Assembly: GCF_023061285.1 (NCBI RefSeq)
Contig: NZ_JAKGAM010000007.1
Location: forward strand, 1 to 64,000
Reading direction: 5' to 3'
DNA from: Chromohalobacter nigrandesensis
GTDB taxonomy: Bacteria; Pseudomonadota; Gammaproteobacteria; Pseudomonadales; Halomonadaceae
Length of the DNA: 64,000 bases
Shown here: positions 1-64,000 of the stretch, in pieces
How positions within the stretch are numbered: the stretch's first letter is position 1
Layout of the letters: every line of letters starts with the position of its first letter
Position numbers and translations under genes: made by a program
Notes under the pieces: generated by a model
The model's input: only the letters and a program-made list of their open reading frames with translations
Told to the model about the DNA's origin: nothing
Database searches by the model: none

Positions 1-396
1 CCCCTCTTCATGACATACCAGCAGGACTTGCTCGAACAGCGCTTCGATTTCTTCGGCATGGCCGCTGACAAAGCTCGCCAGCGTGGTAAAGTGGGGCACG
101 GTATCGCAAGACAAAGCTTTGAAAATGATATTGGTCTCGCAGCACCACTGCATCTCACGGCTGGAAGTGATGCCTTTGGAGTAGGCAAACAGGATGATCT
201 TCAAAAGAATGGCCGGATCATACGCTAGCCGACCAGTCGCGTCGTTGCGGTACTTGGGATGGAAAATCGACAGGTCCAGCTTGTGCTCGATCAGGTAGTG
301 TACCGCGTGCTCAAAAGTGCCGAGCTGAAGCTGATCTTGGTAGTTGATCACCACCATGGCGCTCTGATCGTGGTTATAGGGCTTGAAGCGGGGCAT
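1..396 (-). CDS. Transposase, IS1182-like, N-terminal fragment (runs off window)
   Basis: The first 132 codons of a transposase are open from an ATG at 396 to the window edge. The protein starts MPRFKPYNHDQ and contains AYDPAILLKIILFAYSKG at residues 58-75, followed by a SSRE motif (78-81) and a PHFTTLASF segment. These are hallmarks of the N-terminal DUF772-type domain of IS1182/IS5-like transposases. That domain precedes the DDE catalytic core, which is not in the window. The reading frame shows no stop or frameshift, so the gene may be intact. Family assignment is from remembered motif similarity; the catalytic triad could not be checked. Confidence 0.8.
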   Translation of the reverse strand, partial: MPRFKPYNHDQSAMVVINYQDQLQLGTFEHAVHYLIEHKLDLSIFHPKYRNDATGRLAYDPAILLKIILFAYSKGITSSREMQWCCETNIIFKALSCDTVPHFTTLASFVSGHAEEIEALFEQVLLVCHEEG

Positions 397-466
397 GCCG
401 ACCACTCCTCATCTGTTTACCCGATCCTATCAAAACGTCGCCGTCAGTGGGGTTTTTCTACAGCCT
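1..466 (-). mobile_element. Insertion sequence, IS1182-like, 5' end only
   Basis: This is the upstream end of an insertion sequence that continues beyond base 1. It contains the start of a transposase gene and about 70 bases of upstream IS sequence. The outer edge is placed near 466, where IS-type sequence meets a truncated attC site whose GTT core (468-470) is retained. The exact terminal inverted repeat cannot be fixed because the other end lies outside the window. The element sits at the distal edge of a cassette array and appears to have cut its last attC. Confidence 0.6.
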
Positions 467-511
467 CAACGCCGCAATCACGCGCTTGTCGCGTGCATTG
501 CTTTGTTAGCC
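464..511 (-). other. Truncated integron attC site at the IS junction
   Basis: Read on the minus strand it begins GGCTAAC, then AAA, an arm GCAATGCACGCG, a 5-base loop ACAAG, the complementary arm CGCGTGATTGC, and GGC-GTT. The arms pair perfectly except for one extra G on the first strand, which is the extrahelical base typical of attC sites. The second core site keeps GTT (470-468) and then runs into IS-like sequence. The site overlaps the 3' end of the nucleotidyltransferase gene, so its last codons are attC sequence. Sequence symmetry is seen directly; attC function is inferred. Confidence 0.7.
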
Positions 512-1380
512 AATATAGCAAGAATATCATCCATGTAGCCCCCTAATTTATTCTGACTCCTGATCTGTGATGACCCGTATGCATTAGGAGACTTGATAAA
601 TTTCATCAAAGACATATGCGCGGGATGATACATCCCATTCGACCGAGCTATGAGATAGGCTGCCTCTAAGCTACGCAATTTTTCATATACCGAATTAAAC
701 TGTCGGGCAGAGAGATTAGTCAAAAAAGATTCCATTGAGCCAAATTCCTTTTTCCCTTGTGACAAGCCAAGCCCATCAACAATGCTGCTAACATCGTAAT
801 CAATTGATTCATATGAAATAGTTGGCTGTACATTGCCCGCTCTGTACGCTGACTTAATCTCCCGAAATTTTCTTAACGAATCCACATCGAAACGTGGGAA
901 AACCTTTATTTCCTGCAAGGCATGCTCAATATCCTCAATTCCAAAAACGAGTTTTGCCCGCATAGCTAAACTTTTAATTAAAAAATCTCGGGTCATGCAG
1001 TACAAAACATCAGCCTTCCAGCGATCAAGACGGGGATCACTAGGCCAAGAACTAAAGAAAACAATAGACTCTGCGCAGATCTTAACTTCACCAATTTTCG
1101 GCTTAACTAATTGGCAATTATTGAGCCAATCCTGAAAACAGTTCTGATAGTCGAATAGTATTCGGGACTCATTTTTTAGATGCTGCACGAATAGCGAGCC
1201 TCGCCTCTGCATAGCAATAAGCTGGCCAGAAGTTAAAGTGCTTACGCTATACCCATAGGCCTCATAGCGCCTACGCAACACCCTATGTGAGCTTCTGCTG
1301 CAAACGATAAGAAGATCTTTATCGCTATGTTTGTCATTGCTGCCTCTAACGGATGAGCCAAACTCAACTATTGAAAACAT
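478..1380 (-). CDS. Cassette-borne nucleotidyltransferase-fold protein
   Basis: A 300-residue protein. Residues 8-22 give the pol-beta/MNT nucleotidyltransferase signature: G8-S9, ten residues, then D20-x-D22, inside a strand ending DLLIV. This motif binds nucleotide and two metal ions in minimal nucleotidyltransferases, antitoxin MntA-type AMPylators, kanamycin nucleotidyltransferase and related enzymes. The remaining about 250 residues are mostly predicted helix and not recognised; no HEPN RX4-6H motif was found. It starts one base after the stop of the upstream channel gene, so the two are probably co-expressed. The 3' end lies in an attC site. Low GC relative to the chromosome and the cassette setting indicate transfer. 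The substrate is unknown; a regulatory or defence role with the channel is inference. Confidence 0.75.
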   Translation of the reverse strand: MFSIVEFGSSVRGSNDKHSDKDLLIVCSRSSHRVLRRRYEAYGYSVSTLTSGQLIAMQRRGSLFVQHLKNESRILFDYQNCFQDWLNNCQLVKPKIGEVKICAESIVFFSSWPSDPRLDRWKADVLYCMTRDFLIKSLAMRAKLVFGIEDIEHALQEIKVFPRFDVDSLRKFREIKSAYRAGNVQPTISYESIDYDVSSIVDGLGLSQGKKEFGSMESFLTNLSARQFNSVYEKLRSLEAAYLIARSNGMYHPAHMSLMKFIKSPNAYGSSQIRSQNKLGGYMDDILAILANKAMHATSA

Positions 1381-1381
1381 A

Positions 1382-2263
1382 TCAGCGTGACCTCAGAGCT
1401 ATATTCACTATAGCAGACAAAAATAGCGATATAGCAACAAATCCAAAAAGCGCTTGGAAAGTAACAAAAACTCTTCCCGCAGCTGTAACCGGAACCATAT
1501 CACCAAACCCTAACGTTGTAATTGAAACAACAGTAAAGTAGATCGAATCAACAAAAGAAAGATCACTCTTTACACCGAAAATAAAGCTGTCGAATAGAAA
1601 GTTAAGTACGGAGAAAAGCCCCACCACTATAAATAGAAGCCGCACCACCCGTAAAGGCCGAAGGCCATAACCTGTAACGAAGTCGTATACCCTATGCCGA
1701 ATTTTTCCTTTTAAATATTCCCACCTCGTAATCACATCTCGCTTCTTTTGTGAGTCTAAGTGGGCGTGTCTTGCTCTTTCCATATTATAAAGGCTTTCAA
1801 TCGCGTGCTCTGGCTGGTGCTCGTCCGATGCATTCTTGTATAGCGTTTGATAGAGACCAATTGCTATATTGGTATCACTAAACAAATCAAAATTCTCTTT
1901 AAAGTCGCTTGGGTCAAGCAAACAGCGTGTTACGCGCAATTTGGATGTGTTTGTCTCAAAGAATCGGCAATCAATGAACTCACAATCTGTAAATGATGCG
2001 CCAGCGAATAAACAATTTTTGAACTGACAGCGAAGAAAGCGAATATTTCGAAAATCAGTATCTTTGAATGAAATTCGTTCAAAAACCTTTTCGGAAAAAA
2101 CTATGGGGTGACGGCCAGTGCTCTGAAAGTTCTCTGGATAATAGAGAAGGTCATGCCAAGAGTTTTCTTCTTCAAAGCGAGCAAACTCATCCTGAGAGTC
2201 AACGCGCTGGCCTTCAATTTTAAAGATGCTTGCTGACATACTATTTCCCAGAATAACGATCAT
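1382..2263 (-). CDS. Pentapeptide-repeat / two-TM potassium-channel-like protein
   Basis: A 293-residue fusion. Roughly residues 60-115 form pentapeptide repeats (A/C-x-F-x-x pattern, for example RFLRCQFKNCLFAGASF), which fold as a quadrilateral beta helix. A charged linker follows. The C-terminal third has two hydrophobic helices (about 205-228 and 264-288) flanking a pore segment with TLGFGD at residues 250-255, matching the K+-channel selectivity filter TVGYGD. This fits the ion-channel-2 (2-TM) family in the inner membrane, probably as a tetramer. ATG at 2263 lies shortly after the attC core site. Its stop is one base from the next gene. Gating, ligand and physiological role are not evident; the cytoplasmic repeat domain is the likely sensor. 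Confidence 0.8.
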   Translation of the reverse strand: MIVILGNSMSASIFKIEGQRVDSQDEFARFEEENSWHDLLYYPENFQSTGRHPIVFSEKVFERISFKDTDFRNIRFLRCQFKNCLFAGASFTDCEFIDCRFFETNTSKLRVTRCLLDPSDFKENFDLFSDTNIAIGLYQTLYKNASDEHQPEHAIESLYNMERARHAHLDSQKKRDVITRWEYLKGKIRHRVYDFVTGYGLRPLRVVRLLFIVVGLFSVLNFLFDSFIFGVKSDLSFVDSIYFTVVSITTLGFGDMVPVTAAGRVFVTFQALFGFVAISLFLSAIVNIALRSR

Positions 2264-2273
2264 TTGATTGGTT

Positions 2274-2357
2274 AGCTAACACTCGCAGCACGCACGGCTT
2301 TGTAGTGAAGGTGAAGTCGCAGCCAAAAAGCCGCCGCTGTGCCTGCGATTGTTAGCC
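2274..2357 (-). other. Integron attC site, complete (84 bp)
   Basis: Minus-strand reading begins GGCTAAC and ends GTTAGCT, which are complementary at six of seven positions. Inside, TCGCAGGCAC pairs with GTGCTGCGA except for a single extra G on the first strand, the extrahelical base that directs integron integrase. A second inner stem pairs GGCTTT with AAAGCC. The core sites deviate from the RYYYAAC/GTTRRRY consensus at one position each, in a mutually complementary way. The stop codon (TAA) of the HNH-like gene lies inside the first core site, and the next gene starts about 10 bases after the last core, as is usual for gene cassettes. Confidence 0.85.
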
Positions 2358-3020
2358 ATAATAAAAGATGCAAGATACGTTGAATTCTTTATAAAGACAA
2401 AAATCAATAGAGTACCTAGGACCGTCTTCCGCGTTGAAATCACTTAGCTCATAGTAAAAAATCTCTTTATTCTCACCAGAAGAAATTTTTTCTCGCATCA
2501 GTGAAACAAGTCTTTTGCTGAAATTTTTCTCTTCGGCTGTAGCACTTTCTGGGATCAAGAAGTGCGGTATTACATCGACCTCCCCACGCCATACTTCTTT
2601 GTAGTGGTGAAAGAACACCCCTTTGGCAATAGACTTCAGGAAATTTTCCACTCGCTCCAAATCATATTCCGAAGAAACAGGTATTGTAGGCACTTCGCCT
2701 GATCCAAATGACAGTGGTGGACTAGGATTCCTAATTACTAGAGAGATTAAATTTGGATTCCTCGTCATGGATCTGATCACTGAGTCGCGAAGGAGAACCA
2801 AACCCTTATCCCCCCCTTCATTTATTCTTTTGCTTATTCCAACGAGAAGTGCTCTGACATATTCATCGTCTTTTGATTTTAAAGAATTATGGGCGTCGCA
2901 TGATGGAACTTTTATTAAGTTCCGACGATAGCCTCTTCTTCCACCTTTCGGAAAGAAAGACTTTGGGGGGACATGTTCTTTGCTCGTAGCGGGCGAGCCA
3001 CAGAAATAGCATAAATCCAT
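2352..3020 (-). CDS. Cassette-borne HNH-like zinc protein
   Basis: A 222-residue protein with an N-terminal zinc-binding module: C4-x-x-C7, then E15-H16-V-P-P, then C41-x-x-H44-N45. This arrangement (CxxC, EHxPP, CxxHN) is typical of a divergent HNH endonuclease family found in mobile and defence-related genes. The remaining about 170 residues are charged and predicted mostly helical, with no recognised domain and no membrane segment. The stop codon is embedded in the attC core site at 2351-2357, so the gene is a cassette. A nuclease function is inferred from the motif; it could instead be a structural zinc-finger protein. Base composition is clearly more AT-rich than the chromosome to the right. 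Confidence 0.7.
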   Translation of the reverse strand: MDLCYFCGSPATSKEHVPPKSFFPKGGRRGYRRNLIKVPSCDAHNSLKSKDDEYVRALLVGISKRINEGGDKGLVLLRDSVIRSMTRNPNLISLVIRNPSPPLSFGSGEVPTIPVSSEYDLERVENFLKSIAKGVFFHHYKEVWRGEVDVIPHFLIPESATAEEKNFSKRLVSLMREKISSGENKEIFYYELSDFNAEDGPRYSIDFCLYKEFNVSCIFYYG

Positions 3021-3044
3021 AAATGTACCGTCGGCTAAAAGGTA

Positions 3045-3104
3045 TTAGATAGCACGCTCATTTTGCCACTTGAACGAGCGTGCGCGTTCAATAATCTTAT
3101 CCAT
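3045..3104 (-). CDS. Possible 19-residue leader peptide
   Basis: A short ATG frame encoding MDKIIERARSFKWQNERAI lies between the cassette boundary and the HNH-like gene, 24 bases before that gene's start. The coding sequence contains a perfect 8-bp inverted repeat (GCACGCTC / GAGCGTGC) that could form a hairpin. It might be a translated leader, as found at the front of some first-position cassettes, or chance. There is no homology support. Confidence 0.25.
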   Translation of the reverse strand: MDKIIERARSFKWQNERAI

Positions 3105-3115
3105 CCCGCCATTTA

Positions 3116-3168
3116 GCATCTAACCCATTGATTACAAATGATAATCATAATAATTCGGCGCGTTATGC
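3116..3168 (-). other. Integron core-site pair (attC- or attI-like) at the array boundary
   Basis: On the minus strand this begins GCATAAC and ends GTTAGATGC. The latter is a canonical GTTRRRY core site in the extended form seen at cassette junctions. The 35 bases between are AT-rich and only partly self-complementary, so this is a weaker attC than the one at 2274 and could be a remnant attI. It marks the change from cassette DNA to higher-GC sequence. Confidence 0.45.
3134..3152. promoter_or_regulatory. Fur-box-like palindrome
   Basis: The 19-mer ACAAATGATAATCATAATA matches the classical Fur consensus (GATAATGATAATCATTATC) at 14 of 19 positions, including twelve consecutive ones. It lies inside the core-site pair upstream of the cassette genes. 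Iron control of a cassette promoter is possible. Alternatively the symmetry belongs to the recombination site stem and the match is coincidental. Confidence 0.35.
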
Positions 3169-3500
3169 AGGATTCGCGTGCTTGCAAGCGTTGTTGGGGC
3201 TTTGGGTAAGGCGTTACCGCCCCGTAAAGTGAAAACCGTCTGCCTGCTGGATGCGAACTCATTCGTTGCCACAGCAGGTGTTCCTGAGGTTGAAACCTGA
3301 ACATGGCCCCAGCCACGCTACCGCCCCTACCTGTGCATGCGGCGATGAGCGGCTGTCATCCATGCGATAGTCTTTGCGCGCTGCTTGGTCATCAGTCTTC
3401 TTAAGTAGCCTTTGCTGTACCGTAACTAGCCGTTACAGGGAGAGCAATGCCCACGAACGCATGAGTGGAGCTTGAGGTGAGATTTGATTCACGCAGGCGT
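3169..3500. other. Non-coding stretch between cassette array and TetR gene
   Basis: No convincing gene is seen in these about 330 bases on either strand, and no trace of an integron integrase. A short inverted repeat CCTGCTG (3243-3249) / CAGCAGG (3272-3278) is present. This is the transition from mobile DNA to the chromosomal backbone. Confidence 0.5.
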
Positions 3501-4148
3501 CTACTGCCTGGCTTCACCCAGCATGTTTTCCAGTTCGCTTTCGTCGACGCCGAGCATCTGCAGGATGTTGCGTTGGGCGGCTTCGAGGATGTGCTGGCGT
3601 TCCTGCTCGCCGGGTAGGCTTTTGGCGATGGCGACGGCGCCGACCAGCGAGGCGAGAATGACGCGGGATTTGTCGGCGATGACGTCGCGGTCGGGTTCGA
3701 AGGGGAGTTTCTTGAGACGGCTGAGGGCGATGAGCCGGGTTTCCAGCATCTTTTTCATGCGCAGGTACGAGGCTTCGAAGAGCGTGCGGATCTCGGCGTT
3801 CTCGTTGCCGATCTCGTTGAACAGCACCGTTTCCGGCCCGGGCTTGTGCTTGCGCTCAAGCTCCTGGAGGTTCCAGCAGTTGGAGACCAGCTCCGTGAGG
3901 TGTTTCATCGAAAGCGGCCCCTTGACCAGCCTGGCCGCACGGCTGCTTTCCAGGGTTTCGCGCACCGAGGCGTGGTAGAGCGCTTCCTTGGAGGCGAAGT
4001 GGGCATAGAAGGCGCCGTGGGTCATCTTGGCCAGTTTCATGATCTGGCCGATGGAGACCTTCTCGAAGCCTTGGCGGCTGAACAGTTCGACGGCCGATTT
4101 GAGAATGCGCTCGCGCGATTTGGCTTTGCGATTCGTCGAGTCGGACAT
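3501..4148 (-). CDS. TetR/AcrR family transcriptional regulator
   Basis: A 215-residue regulator. The N-terminal helix-turn-helix (about residues 10-57) reads through FSRQGFEKVSIGQIMKLAKM and a GAFYAHFASKEALY recognition segment, the TetR signature. The remainder is the all-helical ligand-binding and dimerisation domain. It is divergent from the ketoacyl synthase at 4263, with a palindrome in the 114-base gap that is the likely operator for both. By family precedent it would repress the synthase until an effector binds. The ligand is not predictable. A partner related to fatty-acyl or polyketide-like metabolism is suggested by the neighbour only. Confidence 0.9.
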   Translation of the reverse strand: MSDSTNRKAKSRERILKSAVELFSRQGFEKVSIGQIMKLAKMTHGAFYAHFASKEALYHASVRETLESSRAARLVKGPLSMKHLTELVSNCWNLQELERKHKPGPETVLFNEIGNENAEIRTLFEASYLRMKKMLETRLIALSRLKKLPFEPDRDVIADKSRVILASLVGAVAIAKSLPGEQERQHILEAAQRNILQMLGVDESELENMLGEARQ

Positions 4149-4201
4149 GGCGACCTCACGTTGCTGCTCAGAATAGGGGCTGAATACACGCTGAATATTA
4201 T

Positions 4202-4216
4202 CTTGATCATATCAAG
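4202..4216. promoter_or_regulatory. Palindromic operator candidate between tetR and the synthase gene
   Basis: CTTGAT-CAT-ATCAAG is a perfect 6-bp inverted repeat in the divergent intergenic region, 54 bases before the tetR start and 46 bases before the synthase start. Size and position fit a TetR dimer site overlapping both promoters. Confidence 0.5.
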
Positions 4217-4262
4217 CTCGGTGCTAGCGTGGCACGAATACAATTTCGTTCAGGACACTATC

Positions 4263-5528
4263 ATGTCATCACCGCTCGTCATCACCGGCATGGGCATGGT
4301 CAGCCCCCTTGGTTGCGGCGTGAACGCCAACTGGGAGCGCCTGCTGGCCGGTCGCTCCGGCATTTCTTCGATCTCGCGTTTCGATACCGGCGAGTTGCCG
4401 ATCAAGGTCGCGGGCGCGGTACCCGGCATGGAAAGCGACCCGGAAGCAGGCTTCGACCCTGATCGCGTGGCCGATGCCAAGGAACGCCGCAAGATGGAGC
4501 TGTTCAGCCTTTATGCCATGGCTGCCGCCGACGAGGCGCTTACCCAGGCTAATTGGTTCCCGGAAAGCGATGAGGACCGGCTGGCCACCGCGACCATCGT
4601 GGGCTCCGGCATCGGCGGCTTCCCCACCATCACCCAGGCGCAGAATACCCTGACGACGCGCGGGCATCGTCGGCTCTCGCCTTTCACCGTGCCGGCCTTC
4701 CTGGCCAACCTGGCGGCGGGCAATGTGTCGATTCGCTATGGCTTGCGCGGGCCGTTGGGCTGCCCGGTCACGGCCTGCGCGGCAGGCGTGCAGGCCATTG
4801 GCGATGGCATGCGCATGATCCGCAGCGGCGAGGCCGAGGTGGCGCTGGTGGGCGGCGCAGAAGCCTGTATCGACCCGCTCTCGCTGGCCAGCTTCCATGC
4901 CATGAAGGCGCTCTCCACCGAACAAGACGACCCCGCCAAGGCATCGCGTCCCTTCGATCAGGCCCGCAACGGCTTTGTCATGGGCGAAGGCGCGGGGCTG
5001 TTGGTGATCGAAACCCTGGACCACGCCGAGGCGCGCGGGGCAACGCCGCTGGCCTACCTCAGCGGCTATGGCACCAGCGCGGACGCCCACCACATCACAG
5101 CCGGGCCGGAAGACGGCGCCGGTGCCGCAGCCGCCATTCGGTTCGCGCTGCGGATGGCGGGGCTCGCCCCCGACGCCATCGATCACATCAACGCCCACGC
5201 CACTTCGACGCCGGTCGGCGACCGGGCCGAGATCGCCTCCTTGCGCAATGCGTTCGGTGACGCCCTCGCTGGTATTCCGATCTCCGCCACCAAAGCGACC
5301 ACCGGCCACCTGCTCGGCGCCGCCGGCGGGGTGGAAAGCATCTTCTCCGCCATGGCAGCCATTCACGGCCAGCTCCCCCCGACCCTGAATCTGGAAAACG
5401 CCGATGAGGATCTACATGACCTGGACTTCGTCCCGGGCGAGGCACGCGAGCACCGCAGCCAGCACGTACTGTGCAACGGCTTTGGCTTCGGCGGGGTGAA
5501 TGCCGCGCTGATCGTCAGCAAGGTGTAG
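4263..5528 (+). CDS. Beta-ketoacyl-ACP synthase, FabF-like
   Basis: A 421-residue thiolase-fold condensing enzyme. ATG at 4263 is chosen because the protein then begins MSSPLVITGMGMVSPLGCG, the normal FabF start; the frame is open further upstream but that part overlaps the divergent tetR. The catalytic triad is visible: nucleophile C172 in VTACAAGVQ, H312 in NAHATSTPVGD and H349 in TTGHLLGAAGG. It would catalyse decarboxylative condensation of malonyl-ACP with an acyl thioester in the cytoplasm. It stands alone, away from a fab cluster and next to a TetR regulator, so it is probably an accessory synthase rather than the housekeeping FabF. A hairpin follows the stop. Confidence 0.88.
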   Translation: MSSPLVITGMGMVSPLGCGVNANWERLLAGRSGISSISRFDTGELPIKVAGAVPGMESDPEAGFDPDRVADAKERRKMELFSLYAMAAADEALTQANWFPESDEDRLATATIVGSGIGGFPTITQAQNTLTTRGHRRLSPFTVPAFLANLAAGNVSIRYGLRGPLGCPVTACAAGVQAIGDGMRMIRSGEAEVALVGGAEACIDPLSLASFHAMKALSTEQDDPAKASRPFDQARNGFVMGEGAGLLVIETLDHAEARGATPLAYLSGYGTSADAHHITAGPEDGAGAAAAIRFALRMAGLAPDAIDHINAHATSTPVGDRAEIASLRNAFGDALAGIPISATKATTGHLLGAAGGVESIFSAMAAIHGQLPPTLNLENADEDLHDLDFVPGEAREHRSQHVLCNGFGFGGVNAALIVSKV

Positions 5529-5561
5529 GCACTGTCTGAAAAGTACTGCGCTCCGACAAGC

Positions 5562-5596
5562 AGCCACTCACCGTTTCGGCTCAACGGTGAGTGGCT
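5562..5596. terminator. Strong hairpin after the synthase gene
   Basis: A perfect 13-bp stem (AGCCACTCACCGT / ACGGTGAGTGGCT) with a 9-base loop lies about 35 bases after the stop. No T-run follows on either strand, so termination efficiency is uncertain; it sits between convergent genes. Confidence 0.45.
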
Positions 5597-5666
5597 GGAA
5601 AGCGCTAGGTGAGGCAGAGAGCAAGCCCAGCCCCGTGTAGCAAGCGACTAGACTATGTCTCCTACC

Positions 5667-6278
5667 TTACCTTTTCGCGCTGGCCAGGGCGGCCCCGAAG
5701 CACATGAAGGTCGCACCACCGATACGATTGACGACGCGCGCCCCCGTTGGCGAGCGGAACCACCCTTTCGCCTGTTGGCCGAAGAACGCATACAGGCAAT
5801 GAATCACTATCACCAGCGTACTGTACGTCAGCACCAGCAGCGTGAACTGTGCGGTGAAGTCCCACTGTGGGTTGATGAACTGGGGAAAGACCGAGAGAAA
5901 GAAAAACACGGCCTTGGGGTTGGTCAGTTGTATTGTAAGCCCTTCGAGAAAGCGGCGGCGAAAGCCTAGCGATTGCGTGGGCCGTTCAGCGAACGTAAGC
6001 GACGGAGAGCGCCAAAGACGGATCCCCAGATAGAACAGATAAGCGGCGCCGAGGAGTTTCAACGCCGTAAAGGCAACCGCCGAGGTCGCCAAGATCACAC
6101 CGACACTCGAGGCGGAGATGCTCGCAACGAGCAGAGTGCCAAAGGCAATACCGAATATTCCGCCGAGACTCCCCATGAAGCCATACCGCAGCGAGTTGCT
6201 CAGGGTCATCACGACACCCGGCCCTGGGCTGAGCACTGTCAGCGTTGCCATGATCAAGAACAGCCAGTACAGATCCAT
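5667..6278 (-). CDS. LysE/RhtB family amino-acid exporter
   Basis: A 203-residue inner-membrane protein with about six hydrophobic helices. The N-terminus LTVLSPGPGVVMTLSNSLRYG carries the PGP motif and following glycine-rich stretch characteristic of the LysE/RhtB exporters. Length is typical (about 200-210). Family members export amino acids or homoserine lactone-like compounds; substrate cannot be assigned. It is monocistronic, convergent with the ketoacyl synthase gene, and separated from adhP by that gene's terminator. Confidence 0.88.
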   Translation of the reverse strand: MDLYWLFLIMATLTVLSPGPGVVMTLSNSLRYGFMGSLGGIFGIAFGTLLVASISASSVGVILATSAVAFTALKLLGAAYLFYLGIRLWRSPSLTFAERPTQSLGFRRRFLEGLTIQLTNPKAVFFFLSVFPQFINPQWDFTAQFTLLVLTYSTLVIVIHCLYAFFGQQAKGWFRSPTGARVVNRIGGATFMCFGAALASAKR

Positions 6279-6377
6279 CGAAGATACCTCTAGACAACGC
6301 CAACGACACGGCTAAGGAATGGGGGATAAAGCCGCCATGAAAGCATGAGCTTATATGCAAAACCTAGCATCCTTATG

Positions 6378-6404
6378 AAAATGCCGCTTCCCTAGGAAGC
6401 GGCA
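6378..6404 (-). terminator. Rho-independent terminator of the dehydrogenase operon
   Basis: A 9-bp stem TGCCGCTTC / GAAGCGGCA with a short loop, followed on the minus strand by TTTTC. It lies about 55 bases after the stop of the alcohol dehydrogenase gene. Confidence 0.75.
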
Positions 6405-6458
6405 AGGATTGAGTCGGACGCGACTCAGTACGTGGAAGCGGTCTCGTGGCGTAGTGGC

Positions 6459-7487
6459 TCAGCCCATCATGTCCAGCACGATCCGCCCTTCGATTTTGCC
6501 ATCAATCATACGCTGGAAGACGTCGTTGATGTTTTCCAGCTTCTCGGTGGCGATGGTGGCCTCGACCTTGCCTTCACCGGCGAAATCCAGCGCTTCCTGA
6601 AGGTCTTGCCGAGTGCCGACGATGGAGCCACGCACGGTGATGCCGTTGAGCACCGTATCGAAGATCGGCAGCGGGAAGTCGCCCGGCGGCAGGCCATTGA
6701 GCACCAGAGTGCCGCCGCGACGCAGCATGCGCTGGGCCTGATCGAAGGCCTTGGGCGACACGGCGGTGACCAGCGCGCCATGAGCACCGCCGATCTCGCG
6801 TTTGAGGGTCTCGGCCGGATCGGCCTTCAAGGCATTGACGACGACGGTAGCTCCCAGGCGCTCGGCCAGCGCCAGCTTGCCGTCATCGATATCCACCGCG
6901 GCCACGTTGAAGCCCATGGCCTTGGCGTATTGCACCGCCATATGACCTAGACCGCCGATACCCGAGATCACCACCCATTGGCCAGGGCGGGCATCGGTCA
7001 TCTTGAGTCCCTTGTAAACCGTCACGCCGGCACACAGCACCGGCGCGATCTCCAGGAAGTCGACATTGTCGGGCAGCCGTCCCACATAATTGGCATCGGC
7101 TAGGGTGTAGTCGGCGAAACCGCCGTTCACCGAGTAGCCGGTGTTCTGCTGCGACTCGCACAGGGTCTCCCAGCCCCCCAGGCAGTGTTCGCAATGGCCG
7201 CAGGTAGAATAGAGCCACGGCACGCCGACACGGTCGCCCTCCTTGACGTGCTTGACTCCCTCGCCCACCGCCACGATATGGCCGACACCTTCGTGACCGG
7301 GAATGAAGGGTGGGCTGGGCTTGACTGGCCAGTCGCCGTGGGCGGCATGCAGATCGGTATGACACACGCCCGAGGCGGCTACCTCGACCAGGATTTCCCC
7401 CTGCTGCGGTCGCGGAGTCGCGACCTCATCGATCGCCAGCGGTTCGCCGAACTGGCGGACCACGGCAGCTTTCATCGTCTTGTCCAT
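6459..7487 (-). CDS. adhP: Zinc-dependent alcohol dehydrogenase (AdhP type)
   Basis: A 342-residue medium-chain dehydrogenase that would oxidise ethanol and similar primary alcohols to aldehydes with NAD+. Visible features: catalytic zinc ligands C42 in SGVCHTDLH and the His in PGHEGVG; the four-cysteine structural zinc lobe [15 protein letters not shown]; and the Rossmann motif [17 protein letters not shown]. Length and motifs match AdhP/AdhA of proteobacteria. It is downstream of the aldehyde dehydrogenase gene on the same strand (133-base gap holding a hairpin), so the pair can carry alcohol through to the acid. The divergent AraC regulator is the probable activator. Confidence 0.92.
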
Positions 7488-7588
7488 TGTCGTTTCTCCT
7501 CGGTCGGCGGGCAGCCGACTGTCAGGCGGCTACAGGTTCACCGAAGCCGTGATGGAGCGATGACTCCACTCTTCATGAAGCAGGAATG

Positions 7589-7613
7589 CCGTTCGGGGCA
7601 GTGCCCCGAACGG
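7589..7613. other. Intercistronic hairpin between the aldehyde and alcohol dehydrogenase genes
   Basis: A perfect 10-bp stem CCGTTCGGGG / CCCCGAACGG sits eight bases after the aldehyde dehydrogenase stop, with no T-run. It may stabilise the upstream transcript or attenuate adhP rather than fully terminate. Confidence 0.4.
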
Positions 7614-7620
7614 TCCAGGC

Positions 7621-9141
7621 TCAATACAGCCCCATCGGGTCGTCGCTGTAGGAGACCAGTACGCATTTCACCTGTTGGTAGTGATCGAGCATCAGCTTGT
7701 GGGTCTCGCGGCCGATGCCTGACTTCTTGTAGCCCCCGAATGCCGCGTGCGCGGGGTATTGGTGGTAGCAGTTGGTCCACACGCGCCCGGCTTGGATGCC
7801 CCGGCCCATGCGGTAGGCGCGGTTCATGTCGCGGGTCCAGACCCCGGCGCCCAGCCCGAACTCGGTATCGTTGGCGATGGCCAGTGCTTCTTCTTCGTCG
7901 CGGAAGGTGGTGATGGCGAGCGTGGGGCCGAAGATCTCCTCCTGGAAGACGCGCATGTCGTTGCGGCCCTTGAGAATGGTGGGCTGCACGTAGAAACCAC
8001 CCGCCAGTTCGCCCTCGAGACTGGCCTTGGCGCCGCCCAGCAGGCATTCGGCGCCTTCCTCGCGGCCGATATCCATGTACGAGAGGATCTTGTCGAACTG
8101 CTCCTTGGAGACCTGGGCGCCGATCTGTGTCTCGGTATCCAGCGGGTTGCCCTGGCGAATGGTCTTGGCGCGTTCGATGGCGCGGGCCATGAACTCGTCG
8201 TAGATCGACTCGTGCACCAGCGCGCGAGACGGGCAGGTACATACTTCGCCCTGGTTGAAGAAGGTCATCAACAAGCCTTCGATGCATTTCTCGGCGAAGG
8301 CCTCGCCATGCGAGAGCACGTCTTCGAAATACACGTTAGGCGACTTGCCGCCCAGTTCCAGCGTGGCCGGCACGATGCGCTTGGCAGCATTAGCCATGAT
8401 TTTGCTGCCCACCGGGGTGGAGCCGGTGAAGGCGATCTTGGCGACACCTTCATGCGTGGTCAGCGCCTCGCCGGCTTCTTCACCGAGGCCGTGCACCACG
8501 TTGATGACGCCCGGCGGCAACAGATCGGCGATCAGCTCGAGGAAGATATTGATCGAGGCCGGGGTCTGCTCGGCCGGCTTGAGCACCGAGCAGTTGCCGG
8601 CAGCGAGCGCAGGCGCCAGCTTCCAGGTCGCCATGAGGATAGGGAAGTTCCAGGGGATGATCTGGCCCACCACGCCGTAGGGCTCGTGGTAGTGATAAGC
8701 GACGGTGTTCTCATCGACTTCGCTGATGGTGCCTTCCTGAGCACGCAGACAACCGGCGAAATAGCGGAAGTGGTCCGCCACCAGCGGGATATCGGCACCG
8801 CTGGTTTCGCGGATCGGCTTGCCGTTGTCCCAGGTTTCGGCCACGGCCAGCTTGTCGATGTTCTGCTCGACGCGATCGGCGATCTGGAGCAACACCTTGG
8901 CCCGCTCGGCGGGCGGCATCTTGCCCCAGGCCGGGGCGGCTTTCTGTGCCGCCTTCACCGCACGGTCGATATCTGCCGCCGATGAACGCGGTACCTGACA
9001 GAAGACCTCACCGGTGATCGGAGTGATGTTGTCCAGATAGCGACCCTCGGCGGGCGCTACCCACTCGCCACCGATGAAATTCTCGTAACGCGACTTGAAG
9101 TCGACGACGGCACCCGGGTTGCCGGGACGTGTGTAAATCAT
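7621..9141 (-). CDS. NAD-dependent aldehyde dehydrogenase (ExaC/AldB-like)
   Basis: A 506-residue aldehyde dehydrogenase oxidising acetaldehyde or related aldehydes to acids. ATG at 9141 has an AGGAG site eight bases upstream and gives the usual [20 protein letters not shown] start. The catalytic glutamate is in [12 protein letters not shown] and the nucleophile lies in [16 protein letters not shown], where two cysteines flank a threonine as in ExaC/AldB. The C-terminal [15 protein letters not shown] motif is also typical. It is the first gene of a two-gene unit with adhP and is divergent from an AraC regulator across a region with two operator-like repeats. Confidence 0.92.
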
Positions 9142-9251
9142 GGCGTGTCTCCTTGGGCGAATGCGCCGGGGCGAGCCGACTGGTGTGCAACCCTGCCCCC
9201 TTGGAAAATGAGTACGCATCGTCCTCAGCATGGCGTGTCAGCCAAGTGTCG

Positions 9252-9289
9252 GTTTGCCTGCCAGTCTCCGACGTTTGTCTGCCAGTCTC
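9252..9289. promoter_or_regulatory. Two direct 17-bp repeats, probable AraC-regulator operator
   Basis: GTTTGCCTGCCAGTCTC (9252-9268) and GTTTGTCTGCCAGTCTC (9273-9289) differ at one base and start 21 bp apart, two helical turns. They lie 111 bases upstream of the aldehyde dehydrogenase start, towards the AraC gene. Tandem direct half-sites on one face of DNA are typical AraC-family activator sites. Confidence 0.6.
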
Positions 9290-9367
9290 AGATAGCGAAT
9301 TTGCCTACACTGAGAGGTAACGGGCGACATCCACGCCCACACCGTCGGTACCGTTCAGGAGTTCGCC

Positions 9368-10330
9368 ATGCATGCCGTCACGCCTCCCGATTCGCGCGCC
9401 CGGGTCCCTCGTGCGGACAACGCCCGCACGCTCGAGCAACTGGCGGAGACGCCCCGCACACGGCGCTTGATCGAGAATCGCATCTGTTACGCGGGCCCGC
9501 ATGCGGAGCTGTCGATCTACGATACCTGGTGGCCCGCGCAGGATGTCGCCTTGAGCGCCGAGCGGGTGCTCTACTGCGGCATGCTGCAAGGGCGCAAGGT
9601 GATGCATGGCGCCACCGACGCGCCGGAAACCTTTTTGCCGGGCGAGAGCTTCGTGCTGGCGCCGCACCAGGAAGTGCGCATCGACTTCCCCGATGCGCGC
9701 CCCGACACACCCACTACCTGCCTGACCATCGATCTCGATCCCGCGCGCATTCACGCCCTCAGCGAACGCCTCAACCAGGCCCAGCCACGCGAACGGGAGC
9801 TCGGCGAGTGGCACTATCATCCGCATGCGCTGCACGTGCCGCACAGCCCGACCACCCAGGCGCTGATCGAACGCTTGATGGGGCTCTTCCGCGAGAATCA
9901 CCCCGACCGCGACGCGCTGATCGGGCTGGGCATCGACGAGTTGATCGTGCGCCTGCTGCGTACCCAATCGCGTGAGTTGCTGCTCGCCGACGCCCGCCAG
10001 GCGCCGCCACGTCACGGGCTCGCGGCCGCCCTGGCCTGGCTGGAACGCCACCCCGAGCAGCCTCTGGACGGCGCGCAATTGGCCCGCGAGGCCTGCATGA
10101 GCAAGGCACGCCTGTATCGGCTATTCCAGCGCGAGGTCGGCTACTCCCCCGGCGAGTACCAGCAACGCCTGCGCCTGGCCCGCGCTCGCCAGTGGCTTCG
10201 CGAGGCCGACGCGCCGATTACCGAGATCTGCTACTCGCTGGGCTATCGCAGCCTCAGCCACTTCACCCGGCGCTTCAAGGCCGCCTATGGCCTCACACCC
10301 GGCGACTACCGCCGTCTTCTCATCGCCTGA
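9368..10330 (+). CDS. AraC family transcriptional regulator
   Basis: A 320-residue regulator. Residues about 25-180 form a cupin-like sensing domain (for example GESFVLAPHQEVRIDFPDA). Residues about 215-318 carry the double helix-turn-helix: LAREACMSKARLYRLFQREV, then ITEICYSLGYRSLSHFTRRF and a final PGDYRR. It is divergent from the aldehyde/alcohol dehydrogenase genes with a pair of direct repeats in between, so it most likely activates that operon in response to an alcohol, aldehyde or related metabolite. The ligand is not known from sequence. Confidence 0.88.
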   Translation: MHAVTPPDSRARVPRADNARTLEQLAETPRTRRLIENRICYAGPHAELSIYDTWWPAQDVALSAERVLYCGMLQGRKVMHGATDAPETFLPGESFVLAPHQEVRIDFPDARPDTPTTCLTIDLDPARIHALSERLNQAQPRERELGEWHYHPHALHVPHSPTTQALIERLMGLFRENHPDRDALIGLGIDELIVRLLRTQSRELLLADARQAPPRHGLAAALAWLERHPEQPLDGAQLAREACMSKARLYRLFQREVGYSPGEYQQRLRLARARQWLREADAPITEICYSLGYRSLSHFTRRFKAAYGLTPGDYRRLLIA

Positions 10331-10368
10331 CGCCTGAACCACCTTCTGCACTGCACCACTGAACGACA

Positions 10369-10404
10369 ACGCCCCCGGTGCCAAAGTCATGGCGCCGGGG
10401 GCGT
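10369..10404. terminator. Bidirectional terminator between AraC gene and lptG
   Basis: A 14-bp stem (ACGCCCCCGGTGCC / GGCGCCGGGGGCGT) with an 8-base loop sits midway between two convergent genes. It lacks a clear T-run. Confidence 0.55.
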
Positions 10405-10431
10405 AGCGTTGAGGCCTGCGTGTCGTTTCCG

Positions 10432-11496
10432 TCAGCCGGTGCGCCTGATCAGCACGATGCCCAGCACATAGCAGGCCACGGTAGGCACCAGCACCGCGAA
10501 CACCGGCGAGAAGCCGAACAGCATCGAGGCCGGCGCCAGGAGATCCTGCAGATACTTGAACGAGACACCGACGATGATGCCGTAAAACACGCGCGTGCCG
10601 GCGGCCACGGTACGCAACGGACCGAACACGAACGATGCGGCCACCAGCATCAGGCCCGCCAGGGTGAAGGGCAGCAACATTTTCTGCCAGAAGTACAACA
10701 GCGGCTGCGTGGCCTCGAGCCCCTCGTTCTTCAGGAAACTAGCATAGCCCCACAAGTCGCTGGGCGACTGGCTTTCCAGCGAGCGCAGCAAGCGATTGAG
10801 CTGCTCGGGAGTGAACGATGTGTCCCAGGTACGCTTGTCGGTGGTATCGGTAACGGTGCGCCCGTCCTCGAAGCGCGTTTCCTCGATGTTCTGCCATTGC
10901 CAGCTACCGTCTTCCCAGACCGCACGGTCGGCATGCTCGGCACTCTCCAGCCGCGTGCCATCGAAATGGTAACGCGTGACATCGATGACCACATCATCCG
11001 CGCGGATGGTGCCGAAGCGATAGAAGTCGTTGCCCTCGCGCTGCCAGCCGCCTTGCTCGGAGAGGATCGCCCCTTCGCCCTCGAGCTGCTCAAGCCGCCA
11101 GGCCTCGGCATGTTGCTCTGTCACCGGGCTGACCCACTCGCTGATCGCCATGGTCAGGATGATCACCAAGCCCAAGGGTTTCATGGCACCCCACAGGATA
11201 CGCGCCAGCGAACGTCCCGAGGCGCGCATCACCGTCAACTCGTTGCTCGATGCCATGCTGCCCAGGCCGATCAACCCCCCGATCAGCACGCCCACCGGGG
11301 CATACTGATAAAACCGCCACGGCAGGCGCATCAACAGATACACAAAGACGTCGAGCGCGCTGTAACCACCCTCGACGTCGCCAAGATCGTTGATATACGA
11401 GATGACCAGGTCCAGCCCCAGGATCATCACCTGCACGACCAGCATGGCCGCCAGCACATTGCGCGCGATGTAGCGATCGAAACGGTCGAAAATCAT
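10432..11496 (-). CDS. lptG: LPS export ABC transporter permease LptG
   Basis: A 354-residue inner-membrane subunit of the LptB2FG complex that extracts lipopolysaccharide from the inner membrane and feeds it to LptC/LptA. It has the YjgP/YjgQ layout: an N-terminal amphipathic start (MIFDRFDRYIARNVLAAML), three TM helices, a large periplasmic beta-jellyroll domain (about 125-265), and three C-terminal TM helices. Length is close to E. coli LptG (360). Its ATG overlaps the lptF stop by four bases, giving translational coupling. lptG is second in the operon as in enterobacteria and pseudomonads. Confidence 0.93.
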   Translation of the reverse strand: MIFDRFDRYIARNVLAAMLVVQVMILGLDLVISYINDLGDVEGGYSALDVFVYLLMRLPWRFYQYAPVGVLIGGLIGLGSMASSNELTVMRASGRSLARILWGAMKPLGLVIILTMAISEWVSPVTEQHAEAWRLEQLEGEGAILSEQGGWQREGNDFYRFGTIRADDVVIDVTRYHFDGTRLESAEHADRAVWEDGSWQWQNIEETRFEDGRTVTDTTDKRTWDTSFTPEQLNRLLRSLESQSPSDLWGYASFLKNEGLEATQPLLYFWQKMLLPFTLAGLMLVAASFVFGPLRTVAAGTRVFYGIIVGVSFKYLQDLLAPASMLFGFSPVFAVLVPTVACYVLGIVLIRRTG

Positions 11497-12575
11497 GTGC
11501 GGCCCCCGCGGCGCTGATCACGGCGTGTCATCCAGATCCCCAGCAGTAGATATCCCAGGTGGATCGGCCACATGCCGATGGACGGCGCCAGCGCGCCACG
11601 CGAGATGGCATCCTGCGCCGCCAGCAATAAACTCAAATAACTGATGTGCAAGAAGATCGCCGGCATCAGCTTGGCGAAACGCCCTTGACGCGGATTGACC
11701 CGCGACAGCGGCAGCGCTAGCAGGGTGAGAATCGGCACCATCAGCGGCATGGAAAGCCGCCATTGTAGATTGGCCCAGGCCTCGTCATCGCCGCGCTCGA
11801 TGAGCTGCGGGGTCGAAGTCAGCTCGGCGGCATCGAGATCGACCCGCTCGCTGGCGCGCGATAGGCGCACCGCATAGGTATCGAACTGCAATCGCTCGGC
11901 AATGCGGTCACCCGGTTCGACGCTGTACCGCTCGCCATCGGTGAGCACCAGAAAGCGGCTGCCGGTATCCTCGTCGACCGTCTGATAGCCTCCTTGGGCC
12001 CGCGTGACCACGGTCTCCGGGGTACCATCGCTACGCGCCTGACGCTCGCTGATAAAGACGCTTTGCATACGCGAGCGGTCGTCATTGAGGCTCTCGGTAT
12101 AGGCGGTACGCCCACTGCCGAACTCCTGGAAACGCCCCGGTTGCAGCACCGAGAAATCGAGCCGGCTTTTCTGTTCCTCGAGCACCATTTCGTTGTGGCG
12201 GGCGCCGCTCGGGGTCAGCCACAAGCTGCACACCGCCACCAGAATCGCCACCAGCAGTGCCGGCCAAAGCGTGACGCGCAGCAGCCGGTTGGGGCTGACA
12301 CCACAGGCCACCAGCACGGTGATCTCGCTATTGAGATAAAGCTGCCCGAACGCCAGCAGAATGCCGAGAAAGAACGACAGCGGCAGCACCAGCTCCATGA
12401 ACCCGGGCAGGTGGAAAAGCATCAGGGTGCCGAGAATATTGGCGGGAATGTCCCCTTGCGCGGCATCGCCGAAATAGCGAATGAAGCGACTGCCCATGAT
12501 CACCAGCAATAGCACGCCGGCCACGGCGGCCATGGTGGCGAGGATCTCGCGCGTCAGATAACGGAATACGATCAA
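11493..12575 (-). CDS. lptF: LPS export ABC transporter permease LptF
   Basis: A 360-residue partner of LptG in LPS extraction. The start is taken as TTG at 12575, giving LIVFRYLTREILATMAAVAG (first residue read as Met), which matches the conserved LptF N-terminus and its usual length (about 360-370). The longer frame from 12680 would add an arginine-rich, non-conserved 35 residues. Six TM helices flank a periplasmic domain. It is divergent from pepA across about 210 bases, the same arrangement as in E. coli. A non-ATG start may keep expression low. Confidence 0.92.
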   Translation of the reverse strand: MIVFRYLTREILATMAAVAGVLLLVIMGSRFIRYFGDAAQGDIPANILGTLMLFHLPGFMELVLPLSFFLGILLAFGQLYLNSEITVLVACGVSPNRLLRVTLWPALLVAILVAVCSLWLTPSGARHNEMVLEEQKSRLDFSVLQPGRFQEFGSGRTAYTESLNDDRSRMQSVFISERQARSDGTPETVVTRAQGGYQTVDEDTGSRFLVLTDGERYSVEPGDRIAERLQFDTYAVRLSRASERVDLDAAELTSTPQLIERGDDEAWANLQWRLSMPLMVPILTLLALPLSRVNPRQGRFAKLMPAIFLHISYLSLLLAAQDAISRGALAPSIGMWPIHLGYLLLGIWMTRRDQRRGGRT

Positions 12576-12784
12576 GCGTCTTCTCCCGGGTCGGTTCCCT
12601 GGTCCACGACGACCCCTCGCGGGGCCCAATGCAGCCTTCGACCACCCTCCCCATGCATTGCGTTCCGGCTTTGCGTACACTGGAGTACGTTCAGCGCCGG
12701 CATCCTTGTCGGCATTATCCAGAATACCCGGACACTTGTCTCGCCACGAGACAAGTCATGTCAGCTCAGTCGTGTGGAGACGCA

Positions 12785-14308
12785 ATGGAATCCCCCGTAA
12801 TCAACGTCAACCCGGCCAAGGTCGAAACGGCATGTCTGATCGTGCCCGTCTTCCAGGATGGAGACCTGCTGCCGGCGGCGGACAAGCTCGACGACGCCAG
12901 TGAACGTCTGATCGGCCAGCTCCTCGACCGCGGCGACTTCGACCCCAGCCTCGGCAATGTGCAATTGATTCCCTTCGCGCCGGGGCTCGGTGCCGAACGC
13001 CTGCTGCTCGTCGGCCTCGGCGAGCGCGCCAAGTGCGGCGAAGGTCAGCTCATTCAGGCCCTCGACGCCGCCTTCACCACCATCGTCAAGCTGCCGCTCG
13101 ACGACGTGGCCGCCGCCTTCACCGACGTGCCGGTCGGCGAACGCGACACCACCTGGAAGGCGCGCGTGACCCTGGAGGCCGCGCATCGCGCCTGCTATCG
13201 CTTCGACGACTTCAAGTCGCAGCCGGCGCCCGCACCGCGCCTCAAGAGCCTGACGCTGCTGGTCAGCGACCAGGACGAGACGCCCCAGGCCGAACTCGGG
13301 GCACGCATCGGTGCCGCCGTCGGCGAAGGGGTCGCGCTGACGCGTACCCTGGGCAACTTGCCGGGCAATGTCTGCACGCCGCGTTATCTTGCCGAGCAGG
13401 CACAAACCCTCGCAGCGGATGCCGATGGCGCCCTGAGCGTCGAGATCCTCGACGAGGATGCCTTGCACGCGCTGGGCGCCAACGCCCTGCTCTCCGTCGG
13501 TCAGGGTAGCGCAGAGCCCTCGCGCCTGATCGTCATGCAGTATCGCGGCGCCGAGGACCCGGACGAAGCCCCGCACATCATTGTCGGCAAGGGCATCACC
13601 TTCGACACCGGCGGCATCTCGCTCAAAGGGGGAGCCGGCATGGATGAGATGAAGTTCGACATGTGCGGTGCCGCCAGCGTCTTCGGCACCATGCAAACGG
13701 TGCTCGCGCTCAAGCCCAGGATCAATATCATCGGCGTGGTGGCAAGCGCCGAGAACATGCCCGATGGCCGCGCCATCAAGCCCGGTGACATCGTCAAGAC
13801 CCTCAAGGGGCTCAACGTCGAGATTCTCAACACCGACGCAGAGGGACGTATGGCACTGTGCGACGCGCTGAGCTACGTCGAGCGCTTCAAGCCCGCCAGC
13901 GTCGTGGATATCGCCACGCTGACCGGCGCCGCGGTTATCGCCCTGGGCCATCATGCCTCGGGGCTAATGGCCAACGACGACGATCTGGCGCTCGACGTTC
14001 TCGATGCGGGCGAAACTGCCTGGGACCGCGCCTGGCACCTGCCATTGTGGGACGAGTACCAGAGCCAGCTCGATTCCAACTTCGCCGACTTGGCCCACAT
14101 CGGCGGTCGCCCCGCCGGCACCATCACGGCAGCCTGCTTCTTGTCGCGTTTCGCCGATGCGTATCCTTGGGCGCACCTGGATATCGCCGGCACCGCCTGG
14201 GCCTCGGGCGACAAGAAAGGCGCCAGCGGCCGCCCCGTGGGGCTTCTGACCCAATACCTGCTCGACCGCGAAACCGAGGCCAACGAGACGCGTCCCAGCG
14301 TCGAGTGA
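12785..14308 (+). CDS. pepA: Leucyl aminopeptidase (cytosol aminopeptidase)
   Basis: A 507-residue M17 metallopeptidase that removes N-terminal residues from peptides in the cytoplasm; PepA of E. coli also binds DNA. ATG at 12785 is preferred over upstream in-frame starts because it gives the family length and start MESPVINVNPAKVET. The two-metal site and catalytic lysine/arginine motifs are visible: VGKGITFDTGGISLKGG, the MDEMKFDMCGA segment, and the M17 signature NTDAEGRMALCDALSY. The N-terminal macro-like domain covers residues 1-170. It is divergent from lptF and upstream of ilvE, an SDR gene, holC and valS, the ancestral pepA-holC-valS order with two insertions. Confidence 0.95.
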   Translation: MESPVINVNPAKVETACLIVPVFQDGDLLPAADKLDDASERLIGQLLDRGDFDPSLGNVQLIPFAPGLGAERLLLVGLGERAKCGEGQLIQALDAAFTTIVKLPLDDVAAAFTDVPVGERDTTWKARVTLEAAHRACYRFDDFKSQPAPAPRLKSLTLLVSDQDETPQAELGARIGAAVGEGVALTRTLGNLPGNVCTPRYLAEQAQTLAADADGALSVEILDEDALHALGANALLSVGQGSAEPSRLIVMQYRGAEDPDEAPHIIVGKGITFDTGGISLKGGAGMDEMKFDMCGAASVFGTMQTVLALKPRINIIGVVASAENMPDGRAIKPGDIVKTLKGLNVEILNTDAEGRMALCDALSYVERFKPASVVDIATLTGAAVIALGHHASGLMANDDDLALDVLDAGETAWDRAWHLPLWDEYQSQLDSNFADLAHIGGRPAGTITAACFLSRFADAYPWAHLDIAGTAWASGDKKGASGRPVGLLTQYLLDRETEANETRPSVE

Positions 14309-14429
14309 CCCTTCGCAGCAAACAATTTGCATGCTAACGTAAGTATCAGGCGCGCCGGCCTTTTCTCGTCCGACGCGCCTGTGCCATTCTCGGCATCCAA
14401 CCGAGCGCCAGATTCGACGGAGAACTCCA

Positions 14430-15530
14430 GTGACCTCTTCAGGCTTCGACATACGGCCTAACGCGCATCCCAAGGATGCCGCCCTGCGCGAGACGATTCT
14501 CGAGAACCCCGGTTTCGGTCGTCATTTCAGCGATCACATGGCTCATATCCGCTGGACGAGCGATGTCGGCTGGCATGGTCGCGAGGTCCGCCCCTACGGG
14601 CCGTTGACGCTGGACCCGGCCGCCGCGGTTTTGCATTACGCCCAGGAAATCTTCGAGGGCATCAAGGCCTACCGCCATGCCGACGGCTCGGTATGGACCT
14701 TCCGCCCCGAGAAGAACGCCGAACGTTTCCGCGCCTCCGCACGGCGCCTGGCACTGCCCGAGCTCTCCGACGAGGACTTCATCGGCTCGCTCAAGGCACT
14801 GCTTTCCCAGGACCATGTCTGGGTGCCGACGCCGGCCAGTGAAGCCGAAGAGTCGAGCCTCTACCTGCGGCCGTTCATGATCGCCAGCGAGACCTTCCTC
14901 GGCGTGCGGCCCTCCAAAGAAGTCGATTACTACGTCATTGCCTCGCCGGCCGCGGCCTACTTCAAGGGCGGCGTCAATCCGGTCTCCATCTGGCTGTCCT
15001 CGCATTACAAGCGGGCTGCGCCCGGCGGCACGGGTTTCGCCAAGTGCGGTGGCAACTACGCCGCCTCGCTGGCGGCCCAGAAGGAAGCCGAAGCGCACGA
15101 CTGCGCCCAGGTCGCCTTCCTCGATGCTGCCGAGAACAAGTGGATCGAGGAACTCGGCGGCATGAACCTGTTCTTCGTCTACAAGGACGGACGTATCGTC
15201 ACGCCCAAGTTGACCGGCACCATCCTCGAAGGCGTCACCCGCGACTCCATTCTGGAACTCGCCCGGGACCAGGGCCTGACACCCGAGGAACGCCACATCA
15301 GCATCGACGAATGGCGTGACGGTGCCGCCTCCGGCGAGATCACCGAAGTCTTCGCCTGCGGCACCGCCGCCGTCATCACCCCGGTCGGCGAGCTGCGCAG
15401 CGAAGACGAGAGCATTCGCCTCAAAGCGGATAGCGGCGGCGAAGTCGGCAAGCGCCTGCGCAAGGAACTGCTCGACCTGCAATACGGCCGCAGCGAAGAC
15501 ACGCGCAACTGGCTGACGCGTCTGGCCTAA
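14430..15530 (+). CDS. ilvE: Branched-chain amino-acid aminotransferase
   Basis: A 366-residue fold-type IV PLP enzyme that performs the last step of leucine, isoleucine and valine synthesis and the first of their breakdown. GTG at 14430, with a GGAG site upstream, is used. The schiff-base lysine is K205 in GGTGFAKCGGNYAASL; the nearby LGGMNLFFVYKDGRIVTPKL and FACGTAAVITPVGEL segments bind substrate and cofactor. Length and motifs match the longer BCAT group (IlvE of Pseudomonas and eukaryotic BCATs) rather than the 309-residue E. coli form. It lies between pepA and an SDR gene. Confidence 0.93.
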   Translation: MTSSGFDIRPNAHPKDAALRETILENPGFGRHFSDHMAHIRWTSDVGWHGREVRPYGPLTLDPAAAVLHYAQEIFEGIKAYRHADGSVWTFRPEKNAERFRASARRLALPELSDEDFIGSLKALLSQDHVWVPTPASEAEESSLYLRPFMIASETFLGVRPSKEVDYYVIASPAAAYFKGGVNPVSIWLSSHYKRAAPGGTGFAKCGGNYAASLAAQKEAEAHDCAQVAFLDAAENKWIEELGGMNLFFVYKDGRIVTPKLTGTILEGVTRDSILELARDQGLTPEERHISIDEWRDGAASGEITEVFACGTAAVITPVGELRSEDESIRLKADSGGEVGKRLRKELLDLQYGRSEDTRNWLTRLA

Positions 15531-15542
15531 CGCCCGTCGAAC

Positions 15543-15574
15543 GACACGGTGGCATGACCCGCGCCGTGTCATTT
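15543..15574 (+). terminator. Probable terminator after ilvE
   Basis: A 7-bp stem GACACGG / CCGTGTC with a 14-base loop, followed by ATTT. Modest strength; it may attenuate rather than stop transcription into the SDR gene. Confidence 0.45.
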
Positions 15575-15604
15575 CCTTACCCTTGACCCTTATCAGGAGG
15601 CCCC

Positions 15605-16345
15605 ATGTCGAAAGTGATGCTGATCACCGGTGCCGGACGTGGTATCGGTGCCGCTACCGCCAAGCTTGCCGCGCAAAAGGGCTACGCCGTTGCGGTCAAT
15701 TATCGCAGCGACAAGGCCTCGGCCGAGAGTGTCGTGAGTGACATCGAAGCTGCGGGCGGACGCGCCATCGCCATCCAGGCCGATGTCGCCAACGAAGCGG
15801 CAATCATCGCCATGTTCGAGACCGTCGACCGCGAACTGGGACGCCTCGACGTGCTGGTCAACAACGCCGGCATCGTCGACCAAATCAGTCGCGTCGATGA
15901 GATGAGCTTCGAGCGCGTCGATCGCATGATGCGCATCAACGTGACCGCCCCCTTCATCTGCGCCCGTGAAGCCATCAAACGCATGTCCACCCAGCACGGC
16001 GGACAAGGTGGTGCCATCGTCAATGTCGGCTCGGCGGCCTCGCATCTGGGTGGCGCCAGCGAATACGTCGACTACGCCGCTTCCAAAGGCGCCATCGACA
16101 CCATGACCGAGGGCCTCGCCAAGGAAGTCGCCGGTGAAGGCATTCGGGTCAACACCGTGCGCCCCGGCGTCATCCGCACCACCATTCATGCCAGCGGCGG
16201 CAACCCCGACAAACCCGATGTCGCCGGCTCGGTGATCCCCATGGGCCGCATCGGCGAACCCGAAGAAATCGCCAACGGCGTGCTATGGCTGGCCGAAGCC
16301 GGCTTCACTACCGGGGCATTGATCGACATCGACGGCGGCGTTTAG
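15605..16345 (+). CDS. Short-chain dehydrogenase/reductase, SDR family
   Basis: A 246-residue NAD(P)-dependent oxidoreductase. The nucleotide-binding TGAGRGIG motif is at residues 8-15, the NNAG motif follows at about 88-91, the catalytic serine is in VNVGSAAS, and the Tyr/Lys pair is in EYVDYAASKGAID. The C-terminus GALIDIDGGV is typical of classical SDRs. An AGGAGG-like site precedes the ATG. It resembles FabG/glucose-dehydrogenase-like enzymes but substrate cannot be read from sequence. It sits between ilvE and holC and is followed by a 7-bp tandem repeat. Confidence 0.9.
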   Translation: MSKVMLITGAGRGIGAATAKLAAQKGYAVAVNYRSDKASAESVVSDIEAAGGRAIAIQADVANEAAIIAMFETVDRELGRLDVLVNNAGIVDQISRVDEMSFERVDRMMRINVTAPFICAREAIKRMSTQHGGQGGAIVNVGSAASHLGGASEYVDYAASKGAIDTMTEGLAKEVAGEGIRVNTVRPGVIRTTIHASGGNPDKPDVAGSVIPMGRIGEPEEIANGVLWLAEAGFTTGALIDIDGGV

Positions 16346-16370
16346 TCCTCCATCGATTGGCTGCGCGTCG

Positions 16371-16447
16371 CTCGTAGCTCGTAGCTCATAGCTCATAGCT
16401 CGTAGCTCGTAGCTCGTAGCTCGTAGCTCGTAGCTCGTAGCTCGTAG
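16371..16447. repeat. Tandem 7-bp repeat, 11 copies (CTCGTAG / CTCATAG)
   Basis: Eleven head-to-tail heptamers: nine CTCGTAG and two CTCATAG (third and fourth). It lies between the SDR gene and holC. Because seven is not a multiple of three, all three frames stay open on the minus strand and read as cycles of SYELRAT, a familiar spurious-ORF pattern. Copy number is likely to vary by slippage. Confidence 0.95.
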
Positions 16448-16523
16448 CCGGAATGGTCTTTCTTCCAGCTTCCAGGCGCGCAGCGCCGCTCTTCCAGCTT
16501 ATAGCTCCCCGAAGGGGATATTC

Positions 16524-16976
16524 ATGACCCAAGTCGATTTCTACATCTTGCCCGATACCACGCTGGAGGCGCGCTTGGACTTCGCGTGCCGGCTGGCGGA
16601 GACCATCCATCGCAAGGGCTATCGGCTGCATATCCACACCGAAGACGAAGCCATGGCGCGCGAGCTCGACGATCGGCTGTGGACCTTCAAGCCCGAAAGC
16701 TATCTGCCCCATGCGGTGCTGGCCGACGAGGTCGATCCCCTGCCCCCCGTCACCCTGGGCTGGGAAACGCCTCCGGCGCCCGGCGTCGAGGCGATGCTCA
16801 ACCTGCATCCCGAGATCCCCGAGTGGTTCTCGCGCTTCGAGCGCGTCGCCGAGATCATCAATCAGCATCAGGACGTGCTGACCGCCAAGCGCGCCTGCTG
16901 GCAGACCTACAAGAAGCGCGGCTACCCCGTCAAAGCCAATAACCTGACCCGCCCAAACGCTGCTGGATCTCGCTGA
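16524..16976 (+). CDS. holC: DNA polymerase III chi subunit
   Basis: A 150-residue HolC protein. Chi, with psi, links the clamp loader to SSB on the lagging strand. The N-terminus MTQVDFYILPD and internal DDRLWTFKPESYLPHAV segment, which precedes the LGWE motif, are conserved in HolC. Length matches E. coli (147). It lies directly upstream of valS, the standard pepA-holC-valS order. A GAAGGGG site precedes the ATG. The 7-bp tandem array lies about 75 bases upstream and could affect its promoter. Confidence 0.92.
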   Translation: MTQVDFYILPDTTLEARLDFACRLAETIHRKGYRLHIHTEDEAMARELDDRLWTFKPESYLPHAVLADEVDPLPPVTLGWETPPAPGVEAMLNLHPEIPEWFSRFERVAEIINQHQDVLTAKRACWQTYKKRGYPVKANNLTRPNAAGSR

Positions 16977-17078
16977 GCGCCACCATGACGTCACCCCGCT
17001 TGCGGGGTTATACTTGTCGGTATTTTTCGCCACGGCCATGCGCCGTGCTGACCGTATTTCAAGAGCCGACCGACGCCC

Positions 17079-19982
<2,904 letters not shown>

Positions 19983-20015
19983 GCGCCGCTGTCAAAACGT
20001 CGGCGCACGCCAATC

Positions 20016-20048
20016 ACGCCCATGCGGTTCACGCCGCATGGGCGTTTT
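20016..20048 (+). terminator. Rho-independent terminator of valS
   Basis: A perfect 12-bp stem ACGCCCATGCGG / CCGCATGGGCGT with a 6-base loop followed by TTTTC, 33 bases after the valS stop. Confidence 0.85.
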
Positions 20049-20119
20049 CATGTCGGGACAACGGAGTCAGGGCAACAGGGTAAGCGACATGACGCCCTCA
20101 CCGCCCGCTAAGCGCACAT

Positions 20120-20150
20120 AAAAAAACCCGCGCCAGGGGGCAGCGCGGGT
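20120..20150 (-). terminator. Rho-independent terminator of the small RNA unit
   Basis: An 8-bp stem ACCCGCGC / GCGCGGGT followed on the minus strand by seven Ts. It points away from valS and is not needed by any annotated protein gene. Confidence 0.85.
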
Positions 20151-20285
20151 CGAGGCAGAGTACAACTAGGGGTGCATCGCGAACCGATGCAGGAATGAAA
20201 CATCTGGTGAGCACCAGATGCCGCTTACTTTATCCCTAAGCGTCTCATGCCACCAATAAATTGTTAGCATGATAGCGATAGCGCT
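20120..20285 (-). ncRNA. Candidate small RNA with three hairpins
   Basis: No ORF occupies the 420 bases between valS and the next gene. Read on the minus strand, the region contains a perfect 9-bp hairpin (CATCTGGTG / CACCAGATG, 20201-20220), a perfect 7-bp hairpin (TGCATCG / CGATGCA, 20173-20191), and ends in a terminator with a seven-T tail (20120-20150). The upstream minus-strand gene has its own terminator at 20354-20382, so this is an independent transcription unit. A possible -35 box TTGAAA lies at 20291-20286, but the -10 is not clear. The 5' end is approximate. No known sRNA family was recognised. Confidence 0.5.
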
Positions 20286-20353
20286 TTTCAATCCTCACGA
20301 CACGCTCTTCTGAGCCCACCTCGAGCATCGACCGCCAGGTGGCTATTGCCAGC

Positions 20354-20382
20354 AAAATGCCGAGCCCATGGGCCCGGCATTT
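20354..20382 (-). terminator. Terminator of the peptidase gene
   Basis: A long GC stem (AAATGCCG...CGGCATTT with an inner GCCCATGGGC palindrome) followed by TTTTGC on the minus strand, 20 bases after the aminopeptidase P stop. Confidence 0.8.
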
Positions 20383-20401
20383 CTCAACGTGCGACGCGCA
20401 T

Positions 20402-22219
20402 TCAGCGGGCGATGGGCTGCGTACGCTGCTCGAGCCAGTCGCGGGCCTGGCCGTCGACCTTGGGCATCAGGCGTTGGCGGACCTCGTCGTGGTAAGCGTT
20501 GAGCCAGGCGATTTCCGCATCATCGAGCAGGGAAATATCGATGGCGCGGGTATCGATGGGGCACAGCGTCAGCGTTTCGAAGTGCAGGAACTCGCCGAAT
20601 TCGCTCGGCTGGGCCGAACGATTGACCACCAGGTTCTCGATGCGCACGCCCCACTGCCCCGGCCGATAGACGCCCGGTTCGATCGAGGTGATCATGCCGG
20701 GTTGCATGGCGGACTGCGGCGTCGGCGGCGCGTACCAGGCGATCACCTGCGGCCCCTCGTGGACATTCAGGAAATAACCCACGCCGTGCCCGGTACCATG
20801 GCCGTAGTCGATCCCTGCGGCCCACAGCGGCGCGCGGGCGATGGCGTCCAGTTGCGGCGATGGGATGCCGCGCGGGAACTGGGCGCGTGACAGCGCGATG
20901 GTGCCCTTGAGCACCTGAGTGAAATCGCGCCGCTGCGCCGTGTCGATCTCGCCTACCGGCACCACCCGGGTGATGTCGGTGGTCCCGCCCAGGTATTGGC
21001 CCCCTGAGTCGATCAGCAGCAAGCCATCGCCCTCGATCACCGAATGCGCCGCCGGGGTGGCGTGATAATGCGGCAGCGCGCCGTTGGCATTGAAGGCGGC
21101 GATGGTCGCGAAACTCCGCGAAACGAAACCGTCGCGCTCAGCCCGCGCGGCGGTGATCCGCTCGTCGACGTGCAGCTCGGTCACCGTCGCGTCGCTGGCC
21201 AATGCGTCTTCCAACCAGGCGAAGAACGCGCACAGCGCGGCGCCGTCTTCCTCCATGGCGTGGCGTACGTGCTCGATGTCGCGGTCGCTCTTGCGGCTCT
21301 TGGCGAGCGTGCTCGGCTGAAAGGCCTCGACGACGCTCACGCTCTCCGGCACGGCCTGCATCAGCGCCAGACTCACCCGTGCCGGATCGAGCAGCAGGCA
21401 CGCAGCGGCGGGAAGACCGCCGAGGCGCTCCGCCACCTGGGCATAATCGGCAACATCGATGCCATCGTCGGCGAGTTCGCCGATCACGGCGTCATCCAGT
21501 TTGCCCGGGGCGACGAACAAGGTGGCCCGCGTCGCCTCGACGAGCAGATGCGACAAAAATACCGGATTGAAGGCGACGTCCGAGCCGCGCAGGTTGGTCA
21601 GCCAGGCGATATCGTCGAGAGTCGACACCAGGTGCGTATCGGCGCCCTGGGCCTCCATTGCATGGCGCAATATCGCCAGCTTGTCGCGCCGCGAGGCATC
21701 CACGTAAGCGCTCGGGTGGGCCCGCACCGGCGCCTCGGGCAACGCGGGGCGATCCGGCCAGATGGCATCGAGCAGATCCCGATGGCCTTCCCAGCGGATC
21801 TCCTTCGGCGCCAGGTGGGCCTCCAGTTGACGTACGCTGGCCATCGAGACCACGGCGCCGTCGAAGCCCAGCGTGGCGCCCGGCGACAATTGCTCGGCGA
21901 GCCACTGCATGGGCCGCTGCGCCTGGCCGGGCTGGAGCTTCATCAACTCGATGCCGCTACCCGCCAGTTGCTGCTCGGCCTGTACCCAGTAGCGGCTGTC
22001 TACCCACAGCCCCGCCGCCTGTTGGGTAACCACCAGCGTGCCCACCGAGCCATCGAAGCCCGACAACCAGACGCGCCCCTGCCAATGATGCGGCAGGTAT
22101 TCGGAGCTATGCGGATCGGACGACGGCAGCCACCAGGCGTCGACGCCCTGTTCACGCATGGCATCGCGCAGTGCGGCCAGGCGGGCGGCAGGCGTTTGGG
22201 GAGATTCACTCAACGGCAT
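20402..22219 (-). CDS. Xaa-Pro aminopeptidase, long (APP1-like) form
   Basis: A 605-residue M24B peptidase that removes N-terminal residues before proline. Two creatinase-like N-terminal domains (about 1-310) precede the pita-bread catalytic domain. Metal and catalytic motifs: LLIDSGGQYLGGTTDITR, GHGTGHGVGYFLNVHEGP, ITSIEPGVYRPG and WGVRIENL. Its length matches the three-domain eukaryote-like bacterial aminopeptidases P, not the 440-residue PepP of E. coli. The start lies three bases after the stop of the upstream peptide transporter, so uptake and cleavage of proline peptides are probably co-expressed. Confidence 0.92.
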   Translation of the reverse strand: MPLSESPQTPAARLAALRDAMREQGVDAWWLPSSDPHSSEYLPHHWQGRVWLSGFDGSVGTLVVTQQAAGLWVDSRYWVQAEQQLAGSGIELMKLQPGQAQRPMQWLAEQLSPGATLGFDGAVVSMASVRQLEAHLAPKEIRWEGHRDLLDAIWPDRPALPEAPVRAHPSAYVDASRRDKLAILRHAMEAQGADTHLVSTLDDIAWLTNLRGSDVAFNPVFLSHLLVEATRATLFVAPGKLDDAVIGELADDGIDVADYAQVAERLGGLPAAACLLLDPARVSLALMQAVPESVSVVEAFQPSTLAKSRKSDRDIEHVRHAMEEDGAALCAFFAWLEDALASDATVTELHVDERITAARAERDGFVSRSFATIAAFNANGALPHYHATPAAHSVIEGDGLLLIDSGGQYLGGTTDITRVVPVGEIDTAQRRDFTQVLKGTIALSRAQFPRGIPSPQLDAIARAPLWAAGIDYGHGTGHGVGYFLNVHEGPQVIAWYAPPTPQSAMQPGMITSIEPGVYRPGQWGVRIENLVVNRSAQPSEFGEFLHFETLTLCPIDTRAIDISLLDDAEIAWLNAYHDEVRQRLMPKVDGQARDWLEQRTQPIAR

Positions 22220-22222
22220 GAT

Positions 22223-23806
22223 TCAGGCTCCGGTGGTGGCGTTGGAAGACGAAGCACCGGCGGGATCGACGGTGGGATTGCCCTTCAGCATACGCTTGAT
22301 GAGCGGCGTCAGCAGCGCCAACACGATGGCACATAGCACCAGCGCCACCGCGCAGCGACCGAACAACTCCGGCAACTGATCCAGTTCCTCGGCGTTGACG
22401 TGCCCGCCGATCAAGCCGGCCACCAGATTCCCCAGCGCCGAGGCGGTGAACCACAACCCCATCAACTGGCCGCGCAGCTTGATCGGCGCCAACGCGCTCA
22501 TGGTCGACAGCCCCACCGGGCTCAGGCACAGCTCGCCGATCGTCAGCAATAGCAAGCTGGCGGTGATCCACAGTGGCGAGACCTGATCGATGCCGCCGGC
22601 CACGCGCATCGCCGCAAACATCATCAAGGCAAAGCCGCCGGCCGCGAACAACAGGCCGAGGACGAACTTCACCGGACTACCCGGTTCCATGCGGCGGCGG
22701 CCGAGTGCCGGCCATAGCCAGCCGAAGAGCGGTCCCAACAGGATGATGAAGACCGGGTTGAACGACTGAAACCACACCGCCGGCACTTCCCAGCCGAACA
22801 ACGTACGGTCGGTGTAGTCGTGGGCGAACAGGTTATAGGACGTCGGCTGCTGTTCGAAGGATGCCCAGAAGAACGCCGCCGCCATGATCAGGATGAAGCA
22901 CACGACGATACGCGCCCGCTCCTGCTTGTCGAGCCCGTTAAAGCCGAACAGAAAGACGAAATAACCCAGCGCGCAGACGATGATGACCGTGGTCATGGCC
23001 TCGGCAATCGCCACGGCGTTCAAGGTGATCATGCCGTTGGCCACCAGGGCGATGAAGCCCGCCAGCGCAATCGCCAAGCCCGCCACGTAATAACCTACGC
23101 CTCGACGATGTACCGCAGGCGCATCCCAGCTAGCGGCACGCCCCCGCAGGCTGTCGGCGCGTCGCATGGAAGGAATCGCCGACAAACGGAAGATCAACAA
23201 GGCCACCAACATGCCCAGCCCACCGATGCCGAAGCCCCAATGCCAACCGTATTCACGCATCAATAGGCCGGTGAACAGTGGCGCCAGCAAGCCACCGATG
23301 TTGATCCCCATGTAGAAGATCGCGAAACCGCCATCGCGGCGCACATCGCCCTGGTCATAGAGGCTGCCCACCATCACCGAGATGCAGGACTTGAAAAGCC
23401 CCGAGCCGAGCACGATCAATACCAGCCCGATGAAAAACCAGGTCGCGCCCCAGACGGCGGAGAACGCGATAGAAAGATGCCCCAGAGCAATGAGCACCGA
23501 GCCGTACCAGACGGCACGCCGCTGCCCCAGCCAGTTGTCCGCCAGCCAGCCGCCGGGCAAGGCCGACAGATAGACGGCCCCCGCATAGATACCCACGATG
23601 GCCGACGCAGCTTCCCGCGTGAAGCCCAGTCCGCCTTCGAACACCGTGGCGGCCATGAACAACACGAGTAGCGGTCGAATCCCGTAGTAGGAAAAACGCT
23701 CCCACATTTCGGTGAAAAATAGCGGTCCCAGCGCACGCGGGTGGCCCGCGAAACCTCGATCCTCGCCGGATCGGGGCGATGCTGCATCATCCGTGGTAGA
23801 GCGCAT
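22223..23806 (-). CDS. POT/PTR family peptide:H+ symporter
   Basis: A 527-residue transporter with 12-14 TM helices. ATG at 23806 (MRSTTDDAASPRSGED) is preferred because the conserved core starts with LGPLFFTEMWERFSYYGIRPLLVLFM, which includes the POT-specific ERFxYYG motif (E-x-x-E-R class). A second signature is FSIFYMGINIGGLLAP-like (FAIFYMGINIGGLLAPLFTG). It imports di- and tripeptides with protons across the inner membrane. It is the first gene of an operon with aminopeptidase P (three-base gap), pointing to peptide use as amino-acid or proline source. Confidence 0.92.
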   Translation of the reverse strand: MRSTTDDAASPRSGEDRGFAGHPRALGPLFFTEMWERFSYYGIRPLLVLFMAATVFEGGLGFTREAASAIVGIYAGAVYLSALPGGWLADNWLGQRRAVWYGSVLIALGHLSIAFSAVWGATWFFIGLVLIVLGSGLFKSCISVMVGSLYDQGDVRRDGGFAIFYMGINIGGLLAPLFTGLLMREYGWHWGFGIGGLGMLVALLIFRLSAIPSMRRADSLRGRAASWDAPAVHRRGVGYYVAGLAIALAGFIALVANGMITLNAVAIAEAMTTVIIVCALGYFVFLFGFNGLDKQERARIVVCFILIMAAAFFWASFEQQPTSYNLFAHDYTDRTLFGWEVPAVWFQSFNPVFIILLGPLFGWLWPALGRRRMEPGSPVKFVLGLLFAAGGFALMMFAAMRVAGGIDQVSPLWITASLLLLTIGELCLSPVGLSTMSALAPIKLRGQLMGLWFTASALGNLVAGLIGGHVNAEELDQLPELFGRCAVALVLCAIVLALLTPLIKRMLKGNPTVDPAGASSSNATTGA

Positions 23807-24021
23807 TGGAGTGTCTGCCTCGTTGAGAACTTTCAGGTTGTGCCTGACCTTCGCCGTGCCTTGTGGGCGCGCGGCGAAACAAAACGGCGATGGCACGCAT
23901 GCCATCGCCGGGAGCGGACTATAAGACCTCTACACGAATGATCAATACCCAACTTTTGTCGTACTAACCATTTACCGAGTTATCATGAGCGCGAAAAGTA
24001 ACTGTTTATTTCCAGTGATAC

Positions 24022-27000
24022 TTACCGAGACGCGTCATCATCCTGCATCCAGTGCGCCCAAATGGCGCGGACTCGGCGGCGATGGTCGTCGATATCGGCG
24101 ATCTCGACCTGGCTTCCGGCCTTGGCCAGCGAGGCGCGATGGCTGATGCCGCGATAGGTGAGATACGCCTCGCGCAGCTCGCGTGCCTGCTCGGCGGGAA
24201 GTCGGCCGCTTTCCTCCAGCGTTTCGAGAATGCGCATATTGTCACTGAAGCCGAGCATCTCCGGCGCCTCGGCGCCCAGTCGCAGCACCGCGTACTGACA
24301 GAGGAACTCGATATCCACCATGCCGCCGGGGTCCTGCTTGAGATGAAACGTTCCCCGGCGTCCGGCCTGATCGCTGCTGCCCAGGTGGGTACGCATCTTG
24401 CGGCGCATGGCGACGACCTCCCCGCGCAGCGTGTCGGGGTCGCGCGCCTGCCCCAGCACCTCACATCGCACCGCCTCGAAGCGCTCGCATAACGCCGCAT
24501 TGCCGGCAATCGCGCGTGAGCGCACCAGCGCCTGATGCTCCCAGGTCCAGGCTTGGTGGTGCTGATAGTCGGCGAAGGCATCGAGCGTCGTCACCAACAA
24601 CCCCGAATTGCCGGAAGGCCGCAGACGCATGTCGACTTCGTACAGCGCACCGCTGGCCGTCATCGCCGTCAACAAATGGATGACGCGCTGACCGAGGCGC
24701 GTGAAGAAGACCGCATTGTCGAGGGTCTTGGCACCATCGGTCATGCCTTTAGGGTCGGCATCGTGCAGGAACACCAGGTCCAGATCCGAACCATAGCCCA
24801 ATTCGATGCCGCCCAGCTTGCCGTAACCGATGATCGCGAAATTGGCCTCGTCGCTCTCGTGCTCACCGGCACGGCGCGAGGGGCGCCCGTACTTGCGTGT
24901 CACCTGCTTCCAGGCCATCGCCAGGACCTGCTCGAGGATCACCTCGGCGATGAAGGTGAGATAATCGCTGACCTTCATCAGCGGTCGCGCGCCGACGATA
25001 TCCGAGGCCGCGACATGCAGCACCTGAGCATGCTTGAAGGTGCGCAGCGCATCGAGCTGGCCCTCCTCGTCGTCCTCGGGCACCCGTGCCAGTGCCTGGC
25101 GCAGTTCATCGGCGAGTTCGTCCTTGTCGGCGGGCGAATAAAGCGCCGCCGGATGCAGTAACTCATCGAGCAGCACGGGATGGCGCGCCAGTTGCTCGGC
25201 GATCCACGGACTCGCCGCACACAGCCGGATCAACTGACGCAGCGCATCGGGATTCTCGCGCAGCAATGCCAGATAGGCGGTACGCCGCAGCACCGCCTCG
25301 ATCAGCGGCAGGACGCGCTCGAGCGCGACATCCGGCGCACGACTCTCGCCGACGGCCTCGAGCAGCAGCGGCATCAAGGCATCGAGACGCTCGAAACCGA
25401 TGCGCTGCATGGCCGCCACGGCGCGCGAACGATGCACGTCGGCAAGCCGTTTGAGGGTCGCCTCGGGCGCCTCGAACCCCAGCGTCGTCAGCGTCTCGCG
25501 GGCCTCCGCCGGGATCAGCTCCTCGCGCCAGAGCGCGCCCAGCTCTTCGCGCGAGGCGTCCTCGGGGGCGCCGTCCTCGGGGGTGCCGTCCTCGTCGTCT
25601 TCCTCCTCGGGCGGGGCAATGATGGCATCGAAATGCTCGCGCACCCGCCCGCGCGCCTCATCGAGACGCGCCACGAGTGCCGGCCAGTCGGCCATGTCGA
25701 GCGCCAGCGCCAAGCGCTCGCGCCCCAGGATGTCCTCCGGCAGGGTCTGGGTCTGGCGATCCTTCTGGGCCTGCAAGGCATGCTCGAGATCGCGCAGAAA
25801 AGCGTAATCGCTTCGCAAGGCATCGGTCACCTCGCCCGGTAGAAGCTCCAGATCCGTCAGACAACGCAAGGCCGCCGCCAGCGAGGTCAATTGGAGTTCG
25901 GTATCGCGCCCACCACGAATCAACTGAAACGCCTGGACCACGAACTCCACCTCGCGGATACCGCCGGGGCCGAGCTTGATGTTGTCGGCCATGCCCTTGC
26001 GCTTGACCTCGCGATTGATGAGTCGCTTCATCTCGCGCAGCGATTCGATGGCGCCGAAATCCAGATATTTGCGATACACGAACGGTCGCAGCGAGGCGAG
26101 CAACTCGGCGCCTGCCTCGAGATCGCCGGCCACCGGGCGCGCCTTGAGCATGGCGTAGCGTTCCCACTCGCGCCCCTGGTCCTGATAGTAGCTGGCCAGC
26201 GTGGCGAAGTTGCCGACCAGCGGCCCGCCATCGCCGAGCGGGCGCAGGCGCATATCGACGCGAAACGCCATGCCTTCGTCGGTCACCGCGTCCAGCGCGC
26301 CGATGAGCTTCTGGCCCAGCTTGGTGAAATATTCCTGATGCGAGAGCACGCGTCGACCGCCCTGGGTTTCGCCCTCTTCGGCGAAAGCGAAGATCAGGTC
26401 GATGTCCGAAGACAGGTTAAGCTCGCCCGCACCGAGCTTACCCATGCCCAGCACCACCAGGCGTTGCGGCGTGCCGTCGGCACGAAGCGCTGGTTGCCCC
26501 CAGCGTGGCGCATAATGATGTTCGAGCCAGCCCAGCGCGCCGTCCAGGCAGATTTCCGCCAGGCTGCTGACGTCGCGCGCCGTGCTCCACATGCCCTCTT
26601 CGCCGGCCTGGCCGCGCGGCGCGCGGCACAGATCGCGCCATACGATGCCCAGCATGCGCAGCCGCCGAAAGCGGCGTACCGCAGCCTGCATGGCCGCCTC
26701 GTCCTCGGCGGCTTCGAGACGCTCGGCGAGTTCCGCCTCCCAGGCCTCGCGCAGCGGGGCCTCGTCCAGTTCGCCCTCGGCATCCAGCACCGGCAGCCAG
26801 CCGGGGTCACGGGCCAGCGTCTCGGTGGCGAAGTCGGAAAGCGCTACCACACGTGCCAGCTCGGCGCGACGCTCATTCGAGAGCGCCAGCCAGGTGGCAC
26901 TCGGCATCTCTTCGACATCAACATCGACATTCGCGTCGGCGTCCGCATCGCGCGTCGAGCGCTTCGCCTGGGCGACGCGATCGGCCAGGCACAATGCATC

Positions 27001-27087
27001 GTCGAGCCGCTCGGCGGCTTCGCCCAGCGCCTCATGCAGCGGTGCGGGAATATCGGCGTCGGGCAGGAATCCTTCGGGCAGGGCCAT
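24022..27087 (-). CDS. glnE: Bifunctional glutamine synthetase adenylyltransferase/deadenylase
   Basis: A 1021-residue GlnE. It adds or removes AMP on glutamine synthetase under PII control. ATG at 27087 has a strong AGGAG site and avoids about 108 unconserved upstream residues. Two nucleotidyltransferase domains are visible: LVVLGMGKLGAGELNLSSDIDL (about 240) for the deadenylylase half and FAIIGYGKLGGIELGYGSDL (about 790) for the adenylylating half, each with a GS/G...D-x-D pattern. The acidic linker after about residue 490 contains a repeated EDGxPED motif, longer than usual. It is monocistronic between dissimilar genes. Confidence 0.95.
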   Translation of the reverse strand: MALPEGFLPDADIPAPLHEALGEAAERLDDALCLADRVAQAKRSTRDADADANVDVDVEEMPSATWLALSNERRAELARVVALSDFATETLARDPGWLPVLDAEGELDEAPLREAWEAELAERLEAAEDEAAMQAAVRRFRRLRMLGIVWRDLCRAPRGQAGEEGMWSTARDVSSLAEICLDGALGWLEHHYAPRWGQPALRADGTPQRLVVLGMGKLGAGELNLSSDIDLIFAFAEEGETQGGRRVLSHQEYFTKLGQKLIGALDAVTDEGMAFRVDMRLRPLGDGGPLVGNFATLASYYQDQGREWERYAMLKARPVAGDLEAGAELLASLRPFVYRKYLDFGAIESLREMKRLINREVKRKGMADNIKLGPGGIREVEFVVQAFQLIRGGRDTELQLTSLAAALRCLTDLELLPGEVTDALRSDYAFLRDLEHALQAQKDRQTQTLPEDILGRERLALALDMADWPALVARLDEARGRVREHFDAIIAPPEEEDDEDGTPEDGAPEDASREELGALWREELIPAEARETLTTLGFEAPEATLKRLADVHRSRAVAAMQRIGFERLDALMPLLLEAVGESRAPDVALERVLPLIEAVLRRTAYLALLRENPDALRQLIRLCAASPWIAEQLARHPVLLDELLHPAALYSPADKDELADELRQALARVPEDDEEGQLDALRTFKHAQVLHVAASDIVGARPLMKVSDYLTFIAEVILEQVLAMAWKQVTRKYGRPSRRAGEHESDEANFAIIGYGKLGGIELGYGSDLDLVFLHDADPKGMTDGAKTLDNAVFFTRLGQRVIHLLTAMTASGALYEVDMRLRPSGNSGLLVTTLDAFADYQHHQAWTWEHQALVRSRAIAGNAALCERFEAVRCEVLGQARDPDTLRGEVVAMRRKMRTHLGSSDQAGRRGTFHLKQDPGGMVDIEFLCQYAVLRLGAEAPEMLGFSDNMRILETLEESGRLPAEQARELREAYLTYRGISHRASLAKAGSQVEIADIDDHRRRVRAIWAHWMQDDDASR

Positions 27088-27187
27088 GGTACTCTCCTGG
27101 AACGTCCCGGCAGCTAGCGCCGGGGCAAGCGTTATATGGCCCCAGCTTAGCGGAGCTAATCGCTTGGAAGCTACAGGCGAGCAATCC

Positions 27188-28666
27188 TCAGCGCCGCCAT
27201 GGCAAGCCACGCTCGGCGGCGGCGATGAACGCCTCGGCGGTTTGACGCGGCGATGCGCTGAGCAAGCTGACGCCCACGAACAGCACGCACGCCACCGGCA
27301 GCGCCCAGATGCCTGGCGGCCAGCCCAGCGGTTTGGCGCCGCTGATATACAACGCCACGACCCAGGCGCCGCCACCGAGAATGCTCGCCAGGGCGCCCGC
27401 CGCGCTGCCACCGCGCCAGAAGAAGGCGCCGACCAGCGCCGGCACGGTGACCACCAGGCCGGTCGAGGCGGCGACCGAGAGCACCGCGATCAGATCGAGG
27501 CGCAGCTCGGCGAAGGCCAGTGCGAGCAGCGCGATCAGCGGCAACACGGCCTTGCCGACCCACAGTTGGCGGCGTTCATCGCTGCCTTTGCGGGCCACCG
27601 CATAGACGTCCCGCGACAGCATCGATGACAGCGTCAGCATGATCGAATCGATGGTCGAGACCGCCGCCGCCAGAATCCCCACCATCACCAGCACGCCGAG
27701 TACCGGCGGCACATGCGCAGAGGCCAGCAGGGTCGGCGTGGCGAGATCCGAATTTTCCAGGTCGGGGAAGGCGATCAGCGCCGAAAAGCCCCACAGCACC
27801 GAGACGGCGGTATACACCAGCCCGAAGCACAGAAACCCCAGCAACATGCGGCGCATAGCCTGCAGCGAGGCCGGCATGAAGAGGCGCTGGCTGACCTGGG
27901 GATTGGAAAGGCTGAAGAAGAACCAGGGGATCGTCAGGCCGAGGAAGGTCGCCGGCGTGAACAGACCCGACCCCGGCACCGTGAGCGCCTCGGGATGTTC
28001 ATCGGCGAGGGTCGCGAACAGCGCCTCGAAGCCGCCCAGCGAGGCCACCACCAGCAGCGCCACGGCCGTCGAGGCGACGATCATCAACAATGCCTGCAGC
28101 GCGTCGGTCCACATCACCGAGCGAATCCCGGCGATGAAGGTGAATACCAGCGCCAGCACGGTGGCCACCGCCACGCCGGTGGTAAAGCCGATGGCACCGT
28201 CGGTCATGCCGCTCAGCAGATACCCCACGCCCGCCAGTTGCACTGCTGCATAGGGGATCAGAAACAGGCTGCTGACCAGCGCCGTGGCCACAGCCACGCC
28301 GCGATTCGCATAGCGGTGCCCCAGCATCTCGCTGGGGGTGACAAAACCGAATGCTTTGCCCACCGCCCAGAAACGCGGCCCGAAGATTGCCACCAACGAG
28401 ACCCCGGCGAAGTAGACGATTTCGAAGCCCAGCGCCCCCACGCCACCGGCGTAGGTCAGTCCGGCCAGCCCCACCATCATGAAGGCACTGTAGGTCGTCG
28501 CGCTGTAGCTGAGCGCCGACACCAACCCGCCCATGCGCCGCCCACCGAGGAAATAGTGCGCCATGTCGGGCGTCCCGCCAGGTCTGCGCTCGCGTGAGCG
28601 CCAGGCCACACCCAGCGCGACGACGACATACACCAGCACCGACGTCCACACGAGTGTCGACGACAT
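27188..28666 (-). CDS. Sodium:solute symporter (SSS family)
   Basis: A 492-residue Na+-coupled transporter with about 13 TM helices. ATG at 28666 has an AAGGAGAAG site located inside the end of the upstream small gene. Family features include YFLGGRRMGGLVSALSYSAT near the N-terminus and the central STIDSIMLTLSSMLSRDV segment that lines the Na+ site. Substrate is not assigned; relatives carry pantothenate, acetate, proline or other organic acids. It forms an operon with a 59-residue membrane protein, as several SSS transporters do (for example PanF with YhdT). The host's likely saline habitat fits sodium-driven uptake. Confidence 0.9.
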   Translation of the reverse strand: MSSTLVWTSVLVYVVVALGVAWRSRERRPGGTPDMAHYFLGGRRMGGLVSALSYSATTYSAFMMVGLAGLTYAGGVGALGFEIVYFAGVSLVAIFGPRFWAVGKAFGFVTPSEMLGHRYANRGVAVATALVSSLFLIPYAAVQLAGVGYLLSGMTDGAIGFTTGVAVATVLALVFTFIAGIRSVMWTDALQALLMIVASTAVALLVVASLGGFEALFATLADEHPEALTVPGSGLFTPATFLGLTIPWFFFSLSNPQVSQRLFMPASLQAMRRMLLGFLCFGLVYTAVSVLWGFSALIAFPDLENSDLATPTLLASAHVPPVLGVLVMVGILAAAVSTIDSIMLTLSSMLSRDVYAVARKGSDERRQLWVGKAVLPLIALLALAFAELRLDLIAVLSVAASTGLVVTVPALVGAFFWRGGSAAGALASILGGGAWVVALYISGAKPLGWPPGIWALPVACVLFVGVSLLSASPRQTAEAFIAAAERGLPWRR

Positions 28667-28668
28667 CC

Positions 28669-28848
28669 TCACTTCTCCTTGAAATCGGCGGTAACCAGCA
28701 GATTGAGAACGATCACGGCAAGCCCAATCAGCCCCCAGAAGAGCATACTGCCGTACCAGGCCTGAACATCGCGCAGCAACGTATAAGGAACAATCACGGC
28801 GGCCACGATCAGCACACCGAGCAGTCCAAAACCGACGCGTCGCAACAT
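28669..28848 (-). CDS. Small two-TM membrane protein, symporter partner
   Basis: A 59-residue protein starting at ATG 28848 with a GAGG site six bases upstream. It has two hydrophobic helices, GFGLLGVLIVAAVIVPYTLL and MLFWGLIGLAVIVLNLLVTA, joined by a short loop and ending FKEK. The stop is two bases before the symporter start and its last codons contain the symporter ribosome-binding site, so translation is coupled. It resembles in size and position the YhdT/DUF997-type accessory proteins of SSS transporters, but the family was not recognised with certainty. Confidence 0.7.
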   Translation of the reverse strand: MLRRVGFGLLGVLIVAAVIVPYTLLRDVQAWYGSMLFWGLIGLAVIVLNLLVTADFKEK

Positions 28849-28903
28849 GGAGCACCTCATATGGACGTTGAAGGTAACCGACACGGCATCGCCGACTGCG
28901 GGC

Positions 28904-29278
28904 TCAGCCGAGGAATTTCTGCCAGGCCAACAGGCCCCAAGTCAGGCCGGTCATGATCAGCGAGATCATCACCGCCGCCGAGCCGATATCCTTGGCTCGG
29001 CCGGACAGCTCGTGATGCTCGGGACCGATGCGGTCAACGACGGTTTCCACCGCGCTGTTGAGCAGTTCCACGATCAGCACCAGCGCGCAGCTACCCACCA
29101 GCAGCAGCCATTCCACCGGCGTGGCACCGATCCACCACGCCAACGGCAAGAGTATCACGCAGATGCCGACCTCCTGGCGAAACGCCGTTTCATTGCGAAA
29201 CGCGGCGCGCAGCCCCTTGAGCGAGTAGTGCGTGGAGTCGGTCAAATGGCGCAAGCCGGTGGTCTGGCGGGATTTCAT
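28904..29278 (-). CDS. dgkA: Diacylglycerol kinase, prokaryotic
   Basis: A 124-residue trimeric inner-membrane kinase that phosphorylates diacylglycerol released by membrane-derived oligosaccharide and LPS modification. Three TM helices are present, with the conserved segments GLRAAFRNETAFRQE, the catalytic ELLNSAVETVVDRIG and RAKDIGSAAVMISL. Length matches E. coli DgkA (122). It is upstream of the symporter pair, 55 bases away, and may be a separate unit. Confidence 0.94.
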   Translation of the reverse strand: MKSRQTTGLRHLTDSTHYSLKGLRAAFRNETAFRQEVGICVILLPLAWWIGATPVEWLLLVGSCALVLIVELLNSAVETVVDRIGPEHHELSGRAKDIGSAAVMISLIMTGLTWGLLAWQKFLG

Positions 29279-29459
29279 CGCGCTCGTTCCTCAGTAAAGG
29301 GGTCTCGATGGTCGATTACGCAACGGCCAGGACGGCAACGCCACGCGAATGACGGACGGTATCCCGCAAAGGTCGCGTTGTCGACACTCGTGGCTCAACG
29401 CTAGGCTGATGAAACTGCGCTCGCCGCAGCGCCCTTATCCTAATCCGCAGGAGTTCACC

Positions 29460-30437
29460 ATGCCACGCGCGCTCATGCTTCATGACGACACCCCCCGCGC
29501 CCGCCTCGAAACGCTCGACGAGAGCCAGTTGCCGGAACGCGCGGTGCGCGTCGCCATCGATTACTCGGATCTCAACTACAAGGATGCCATGGCGGTCACC
29601 GGCCAGGGCAAGATCGTGCGCGATTATCCTTTGGTGCCGGGGATCGATTTCGCCGGCACGGTGACGGCTTCCACGGATGCGCGCTTTGCCGCCGATGATC
29701 GTGTGATCCTTACCGGCTGGGGTGTCGGCGAGCGCCATTGGGGCGGCTTCGCCGAGGCCATGTGCGTCGATGCCGACTGGCTGGTGCCCTGCCCGCAACC
29801 GCTGAGTACGCGGCAGGCGATGCTCTTCGGCACCGCCGGGCTCACCGCCATGCTGAGTGTCATGCGCCTGAAAGAAGCCGGTCTTGCTCCCGGCGATGGA
29901 CCGGTCGCCGTCACCGGCGCCAGCGGCGGCGTAGGCAGTTGGGCGGTGTCGATCCTCGCCCATGAAGGCTTCGAGATTCACGCCATCACCGGCAAACCCG
30001 AGCAGAATGCCTGGCTCGAGGCGCTCGGCGCCCACGCCATTCTGCCCCGCGCCGACTTCGAAGCCCGCGGCCGGCCGCTGGAATCGACGCAGTGGGCGGG
30101 CGCCGTGGATACCGTCGGCGGCCAGATCCTGGCCAACCTCCTGGCGCAAATGCGCTACTCAGGCAAGGTCGCCGCCGTGGGGCTGGCGGGTGACGCCGCG
30201 CTGCCGACTACCGTGATGCCATTCATCCTGCGCGGCGTGTCGTTGCTCGGCGTGGACAGCGTGTATATCCCCTTCGACCGGCGCCGCGCGGCATGGCAAC
30301 GCATCGCCGCCCTGCCCAATGCGTTGCTGTCGCACATGCATGTCGAGGAGGCTGGCCTCGACGACGTGACCGACCGGGCCCAGGCCATGCTCGAAGGCCG
30401 CACCTACGGGCGCGTGCTCATCGACCCACGTCGCTAG
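29460..30437 (+). CDS. acuI: Acrylyl-CoA reductase-like MDR oxidoreductase (AcuI/YhdH)
   Basis: A 325-residue medium-chain reductase of the YhdH/AcuI family, which reduces acryloyl-CoA to propionyl-CoA with NADPH and protects against this toxic intermediate of DMSP or acrylate breakdown. ATG at 29460 has an AGGAG site. Family features: YSDLNYKDAMAVTGQGKI, PGIDFAGTV, GWGVGERHWGGFAEAM and the cofactor motif VTGASGGVGSWAVSIL. No zinc-ligand set is present. DMSP-linked metabolism would fit a marine or saline host, but that role is inferred from the family only. It is convergent with dacB. Confidence 0.88.
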   Translation: MPRALMLHDDTPRARLETLDESQLPERAVRVAIDYSDLNYKDAMAVTGQGKIVRDYPLVPGIDFAGTVTASTDARFAADDRVILTGWGVGERHWGGFAEAMCVDADWLVPCPQPLSTRQAMLFGTAGLTAMLSVMRLKEAGLAPGDGPVAVTGASGGVGSWAVSILAHEGFEIHAITGKPEQNAWLEALGAHAILPRADFEARGRPLESTQWAGAVDTVGGQILANLLAQMRYSGKVAAVGLAGDAALPTTVMPFILRGVSLLGVDSVYIPFDRRRAAWQRIAALPNALLSHMHVEEAGLDDVTDRAQAMLEGRTYGRVLIDPRR

Positions 30438-30450
30438 AAGGCATGATCTC

Positions 30451-31929
30451 TCAGTGGGCCTCGATCATCTCCGTCAAATCCGTCGCCACCAGGGGCAGCA
30501 CCTGCCGCCAGGCGAGATACGGCGTTTGCGAAGTGCCGTTGACCAGTACCGCAAAGCTGCCCCAACGCCCGGTTTGAGTACGGAAGTAGCCGGCCACCGC
30601 GCGCACCGTGACCGGCTCGTTGAGCGTGCCGGTCTTGAGCATGACGCTCTGCTGGAAGGTATCGCTGCCGCGGCGGATGAAGTGCATGGGACCGTTGGTC
30701 GGCAATTGCAGGCCGGCCACGAAGGTCGGGAACAGTGCCGAACGCTGGTACATCGCTGCCAGCAGGGCATTGAGATCGCGCGCCGAGACACGGTTCTCGG
30801 GAGTCAAGCCACTGCCGCTGGCGAGCGTCGGCACACCATGGCCGGGTAGATTCTGGGCGAAGCGCATCAGTTCGTCGGCGCCGTCCTGAAGCTCGGCGCG
30901 CGGCTTGGCGACGAGATCCAGCGCCAGGGTGTCGGCCATGAAGTTATTGGAATAGTTGAGCATGCGCAGCAGCAATTCCTGCAGCGGTTTCCCATCCACC
31001 GCCGCCAGGCGTTTGGCGGTGGTCGGCGGCGGTGTCGTGCTGGTTGCGTAGCCTTCGACCTCGACCCCCGCCTGCCCCAGCAACGCCATCAAGGTCTTGG
31101 CGGTCTGTTCGGCGGGGTCGGAGCTGCCGCGATAAATTTCACGCGAGAAGCTATCGCGCGCGATCTGCCCGCTGATGCGCATTGTATCGCCATGCTCCTT
31201 GCTGATGCGCTCAGCATTGAGGCGCGTGTTATTACCGTGCGCCACGGTCTTGACCTGATTGTCGAGGCGCGTGAGCGGCGCCACCGTCGCGCAATCACTG
31301 ATCGAAGCCGCGTTGCCCACGGCCGCGCCGGGCTTGACCCGATTGCACCAACTGCCGTAATTCACCGCCGCCGAGGACAGCAAGGCACTATAAGCGTTGG
31401 CGGAACGCGAGCGCGCCTTGCAGCGGTCGGTGGTCACGCAGGTGACCGGGCCGAAGCGCCACTGGCTGACCACCAATTGGCCATCGACGGCGCGCACGCC
31501 GCGTTCGCGCAAGCGTTGCACCAGACGCCATAGGTTTTCGCTGGTCAGAGCCGGGTCGCCGCCGCCATCGAGCACTAGGTCACCATGCAGCACGCCCTGG
31601 GCATCGACATTGCCGGTGGCCATCAACTGCGTGGTGAAACGATGCTGCGGCCCCCAGCGGTCGAGGCTCGCCGCGGCGGTGTAGAGCTTGGTCACCGACG
31701 CCGGCGAAAGCCGCCGCGTAGGCTCGAGCGCCCCCAGAGTATCGCCACTATCCAGCAGTTGTGCCTGTGCGCCGATCACGAAGCCCTTGTCGGCCAACGA
31801 GGAGAGATTGTCAAAACCCTCGGCCTGCACAGCCAACGGCAGGCCCATCAACACCAGAAACGCGAACATACGACGTCCGACATGCAGCAAGGCGCACGGG
31901 CGTCGGCGATGGAACAACTCACTCAGCAT
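30451..31929 (-). CDS. dacB: D-alanyl-D-alanine carboxypeptidase/endopeptidase, PBP4 type
   Basis: A 492-residue S13 peptidase that trims and cleaves peptidoglycan cross-links in the periplasm. ATG at 31929 has an AAGGAA site; a basic stretch and hydrophobic helix (MFAFLVLMGLPLAVQA) form the signal peptide. The three active-site motifs are S78-V-T-K81, an SNN motif (YSNNFMADTLAL) and KTG in VMLKTGTLNEPV. The large insertion between the first two motifs, with a CVTTDRCKAR segment, is typical of class C PBPs. It is convergent with acuI with a 13-base gap. Confidence 0.93.
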   Translation of the reverse strand: MLSELFHRRRPCALLHVGRRMFAFLVLMGLPLAVQAEGFDNLSSLADKGFVIGAQAQLLDSGDTLGALEPTRRLSPASVTKLYTAAASLDRWGPQHRFTTQLMATGNVDAQGVLHGDLVLDGGGDPALTSENLWRLVQRLRERGVRAVDGQLVVSQWRFGPVTCVTTDRCKARSRSANAYSALLSSAAVNYGSWCNRVKPGAAVGNAASISDCATVAPLTRLDNQVKTVAHGNNTRLNAERISKEHGDTMRISGQIARDSFSREIYRGSSDPAEQTAKTLMALLGQAGVEVEGYATSTTPPPTTAKRLAAVDGKPLQELLLRMLNYSNNFMADTLALDLVAKPRAELQDGADELMRFAQNLPGHGVPTLASGSGLTPENRVSARDLNALLAAMYQRSALFPTFVAGLQLPTNGPMHFIRRGSDTFQQSVMLKTGTLNEPVTVRAVAGYFRTQTGRWGSFAVLVNGTSQTPYLAWRQVLPLVATDLTEMIEAH

Positions 31930-32038
31930 GCAATTTTTCCTTCCCTGGACGAACGACTATCGTCCGCCAGGCTATCAGGGCTCATCATCGCGTGCGATGG
32001 CAACGTCCAATCGAGCGTAGACACTTGTCGGATAACGT

Positions 32039-32368
32039 CTAATGCGCGGACATACGCGAAAATACCTGGATGATGGCAACTCCAGCGATGATCATTCCCA
32101 GACCGAGAATCGCGGGCAAATCGGGTTTTTCGCCGTACACCACCACCCCGATCAGTGTGACCAGCACGATGCCGAGTCCGGCCCAGAACGCATAGGCGAT
32201 ACCCACCGGCAAATCACGCAGCGCCAGAGTGAGCATGTAAAACGCCAAGGCGTAGCCCACGACCACGGTCACGCTCGGCCATAGCCGCGTGAACTCCTCG
32301 GACGCCTTGAGCGCGCTGGTAGCCACCACCTCGGCGACGATCGCGATGGCTAGAAATACATACACCAT
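32039..32368 (-). CDS. Small multidrug resistance (SMR) exporter, EmrE-like
   Basis: A 109-residue protein with four TM helices. The essential glutamate E13 lies in IAIVAEVVATSALKASEEF as in EmrE (E14). The motif YAFWAGLGIVLVTLIGVVV in TM3 is the SMR signature W/G stretch. It exchanges protons for quaternary ammonium or other lipophilic cations as an antiparallel dimer. Some close relatives instead move compatible solutes such as betaine, which would suit this host, but that is not decidable from sequence. Monocistronic. Confidence 0.9.
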   Translation of the reverse strand: MVYVFLAIAIVAEVVATSALKASEEFTRLWPSVTVVVGYALAFYMLTLALRDLPVGIAYAFWAGLGIVLVTLIGVVVYGEKPDLPAILGLGMIIAGVAIIQVFSRMSAH

Positions 32369-32402
32369 ATTCTCTCTCCTGAAAGCCCGTGTTGCTTGGT
32401 CG

Positions 32403-33086
32403 CTAAGTGGGCAACAGCTCGGGACGATGCGCCAGCGTCACCGTCAGCCGCCAGAGTGGTTGGCCGCTGGCGTGATATTTGTGTTCGAAAGGCGTGAGAT
32501 ACTCACCCGACGGTTCGCAGGGCTCGAGATGCGCCTCGCGCCCCGTGGCTTGTCTCAGTGCCAGGGCCAGCTCCTCGAGATAGAGCCGCCAGTTGGAGCG
32601 CGCCTCCAATTCGCCGCCGAGTCCCGCCAGGGCCGGAAACACCGGATGGCCATGCCAACGCATCTTGAGATGCGCCGCCTTGGGGTACGGATTGGGATAG
32701 AGCAGATAATGACGCACCGGCTGCCATCCCTCGTGTAGCGCCAAACGCCAGAAATCCACCAGATCGGCACGTACCAGCAAGGCGTTGTCCGGCAGTTCGC
32801 CGTGCTCGCGGGACAGGCGGTCGGCGCTGCGGTCGATGCCGATCACCGCATGATCGGGAAATCGCGCGGCCAGACGCCGGGTGGAAAGCCCCACGCCACA
32901 GCCTGCGTCGAGAATCAGCGGTTTGTCCTGCTCATGCAACCATGTCCGCGCCGCGCCGAACGCTATCCGCGTGTGCGCTGCCAACGGCTTTCGCCAGGGG
33001 TACGTCAACGCCCGCGACACACGCCGCGAGAGATCCTCGTGCGGCGCGGTCTGCTGGGTGACGATGGCGCGGGAATTGGCATGCAT
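32403..33086 (-). CDS. TrmB-like tRNA (guanine-N7) methyltransferase family protein
   Basis: A 227-residue SAM-dependent methyltransferase. The SAM motif is LILDAGCGVGLSTRRLAARF with GIDRSADRLSR following. The segment YLLYPNPYPKAAHLKMRWHG corresponds to the TrmB F-x-D-P-W-P-K-x-x-H motif, with Asn replacing Asp and Tyr replacing Trp. These changes, and an extended C-terminus (EYLTPFEHKYHASGQP), suggest a TrmB paralogue of uncertain substrate rather than the housekeeping m7G46 enzyme. Confidence 0.75.
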   Translation of the reverse strand: MHANSRAIVTQQTAPHEDLSRRVSRALTYPWRKPLAAHTRIAFGAARTWLHEQDKPLILDAGCGVGLSTRRLAARFPDHAVIGIDRSADRLSREHGELPDNALLVRADLVDFWRLALHEGWQPVRHYLLYPNPYPKAAHLKMRWHGHPVFPALAGLGGELEARSNWRLYLEELALALRQATGREAHLEPCEPSGEYLTPFEHKYHASGQPLWRLTVTLAHRPELLPT

Positions 33087-33367
33087 GGGCGGCTCTTTAA
33101 ACGACTGAACGACACGCTATTCTAGCAGACTCCCGAGCCTGACCGAGTGTCACTACATCGACCCGCGGAGGATCGCAATTAGCGGCATTTCCCCTTTATC
33201 GGACAGTGTTCGCATGACGCCACTCGCACCCGGGTGCTATCATTCTCGCCCAGACTCATTGAGACTCCATGCGCCCTATGGCGCGGGAAGACGCAACACA
33301 TCCGGCCGACGCGTGCCGGTCACACATCAGGACGCATCGTCATCCACAGCATTACGAGGAACGCGGC

Positions 33368-36115
<2,748 letters not shown>

Positions 36116-36239
36116 GCGCGGCCATGCACGATACGCCGCATCGACGGCCCGCTAGGCCAGTCTCCACCCCCCTGCGTTCTTCTCATGTCTCGCGGGCGGC
36201 TCGCCAGGCGTAAACATCCAACGCAAACGACGGAACCCC

Positions 36240-37586
36240 GTGTCCACTTCACGCTCGCCGACACGCATCTGGCCACTCGCCTGGCCGATCATCCTTTCCA
36301 ACATCACCGTGCCATTACTGGGCTTGGTGGATACCGCTGTGGTCGGGCACCTGCCGGATTCACGCTACATGGCCGCCGTGACCCTGGGCGCCACGCTGTT
36401 CAGCTTTCTCTACTGGGGATTCGGCTTCCTGCGCATGGGCACCACTGGCCTCACCTCCCAGGCCGTGGGGCGCGAGGACGACAGCGACATACGCAACTTG
36501 CTGGGGCAGTCGTTGCTGCTGGCGCTGGGCATCGGCGTGATGTTGATCCTGCTCGCCGAGCCGCTCATCAGCTTCGGCCTCTACCTGCTCGACGGCAGCG
36601 AAGCCGCCATGTCACTCGCCGCGAGTTATGCGCACATCCGCATCCTCTCGGCCCCGGCGGTGATGGCCAATTACGCGATTCTCGGCTGGTTCCTCGGCCA
36701 GCAGAATTCGCGGGTCACGCTGGCAATCATGGTGCTGACCAATAGCGTCAACATCGTGCTGGACCTCGTGTTCGTGGTGGGCCTGGGCATGACCAGCGAT
36801 GGCGTAGCCTGGGCCACAGTGATCGCCGATTACACTGCCTTGGCGGTTGGCCTGTGGCTGGTGGCGCGGCAATTGAAGCTGCTGCAGGGGAAGTTCTTGC
36901 GCCAGCGCTTGCTACGCCTTGGCGCCTACTCCGAGCTTTTTCAGGTCAACCGGCACCTGTTCGTGCGCACCCTGGGGCTGCTTTTCGCCATGGCGTTCTT
37001 CACCGCCCAGGGCGCCAGCCAGGGCGATACGGTGCTCGCCGCCAACGCCGTGCTGATGCAGTTCATCATGATCACCTCCTACGCGCTGGATGGCTTCGCC
37101 CATGCTGCCGAAGCCTTGACCGGACGTGCCGTGGGACGCCGTGACTGGCCGCTATTCGGCGCCTCGGTGCGCGCCGCCGCGCGGTTCTCGCTGATGACCG
37201 CCGGCGTCGCCATGGCGGCGTTCTTCTTCGGTGGCGACTACCTGATCGCCCTGCTTACCGACCTTCCGGACGTGCGCGCCACAGCAGGTGACTATCTGCC
37301 CTGGATGATCGTCATGCCGGCCATCGCGGTGTGGAGTTATCTGCTCGACGGCGTCTTCATCGGCGCCACCGCGACCCGCGAAATGCGCGATACCATCCTC
37401 CTGGCGCTCGCCGTCTACCTGCCGGTGTGGTGGTTCACGCAACCGCTGGGCAATCATGGCCTGTGGCTCGCCTTCACCGTCTTCACCCTAGTGCGCTCGG
37501 CAGGTCTCGCTGCCGTCTACCTGCACTACCGACGCACCCGCTGGGACGGATCCCAGATCTCCCGCCAAGCGGACAATCACGCATGA
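36240..37586 (+). CDS. MATE family efflux transporter (DinF-like)
   Basis: A 448-residue transporter with 12 TM helices in two homologous halves. GTG at 36240 gives MSTSRSPTRIWPLAWPIILSN. The conserved N-terminal stretch GLVDTAVVGHLPDSRYMAAV, with the first-helix D, and the mid-protein FTAQGASQGDTVLAANAVLMQ segment match the DinF/NorM group. It would export drugs, dyes or oxidised compounds in exchange for H+ or Na+. It overlaps no other gene and is followed by a thioesterase 46 bases away. Confidence 0.88.
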   Translation: MSTSRSPTRIWPLAWPIILSNITVPLLGLVDTAVVGHLPDSRYMAAVTLGATLFSFLYWGFGFLRMGTTGLTSQAVGREDDSDIRNLLGQSLLLALGIGVMLILLAEPLISFGLYLLDGSEAAMSLAASYAHIRILSAPAVMANYAILGWFLGQQNSRVTLAIMVLTNSVNIVLDLVFVVGLGMTSDGVAWATVIADYTALAVGLWLVARQLKLLQGKFLRQRLLRLGAYSELFQVNRHLFVRTLGLLFAMAFFTAQGASQGDTVLAANAVLMQFIMITSYALDGFAHAAEALTGRAVGRRDWPLFGASVRAAARFSLMTAGVAMAAFFFGGDYLIALLTDLPDVRATAGDYLPWMIVMPAIAVWSYLLDGVFIGATATREMRDTILLALAVYLPVWWFTQPLGNHGLWLAFTVFTLVRSAGLAAVYLHYRRTRWDGSQISRQADNHA

Positions 37587-37632
37587 AACGTGGTACACAT
37601 TTGCCAGTCACGCATCGATCAATGGAGCCCGC

Positions 37633-38145
37633 ATGACCGACGACCTCCCCCGCCAACACGAACTCACCATGACGGTGCTGATGACACCCGACATGGCCAA
37701 TTTCAGTGGCAAGGTGCATGGCGGCGCGATTCTCAAGAAGCTCGACGAGGTGGCCTATGCCTGCGCCAGCCGCTATGCCGGCTCCTATGTCGTCACGCTG
37801 TCGGTGGATCAGGTACGTTTCAAGCAACCCATCCATGTCGGTGAGCTGGTGACGTTTCTGGCCTCGGTCAACTATGTCGGACGCTCCTCGATGGAGATCG
37901 GCATCAAGATCATCGCCGAATCGATCCAGGATCGCGTCATCCGCCACACCAACAGCTGCTATCTGACCATGGTCGCAGTCGATAGCGATGGCAATCCCAA
38001 CCCCGTACCACAACTGCAACTCGACACGCCGTTGCAGCAGTTGCGCTTCGAAAAAGCCAAATTGCGCAAGAAAATGCGCAAGCAAGAGGAGCAGGCAGAA
38101 CAGAACGCCCAGGCCCATCTCAACGAGACTCGCAAGACATCCTGA
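37633..38145 (+). CDS. Acyl-CoA thioesterase, YciA-like hotdog protein
   Basis: A 170-residue hotdog-fold thioesterase. The motif MANFSGKVHGGAILKKLDEVAYACA contains the GN/S-x-x-GG-x-x-L-x-x-x-D pattern, with the catalytic aspartate D39-like residue in KKLDEVA. The basic and acidic C-terminal helix (about 130-165) is an extension. It hydrolyses medium to long acyl-CoAs in the cytoplasm. Its TGA stop also forms the possible 3-bp target duplication of a MITE-like element that begins immediately downstream, so the insertion left the stop codon intact. Confidence 0.88.
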   Translation: MTDDLPRQHELTMTVLMTPDMANFSGKVHGGAILKKLDEVAYACASRYAGSYVVTLSVDQVRFKQPIHVGELVTFLASVNYVGRSSMEIGIKIIAESIQDRVIRHTNSCYLTMVAVDSDGNPNPVPQLQLDTPLQQLRFEKAKLRKKMRKQEEQAEQNAQAHLNETRKTS

Positions 38146-38317
38146 GAGGGTGTTTACAAAACAGGCGAACGAAGGCAAGACAAGGCAAAATTGGCCGAAA
38201 ACGGACCGGGCTGGCGTACCAGTTTACATGGGGTAAATGAGTATTTTGACCGGGCTCGCGTACGAGGTCGATTTTAACGCCGGATTGTCGAGTGCAGTCC
38301 TTTTGTCAACACCCTCT
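38145..38317. mobile_element. MITE-like element, 173 bp
   Basis: Terminal inverted repeats AGAGGGTGTTTACAAAA (38145-38161) and TTTTGTCAACACCCTCT (38301-38317) match at 16 of 17 positions. Taking the ends as GAGGGTGTT, the flanks show TGA on both sides, a possible 3-bp target duplication like the TNA duplications of IS5 relatives. No ORF is inside. It is a non-autonomous element expected in several copies in the genome; no related transposase is in the window. Confidence 0.75.
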
Positions 38318-38401
38318 GACGTGGCACTTGGAAACTGATAGCGTGACCATGTGCAGGATGCATGCCGCCGCCTTGGCGCGGCGCCGCCGATGGAGAACTT
38401 G

Positions 38402-39406
38402 ATGAGCGCACCTTCCGCCTCCCCCTCGCAAAGACGCGAGCGCCTTTATCTCGTCTGGGACATCGCCATCGTGGTGTTGGTCTCGGCGAACCTGCTGCTG
38501 TTGCTCGTCGATAGCCTGTTCCTCGTGCCACCTTTGAACGCCGGCCTCGAAGCGCTGGCACCGAGCCTCCACCAGGCCTATGACAGTGCTATTCATCAGC
38601 GTTTCATGACCATCGACCTGGTCTTCGTGAGCATCTTCCTGCTCGATGTCCTGGCCGGCTGGGCATTCGCTATCGCCGAGCGCCGCTACGCACGTTGGTT
38701 CTTCTATCCGTTCGTGCACTGGTACGACGTGCTGGGGTGCATTCCACTCAGCGGCTTCCGCGTCCTGCGTGTGCTGCGTCTCATCTCGCTGCTGATTCGG
38801 TTGCAGCGTCTGGGGGCCATCGATATTCGCCATTGGCAGCTATACGCTTTCTTCGAACGCTATTATCGCGTACTCATGGAGGAGCTTTCCGACCGCGTGG
38901 CGACGCGCCTGCTGAGCAGCCTGCAAGAGGAAGTCCAACGCAGCGACGACTTCACCAAGCGTCTCTCGGAAAAGGTGATCCAGCCACGCAAGGAGGCGCT
39001 GGTCGACGAGATCGCCCGGCGTCTCGAGACCACCGTCGACAAGAGCTACGCCGAAAACCATCAGGAAGTGCATCGCTACGTGGCGGCCCTGGTCACCCGC
39101 ACGCTCGAGGAAAACCAGGAACTCACCCGGCTGAAACGTCTCCCCATGGGCGAGCACATGGCCCATGCCATGGAACGCAGCCTGAGCGACGTCGCCAGCC
39201 GCGTGGTCCACGAGGCCATCGATGGACTGCGCTCGCCGCGTTTCAAGAGCCTCATCGGCGACCTGGCGGGCAGCGGCATCGACGCCTGGCTATACGTCGA
39301 CCAGCGCACCGACCGCGTCACCGAGCAGGTGTTGATCGAAACGCTGGAAATGCTCAAGGACGAGATCGCCGTGCAGCGCTGGAGAGACGAACTAGACCTC
39401 CGGTGA
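38402..39406 (+). CDS. Voltage-sensor-like membrane protein without a pore domain
   Basis: A 334-residue protein from ATG 38402 (GGAG site seven bases upstream). Residues about 15-145 contain four hydrophobic helices. The fourth reads FRVLRVLRLISLLIRLQRL with arginines at 120, 123, 126, 133 and 136, the every-third-residue pattern of an S4 voltage sensor. The second and third helices carry acidic residues (TIDLVFVSIFLLDVLAGW). No pore loop or S5-S6 follows. Instead there is a long helical cytoplasmic domain, likely coiled coil, to the C-terminus. It looks like the ion_trans family voltage sensor fold alone, as in Hv1 proton channels or voltage-sensing phosphatases, but with an uncharacterised effector domain. 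Confidence 0.65.
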   Translation: MSAPSASPSQRRERLYLVWDIAIVVLVSANLLLLLVDSLFLVPPLNAGLEALAPSLHQAYDSAIHQRFMTIDLVFVSIFLLDVLAGWAFAIAERRYARWFFYPFVHWYDVLGCIPLSGFRVLRVLRLISLLIRLQRLGAIDIRHWQLYAFFERYYRVLMEELSDRVATRLLSSLQEEVQRSDDFTKRLSEKVIQPRKEALVDEIARRLETTVDKSYAENHQEVHRYVAALVTRTLEENQELTRLKRLPMGEHMAHAMERSLSDVASRVVHEAIDGLRSPRFKSLIGDLAGSGIDAWLYVDQRTDRVTEQVLIETLEMLKDEIAVQRWRDELDLR

Positions 39407-39520
39407 ATCAGCAGAGGGGCTCAGGTGAGCCGCAAGGTGGTGTACGGCGCCTCGCAAGCGTGGCGCTCGTCACGCTCATCGATACTGCCCAGCGACATGT
39501 CTCGGTCATGGCCGGCATGC

Positions 39521-39832
39521 TCAACCACAGGTCAATTCGACGATAGTGTCCTCGTCGTCGAGTTTGACATTGAGGCGATCCGCGCGGTAATCCATTGTCA
39601 CCGCCTGGCCGGGACGAATCACGCGAACACGCTCGACGGCACTGTCGGTTTCCAATTGGCCCACTGTCTCGCCATCGGCACGTTGCCCCACGTAATCGTT
39701 CAGTGCCTTGGCACCACAGGCGTCGTCTTGCGACATCGATGGCGGGGGTGGCGCCTCATCCGGTGTCGAACTGCCGGCACACCCCGCCAGCAGGAATACC
39801 GCCATTACACCGCTCAGCGCGTATTTGCTCAT
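39521..39832 (-). CDS. Peptidase inhibitor I78 family lipoprotein
   Basis: A 103-residue protein with a lipoprotein signal ending LLAG-C18, so it is probably anchored to the outer membrane after processing. The mature domain starts DDACGAKALNDYVGQRADG, the conserved DxCGA...LxxxVGQ motif of the I78 (Elastase inhibitor AFLEI / YbjP-type) family, and ends with the R-x-I-x-P-G...T-x-D-Y-R-A-D-R-L-N pattern. It inhibits serine proteases in characterised fungal members; the bacterial role is probably periplasmic protease control. It is divergent from osmF. Confidence 0.85.
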   Translation of the reverse strand: MSKYALSGVMAVFLLAGCAGSSTPDEAPPPPSMSQDDACGAKALNDYVGQRADGETVGQLETDSAVERVRVIRPGQAVTMDYRADRLNVKLDDEDTIVELTCG

Positions 39833-39985
39833 GTCGCTTCCTCTTCATTCAATGCAACTTGCAACCAGCGTATCCAAGCATCGCCAGTGAGACCACCTGC
39901 ATTCCTTCTCGCCGCGCGAGCCGAGAATGCTAGACTCAAGACTGGAACCGTCGCGACGCCCGTCATTTCCAAGGAGTCAGGAATC

Positions 39986-40918
39986 ATGCAAGGCACCTTC
40001 AAGTCTTTCTCCACCGCCGTGCTCGGCCTGGCCGCCGGCGCGGCGTTGTCGTTGACGCCGGCATTCGCCGACGAGCCGGTGCGCGTCTCATCGAAGATCG
40101 ATACCGAAGGCGCCTTGCTGGGCAACATGATCGTCAAGCGCCTGGAACAGGCCGACATTCCCATCGAGGCCGAGCTGCAGCTTGGCCCGACCAACATCGT
40201 GCGCAGTGCCTTGCTCGAAGATGAGATCGACCTGTATCCCGAATATACCGGCAACGGGGCGTTTTTTACGCAGACCACCGATGACGCCGCGTGGAAACGC
40301 TCGGGCGAGGGTTACGAGAAGATTCGCGCCTACGACAAGGAACACAACGACCTGGCGTGGCTCACTCCGGCGCCTGCCAACAATACCTGGGCCATCGCGT
40401 TGCGCCGTGACGTCGCCGACGAGCACGATCTCTCCACCATGGAGGATTTCGCCGCCTGGATACGCGATGGCGGCGAGATCAAGCTCGCCGGCTCCGCCGA
40501 ATTCGTGGAAAGCGATGCCGCTTTGCCCAGCTTCCAGCGTGCCTATGACTTCAGCCTCGATCAGGACCAGCTACTGGTGCTCTCCGGCGGCAATACGGCG
40601 GCCACCATTCGCGCTGCCGCCGAAAATACCAGCGGCACCAATGCGGCGATGGTCTATGCCACCGACGGCGCCATCCCCGCCGCCGATCTCAAGGTCATGG
40701 ACGATACCCAAGGCGTGCAGATGGTCTACGAGCCAGCCCCGGTGATTCGCCAAGCCACGCTCGATGCCTATCCGCAGATTCCCGAACTGCTCAATCCCGT
40801 TTTCGAAGGGCTCGACCGGGAAATCCTGCAGTCGCTCAACCGTCGCATTCAGGTCGATGGTGAACCGGCCGGCGATGTCGCCGAGGATTACCTGGAATCA
40901 CAAGACCTGCTCGACTGA
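39986..40918 (+). CDS. osmF: OsmU-type ABC importer, periplasmic binding protein
   Basis: A 310-residue binding protein with a signal peptide (residues 1-29, ending TPAFA-D). ATG at 39986 has an AAGGAG site. Domain type is OpuAC/QAT: the KIDTEGALLGNMIVKRLEQA and YPEYTGNGAFF segments are typical of the YehZ/OsmF group, which binds glycine betaine or choline-O-sulfate. It is first in a four-gene operon with the same order as E. coli yehZYXW and Salmonella osmU. It supports import of compatible solutes under osmotic stress. Confidence 0.92.
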   Translation: MQGTFKSFSTAVLGLAAGAALSLTPAFADEPVRVSSKIDTEGALLGNMIVKRLEQADIPIEAELQLGPTNIVRSALLEDEIDLYPEYTGNGAFFTQTTDDAAWKRSGEGYEKIRAYDKEHNDLAWLTPAPANNTWAIALRRDVADEHDLSTMEDFAAWIRDGGEIKLAGSAEFVESDAALPSFQRAYDFSLDQDQLLVLSGGNTAATIRAAAENTSGTNAAMVYATDGAIPAADLKVMDDTQGVQMVYEPAPVIRQATLDAYPQIPELLNPVFEGLDREILQSLNRRIQVDGEPAGDVAEDYLESQDLLD

Positions 40919-40927
40919 TCGCTACCG

Positions 40928-42139
40928 GTGTCCGTTTCTCACGTTCCCACGAGCGACGCGGCCAGCCCTCGCCTGGTGGCCAATCGCGTCCTGGTCACGC
41001 TGCTTTGCGCGGGGCTCCTGGCGGCCTGGCTATTGCCTTTCGCCACGATGTCGCCCAACCGCCTGGCCTCCGGGCAAACCGTCGGCCTTGGCGAAGCATT
41101 ATCAGCCTGGCAACTGAGCGCGTTTCTAGCTCTGTGGGCGGTGTTGGCCATAGCGGCGCTGAGACGCCCGCTCCCACGCGGACTCGCCCACGGCGTGGTC
41201 TTGCTAGCCAGCCTGGGGCTGTTGCTGATTACGCTATATAGCCTGGGCGACTATGCTCAGCGCACGCTGGTCGAAAGGTCGCCTTCGGCGCGGGTCTCGC
41301 AGGGGTCGGCCTTCTGGGTGATGGTATTCTGCTGCGCCCTGGCGGCCATCGATGCCTTTCAGCGCGCTTCCAGCGGCTGGCTGTTGCGTTTGGGTTACAT
41401 GCTGATCGCGGGAGGAAGCGTGGCGATGTTGTTCGCCAGCGGCCATTTCGACGAGCTGTCGATCATGCGCGAATACACCAACATTCGCGACAAATTCGCT
41501 GATCAGTTCATCACGCACTTGGTGCTGGTGGGCTCCGCGCTGGGACCGGCATTACTCATCGGCATTCCACTGGGCCTGCTGGCCCATCGCCACGTGCGCC
41601 TGCAGGGAACGCTGTTCAGCGTGCTCAATTTCTTCCAGACGATTCCCTCGATTGCCCTGTTCGCCCTGCTCATCGCGCCGCTTTCGGCACTCGGCAACGC
41701 CTTCCCATTGCTCGGCGAATGGGGCGTCAAAGGCATCGGTGCCGTACCGGCCATCATCGCCTTGGTGATGTACGCGCTGCTGCCGGTAGTACGTAATACC
41801 TATGCCGGACTCAAGGGCGTGCCGCCCGCCACCGTCGAAGCCGCACGCGGCATGGGCATGACCGCGCGTCAGGTGCTGTGGCGCGTGGAAATCCCTTTGG
41901 CGTTGCCGGTGATGCTTTCGGGCTTGCGCATCGTCACCGTGCAGGCCATCGGCCTGACCGTGGTGGCGGCACTGATCGGTGCCGGCGGCCTGGGCGCCTT
42001 TATCTTCCAGGGCCTCGGCCAATATGCCATCGACCTGGTCCTGCTCGGCGCGATTCCCACCATCGTGCTGGCGGTGATCGCCGATTTCACGCTGCAGATG
42101 CTGGTCGTGCTGAGCAAGCCGGCCAGCACCCGCCGATAG
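40928..42139 (+). CDS. yehY: OsmU-type ABC importer, permease (YehY-like)
   Basis: A 403-residue permease starting at GTG 40928, nine bases after the osmF stop. An N-terminal region with about six TM helices precedes the binding-protein-dependent transport core (from about 175), where the EAA loop reads AARGMGMTARQVLWRVEIPL and the AAGLGG-like GAGGLGAFIFQGL segment follows. YehY in E. coli is similarly extended (385). It pairs with the smaller permease yehW to form the membrane channel. Confidence 0.9.
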   Translation: MSVSHVPTSDAASPRLVANRVLVTLLCAGLLAAWLLPFATMSPNRLASGQTVGLGEALSAWQLSAFLALWAVLAIAALRRPLPRGLAHGVVLLASLGLLLITLYSLGDYAQRTLVERSPSARVSQGSAFWVMVFCCALAAIDAFQRASSGWLLRLGYMLIAGGSVAMLFASGHFDELSIMREYTNIRDKFADQFITHLVLVGSALGPALLIGIPLGLLAHRHVRLQGTLFSVLNFFQTIPSIALFALLIAPLSALGNAFPLLGEWGVKGIGAVPAIIALVMYALLPVVRNTYAGLKGVPPATVEAARGMGMTARQVLWRVEIPLALPVMLSGLRIVTVQAIGLTVVAALIGAGGLGAFIFQGLGQYAIDLVLLGAIPTIVLAVIADFTLQMLVVLSKPASTRR

Positions 42140-42148
42140 GTAACACCG

Positions 42149-43198
42149 ATGATCGAACTTCAGGGATTGACCAAGCGGTATGGCGATACACGCGTCGTCG
42201 ACGATATCTCGTTGACCGTTGAACAGGGCGAATTCTGCGTGCTCATCGGCCCCTCGGGGTGCGGCAAGTCAACCACGCTGAAGATGATCAATCGCCTGAT
42301 CGCGCACAGCGAGGGCAAGATCCTGGTGGGCGGCGACGATATCACCACCCTGCCGCCGGAACGCCTGCGCCGCCGCATCGGCTATGCCATCCAGTCGATC
42401 GGGCTGTTCCCGCACTGGCGTGTCGCGGACAATATCGCCACCGTGCCCAGGCTGCTCAAGTGGCCGTCGTCACGCATCGCCGCACGCGTCGACGAATTGC
42501 TGGCCCTGTTCCAGCTCGACGCTGACGGACTGCACGACAAGTATCCGCATCAACTCTCGGGTGGTCAGGCGCAGCGTGTCGGTGTGGCCCGCGCCCTGGC
42601 CGCCGATCCCGACGTGCTGCTGATGGACGAACCCTTTGGCGCCGTCGACCCGCTGACGCGCGATACCTTGCAGGCCGAGTTGGCACGCGTGCATCGTCAG
42701 ACCGGCAAGACCATCGTCTTCGTCACCCATGACATGGACGAGGCCTTGCGCCTGGCCTCCCGCGTGGCGCTGCTCAATGCCGGCCAACTGGTGCAATACG
42801 ACCGTCCGGCGGAGCTTCTCGTCGCCCCCGCCAACGATTTCGTGCGCGACTTCATCGGGCGCGCCGACCTGGGCCTCAAGCTGCTCTCGCGGCGCCGGGT
42901 CGAGGAATATTGTCGACCCGCCCAGCGCACGCGCAACAACGCCATCGCCAGCGCGCCGATCACCTGGCAGGTGGATGCCGACGACCGCCCCATGGCGCTG
43001 CTGGGCGGCCGCCTGGGCGAATCCGATATAGCGCGCACGGTGGTCAATCCTGAGTGGATCGCCACGCCGGAGATGTCGATGAAGGAAGCCTTGTCACGCA
43101 TGGTGTGGTTTCGCGTGACGGCCTTGCCGGTACTTGATAACGAAGGGCGCCTGCTGGGCGAAGTGACGATGTCAGGCGTCATGGGGCATCGTTCATGA
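42149..43198 (+). CDS. yehX: OsmU-type ABC importer, ATP-binding subunit (YehX-like)
   Basis: A 349-residue ATPase. Walker A is GPSGCGKST at residues 34-42, the signature LSGGQ follows in [14 protein letters not shown] (about 133), and Walker B is [13 protein letters not shown]. The region after about 290 contains a CBS-like module ([21 protein letters not shown]-type, seen as [19 protein letters not shown]), which in OpuA-type ATPases senses ionic strength. The ATG follows yehY by nine bases and the stop overlaps yehW by four. Confidence 0.92.
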
Positions 43199-43965
43199 GC
43201 GTCAGCGCACTGTCCCGTGCACCTTCCTCGCGCCGTGTTCTGCTGATTGCGCTCAGTACCTTGCTGATCGCGCTGGTACTAGGCATGGAGCAGTTGGCAC
43301 CGCTGTTTCGGGCGCTGTTTCCCGATCAGGACCCAGCGATGTATCAGCGCGAGAGTTTTCTCAATCTGACGCTCGCTCACCTCGCCCTGGTGCTGGTGTC
43401 GTCGCTCATCTCGGTGAGTGTCGGCGTGGCAGCGGGGCTTTTCGTCACGCGGCCGGCGGGGCGCGAGTTCGAGCCCTTGGTATCGACGCTTGCCGCCATC
43501 GGCCAGACCTTCCCTCCGGCGGCGGTGCTGGCAATCGTCGTGCCCGTCGCCGGGTTCGGCTTCGTGCCCACGCTGGTGGCACTGGTGCTCTATGGCCTCT
43601 TGCCCGTAGTGCAGAACACCGTCGCCGGGCTCGGCACGGTACCCGCGCAAACGCTCGAAGCCGCACGCGGCAACGGCATGAGCGCCTGGCAGATCCTGTG
43701 GCGCATCGAACTGCCTCTGGCGATGCGCGTTATCATCGCCGGCGTGCGCGTCTCGGTGATCATCAATATCGGCACGGCCACCATCGGTTCTACGGTCGGC
43801 GCCAAGACGCTGGGCACGCCGATCATCGCCGGCCTGGTGGGCAACAATCTACCTTATGTGATTCAGGGGGCGGTACTGGTGGGTCTGCTGGCCATCGTCA
43901 CCGATCTGGCGTTCGAACGGCTGGAACAACGCTTCTCGTTCGGCGCTAGCGGGGCGGCGTCATGA
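43195..43965 (+). CDS. yehW: OsmU-type ABC importer, permease (YehW-like)
   Basis: A 256-residue permease with six to seven TM helices. The EAA loop is [23 protein letters not shown] and the segment [20 protein letters not shown] follows, both typical of the QAT family. Start overlaps the yehX stop by four bases (ATGA), indicating coupled translation. It completes the OsmU-like transporter; a hairpin structure follows at 44020. Confidence 0.91.
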
Positions 43966-44019
43966 GAGGGACATCTAGCGAACCAAGGTAAGCGGCATCG
44001 TGGGGAAGGGGAGAGACAA

Positions 44020-44045
44020 GACCGCCGCCTTCGAAGGCGGCGGTC
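44020..44045. terminator. Bidirectional hairpin between yehW and the entericidin genes
   Basis: A perfect GACCGCCGCCTT / AAGGCGGCGGTC palindrome with essentially no loop lies between convergent genes, 9 bases after the first entericidin stop on the minus strand, where TTGTCTCTC follows. Confidence 0.65.
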
Positions 44046-44053
44046 TAAATACC

Positions 44054-44185
44054 TTAATTGGCAGCGTCTTGCACTTCTTCGCCACCTTGCTCGATGTCTT
44101 CACCAGCGCCTTCGAACGTATTGCACCCGGTAATCGCACCAGCGGTGAACATCAGCAGTAGGGAAAAAGCCAGCATCCGTTTCAT
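44054..44185 (-). CDS. Entericidin A/B family lipoprotein (copy 1)
   Basis: A 43-residue lipoprotein: MKRMLAFSLLLMFTAG signal, lipobox AITG-C21, then NTFEGAGEDIEQGGEEVQDA. The NT-x-x-GAGEDI core is the entericidin signature. In E. coli EcnA/EcnB form an antidote/toxin pair of small membrane lipoproteins induced in stationary phase. An AGGAG-like site (GGAGACACG) precedes the ATG. A second copy lies 137 bases upstream. Confidence 0.9.
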   Translation of the reverse strand: MKRMLAFSLLLMFTAGAITGCNTFEGAGEDIEQGGEEVQDAAN

Positions 44186-44198
44186 AGTCGTGTCTCCT

Positions 44199-44303
44199 TC
44201 ACGGTATCAAGCGGGAACATGCCCGCGGGTCCAAACCCATTTCCTGGGTAATTTTATCCGCCATACCGGCGGCACGCTCACAACGTAGCAAAGCTAACGA
44301 CAC
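44199..44303 (-). CDS. Possible 34-residue small protein between entericidins
   Basis: A GTG start at 44303 has an AAGGA site six bases upstream and opens a 34-codon frame beginning MSLALLRCERAAGMADKITQ. It ends CSRLIP. It is soluble-looking, with two cysteines. It fills the gap between the two entericidin genes on the same strand. There is no recognised homologue, and the frame could be chance. Confidence 0.3.
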   Translation of the reverse strand: MSLALLRCERAAGMADKITQEMGLDPRACSRLIP

Positions 44304-44322
44304 TATGCATCCTTTCCAGGAC

Positions 44323-44454
44323 TCAGTTGGTTGCGGCATTCTGGATCGCTTCACCGCCACGTTCGATATCCTCGCCCGCGCCATGAATCGTGTTACAGCC
44401 ACTCAGCACCGCCAGCAACAGAAGACCCAAGATCGCAATCGATGTACGCTTCAT
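44323..44454 (-). CDS. Entericidin A/B family lipoprotein (copy 2)
   Basis: A 43-residue lipoprotein with signal MKRTSIAILGLLLLAV, lipobox VLSG-C20, and mature part NTIHGAGEDIERGGEAIQNA. It is clearly paralogous to copy 1 (NT-x-x-GAGEDIE-x-GGE shared). A GGAG site precedes the ATG. One of the pair may act as antidote and the other as toxin as in E. coli, but sequence does not say which. Confidence 0.9.
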   Translation of the reverse strand: MKRTSIAILGLLLLAVLSGCNTIHGAGEDIERGGEAIQNAATN

Positions 44455-44564
44455 GCGTTTTCTCCGGAAAGCACCGCTCACTGAGCGGGAGCACGGCCCT
44501 ATGCCGTGTAACGTAACGTTAGCATAGCCACGCCACTTTACGACGATTTTCAGGAGCGCCGTAC

Positions 44565-44981
44565 ATGACCGATTTCAACCTGCATCCACGCTTGGCAGCC
44601 GATTCGCATTACGTCGCCGATCTAGCCCTCTGTCAGGTGCGCCTGAACGACGATGCCCGCTTCCCCTGGCTGGTGCTGGTCCCTCGCCGCGCCGACATCC
44701 GCGAAGTCTACGAACTCTCCACCGACGATCAGGCCACGCTTTGGCAGGAAGCCACCGAGGTAGGGCGCCGTTTGATGACGCATCATGACGGCGACAAGCT
44801 CAACCTGGCCACACTCGGCAACCAGGTCGCGCAGTTGCACCTGCATGTCATCGTCCGCCACCAGGACGACGCAGCCTGGCCGGGGCCGGTATGGGGACAA
44901 GGCACGCCGCAGCCGTATGACGATATGATGCTGGACACCCACCTAGCGACACTGCGCAACCTCCTCGCCCCATGCGAGTGA
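44565..44981 (+). CDS. HIT-family nucleotide hydrolase/transferase
   Basis: A 138-residue HIT protein. The histidine triad is in QVAQLHLHVIVRHQDD (H-x-H-x-V-x-x-x-H variant), near residue 92. The motif NLATLGN upstream and the final W-P-x-P-V-W-G stretch match the DUF/HIT group close to bacterial Fhit/HINT proteins. Substrates are mono- or dinucleoside polyphosphates; exact activity is unknown. ATG at 44565 follows AGGAGCGCCGTAC. Confidence 0.85.
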   Translation: MTDFNLHPRLAADSHYVADLALCQVRLNDDARFPWLVLVPRRADIREVYELSTDDQATLWQEATEVGRRLMTHHDGDKLNLATLGNQVAQLHLHVIVRHQDDAAWPGPVWGQGTPQPYDDMMLDTHLATLRNLLAPCE

Positions 44982-45008
44982 TACGCGCGCAGGCAGTTTT
45001 CGTAGGAC

Positions 45009-45380
45009 TTAGGGCAGCTCACCGAGCCGCTCCTGCACATCAATCAACAACGTATCGAACACATACGGCGGCACCGGCTGGCCGCCACGCTGCCCCGATA
45101 GCGTGATACGCGTGCCCTGCTCGGTCGCCTCGAGCCGGTAACGCACTGCAAGCGTGGGACGCGCGGCCAGCACGGCCTCGACATCGCCCAGGTCGACATC
45201 GGCACGACGAATCACGAAGCCGCGTGCCGTGAGCATCGCCACTCCCGCTTCCAATGCGGTCGACGTCTCGGCCTCGACGATCAACGACCGGGTCTGCGGT
45301 GGCGCCGATGTGGTCGCGCATCCACCCAGACTCAAGGCCACTAACGATATCACGAGCAGTACGCCCAGCAGCCGCCTCAT
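45009..45380 (-). CDS. Hypothetical lipoprotein with repeated domain
   Basis: A 123-residue protein with a lipoprotein signal (LVALSLGG-C21). The mature part contains a segment GVAMLTARGFVIRRADVDLGDVEAVLAA that resembles TADALEAQGYRIEQTEVALGLVSAERAK in the adjacent upstream gene. The family is unrecognised. The start overlaps the upstream stop by four bases, so both are translated together and probably act in the same envelope process. Confidence 0.75.
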   Translation of the reverse strand: MRRLLGVLLVISLVALSLGGCATTSAPPQTRSLIVEAETSTALEAGVAMLTARGFVIRRADVDLGDVEAVLAARPTLAVRYRLEATEQGTRITLSGQRGGQPVPPYVFDTLLIDVQERLGELP

Positions 45381-45919
45381 GATGTGCTCCCCTCGCGCAT
45401 GCGTGCGTCGATATCATCGTGTAAAGCGGCGCAGAACGCCGCGCTGTTATCCGGACGCGCATCGATCAGATAACCATCGACATCGATCACACGCGAATCG
45501 CGCGTCACCCGCACGATATCCTCGGCGGCGACCACCGAGACGCGCTGCAAACGCACCGGGTCACCGCCGAAGCGTTGGAAATAGCCCAGCGAATAGCCAT
45601 GGCGGCCGCCCAGGCCGTAGCGTCCCCAGAAGCCACTGCGTCCCCAGGGCGGTCGATCCACAGCGCCTAGCCCCGGCTGCGCCTTGGCCCGCTCGGCACT
45701 CACCAACCCCAGCGCGACCTCGGTCTGTTCGATACGATATCCCTGTGCCTCCAAGGCATCTGCCGTCGCCCTTACCCGTGCCTTGGCATCGCCCTCGGCC
45801 GGCCAGTGGCATGCCTCGGGCAACGGCGAAGCCACATCACGGCCCAGCGGATCGTAAGAAGCCAGGCTTTGACAGCCGCCGAGCCCCAAGGCCACCACTA
45901 ACAAAATAGGTTTCATCAT
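45377..45919 (-). CDS. Hypothetical lipoprotein, related to its neighbour
   Basis: A 180-residue lipoprotein from ATG 45919 (an in-frame ATG three bases later is equally possible). The signal ends ALGLGG-C. The mature part has a glycine/arginine-rich loop (WGRSGFWGRYGLGGRHGYSLG) between two alpha/beta segments. The ALEAQGYRIEQTEVALGLVSAE segment is similar to one in the downstream gene, pointing to tandem duplication. Function is unknown; the flexible Gly/Tyr-rich loop is unusual. Confidence 0.75.
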   Translation of the reverse strand: MMKPILLVVALGLGGCQSLASYDPLGRDVASPLPEACHWPAEGDAKARVRATADALEAQGYRIEQTEVALGLVSAERAKAQPGLGAVDRPPWGRSGFWGRYGLGGRHGYSLGYFQRFGGDPVRLQRVSVVAAEDIVRVTRDSRVIDVDGYLIDARPDNSAAFCAALHDDIDARMREGSTS

Positions 45920-46157
45920 CGCGCTCTCGCCTGAAAGGAAAAGGCCACTCGTCGGCGGGGAGCGGCATCGCGCGTCTCGTCTCACCGTTACCGCAGCACG
46001 GGCACCTCGTTGAGAGCGTAGTTGAGCACCACGGTTCCGTCAGCGTGGCATGCTGGTCGACTCCCGCCCAGCAGCGGCATGCGTTAGGCTGACAGTCTAC
46101 TGGCCATTCGACCACCACGCCCCGTCCTCGGGTTTGGATCATGCAAGAGGCTCGCTC

Positions 46158-47300
46158 ATGAAGATCGTCATCGCTCCGGACAGCTACAAGGATGCCCTCT
46201 CGGCCCGCGAGGCCGCAGCCGCCATCGCTGCGGGCTGCGCCCGCGTTTTTCCCCAAGCGCAGATGGTCCAGTGCCCGATGGGGGACGGCGGCGAAGGCAC
46301 CCTCGATGCCCTGCTCGCCGCAACGGGAGCCGAACACCGCGTCACCGAGGTTCACGACGCCCTGGGACGGCCCATCGACGCCCGTTGGGGGTGGCACGCC
46401 GCGCGTGCCACGGCCTATATCGAGCTTGCCGAGGCCAGCGGTTTGCAGGCACTCACCGATGTCGAACGCACTGCGCTGCACAGCACCACCTTCGGCGTCG
46501 GCGAGTTGATACGCGAAGCGCTCGACGCCGGGGCCACGCGTTTGATACTTACCCTGGGCGGCAGCGCTACCAACGATGCCGGCGCGGGAATGCTCGCAGC
46601 GCTGGGTGCGCGACTGCTCGATACCGAAGACCAGCCACTACCGCCGGGTGGCGCGGCACTGGCGCAACTGGCCCAACTCGACCTGAGTGGCCTCGACCCA
46701 CGCCTGGCGACACTCATGGTGGAGACCGCCGTGGACGTCGACAATCCCCTGCTCGGCGAACGCGGGGCCAGCGCCATCTTCGGTCCACAGAAAGGCGCCA
46801 CGCCGGCGGATGTCACCCAGCTCGACGCGGCCCTGGCGCATTTCGCCGACCACGTCGCCAGCACACTCGGCAAGGATCATCGCGCGCTACCCGGCGCCGG
46901 TGCAGCGGGCGGCATGGGCTTCGCGGCCGCCGCTTTTCTAGGAGCACAACTCAAGCCGGGTATCGAGCTGGTCATGGATCAGGTCGACTTCGATAGGCTG
47001 CTTAAAGATGCCGACCTGGTGATCACCGGCGAAGGCCAGCTCGACGGGCAGAGTCTTGCCGGCAAGACACCGGTGGGCATCGCCCAGCGCGCGCGACGAC
47101 TCGATGTTCCCACGCTGGCACTCGCCGGGCGTCTCGGCGCTGGCTGGCAGGCCGTTCACGACGAGGGCATCGAGGCCACCTTCGCCTTAGCGGATGGTCC
47201 CGTGACGCTGCCGGAGGCCCTGGCACGCACCGCCGAGTTGCTCGCAGACCGTAGCGAAGGGCTGCTGCGTGTATGGCGTCTCGGTCGAGACTCATCATGA
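46158..47300 (+). CDS. Glycerate 2-kinase (GarK/GlxK family)
   Basis: A 380-residue type-1 glycerate kinase that phosphorylates D-glycerate to 2-phosphoglycerate, feeding glyoxylate/glycolate carbon into glycolysis. ATG at 46158 gives the family start MKIVIAPDSYKDALSAREAA. The conserved CPMGDGGEGTLDAL, LGGSATNDAGAGMLAALG, GPQKGATPADVTQLD and VITGEGQLDGQSLAGKTP motifs are present. Upstream in-frame Met is less likely because it lies in non-conserved sequence. Monocistronic. Confidence 0.93.
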   Translation: MKIVIAPDSYKDALSAREAAAAIAAGCARVFPQAQMVQCPMGDGGEGTLDALLAATGAEHRVTEVHDALGRPIDARWGWHAARATAYIELAEASGLQALTDVERTALHSTTFGVGELIREALDAGATRLILTLGGSATNDAGAGMLAALGARLLDTEDQPLPPGGAALAQLAQLDLSGLDPRLATLMVETAVDVDNPLLGERGASAIFGPQKGATPADVTQLDAALAHFADHVASTLGKDHRALPGAGAAGGMGFAAAAFLGAQLKPGIELVMDQVDFDRLLKDADLVITGEGQLDGQSLAGKTPVGIAQRARRLDVPTLALAGRLGAGWQAVHDEGIEATFALADGPVTLPEALARTAELLADRSEGLLRVWRLGRDSS

Positions 47301-47474
47301 TATTTCCCCGCCGCCCTTGAAAAACCGGCGCATCATGGGCATTTCATATACAGGCGCTATTTCGTCGATGGGAAAGATTCGTTACCCAAGCCCCTGATGT
47401 CACTCTAGACTGGGATCATCGACGATTTCGTCCCCTGACAACATCAGTCCATTGCTTTACGAGGGAGTGCTTTC

Positions 47475-47948
47475 ATGTCCGACATCAATGCCATCGGTTT
47501 GCATACCAACAGCGCCAACCAACTGGCCGAGAAGCTCAACGAGCTGCTGGCCAACTACCAGATCTTCTACATGAACGCGCGCGGCTATCATTGGAACGTG
47601 AAGGGGCCGCATTTCTTCGAGCTACACGTCAAGTTCGAGGAAATCTATACCGACCTGCTCGCCAAGGTCGATGAAGTCGCCGAACGCATCCTCACGCTGG
47701 GCCACGAGCCGCTGCATGCCTACAGCGATTACGCCAAGATCTCGCGCATTCAGGAAGATACCCACGTGCATGAAGGTACCGAATGCGTGCGCGGCTTGGT
47801 GCAAGGGTATCAGGCACTGCTCGAACTGCAGCGCGAGCTCAATTCCATGGCCGCCGATGCCGACGACGAGGGCACCGCCTCGCAGATGAGCGACTATATC
47901 CGCGAGCAGGAAAAGACCGTGTGGATGCTCAGCGCCTACCTGGGCTAA
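47475..47948 (+). CDS. dps: Dps-family ferroxidase / DNA-protection protein
   Basis: A 157-residue ferritin-like protein. The ferroxidase site residues are in NARGYHWNVKGPHFFELHVKFEEIYTDL (H, H, D, E pattern), as in the Dps group that oxidises Fe2+ with H2O2 and stores Fe3+ in a dodecamer. Length fits the family (about 155-170) and the short N-terminus lacks the lysine-rich DNA tail of E. coli Dps. A strong terminator follows. Regulation by OxyR or Fur is common in the family; no clear site was identified here. Confidence 0.93.
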   Translation: MSDINAIGLHTNSANQLAEKLNELLANYQIFYMNARGYHWNVKGPHFFELHVKFEEIYTDLLAKVDEVAERILTLGHEPLHAYSDYAKISRIQEDTHVHEGTECVRGLVQGYQALLELQRELNSMAADADDEGTASQMSDYIREQEKTVWMLSAYLG

Positions 47949-47976
47949 TCGCCACTACGTGTCCATCTTGTTCGAC

Positions 47977-48012
47977 GACACCGCCCGGCCTTGTGCCGGG
48001 CGGTGTCATTTG
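47977..48012 (+). terminator. Rho-independent terminator of dps
   Basis: A perfect 13-bp stem GACACCGCCCGGC / GCCGGGCGGTGTC with a 5-base loop, followed by ATTTGT, 28 bases after the stop. Confidence 0.85.
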
Positions 48013-48076
48013 TGCATTTTCCTCCCTCATTATTGTTCGCCAAGCGGTAGGGCGTCGGGACACTCTACTCCAGCCA

Positions 48077-48478
48077 TTACCAGACAGTCCTGACGTGTCG
48101 ATAGGCTGTGATCTTTGCGTCCGCTGTGATCAGATCGGCGTTGAAGTGTCGGGCCAGCGCTACGATCATTCGATCTGCCGGGTCTTTATGAAACTCTCCC
48201 GGAAGCCGAGTTGACTCAACCAGCGTGGCAGCGTCCAGGGCAACAAAGCGGACTCCCTCGATCTCCTCGACTGTCTTCAACCAGTCGTCGGTGGCCATCG
48301 ATAGTGCGAGACGGCTCTTCTCGACCAAAAGCGCAATCTCCCACGCAGAGATAGCTGAAATCAGGATTTCTCCATCATCCGCCTGCATTTCATGCTCAAT
48401 GACTTGTAATGCGTGTTGAGATAGCTGGGAGTCACCATTGACCCACCACAGCAGGGCGTGAGTATCCAGGACGATCAA
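48077..48478 (-). CDS. PIN-domain ribonuclease toxin, VapC type
   Basis: A 133-residue PIN protein. The acidic residues are D5 in MIVLDTHALLWW, E in SAWEIALLVEKSRL, and D in KDPADRMIVALA plus LITADAKI. WW after the first Asp and the KSRL stretch match the group paired with Phd/YefM antitoxins. It would cleave RNA when freed from antitoxin. It overlaps the antitoxin stop by four bases and is the distal gene of the pair. Confidence 0.9.
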   Translation of the reverse strand: MIVLDTHALLWWVNGDSQLSQHALQVIEHEMQADDGEILISAISAWEIALLVEKSRLALSMATDDWLKTVEEIEGVRFVALDAATLVESTRLPGEFHKDPADRMIVALARHFNADLITADAKITAYRHVRTVW

Positions 48479-48711
48479 CGCAGCGTCTCCCAGTCGTCTT
48501 CGCCCACAGGTTCAAATGGATCCGTCAGCTCGATGACGCTGCCACGCAGGCGCTCAAGTGGGGAGCGCTTATCTGCTTTATACCGGCGCACCTCAATTGT
48601 GGGACGCCCCTTATCAGTCACAATGACCGCGTCTCCCGAGGCTTCGACTTGCCGGAAGAACTCTAGCGCCCGCGCCTTGAATTGCGATTTCGGTACTTCT
48701 TCGGTGTTCAT
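48475..48711 (-). CDS. Antitoxin, Phd/YefM family
   Basis: A 78-residue protein from ATG 48711, with N-terminal SQFKARALEFFRQVEASGDAVIVTDKGRPTIEV, the Phd/YefM DNA-binding fold, and an acidic C-terminal tail (DPFEPVGEDDWETLR) that would wrap the toxin. It autoregulates by family precedent. The four-base overlap with the toxin gene ensures antitoxin is made first. Confidence 0.88.
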   Translation of the reverse strand: MNTEEVPKSQFKARALEFFRQVEASGDAVIVTDKGRPTIEVRRYKADKRSPLERLRGSVIELTDPFEPVGEDDWETLR

Positions 48712-48880
48712 GGGTATTCCCTGGTCACGATACCTAGTCACCAAAGTAGCGCAGCACGATGACCACGGCAAGTAGTCACCTATTCTTTAGCGCCAATACA
48801 AAGGCCAGCTCTGTGTGCATCAGCACCGACTTGGTGTATCGCGAGTACGAACGGCACAATTTCCAGAGCCTGACGGGTAT

Positions 48881-50359
48881 CTAGGGCTCCCCGCGTGTCT
48901 CGTCGCCGGAAGAGGTCTCCTTGGTGTCGGGCTCGTCGTCCGCCATGTCGTCCAGTTCTTCAGCATCCACCTGATCGGTCAGATGCGCCGGCAGGTCGCG
49001 CTTCATGCGCACGCCCAGACGCTTGAGCATCAACGCCTGGCTGACCAGGCTCCCCTGCCCCGTCGACAGGCGCCCCATCGCCTGGCGATAGCTGCCGTCG
49101 GCGCGTTCCAGATGACGGCCGACGTCCTCAAGGCTGTCCACGAAGCCGCGAAACTTGTCGAGCAACTTGCCCGCCCGTGCGGCGATGACACGGGCGTTAT
49201 CGTTCTGGCGCTCCAGCGTCCAGAGACTGGCCACGGTTCTCAAGCTCGCCAGCAGCGTGGTCGGCGTGACCACCACGATGTCGCGCGAGAAGGCGTCCTG
49301 GAAGAGCGTTTCATCATGCTGGAAGGCCACCGCGAACGCCGGCTCGACGGGCATGAACAGGAACACGAAATCCGGTGAGTTGAGTCCCGGCAAGCGCGGA
49401 TAGTCACGCCCGGAAAGTGCATCGATATGCGCGCGCACCGCCTGGACATGGGCCTTCAACGCCTGCGCGCGCGTGGCCTCGTCTTCGGCGTTGACGTAAC
49501 GCACGTAGGCGTTGAGCGAGACCTTGGCATCGACGATCAGGTGGCGGTTGTCGGGCAGGTAGATCACCGCATCGGGGCGCTGACGCCCCGACTCGCCCTC
49601 CACCGAGACTTCGCGCTTGTATTCGATGTCGCGGCGCAGTCCCGAGCGCTCGAGCACCGATTCGAGTATCACCTCGCCCCAATCGCCCTGCATCTTCTTG
49701 TCGCCCTTGAGCGCCCGCGTCAGGTTGGCGGCTTCCTCGGTGATCTGGCGATTCAGGGTGGACAGATGCTCGATCTGCGTCTTGAGGGTCGAGCGTTCGC
49801 GCAGCGACTGGCCGTGAATTTCCTCCAGGCGCGCCCGGAAGTCACCGACCTGCTCGCGAAACGGTGCCAGCATGGCCTCGAGATTCTCGCGACTCTGGGT
49901 GTTGAAGGTTTGCTGACGTTCCTCGAAGATCCGTCCCGCCAACGCCTCGAAGTCCTGGGTGAGACGTGTCCGCGCCTCCTCGAGCAGGGCGAGCTTCTCG
50001 GCATGGTGGGAGCGCTCCTGTTCGAGCTGTGTTTCCAGGCGACCGTGACGCTCGCGCAGCGCCGCAAGCTGCTCCTGACGAGCGTCTAGATCGCGCTCGC
50101 GTTGCCCCAGCAGTCGCTGGGTCTCGAGGCTCTGCTCGCGCACGGCGTCCAGTTGGGCATCGCTCTGGGCCAGCTCGCGCTCCAGCCGGGCGCGTGTTTC
50201 CTCGGCCTCGGCCTGATGACGCTGGGCACGTTCGACATCGTGCTCGGCCGCCTCGCGACGCGTGCGTTCACGCCGCCATGCGACACCGAGCATCAGTGCG
50301 GCGAGCATCAGGACGCCCGCAAGGGCGAGAAGATAAGCGGCAGGAAACGTACTGGACAT
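48881..50359 (-). CDS. rmuC: DNA recombination protein RmuC
   Basis: A 492-residue protein. ATG at 50359 gives one N-terminal TM helix (AYLLALAGVLMLAALMLGVAW), then a long coiled coil (about 30-190), then the RmuC nuclease-like domain. Key segments are LKGDKKMQGDWGEVILESVLERSGL, RQRPDAVIYLPDNRHLIVDAKVSLNAY and the FMPVEPAFAVAF region. RmuC limits inversions at short inverted repeats. The frame extends further upstream without conserved sequence. Confidence 0.93.
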   Translation of the reverse strand: MSSTFPAAYLLALAGVLMLAALMLGVAWRRERTRREAAEHDVERAQRHQAEAEETRARLERELAQSDAQLDAVREQSLETQRLLGQRERDLDARQEQLAALRERHGRLETQLEQERSHHAEKLALLEEARTRLTQDFEALAGRIFEERQQTFNTQSRENLEAMLAPFREQVGDFRARLEEIHGQSLRERSTLKTQIEHLSTLNRQITEEAANLTRALKGDKKMQGDWGEVILESVLERSGLRRDIEYKREVSVEGESGRQRPDAVIYLPDNRHLIVDAKVSLNAYVRYVNAEDEATRAQALKAHVQAVRAHIDALSGRDYPRLPGLNSPDFVFLFMPVEPAFAVAFQHDETLFQDAFSRDIVVVTPTTLLASLRTVASLWTLERQNDNARVIAARAGKLLDKFRGFVDSLEDVGRHLERADGSYRQAMGRLSTGQGSLVSQALMLKRLGVRMKRDLPAHLTDQVDAEELDDMADDEPDTKETSSGDETRGEP

Positions 50360-50602
50360 GGGCGAATACCGGCGATTGAAGACTTTCGATGAAAACGTGC
50401 GCTTAAAACTCTCGATTAAAAACGCGATCAAACACTTCGCGCGCATCACCTTCCCCCACTGCGCGGCGCGACGCAAGCAACCCGGGGCTTGAAGTCACGC
50501 GGCGATGGCCCAAACTCAATGAGTGAGGCCGCCTGATACCGGACTAGGATCGCCCGGTGGTGGCTGCTGTCATCCATGAAGCATCACGACCAGGAGGTCA
50601 CG

Positions 50603-51166
50603 ATGAGTCAAGCACAGTCAGGTAAACGTGTCGCCATCCTCGCCACCGACGGTTTCGAGGAATCCGAGCTTTCCGCACCGCGTGCCGCCTTGCAGAGTCA
50701 GGGCGTCGAGGTGCAAGTGGTCACCCCCGAAGGCAAGGACATCCGTGCCTGGGCCGAGACCGAATGGGGCGACACCTACGAGGCCGACAAGGCCTTGAGC
50801 GATGTCGACGTCAGCGATTATCACGCCCTGGTCCTGCCCGGCGGGCTCTTCAATCCCGACGAACTGCGCCTCAACGAAAAAGCACTGGCCTTCGTGCGCG
50901 GCTTCTTCGAGGGGGGTAAGCCAGTGGCTGCGATCTGCCATGCCCCGTGGATCCTGATCAACGCCGGTGTCGTCGACGGGCGCAAGATGACCTCGGTCGC
51001 CTCCGTGGGGCAGGATCTCAAGAACGCCGGTGCCCACTGGGTCGATGAGCCGGTCGTCGTCGATAACGGCCTGGTCACCAGCCGCACTCCCAAGGACATG
51101 GACGCCTTCAACGCCAAACTGATAGAGGAGCTGGCCGAAGGTCGCCATAGCGGACAGCACGCCTGA
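50603..51166 (+). CDS. DJ-1/PfpI family protein (YhbO/PfpI type)
   Basis: A 187-residue member of the DJ-1/PfpI superfamily, start ATG 50603 with AGGAGG. The nucleophile elbow is AAICHAPWILINAG with the cysteine-histidine pair; the acidic residue is in ILATDGFEESELS. These proteins act as chaperone-like or deglycase/glyoxalase enzymes protecting against carbonyl stress. It ends in TGATGG, where the stop overlaps the start of the next gene by one base. Confidence 0.9.
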   Translation: MSQAQSGKRVAILATDGFEESELSAPRAALQSQGVEVQVVTPEGKDIRAWAETEWGDTYEADKALSDVDVSDYHALVLPGGLFNPDELRLNEKALAFVRGFFEGGKPVAAICHAPWILINAGVVDGRKMTSVASVGQDLKNAGAHWVDEPVVVDNGLVTSRTPKDMDAFNAKLIEELAEGRHSGQHA

Positions 51167-52353
51167 TGGCCCCCTACCGACCACAACCGACGTCCGCCTC
51201 ACGTGAGGCGGACGTCTTGCGTACCGCCGAGAGCGTCGGCCCGCGAGGCGGTATTCGCATGTTGTCACGACGCCTGCATTTCGCTCTCAAGAGCCTGCTA
51301 CGGATCTTCGCGCGGCCGATGAAGTCGGATAGCGGCCGAGGCGGCCCGGTCGTCCACCCCTACCGTGGTTACGGCACGCACCGCGAGGTATTCCTGATGG
51401 GACGCGTCTTCCGTCAGGTGGGGCTGGCGCGCATCATCCCTAGACGCGGGGCGCTACGTGACGCCGCAGACGTGACCCGACGCCTGGCGCGGCGCGGCTT
51501 TGCCGACGCTGAGGTGCGCATTCGCCTGGGCGACAATAGCGCCACTGTCACTACCGACCACGACGGCTATTTCAATGTCCGCCTGCCGCTCGACATTCCG
51601 CTCGACGAGCACGTTTCATGGCATCGTGCCGAGCTCGAGGTCATCACGGCCGACCGCGACAACGTCCGCTCGCGCGCCGATGTCTATATTCCACCGCCAA
51701 ATACCGACCTGATGGTGATCAGCGACATCGACGACACGGTGATGTACACCGGCGTCGCCGACAAGCTGCGCATGTTATATCGCTTATTCGTCGAGAAGGC
51801 GCATCGACGCACAGCTTTTCCCGGCGTTGCCGAACTCTATCAGGCCTTGCACGCGGGTACAGCGGGCGACTCACGGCGGCCGATCCTCTACGTCTCACGC
51901 GGTCCGTGGAGCATCTACGAGGTGCTCGAGGCGTTCTTCCAGCTCAACCATATTCCGGTCGGGCCGATCCTGTTCCTGCGCGAATGGGGTATTTCCTGGC
52001 GTCATCCCTGGCCGCGCCGCGCCGAAGATCACAAGTACGGCTTGATCACCCAGATGCTCACGCTCTTCGACACCCTGCCCTGCGTGCTGATCGGCGACAG
52101 CGGTCAACACGACCCCGAGATCTACACGCGTATCGTCAAGGAGAACCCGGACCGCGTGAAGACGATCTACATTCGTCGCGTTGACCGCAAACCCGACCGC
52201 GAAGCCGCCATCGCCCGGTTGCGCGAGGAGATCGAGCACACCGACTGCGAGCTGCTGCTGAGCGACGATAGCGCCGACATGGCCGTGCATGCGCACGACC
52301 GTGGCTATATCTCCGAGACGGGGCTGGAAGCGGTGCGTCAGGCGTCGCGCTGA
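51166..52353 (+). CDS. App1-like (DUF2183) phosphatidate phosphatase family protein
   Basis: A 395-residue protein. ATG at 51166 overlaps the upstream stop; an internal ATG at 51259 is the other likely start. The C-terminal half is a HAD-like phosphatase: D187-I-D189-D-T begins motif I (VISDIDDTVMYTG), motif II serine is in ILYVSRGPWSIYEV, and the DHKYGLI...VLIGDSGQHDPEIY segment supplies motifs III and IV. DUF2183 includes yeast App1, a phosphatidate phosphatase. The N-terminal half is a beta-rich domain of unknown role. No signal peptide is evident. Confidence 0.85.
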   Translation: MAPYRPQPTSASREADVLRTAESVGPRGGIRMLSRRLHFALKSLLRIFARPMKSDSGRGGPVVHPYRGYGTHREVFLMGRVFRQVGLARIIPRRGALRDAADVTRRLARRGFADAEVRIRLGDNSATVTTDHDGYFNVRLPLDIPLDEHVSWHRAELEVITADRDNVRSRADVYIPPPNTDLMVISDIDDTVMYTGVADKLRMLYRLFVEKAHRRTAFPGVAELYQALHAGTAGDSRRPILYVSRGPWSIYEVLEAFFQLNHIPVGPILFLREWGISWRHPWPRRAEDHKYGLITQMLTLFDTLPCVLIGDSGQHDPEIYTRIVKENPDRVKTIYIRRVDRKPDREAAIARLREEIEHTDCELLLSDDSADMAVHAHDRGYISETGLEAVRQASR

Positions 52354-52354
52354 T

Positions 52355-53818
52355 TCACGCCGCCCGCGCTGTGGCCAAGTCTTCGATCACGGCGCGCAGC
52401 ACCTGCCAGAACTCGCCCACGGAGTCGAGCTCGACACGCTCCGCCGGCGAGTGAGCGCCGCGGATCAGGGGGCCGAAGGAAATCATGTCCAGTTGCGGGT
52501 ACTTGCCGCCGAGAATGCCGCATTCCAGCCCGGCGTGGATGACCTTCACGTCCGGGTCGACGCCGGTCTGTTCGAGGTGCAGGCGACGAAAGCGCGCCAG
52601 CAGCGTGCTTTCGGGGTCCGGCGTCCAGCCGGGATAGGCGTTCTCGACCCGCGTTTCGGCACCGATCAGCGAGAACAGTGCCCGGAAGCGGTCGGCGAGA
52701 TCCTGTGTGGCACTATCGCGCAACGAGCGCACCAGGGCGCAAAGATGAAAACACCCGGCCTCGAGCTTGACCACGCCCAGGTTATTGGACGTCTCCACCA
52801 CGCCCGGCACTTCCACGCTCATACGCTCGACGCCGCACGGCGCCACATGTAAAGCCGCGATCAGCAGGCGACTGGCCGCCTCGGTGAGCGGCGCATCAGG
52901 CTCGGCGGGCTCGAGGGCGAGCTGCACGTCTTCGTCGATTCCCGCCAACTCGCTGGCCAACTCAGCCTGGAGTTCGGCCAACCGCTGCGTCACTGCGTCC
53001 TCTTCGTCGAGGGGCAACGCGATGCTGGCGAAGGCCTCGCGCGGCAACGCATTGCGCAGCGTGCCGCCGTGATAGGCGACGAGGCAGGCGCCGAACGGTT
53101 CCAGGGCACGCAGCACGCGCACCAGCAAGCGATTGGCGTTGCCGCGCCCCTTGTGGATATCGATCCCCGAGTGGCCGCCCACCAGTCCGGTCAGGGCGAC
53201 GCGACGCACGATTTCGTCCTCGCCGAGATCCCGCGTGGGCAGCCGCGCACCAACGACCACGTCGGCCCCTCCGGCACAGCCGATATAAACCTGGCCGCGA
53301 TCCTCGGAGTCGAGATTGAGCAGATAACGCCCCTGCAGCCAGCCCTCGTCGAGCTCCAGTGCGCCGCGCATGGAGGCTTCTTCTTCCAGCGTAAACAACG
53401 CCTCGAGGGGACCGTGGCGCAGGCTGTCGTCCTCGAGAATCGCCAGCGCGGCGGCCACGCCCATGCCGTTATCGGCGCCCAGGGTGGTCTCACGGGCATG
53501 CAGCCAGCCGTCTTCGACGTAGGTGTCGAGGGCATCGCGGGTAAAATCATGCGGGTGATCGGCGTTGGCCTGGGCGACCATGTCCAGATGTCCCTGCAGG
53601 ATGACGCCGGGAAGCGCTTCGCATCCCGGCGAGGCCGGCTTGAAAATCTTGAGATTACCCGCGCTATCGCGTTCATGCGCAAGCCCACGTTCGTCGGCCC
53701 AGGCCGTGAGCGTCTCGACCAGGCGCTGTTCATGGCCGGAGGGGCGCGGCGTGTTGCACAACGTGCGGAAATGGCGCCACAGCGGTTCGGGAGAGAGTTG
53801 CAGAAGATGATCGTTCAT
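52355..53818 (-). CDS. pepD: Aminoacyl-histidine dipeptidase (PepD/carnosinase)
   Basis: A 487-residue M20 metallopeptidase cleaving Xaa-His dipeptides. ATG at 53818 gives MNDHLLQLSPEPLWRHF. Zinc ligands are in QGHLDMVAQ (His, Asp) and TLGADNGMGVAAALAILED (Asp), FTLEEEASMRGA (Glu), and HAGLECGILGG near the C-terminus. Length matches E. coli PepD (485). Convergent with the App1-like gene with a one-base gap. Confidence 0.94.
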   Translation of the reverse strand: MNDHLLQLSPEPLWRHFRTLCNTPRPSGHEQRLVETLTAWADERGLAHERDSAGNLKIFKPASPGCEALPGVILQGHLDMVAQANADHPHDFTRDALDTYVEDGWLHARETTLGADNGMGVAAALAILEDDSLRHGPLEALFTLEEEASMRGALELDEGWLQGRYLLNLDSEDRGQVYIGCAGGADVVVGARLPTRDLGEDEIVRRVALTGLVGGHSGIDIHKGRGNANRLLVRVLRALEPFGACLVAYHGGTLRNALPREAFASIALPLDEEDAVTQRLAELQAELASELAGIDEDVQLALEPAEPDAPLTEAASRLLIAALHVAPCGVERMSVEVPGVVETSNNLGVVKLEAGCFHLCALVRSLRDSATQDLADRFRALFSLIGAETRVENAYPGWTPDPESTLLARFRRLHLEQTGVDPDVKVIHAGLECGILGGKYPQLDMISFGPLIRGAHSPAERVELDSVGEFWQVLRAVIEDLATARAA

Positions 53819-53967
53819 GGGAAATCGTTCCTGTTGGGAGCCGCCGACATCGCGCGCCACGTCTCCCGGTAACGACAAACGATCAAGGAATGGCGACGCA
53901 GCACGTGTCGGGCGTCATCACACCTTACGCGCTGAATCACGCAACGCAAGCCCACCGACAGCGACAG

Positions 53968-56190
53968 TCAGGGCGTCGGCTCCAGACGACAACGCAAGAG
54001 GCCCGCCAGACGGCGCCAGTGGGCGATTCGAACCTGGCGTCCCATGGCGCGCGTCGCCTCGACATCACGCCCTTGGAACAACGTCGCGGCCCAATCACGT
54101 AACGCTTGCACGTCCTCGTCCAGCGTCTCGTCGGCGGCTTTCTGCGGCTGGCGGCGCCACCAGGCCAGCCAGGCCCGACACAGCCAGGGCCGCGCCAGCG
54201 CCAGCTCACCGCCGCCCTGCGCGAAACGCTCCAGGCGTGCATATAGATCGGCATTCACCGCGGGCACCGCTCCCTCATGCAGCAACGCCGTGACGACATC
54301 GGTTTCCAGATGCGCCAGCTCGAAAGCCAGCAGACTCGGCAGCAGGTACTGGAAGTCATCCGCCCAAGTCGCCAGCGACGCCCTCGCCGGGGGCATCAAC
54401 GCCCGCCCCATCATCAGGGCGTGCTCGCCGCTCGCCGCCTCACGGGTAAGTCCCAAACGCAGTGAGATGAACCCCAAACGCCGCCAGAAGGCGATCAGCA
54501 TCGCCTCGGCGCCGAAACTCACGCCCAGATACGCGACCTCGTGCGAACAGGCCGCAGTGGCCACGGCCTCGACCAGTGCCCGCCCCACGCCACGCCGCCG
54601 CGCCACGGGATGCACGGCGATGCGCATGATGCGCCACCAGCGCGATGTCAGCGCCGTCTGCCAGCCACCGTGCGCGGCCAACGACTGCGCCAGCAGATGA
54701 CCGCGCGGACGGCGCTCGCCGAGCACGACACACTCAGCCAGATCGGCGGGAAAACCACCCTCCGCCTGCACCTGGCAGACCCCGAGACAGGTATCGCCGG
54801 CATAGGCCACCGCGAGTCGCACATCGGGGCCGTCGAGCAGTTGGCGCAAATCACTCGGGGTGGTGCGGTAATGGGCCTGCACCAGCAGGCCGAATAACGC
54901 CTCGAGGGCATGCTCGTCGTCGGCCAGCGTCGCCCGGTCAAGCCAGCGAATGCGCAGCGGCGCGGCAGCCAACGCCGCTTCGGCCTCGCTATCGTCGGCC
55001 GGCGCGGCATCGAGCAGCAATATATCGCGGGTAAGACGCTCGAGGGGATCGCCGTCGGCCCAGCGCACCGGCTCACGCAGACGGATCTCGCGCCAGTCGG
55101 GCGTACGGCGAGAAAGACGCGCATAAAAGCGGACCTGAAAGCCACGTCCGGTGCCTTCGTAACCGTGCACGGTGGTGGCGAAAGCGAGACGCGGGAAGGC
55201 CTCCAGCCAACGTGCCAACAGCGGCGTGGGAATGGCCGCCGCCTCATCGACGAACAGGGTCGGCGGCGCGTGACGATCCACATCCGGTTCGCTCAGGGCC
55301 GCCATGACGGCGTCCGGGGCGAGAAAGCGCACCTCGCACTCCCCCGCTTCCAGCGTGATCTGAAAGCGCGCCGCATCGCGGTGCCCATGGGGATACAACG
55401 CGGCCAAGCGCTCGAACAACGGCTCGACCGCGGCTTGACGTGGTGCGGTGACCCACAGCGTCGTCTCGCCCGCCGCCAGCCGTCGCCCGGCGGCAATCCC
55501 CAGTGCGGCCGACTTGCCACGCCCGCGATCGGCGCTCAGGACCACCGGACGGCGACGGCGCAGCCGCGTCAACCGATGCACGGCCTCTTGCTGATCATGC
55601 GTAATACAGGCGTCACCGGGAGAAGACGCTGCGGGCGCGCTCACCTCGGGCAGGCGACCGGGATGCGGCGAAGCGTGTTCATCAGGCCAGCGCCAGACGC
55701 TGGGCTCGCGGCGCAGACCGCGTGCCAGGCGCGCCAGGTAATGGGCGCTCAGGGTCGTCGGCGCGTGGGGCCAATGTGCCAGGCGCGCATAGTCGGCATC
55801 CGGGCCGACCTGACCGGCAGCCCACTCGGCGGGCGTCAATATGACGAGCACCCCTCCGGCACGCAGTGTGCCGCTCAACGCCCCGAAGGCATCCGGATCG
55901 AAGCCCGGCTCGGCGCCAGCATCGATGATAATCAAGTCATGCTCGCGTCCCAGCCGGGTGCGGGCCTGGCGCGGAGCAAGCGCGTCGATGGTGTCTCCGG
56001 GCGCGGTCTGACCGACCCACAAGGGCGCATGCCACGTGCGTGCTCGCCATAGAGAAAGTGCCCGCGCCCGTGCCGTCTCGGGAGACGCGGGTATCCAGAT
56101 CACGCCGCGATGCCGCCGTTCACGACAGGCATCGACGAGGGCATACAACCATGCGCTGGAGGACGTCATGTCATCCGAGGAGGCATTCAT
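53968..56190 (-). CDS. tmcA: tRNA(Met) cytidine acetyltransferase TmcA
   Basis: A 740-residue enzyme making N4-acetylcytidine at the wobble position of elongator tRNA-Met, with ATP/GTP and acetyl-CoA. Domains in order: N-terminal DUF1726-like (about 1-190), helicase-like ATPase with Walker A LSADRGRGKSAALGIAAGRRL and VDEAAAIPTPLLARWLEAF, GNAT acetyltransferase (IAVHPVARRRGVGRALVEA), and C-terminal tRNA-binding region. It is longer than E. coli TmcA (671). The upstream region has a series of 10-bp repeats at 56231. Confidence 0.92.
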   Translation of the reverse strand: MNASSDDMTSSSAWLYALVDACRERRHRGVIWIPASPETARARALSLWRARTWHAPLWVGQTAPGDTIDALAPRQARTRLGREHDLIIIDAGAEPGFDPDAFGALSGTLRAGGVLVILTPAEWAAGQVGPDADYARLAHWPHAPTTLSAHYLARLARGLRREPSVWRWPDEHASPHPGRLPEVSAPAASSPGDACITHDQQEAVHRLTRLRRRRPVVLSADRGRGKSAALGIAAGRRLAAGETTLWVTAPRQAAVEPLFERLAALYPHGHRDAARFQITLEAGECEVRFLAPDAVMAALSEPDVDRHAPPTLFVDEAAAIPTPLLARWLEAFPRLAFATTVHGYEGTGRGFQVRFYARLSRRTPDWREIRLREPVRWADGDPLERLTRDILLLDAAPADDSEAEAALAAAPLRIRWLDRATLADDEHALEALFGLLVQAHYRTTPSDLRQLLDGPDVRLAVAYAGDTCLGVCQVQAEGGFPADLAECVVLGERRPRGHLLAQSLAAHGGWQTALTSRWWRIMRIAVHPVARRRGVGRALVEAVATAACSHEVAYLGVSFGAEAMLIAFWRRLGFISLRLGLTREAASGEHALMMGRALMPPARASLATWADDFQYLLPSLLAFELAHLETDVVTALLHEGAVPAVNADLYARLERFAQGGGELALARPWLCRAWLAWWRRQPQKAADETLDEDVQALRDWAATLFQGRDVEATRAMGRQVRIAHWRRLAGLLRCRLEPTP

Positions 56191-56230
56191 GCGTCATCTC
56201 CCTTGTGTTATCGCCCTCGTCAGTCTCTCA

Positions 56231-56270
56231 AAGCTCTCACGAACTTTCACAAACTCTCACAACTACACAC
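56231..56270. repeat. Four 10-bp imperfect repeats upstream of tmcA
   Basis: AAGCTCTCAC, GAACTTTCAC, AAACTCTCAC and AACTACACAC follow head to tail. They share the CTYTCAC core with one full helical turn between copies. They sit 41-80 bases before the tmcA ATG, within likely promoter range. A protein-binding role is possible but unproven. Confidence 0.6.
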
Positions 56271-56294
56271 GCCCGCGAATCGCTTCGCGGGCGT
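56269..56294. terminator. Hairpin after trxB
   Basis: A perfect 10-bp stem ACGCCCGCGA / TCGCGGGCGT with a 6-base loop. It follows the trxB stop by 56 bases and precedes the tmcA promoter; no T-run. Confidence 0.5.
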
Positions 56295-56349
56295 GGGCAT
56301 CGGCTTCAGGTTGTCGCCGCGCGGCGCGACACAATGGCCTTATCCAGGC

Positions 56350-57372
<1,023 letters not shown>

Positions 57373-57421
57373 TCACGCGCAGGCCACACACCATTCGCTG
57401 TAAACGCTTGTCGACACGGCA

Positions 57422-57445
57422 AAGGGCGGCCGAGTGACCGCCCTT
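57422..57445 (-). terminator. Terminator of ahpC
   Basis: An 8-bp stem AAGGGCGG / CCGCCCTT with an 8-base loop, 20 bases after the peroxiredoxin stop on the minus strand. Confidence 0.6.
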
Positions 57446-57465
57446 CGTTGCAAACGCACTAACGC

Positions 57466-58068
57466 TTACAGTTCGTCGGAGTGCGTGCCCAGATACTTGG
57501 CGACGCCTTCGGCGGTGTCTTTCATGCCTTCCTGACCTTCTTCCCAACCAGCGGGGCAGACTTCGCCATTCTTCTGGTGGAACTGGAGGGCCTTGACCAT
57601 GCGCAGCATCTCATCGACGTTGCGACCCAGCGGCAGGTTGTTGATGGTCTGATGCTGGACGACGCCGTCTTCGTCGATCAGGAAGGACGCGCGCAGGGCG
57701 ACGCCGGCTTCCGGATGCTCGATACCGAAGGCTTGCGTGATCTCGTGCTTGACGTCAGCCACCATCGGGAAGCCGACTTCACCGATGCCGCCCTTCTCGG
57801 GAGAGGTCTTGCGCCATGCGTGGTGAGTGAACTGAGAGTCGATGGACACCCCGATCACTTCAACGCCGAGATCGCGGAACTGCGCGAGACGGTTGTCGTG
57901 GGCGATGATTTCGGACGGGCAGACGAAGGTGAAGTCCAACGGCCAGAAAAAGACGACACGCATCTTGCCGTTGGTTTCGGACAGCTTGAAGTCGTCGACG
58001 ATGGTGCCATCGCCCAGAACCGCTGCCGCTTCAAAATCGGGTACCTGACGTCCAACCAATACGCTCAT
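57466..58068 (-). CDS. 2-Cys peroxiredoxin, AhpC/Prx1 type
   Basis: A 200-residue peroxiredoxin that reduces H2O2 and organic peroxides. The peroxidatic cysteine is C50 in PLDFTFVCPSEI and the resolving cysteine is C171 in GEVCPAGWEEG. The GG-x-G/YF-type C-terminal features are absent, but length and motif fit AhpC-like typical 2-Cys enzymes. It is next to trxB, which can recycle it through thioredoxin; no ahpF is in the window. An AGGAG site precedes the ATG. Confidence 0.93.
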   Translation of the reverse strand: MSVLVGRQVPDFEAAAVLGDGTIVDDFKLSETNGKMRVVFFWPLDFTFVCPSEIIAHDNRLAQFRDLGVEVIGVSIDSQFTHHAWRKTSPEKGGIGEVGFPMVADVKHEITQAFGIEHPEAGVALRASFLIDEDGVVQHQTINNLPLGRNVDEMLRMVKALQFHQKNGEVCPAGWEEGQEGMKDTAEGVAKYLGTHSDEL

Positions 58069-58231
58069 GCTTTTCTCCTGAAAAGTCGAGTGGATGACTG
58101 TGATAAAAACGCCCCAAGGATAAAGACGGCTTTACCATATGCCAATTTGATTGCCCCAATAGGCAACATAGTCACTTCCTATCGGGCTGCCATGGCGTTC
58201 TCGCCATAGCGATGCCGCCATAGGGAAGCAC

Positions 58232-58441
58232 TCAAAATACGTCGTCGTCTTGCCCCAGCATGACGTCCTCAAGCTCGCCACTGAATGGCGATACCGACAC
58301 GCGCACTTGAATCGGCGCGCAACACTGGGGGCAGTCTTCCCAAGTAGCATGGCTACCCACACTGCTATCGATCAGCATCTCGAAAGACGCATCGCAATAA
58401 GGACATGTCGCCGGCCAGGGAAACAACATCTCTTCGTTCAT
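58232..58441 (-). CDS. CPXCG-motif small zinc protein
   Basis: A 69-residue protein with two cysteine pairs, C13-P-Y-C16 and C37-P-Q-C40 (with C41 adjacent), expected to bind one zinc. This is the CPXCG family of small uncharacterised proteins seen widely in Gammaproteobacteria. The acidic C-terminus (ELEDVMLGQDDDVF) is typical. Its function is unknown. It is a single gene between ahpC and the acnA promoter region. Confidence 0.85.
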   Translation of the reverse strand: MNEEMLFPWPATCPYCDASFEMLIDSSVGSHATWEDCPQCCAPIQVRVSVSPFSGELEDVMLGQDDDVF

Positions 58442-58811
58442 ACCGACTTCCTGGCCTCTTCAGAGTACGGCGCTTAAGAGTACGGCGCTTCACCGATTGA
58501 TGTCGGGTCGTCCTCGCCCTCTTTCAAGCCAGTGCATCGAGATTCTCGCACAAGATTGGCGTGCCACGCTTCAGGCACCACTCCACATCCACCTGCACCT
58601 GCCACCTTGGTGACATGGGCGCGCTTGAAATAAAGGCTTATCATGACCATGTCTACGCTATCGATGATATTGTAGACATTGTCGAAGGAACCTGACTCGC
58701 GGCGAACCGAGCCGTCGGATAGTCCGCTGGCCTCTCCGGCATTTCCAGGCACGACTTGGTTCCACGTTCGCCATGAAAAAATCGTCCAGCATTGATGAGG
58801 AGGAGGGCTCC
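58442..58811. other. Intergenic region upstream of acnA
   Basis: These 370 bases hold no recognised gene. A 7-bp inverted repeat TGTCTAC (58650-58656) / GTAGACA (58672-58678) lies about 135 bases before the acnA start and could be a regulator site. A short repeated phrase AGAGTACGGCGCTT occurs twice near 58462-58490. Confidence 0.5.
58650..58678. promoter_or_regulatory. Inverted repeat upstream of acnA
   Basis: TGTCTAC and GTAGACA are perfect inverted heptamers separated by 15 bases, with TATCGATGATA between. GntR-type regulators of TCA and propionate genes often bind TTGTnnACAA-like repeats, so this is a candidate operator. No direct evidence. Confidence 0.35.
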
Positions 58812-61544
58812 ATGTCCGAAGCTCCAAAGAATACGTTATCGACACTCGATGTCGGCGACCGTACCTACCACTATTACAGTCTGGACAAGGCTGCCCAGGC
58901 GTTCGGCGACGTCTCGCGCCTGCCCATGACACTCAAGGTGTTGCTCGAGAATCAGCTGCGCTACGGCGACGATGAGAGCGTCTCCCCCGACGACATGCAA
59001 GCACTCGTCGATTGGCAGAAGGAAGGACGCTCCACTCGCGAGATCGGCTATCGCCCGGCACGCGTGCTGATGCAGGACTTCACCGGCGTTCCCGGGGTCG
59101 TGGACCTGGCCGCCATGCGCGACGCCGTCAAGCGTCTCGGCGAACCTGCCGAGCGCATCAACCCGCTTTCCCCCGTCGATCTGGTCATCGACCACTCGGT
59201 GATGGTCGATCACTACGGCGATCCGACGTCGTTCAAGGACAATGTCGCCATCGAAATGGAGCGTAACCGCGAACGTTACGAATTCCTGCGCTGGGGCCAA
59301 CAGGCGTTCGATAACTTCCGCGTCGTGCCACCGGGTACCGGGATCTGCCACCAGGTCAATCTGGAGTATCTCGGCAAGACGGTATGGACGAAGGAAGAAA
59401 ACGGCAAGACGTTCGCCTATCCGGACACGCTGGTGGGCACCGACTCCCACACCACTATGATCAACGGCCTGGGCGTACTCGGCTGGGGCGTGGGCGGTAT
59501 CGAGGCCGAGGCCGCGATGCTTGGCCAGCCGGTCTCGATGCTGATCCCCGAAGTCATCGGCTTCAAGCTTACCGGCAAGCTGCGCGAAGGCATCACCGCC
59601 ACCGACCTGGTGCTGACAGTCACTCAGATGCTGCGCGAGAAAGGCGTGGTGGGTAAATTCGTCGAGTTCTACGGCGATGGCCTCAAGGACCTGCCACTGG
59701 CGGATCGCGCCACCATCGGCAACATGGCCCCCGAATACGGTGCCACCTGCGGGTTCTTCCCGGTCGACGAGGAAACCCTCAACTACATGCGCCTCACCGG
59801 CCGCGACGAACATCAGATCGAACTCGTCGAGGCATATACCAAGGCGCAGGGGCTATGGCGCGAGCCTGGCACCGAACCGATCTTCAGCGATGTGCTGCAC
59901 CTCGACATGAACGAAGTCGAGTCCAGCCTCGCCGGACCCAAGCGTCCGCAGGACCGTGTCGCCCTGACCGACATGAAGTCCACCTTCGAGAAGATCCTGA
60001 GCGATCGCAAGCCGGACGCCGCATCCACCGAGCAAGGCAAGTGGCTGTCCGAAGGCGGCCAGACCGCCGTGGGTACCGACGAGAGCCTGGAGCACGAAGA
60101 CAGCCAGAATTGCGAAGTCGATGGCGAGAACTTCAAGCTCAACCCAGGCGCTGTGGTCATCGCCGCGATCACCTCGTGCACCAACACCTCCAACCCCAGC
60201 GTAATGCTGGCCGCCGGGCTGCTGGCGCGCAAGGCCGTCGAGAAAGGCCTTACCACCAAGCCCTGGGTCAAGACGTCACTGGCACCAGGCTCCAAGGTGG
60301 TCACCGACTACCTCAGCGCCAGCGGCACCCAGGACGACCTCAACACACTCGGTTTCAACCTGGTCGGCTATGGCTGCACCACCTGCATCGGTAACTCCGG
60401 GCCCTTGCACGCGCCGATCGAGAAAGCCATCGAAGAGGGCGATCTGACGGTGGCCTCGGTGCTCTCCGGCAACCGCAACTTCGAAGGCCGCATCCATCCG
60501 CTGGTCCCCACCAACTGGCTGGCGTCACCGCCCCTGGTCGTGGCCTATGCCCTGGCCGGCAACATGCGCATCGACCTTTCCAAGGAACCGCTGGGCAATG
60601 ACAATGACGGCAACCCGGTGTACCTCAAGGATGTCTGGCCGAGCCAGGCAGAGATCGCCGAAGCCGTCGAGCAGGTCCGGACCGAGATGTATCGCAAGGA
60701 GTACAGCGAGGTCTTCGAGGGCGACGAGATCTGGAAGTCGCTCGATGTGCCGGAAAGCGATGTCTATGCGTGGAACGACAAATCCACCTACATCCAGCAT
60801 CCGCCGTTCTTCGAAGGCATGGGCAAGGAGCCCGCGCCGCTGGAAGACGTCAAGGGTGCCAACGTGTTGGCCATGTTCGGCGACTCGGTGACCACCGACC
60901 ATATCTCGCCCGCCGGCGCGATAAAACCGGATAGCCCTGCCGGCCGTTACCTGCAGGAAAACGGCGTCAAGCCCGCTGACTTCAACTCCTACGGCTCGCG
61001 GCGCGGCAATCACCAAGTGATGATGCGCGGTACCTTCGCCAACGTACGCATCAAAAACGAGATGCTCGACGGCGTCGTCGGCGGCTATACCCGCCACGTG
61101 CCCAGCGGCGAGCAGATGGCGATCTACGACGCGGCGATGAAATACGCCGAGAACGATTCGCCGCTGGTTATCGTGGCCGGCAAGGAATACGGCACCGGTT
61201 CCAGCCGTGACTGGGCGGCCAAGGGTACTCGCCTGCTGGGCGTACGCGCCGTCCTTGCCGAATCCTACGAGCGCATCCACCGCTCCAACTTGATCGGTAT
61301 GGGCGTGCTGCCGTTGCAGTTCCCCGAGGGCGAAGACCGCAATTCACTGGGCATGACCGGTGACGAAACGATTTCCATCGAGGGCATCGCCAATATCGAG
61401 CCCGGCGCCAAGGTCCAGGTGACCATCGCATCGAGTAAAGGCGAGAAGAAGATCGAGGCGCTATGCCGCATCGATACCGCCAACGAGATGGAATACTACC
61501 GTCACGGCGGCATCCTGCACTACGTGCTGCGTAGCATGCTGTAG
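58812..61544 (+). CDS. acnA: Aconitate hydratase AcnA (IRP1-type)
   Basis: A 910-residue [4Fe-4S] enzyme interconverting citrate and isocitrate in the TCA and glyoxylate cycles. ATG at 58812 is preferred because an AGGAGG site lies just upstream and the protein starts [12 protein letters not shown]. Cluster cysteines are in [15 protein letters not shown] and [14 protein letters not shown]. The C-terminal swivel domain carries [17 protein letters not shown]. Length matches E. coli AcnA (891). A bidirectional terminator follows. A malic enzyme gene faces it downstream, so both feed central metabolism. Confidence 0.96.
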
Positions 61545-61584
61545 TCATTCCGCGCTGAGCTAGCGCTATCCAGCAGCATAAAGA

Positions 61585-61617
61585 AACACCCCGTCGGCAA
61601 TGCCGGCGGGGTGTTTT
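61585..61617. terminator. Bidirectional terminator between acnA and maeA
   Basis: A stem AACACCCCG / CGGGGTGTT with an inner CGGC-AAT-GCCG pairing and a T-run on both strands. It lies between convergent genes. Confidence 0.85.
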
Positions 61618-61642
61618 GTATGGGTAATCGAGAGGCGGGCGT

Positions 61643-63328
61643 TTAGAAGGCGCGGCGCCGGTAGGCGCGATAACGCGGATACCAGAAGTGGCGCTCGATG
61701 GCGTCCCGCAGCGCGTCGTCACTGGAAGACAGCGCGACGTTTTCCTCCTGGGCCTGCTTGGCGACGGCGAAGGCGATGTCCTTGCTGATCTCGCGGATAT
61801 CACCCAACGAGGGCAACAGCGCGCCCTTGCCGGTCTTGACGATGGGCGCGCCCTGCGCCAAGGCATTGGAGGCCGCCATCAGCATCTTGTCGGTGACGCG
61901 AGACGCATTGCTTGCCACCACGCCCAGGCCGATGCCAGGGAATATATAGGCATTGTTGCATTGGGCGATCGCGACGTCGCGCTCGCCGACGCGTACCGGC
62001 GGGAAGGGGCTGCCCGTGGCTATCAGCGCCTCGCCCCGGGTCCATTCGAGAATGTCCTGAGGAACGGCTTCGACCTTGGACGTCGGATTGGAAAGCGGCA
62101 TCACCAGCGGCTGTGCACAGCCCGCGTGCAACGTCTTGATCACCTCTTCGGTGAACAGCCCGCTTTGCCCGGAGACTCCGATCAATACGCTGGGCTTGGC
62201 ATTGCGCACCACGTCGAGGAGATCACGACTCTGGGAGTCCCAGTCGCTCAAGGTGGCAGGCTCATGCGCCAGGCGCTGCTGGAAGTCGTAGAGCCCGTCC
62301 ATATCGCTGGTCAATAGCCCGAAACGGTCGACCATATAAACGCGACGGCGCGCCTCGGCCTCGCTCAGGCCTTCCATCGTCATCGCCACGACGATCTGCT
62401 CGGCGATACCGCAGCCTGCAGAGCCGGCCCCGAGAAATGCGATGGTCTGGTCCTTGAGCGCCTCACCCTTGGTCTTGCACGCCGCCAGCAACGTCCCCAC
62501 GCACACCGCCGCCGTGCCCTGGATGTCGTCGTTGAAGCAGCACAGCTGGTCGCGATAACGCTCGAGCAGCGGCATGGCGTTGGTCTGGGCGAAGTCCTCG
62601 AACTGCAACAGCACGTTGGGCCAACGCCGTTGCAGCGCCTCCATGAACATGCCGATGAACTCGTCGTACTCTTCCTGACTGACCCGCTTATGGCGCCAGC
62701 CCATGTACATGGGATCGTCGAGAAGCTTCTGATTGTTGGTGCCCACATCGAGCACGATGGGCAGCGTGTAGGCCGGGCTAATGCCACCGCAGGCGGTATA
62801 CAGCGACAGCTTGCCGATGGGAATGCCCATACCGCCGATGCCTTGATCGCCCAGCCCCAGAATACGCTCGCCGTCGGTGGCCACGATCACACGCACCTTG
62901 TCCTTCGTGGCGCTACGCAGGATATCGTCCATGCGGTGGCGATCGGGATACGAGATGAAGAGCCCGCGGTGATTGCGGTAAATATTGGAGAACTCTTCGC
63001 ATGCCTCGCCCACCGTGGGGGTATAGATGATCGGCAGCATTTCCTCGAGATGCTCTTCCAGCAGACGGAAGAACAGCGTCTCGTTGTCGTCCTGAATCGC
63101 CCGCAGGTAAATGTGCTTGTCGAGGTTGTTCTGACACAGAGTGTACTGGTGATACGCGCGCTCGAGCTGCTCTTCGATGCTCTCGACATTCTGCGGCAGC
63201 AAGCCCACCAGGTTGAATTCGACACGCTCTTCGCTGGTGAAGGCGCTGCCCTTGTTGAGTAGCGGCATCTCCAGCAGTGAGGGGCCAGCATAAGGAATAT
63301 AAAGGGGACGCTTGGATGTTTCGCTCAT
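61643..63328 (-). CDS. maeA: NAD-dependent malic enzyme
   Basis: A 561-residue malate dehydrogenase (decarboxylating) producing pyruvate and CO2. ATG at 63328 has a GAGG site; upstream in-frame codons lie in repetitive sequence and are excluded. Signature segments: [58 protein letters not shown] and cofactor motif [16 protein letters not shown]. Length matches E. coli MaeA (565). It faces acnA. Confidence 0.95.
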
Positions 63329-63397
63329 CGTTTGCCTCACGCAGGTGACGGAACTCGAAGCCCTGAGGCTCCGCACGGCTCGGGCTTTACTATACAC

Positions 63398-63465
63398 GCC
63401 ACCTTGCCACTCGCGCACGCCACCTTGCCACTCGCGCATGCCACCTTGCCACTCGCGCATGCCAC
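63398..63465. repeat. Tandem 21-bp repeat upstream of maeA (3.2 copies)
   Basis: Three near-identical copies of GCCACCTTGCCACTCGCGCA plus one variable C/T, then a partial copy GCCAC. They sit 70-137 bases upstream of the maeA ATG, where the promoter should be. Copy-number change could alter promoter spacing. On the minus strand the repeat reads GMREWQG-like cycles in an open frame, which is not taken as coding. Confidence 0.95.
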
Positions 63466-63522
63466 AATGATGCACGGCGCCCTGAAGGGCGCCGTGCATC
63501 ATTCGCGCTTGCCGATCACCGA

Positions 63523-64000
63523 TCAGCCACTGCGCGCCACCGGGCGTGCCGGGCCCGAGAAAAACCACGGGCGTAGCCGCACGCCCAGCATGTTGCCGGC
63601 AAACGCCGCGACCAGCCACAGCCAGCCATGTAAGCTGCCTGAGGCGATTCCGCCGAAATAGGCGCCGATATTGCAGCCAAATGCCAGGCGCGCTCCATAG
63701 CCCAACAGAAATCCGCCGATGGCTGACGCCAACACGGAACGTAGCGGAATGCTGAATTTCGGCGCAAAACGGCCTGCCAGCGCTGCGGCGGCCATCGCCC
63801 CCAGGATGATGCCCACGTTCATGACCGTGGTGATATCGCTCCAGACATTGGCGTTCAAGGCCGCCTCATTGCCAGCCGCCTGCCAATAGCCCCAGCCGCT
63901 GACGTCGCCGCCTAGCGCCTCGAAGCCCTTGGCGCCCCATAGAGCGAACGCCGAGGTAATACCCCATGGACGCCCGGCGAGCGCCAGCGTGATGAAATTG
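63523..64000 (-). CDS. YeeE/YedE (TsuA-like) thiosulfate transporter, C-terminal part
   Basis: The frame is open from 63523 to the window edge (about 159 codons), without a visible start. Hydrophobic helices and the motif [20 protein letters not shown], with the conserved cysteine of YeeE/YedE proteins, identify the family (DUF395). [17 protein letters not shown] further upstream is also typical. These inner-membrane proteins import thiosulfate or related sulfur compounds. The N-terminal half is outside the window. Confidence 0.85.

Follow-up and report, generated by a model that had tools for sequence, protein, structure and literature searches.

The window analysed here (the whole stretch of 64,000 nt, positions 1-64000 counted from base 1 of its contig) comes from the 3.64 Mb genome of Chromohalobacter nigrandesensis. 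Near its start, three ORFs are transcribed from the minus strand in the order 222-aa ORF, ion channel and nucleotidyltransferase (NTase) (Table 1). The channel stop and the NTase start read CGC TGA T ATG, with a gap of one base. The likelier start of the channel is the second ATG, which lies behind a GGGAAA run, rather than the first. The original prediction was of a pentapeptide-repeat/ion-channel protein (TTLGFGD) and an NTase with a GS-x10-D-x-D signature, one base apart at 478-2263 on this strand, and both ORFs were confirmed. At the other side of the pair is the end of an IS1182-type element, whose transposase, present only in its first 135 aa, matches NF033551 (72.5 bits, E = 3.1e-20; cut-off 270) and PF05598 (E = 1.9e-15). 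The GC content of the cassette is 0.414 vs 0.635 for positions 3501-64000. An Rfam search of positions 1-6000 with E up to 1 gave a single match, far below the gathering score.

Table 1. Features at the start of the window
Feature	Position	Strand	Remarks
Channel ORF (HalA-like)	1382-2263	-	293 aa as called; likelier start 2239
NTase ORF (HalB-like)	478-1380	-	300 aa
Preceding cassette ORF	2352-3020	-	222 aa; start looks HNH-like (by eye); no family above cut-off
IS1182-type element end	1-463	-	transposase first 135 aa (1-405); adjoins the cassette's attC; contig starts here
Mobile two-gene cassette	470-2279	-	from the cut before HalA to the cut within its own attC
Cassette's own attC	464-511	-	48 bp; attC scan
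Preceding cassette's attC	2274-2357	-	near-symmetric; scan lists +, cassettes read -; score 20, the window's best

The pair had also been described as a single cassette, and this holds in the integron sense. There is an attC-type site at its 3′ end, the attC of a preceding cassette lies before it, and the cargo has moved as a unit. The stretch tested for folding at the own attC (466-513) reaches -12 kcal/mol (z = -1.9) and that at the preceding attC (2266-2356) -23.1 kcal/mol (z = -4.2); 8 and 1 of 200 shuffles, respectively, fold as well. The attC scan was custom-made, and its pattern was loosened after two stricter versions had missed both window sites; the first of these gave one chance match at 49454-49517 and the second gave nothing. 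The final scan finds two sites in positions 1-3500 and none in 3501-64000. When positions 1-3500 were dinucleotide-shuffled, two or more sites occurred in none of 200 shuffles and one site in 15. Matches of a looser scan within ORFs (1101-1238 and 1459-1607) were dropped by the final length and arm limits. We do not claim a third attC or an attI at 3030-3130 (fold z = -1.5; 15 of 200 shuffles as good).

A second copy of the pair, encoding proteins 88% and 84% identical to those of the window, lies in another genomic context in Vreelandella aquamarina (locus L067). DNA agreement between the two begins at GTGTTAGC and ends at GCGGCGTT, and the flanks differ. We take these boundaries to be where an integron cassette is cut (G/TT rule). 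The attC stretch as far as GCGTT is identical in both. Within the genes, DNA identity is 86-87%, with 115 of 882 bases differing in the channel (79 of them at third positions) and 126 of 903 in the NTase (75 at third positions), and dN/dS is 0.14 and 0.17, respectively. Thus, L067 is not a recent copy, both genes are under purifying selection, and neither is a chance ORF. The V. aquamarina pair has its own attC at 6870-6917, and L067 has two more at 8842-8935 and 9190-9249. Before HalA, the match (5036-5107) is weak, with a score of 12, below the final scan threshold. A GTPase-like ORF (L067:3790-4962; 391 aa, P-loop by eye) precedes this pair and differs from the neighbour in the window.

The channel protein comprises a pentapeptide-repeat part, a linker and a TM-pore-TM part, with the TTLGFGD filter at residues 249-255. 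Pfam identifies Ion_trans_2 at residues 223-288 (E = 1.9e-15). The pentapeptide repeats, at about residues 61-124, match three Pfam families (1e-8 to 7e-4), each slightly below its cut-off, and PF00805 is above cut-off in a six-frame search. The best NCBIfam family is HalA (NF051894; E = 5.2e-11), at 42.3 bits of a curated cut-off of 250, followed by a K+-channel family (1.6e-8). HalA matches all six channels of the long-NTase type described below, that of the window included. HalA is the channel and HalB the NTase of the anti-phage system Hailong (Tan et al., 2025, Nature 643:794-800; PDB 9dbh, 9dbi, 9dbj and 9nyi), described here from citing papers and PDB titles. The original prediction knew of no named system for exactly this combination, but Hailong is one, and NCBIfam, PDB profiles and fold comparisons all point there.

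In a PDB search with the single channel sequence, K+ channels are on top (from 3.7e-11) and HalA is not among the best 60 of 311 matches. With a profile of the window channel and five relatives, HalA (9nyi) ranks first (3.7e-19), spanning both the pentapeptide part and the pore, and Qnr-like pentapeptide proteins rank behind it. An AlphaFold model of the channel, made from five sequences, has a mean pLDDT of 75.7. Searched with this model, Foldseek places 9nyi first (E = 3.5e-9; next 2.5e-4), as does VIA-align (Z = 18.6, 266 aligned residues, rmsd 6.4; next Z = 12.7). The overall fold of 9nyi, a pentapeptide part followed by an ion-channel domain, is matched over residues 10-291 of the predicted structure. 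K+ channels (the KCNK family, 4h37 and NaK2K) share the filter and pore helix, with pore identities in Foldseek of 29% to the voltage-gated K+ channel 4h37 and 30-31% to NaK2K, whereas the window channel has a pentapeptide part and an NTase neighbour.

The signature of the NTase consists of G8, S9, D20 and D22, and Pfam NTP_transf_2 matches at 22 bits vs a cut-off of 21. The best NCBIfam family is HalB (NF051895; E = 1.6e-13), aligning residues 7-169 with positions 5-160 of the 211 in the model, at 50.8 bits of a curated cut-off of 190. HalB (9dbh) was matched in the PDB by the single sequence (E = 2.3e-5) and by a profile of ten NTases including that of the window (4.1e-40, with the next family at 7.2e-6). 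The predicted structure is not confident (mean pLDDT 45.9), and as a pointer only, the first nine Foldseek matches of this model in the PDB are HalB chains (best E = 1.2e-3). Sequence differences among 9dbh, 9dbi and 9dbj, read with the entry titles (D21A/D23A and R164A), equate D20 and D22 with D21 and D23 of HalB, and R173 with R164. All three residues are invariant in the eight long NTases.

The second NCBIfam match of the NTase is MntA (NF047752; E = 0.018), the NTase of a type VII toxin-antitoxin system. In an arrangement of this kind, an MntA-type adenylyltransferase would silence the channel covalently, and the pair would mainly stabilise the integron array. Toxin-antitoxin cassettes are known stabilisers of such arrays, the minimal-NTase signature is shared, and the two genes are only one base apart. 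Yet HalB is the better match by eleven orders of magnitude, and MntA reaches 14.9 bits vs its cut-off of 60. The MntA model has 106 positions vs the 300 aa of the NTase, and the partner here is HalA-like. Among six long-type NTases, including that of the window, HalB matches all six and MntA matches one at E = 0.01 or better (0.0028). We therefore consider a type VII-like toxin-antitoxin pair unlikely. Activation as in CBASS, where the NTase would make a (cyclic) nucleotide on infection only and so open the channel, draws on the same parts list, namely an NTase domain and a membrane effector. However, PADLOC gave no CBASS model at E up to 1, only PDC-S09 (best 0.002). In addition, the solved proteins closest to the pair are HalB and HalA, both with PDB entries that hold oligodeoxyadenylate according to their titles, and papers citing Tan et al. 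(2025) call this signal inhibitory. This makes a CBASS-like mode very improbable. The defence logic first proposed, a membrane effector with an NTase, thus stands insofar as both proteins are homologous to parts of anti-phage Hailong, whereas CBASS and MNT, which had served as its examples, fit less well.

We surveyed the linkage of the two genes in other genomes. The HalB model, searched against the class at E 0.001, has matches in 66 of 369 genomes, mostly weak and in no case above cut-off; in control genomes it matches 5 of 14, below cut-off. Four of the five loci with at least 40 bits in the class survey adjoin a HalA-like ORF (the window, L007, L010 and L011), and the fifth (L009) has none within 3.3 kb around its NTase. 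Among the weaker loci (L012-L036), none of 25 has a HalA-like neighbour, in stretches of about 2.3 to 3.3 kb each. The NTase of the window belongs to a long type of 276-329 aa (starts as called), compared with 211-236 aa for short HalA-paired NTases. The channel lies beside the NTase in eight of eight long-type loci from two phyla, always on the same strand and in the order channel then NTase, overlapping or a few bases apart. This is the co-occurrence across genomes that the original prediction had named as a check, and it argues that the two genes belong together.

Within the family, 53 of 201 genomes match the channel profile at E = 1e-8 or better. Three places exceed 380 bits; the others reach 59 bits or less and cover only part of the profile. 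The three genomes with a channel above 380 bits are the three with a long NTase, although all three loci are within the channel profile and two of them within the NTase profile. An ordinary K+ channel that has an NTase beside it by chance and plays no role in defence would account for the K+-channel-like pore and for the single-sequence ranking, but the adjacency across two phyla and the coincidence in the family survey make it extremely improbable.

The long and short types are related through both partners. Profile-profile comparison gave 98.3% (E = 1.8e-14) for the NTases and 99.5% (E = 2.4e-23) for the channels. The long-type channel profile detects four short-type channels outside it (L007, L010, L038 and L040) at 1e-19 to 2e-8. 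Conversely, a profile built from these four detects channels outside it, namely L011 (3.5e-24) and all eight of the long type (1e-10 to 2e-22). L040 comes close to the curated family, with 230.6 of 250 bits for HalA and 162.8 of 190 for HalB, and the HalA-HalB-like pairs L007 and L038 are as distant from the curated cut-offs as the window pair. Searches for NTase relatives gave no records in plasmids or phages. Six plasmid records match the channel, none spanning 80% of it. Viral contigs gave three pore-only matches (L071-L073), and those of their ORFs that carry a G-F/Y/A-G-D/E motif are by eye not HalA-like; other viral searches gave none.

The long-NTase loci are listed in Table 2. An intact T[TS]LGFGD filter occurs in five of the eight channels, and in none of four short-NTase HalA-like proteins (L007, L010, L038 and L040); at this position solved HalA aligns FGYTNYA. 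A tree of 16 NTases does not unite the K+-filter type, and we do not claim a single origin: three changes are needed, and the fork that splits the type is supported at 78/89. L039 groups with two Roseobacteraceae rows (99/98). Gain, loss or an ancestral filter are all possible. The long type is rare: a single-sequence search gave one of the 369 class genomes, and the class of G674 has 2 of 289. By profile, there are matches in 4 of 201 family genomes: the window genome, G840, G866 and the short-type G744. A scan of named genomes with two peptide patterns, far from exhaustive, gave four loci from 194 stretches.

Table 2. Loci with a long NTase and the filter of the adjoining channel
Locus	Source	Filter
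Window	Chromohalobacter nigrandesensis	TTLGFGD
L067 (L074/G840 identical sequence)	Vreelandella aquamarina	intact
L039 (G674)	other class, same phylum as window	intact
L080 (G969)	same class as G674	TLLGFSF
L068	Palleronia aestuarii	intact
L069	Litoreibacter	intact
L070	Bacteroidia MAG	TSLGAGE
L075 (G866)	same family as window	ATLGASG

The C-terminal tyrosine of HalB reportedly primes synthesis, and Hailong is said to have a crown domain. No such near-terminal tyrosine was found in the window NTase, whose last tyrosine is 18 residues from the C-terminal end, which means that synthesis must be primed in another way or yield another product. Across 16 NTases, the last tyrosine is within two residues of the end in five (L007, L040, L041, L042 and L069) and at least 12 residues away in 11, including L010, L011 and L038, all with a HalA-like partner. 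In the window NTase, a Ser also takes the place of the E in the TELQF of HalB (alignment to 9dbh). Judged from the sequence, these two differences suggest a chemistry different from that of HalB. The stop codon of the NTase lies within the attC, so that its last residues (..ANKAMHATSA) are encoded by the attC; NTase tails are likewise read from attC in L067 and L075.

The window pair shares with Hailong the order HalA-HalB, which L040, L007, L010 and L038 also have. It has the same parts, a channel of pentapeptide part plus TM-pore-TM and an NTase that carries GS..DxD and the counterpart of R164. It differs in its low identity to short-NTase relatives (16-21% for the NTase and 18-21% for the channel), the longer NTase without the near-terminal tyrosine, the intact TxGFGD filter in place of the FGYTN of solved HalA, the shorter channel (293 aa vs 371 in 9nyi) and its place on an integron cassette. 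Overall, the pair is probably a distant Hailong-like anti-phage guard carried on one integron cassette. Because the catalytic residues are kept, and so is the fold of both partners (for the NTase, judged by sequence), we infer that it follows the same logic as Hailong, and by this analogy its role would be in phage defence. We know of no phage assay of the pair.

By this logic, the NTase would make a nucleotide product constantly, most likely short homopolymeric DNA, as in the oligo-dA of HalB. The product would bind the pentapeptide part of the channel, which is probably a tetramer, and hold it shut. The channel would be freed if a phage nuclease destroyed the product or if the NTase were lost. 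The open pore, with its canonical K+ filter, would then let K+ out, and growth would stop before phage release. We regard inhibition of the channel by the product as likely and K+ selectivity as somewhat favoured, and give an oligodeoxynucleotide product slightly better than even chances.

Hailong-like pairs lie within cassettes in three lineages, namely those of the window, L075 and L010; the NTases of the latter two are 24% and 17% identical to that of the window. The distant pair of L075 is flanked by attC at 8537-8614 and 10290-10337 (coordinates of L079, the same place). At the place of L010 (L084, genome G325), a short-NTase HalA-HalB pair and a third small ORF are flanked by attC at 4656-4712, a site spotted by eye and then located by its string, and at 6477-6572. 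Apparently, L084:4656-6572 is a three-gene integron cassette. L082 has one attC, about 2 kb past its pair, and L068, L069, L070, L080, L081, L083 and L085 have none at the final threshold. The integron integrase model TIGR02249 has four matches in the window genome, none above the 265-bit cut-off; this is either an attC cluster without an integrase, or the integrase is absent from the assembly. An integrase of 369 bits was detected in G866, which carries L075, and none above cut-off in G840 and G325. Defence cargo flanked by attC also appears in those parts of the literature on integron defence cassettes that were covered here.

Two respects look new: the intact K+ filter in five of eight channels and the pair as cargo of a two-gene integron cassette. 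Titles and the opening parts of abstracts gave no report of Hailong in integrons; such a subtype may stand in Tan et al. (2025). Tentatively, and with the odds somewhat against it, the pair might represent a Hailong subtype that combines a K+-selective effector with an NTase not primed by a terminal tyrosine, using another primer or base than in oligo-dA, spreading as a single cassette and having the C-terminus of its NTase written by attC. The K+ filter of this subtype is perhaps nearer to the ancestral K+ channel than that of solved HalA. Few immune systems use a nucleotide signal to inhibit the effector, and Hailong is among them. In a compact, distant form whose K+ filter is intact, it can be tested directly whether the pore serves for selective K+ loss and whether tyrosine-primed oligo-dA is required as the signal. 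A two-gene guard defence needs both parts from the start, and if such systems travel as single integron cassettes, hosts would gain a complete defence by one recombination event.

We also noted HalB-like NTases in other contexts. Those of L041 (1276-3122) and L042 (1132-2884) score 214 bits, above the 190 cut-off, and 182 bits, and lie directly after a DNA-binding protein that is WYL-like by eye, with no NCBIfam match. Neither locus has a HalA-like ORF within 3.3-3.5 kb around the NTase, and both are perhaps HalB with another effector. In L042, a patatin-like ORF (by eye) diverges beside the NTase. The HalB-like NTase of L009 (1216-1839; 50.2 bits) adjoins an ORF that by eye resembles DNA polymerase III alpha. 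A third small gene follows HalB in three short-NTase pairs (L084:6141-6479, L007:2114-2494 and L038:2105-2467), and blastp comparison of the three products with one another suggests that they are related (E = 5e-8 to 2e-5).
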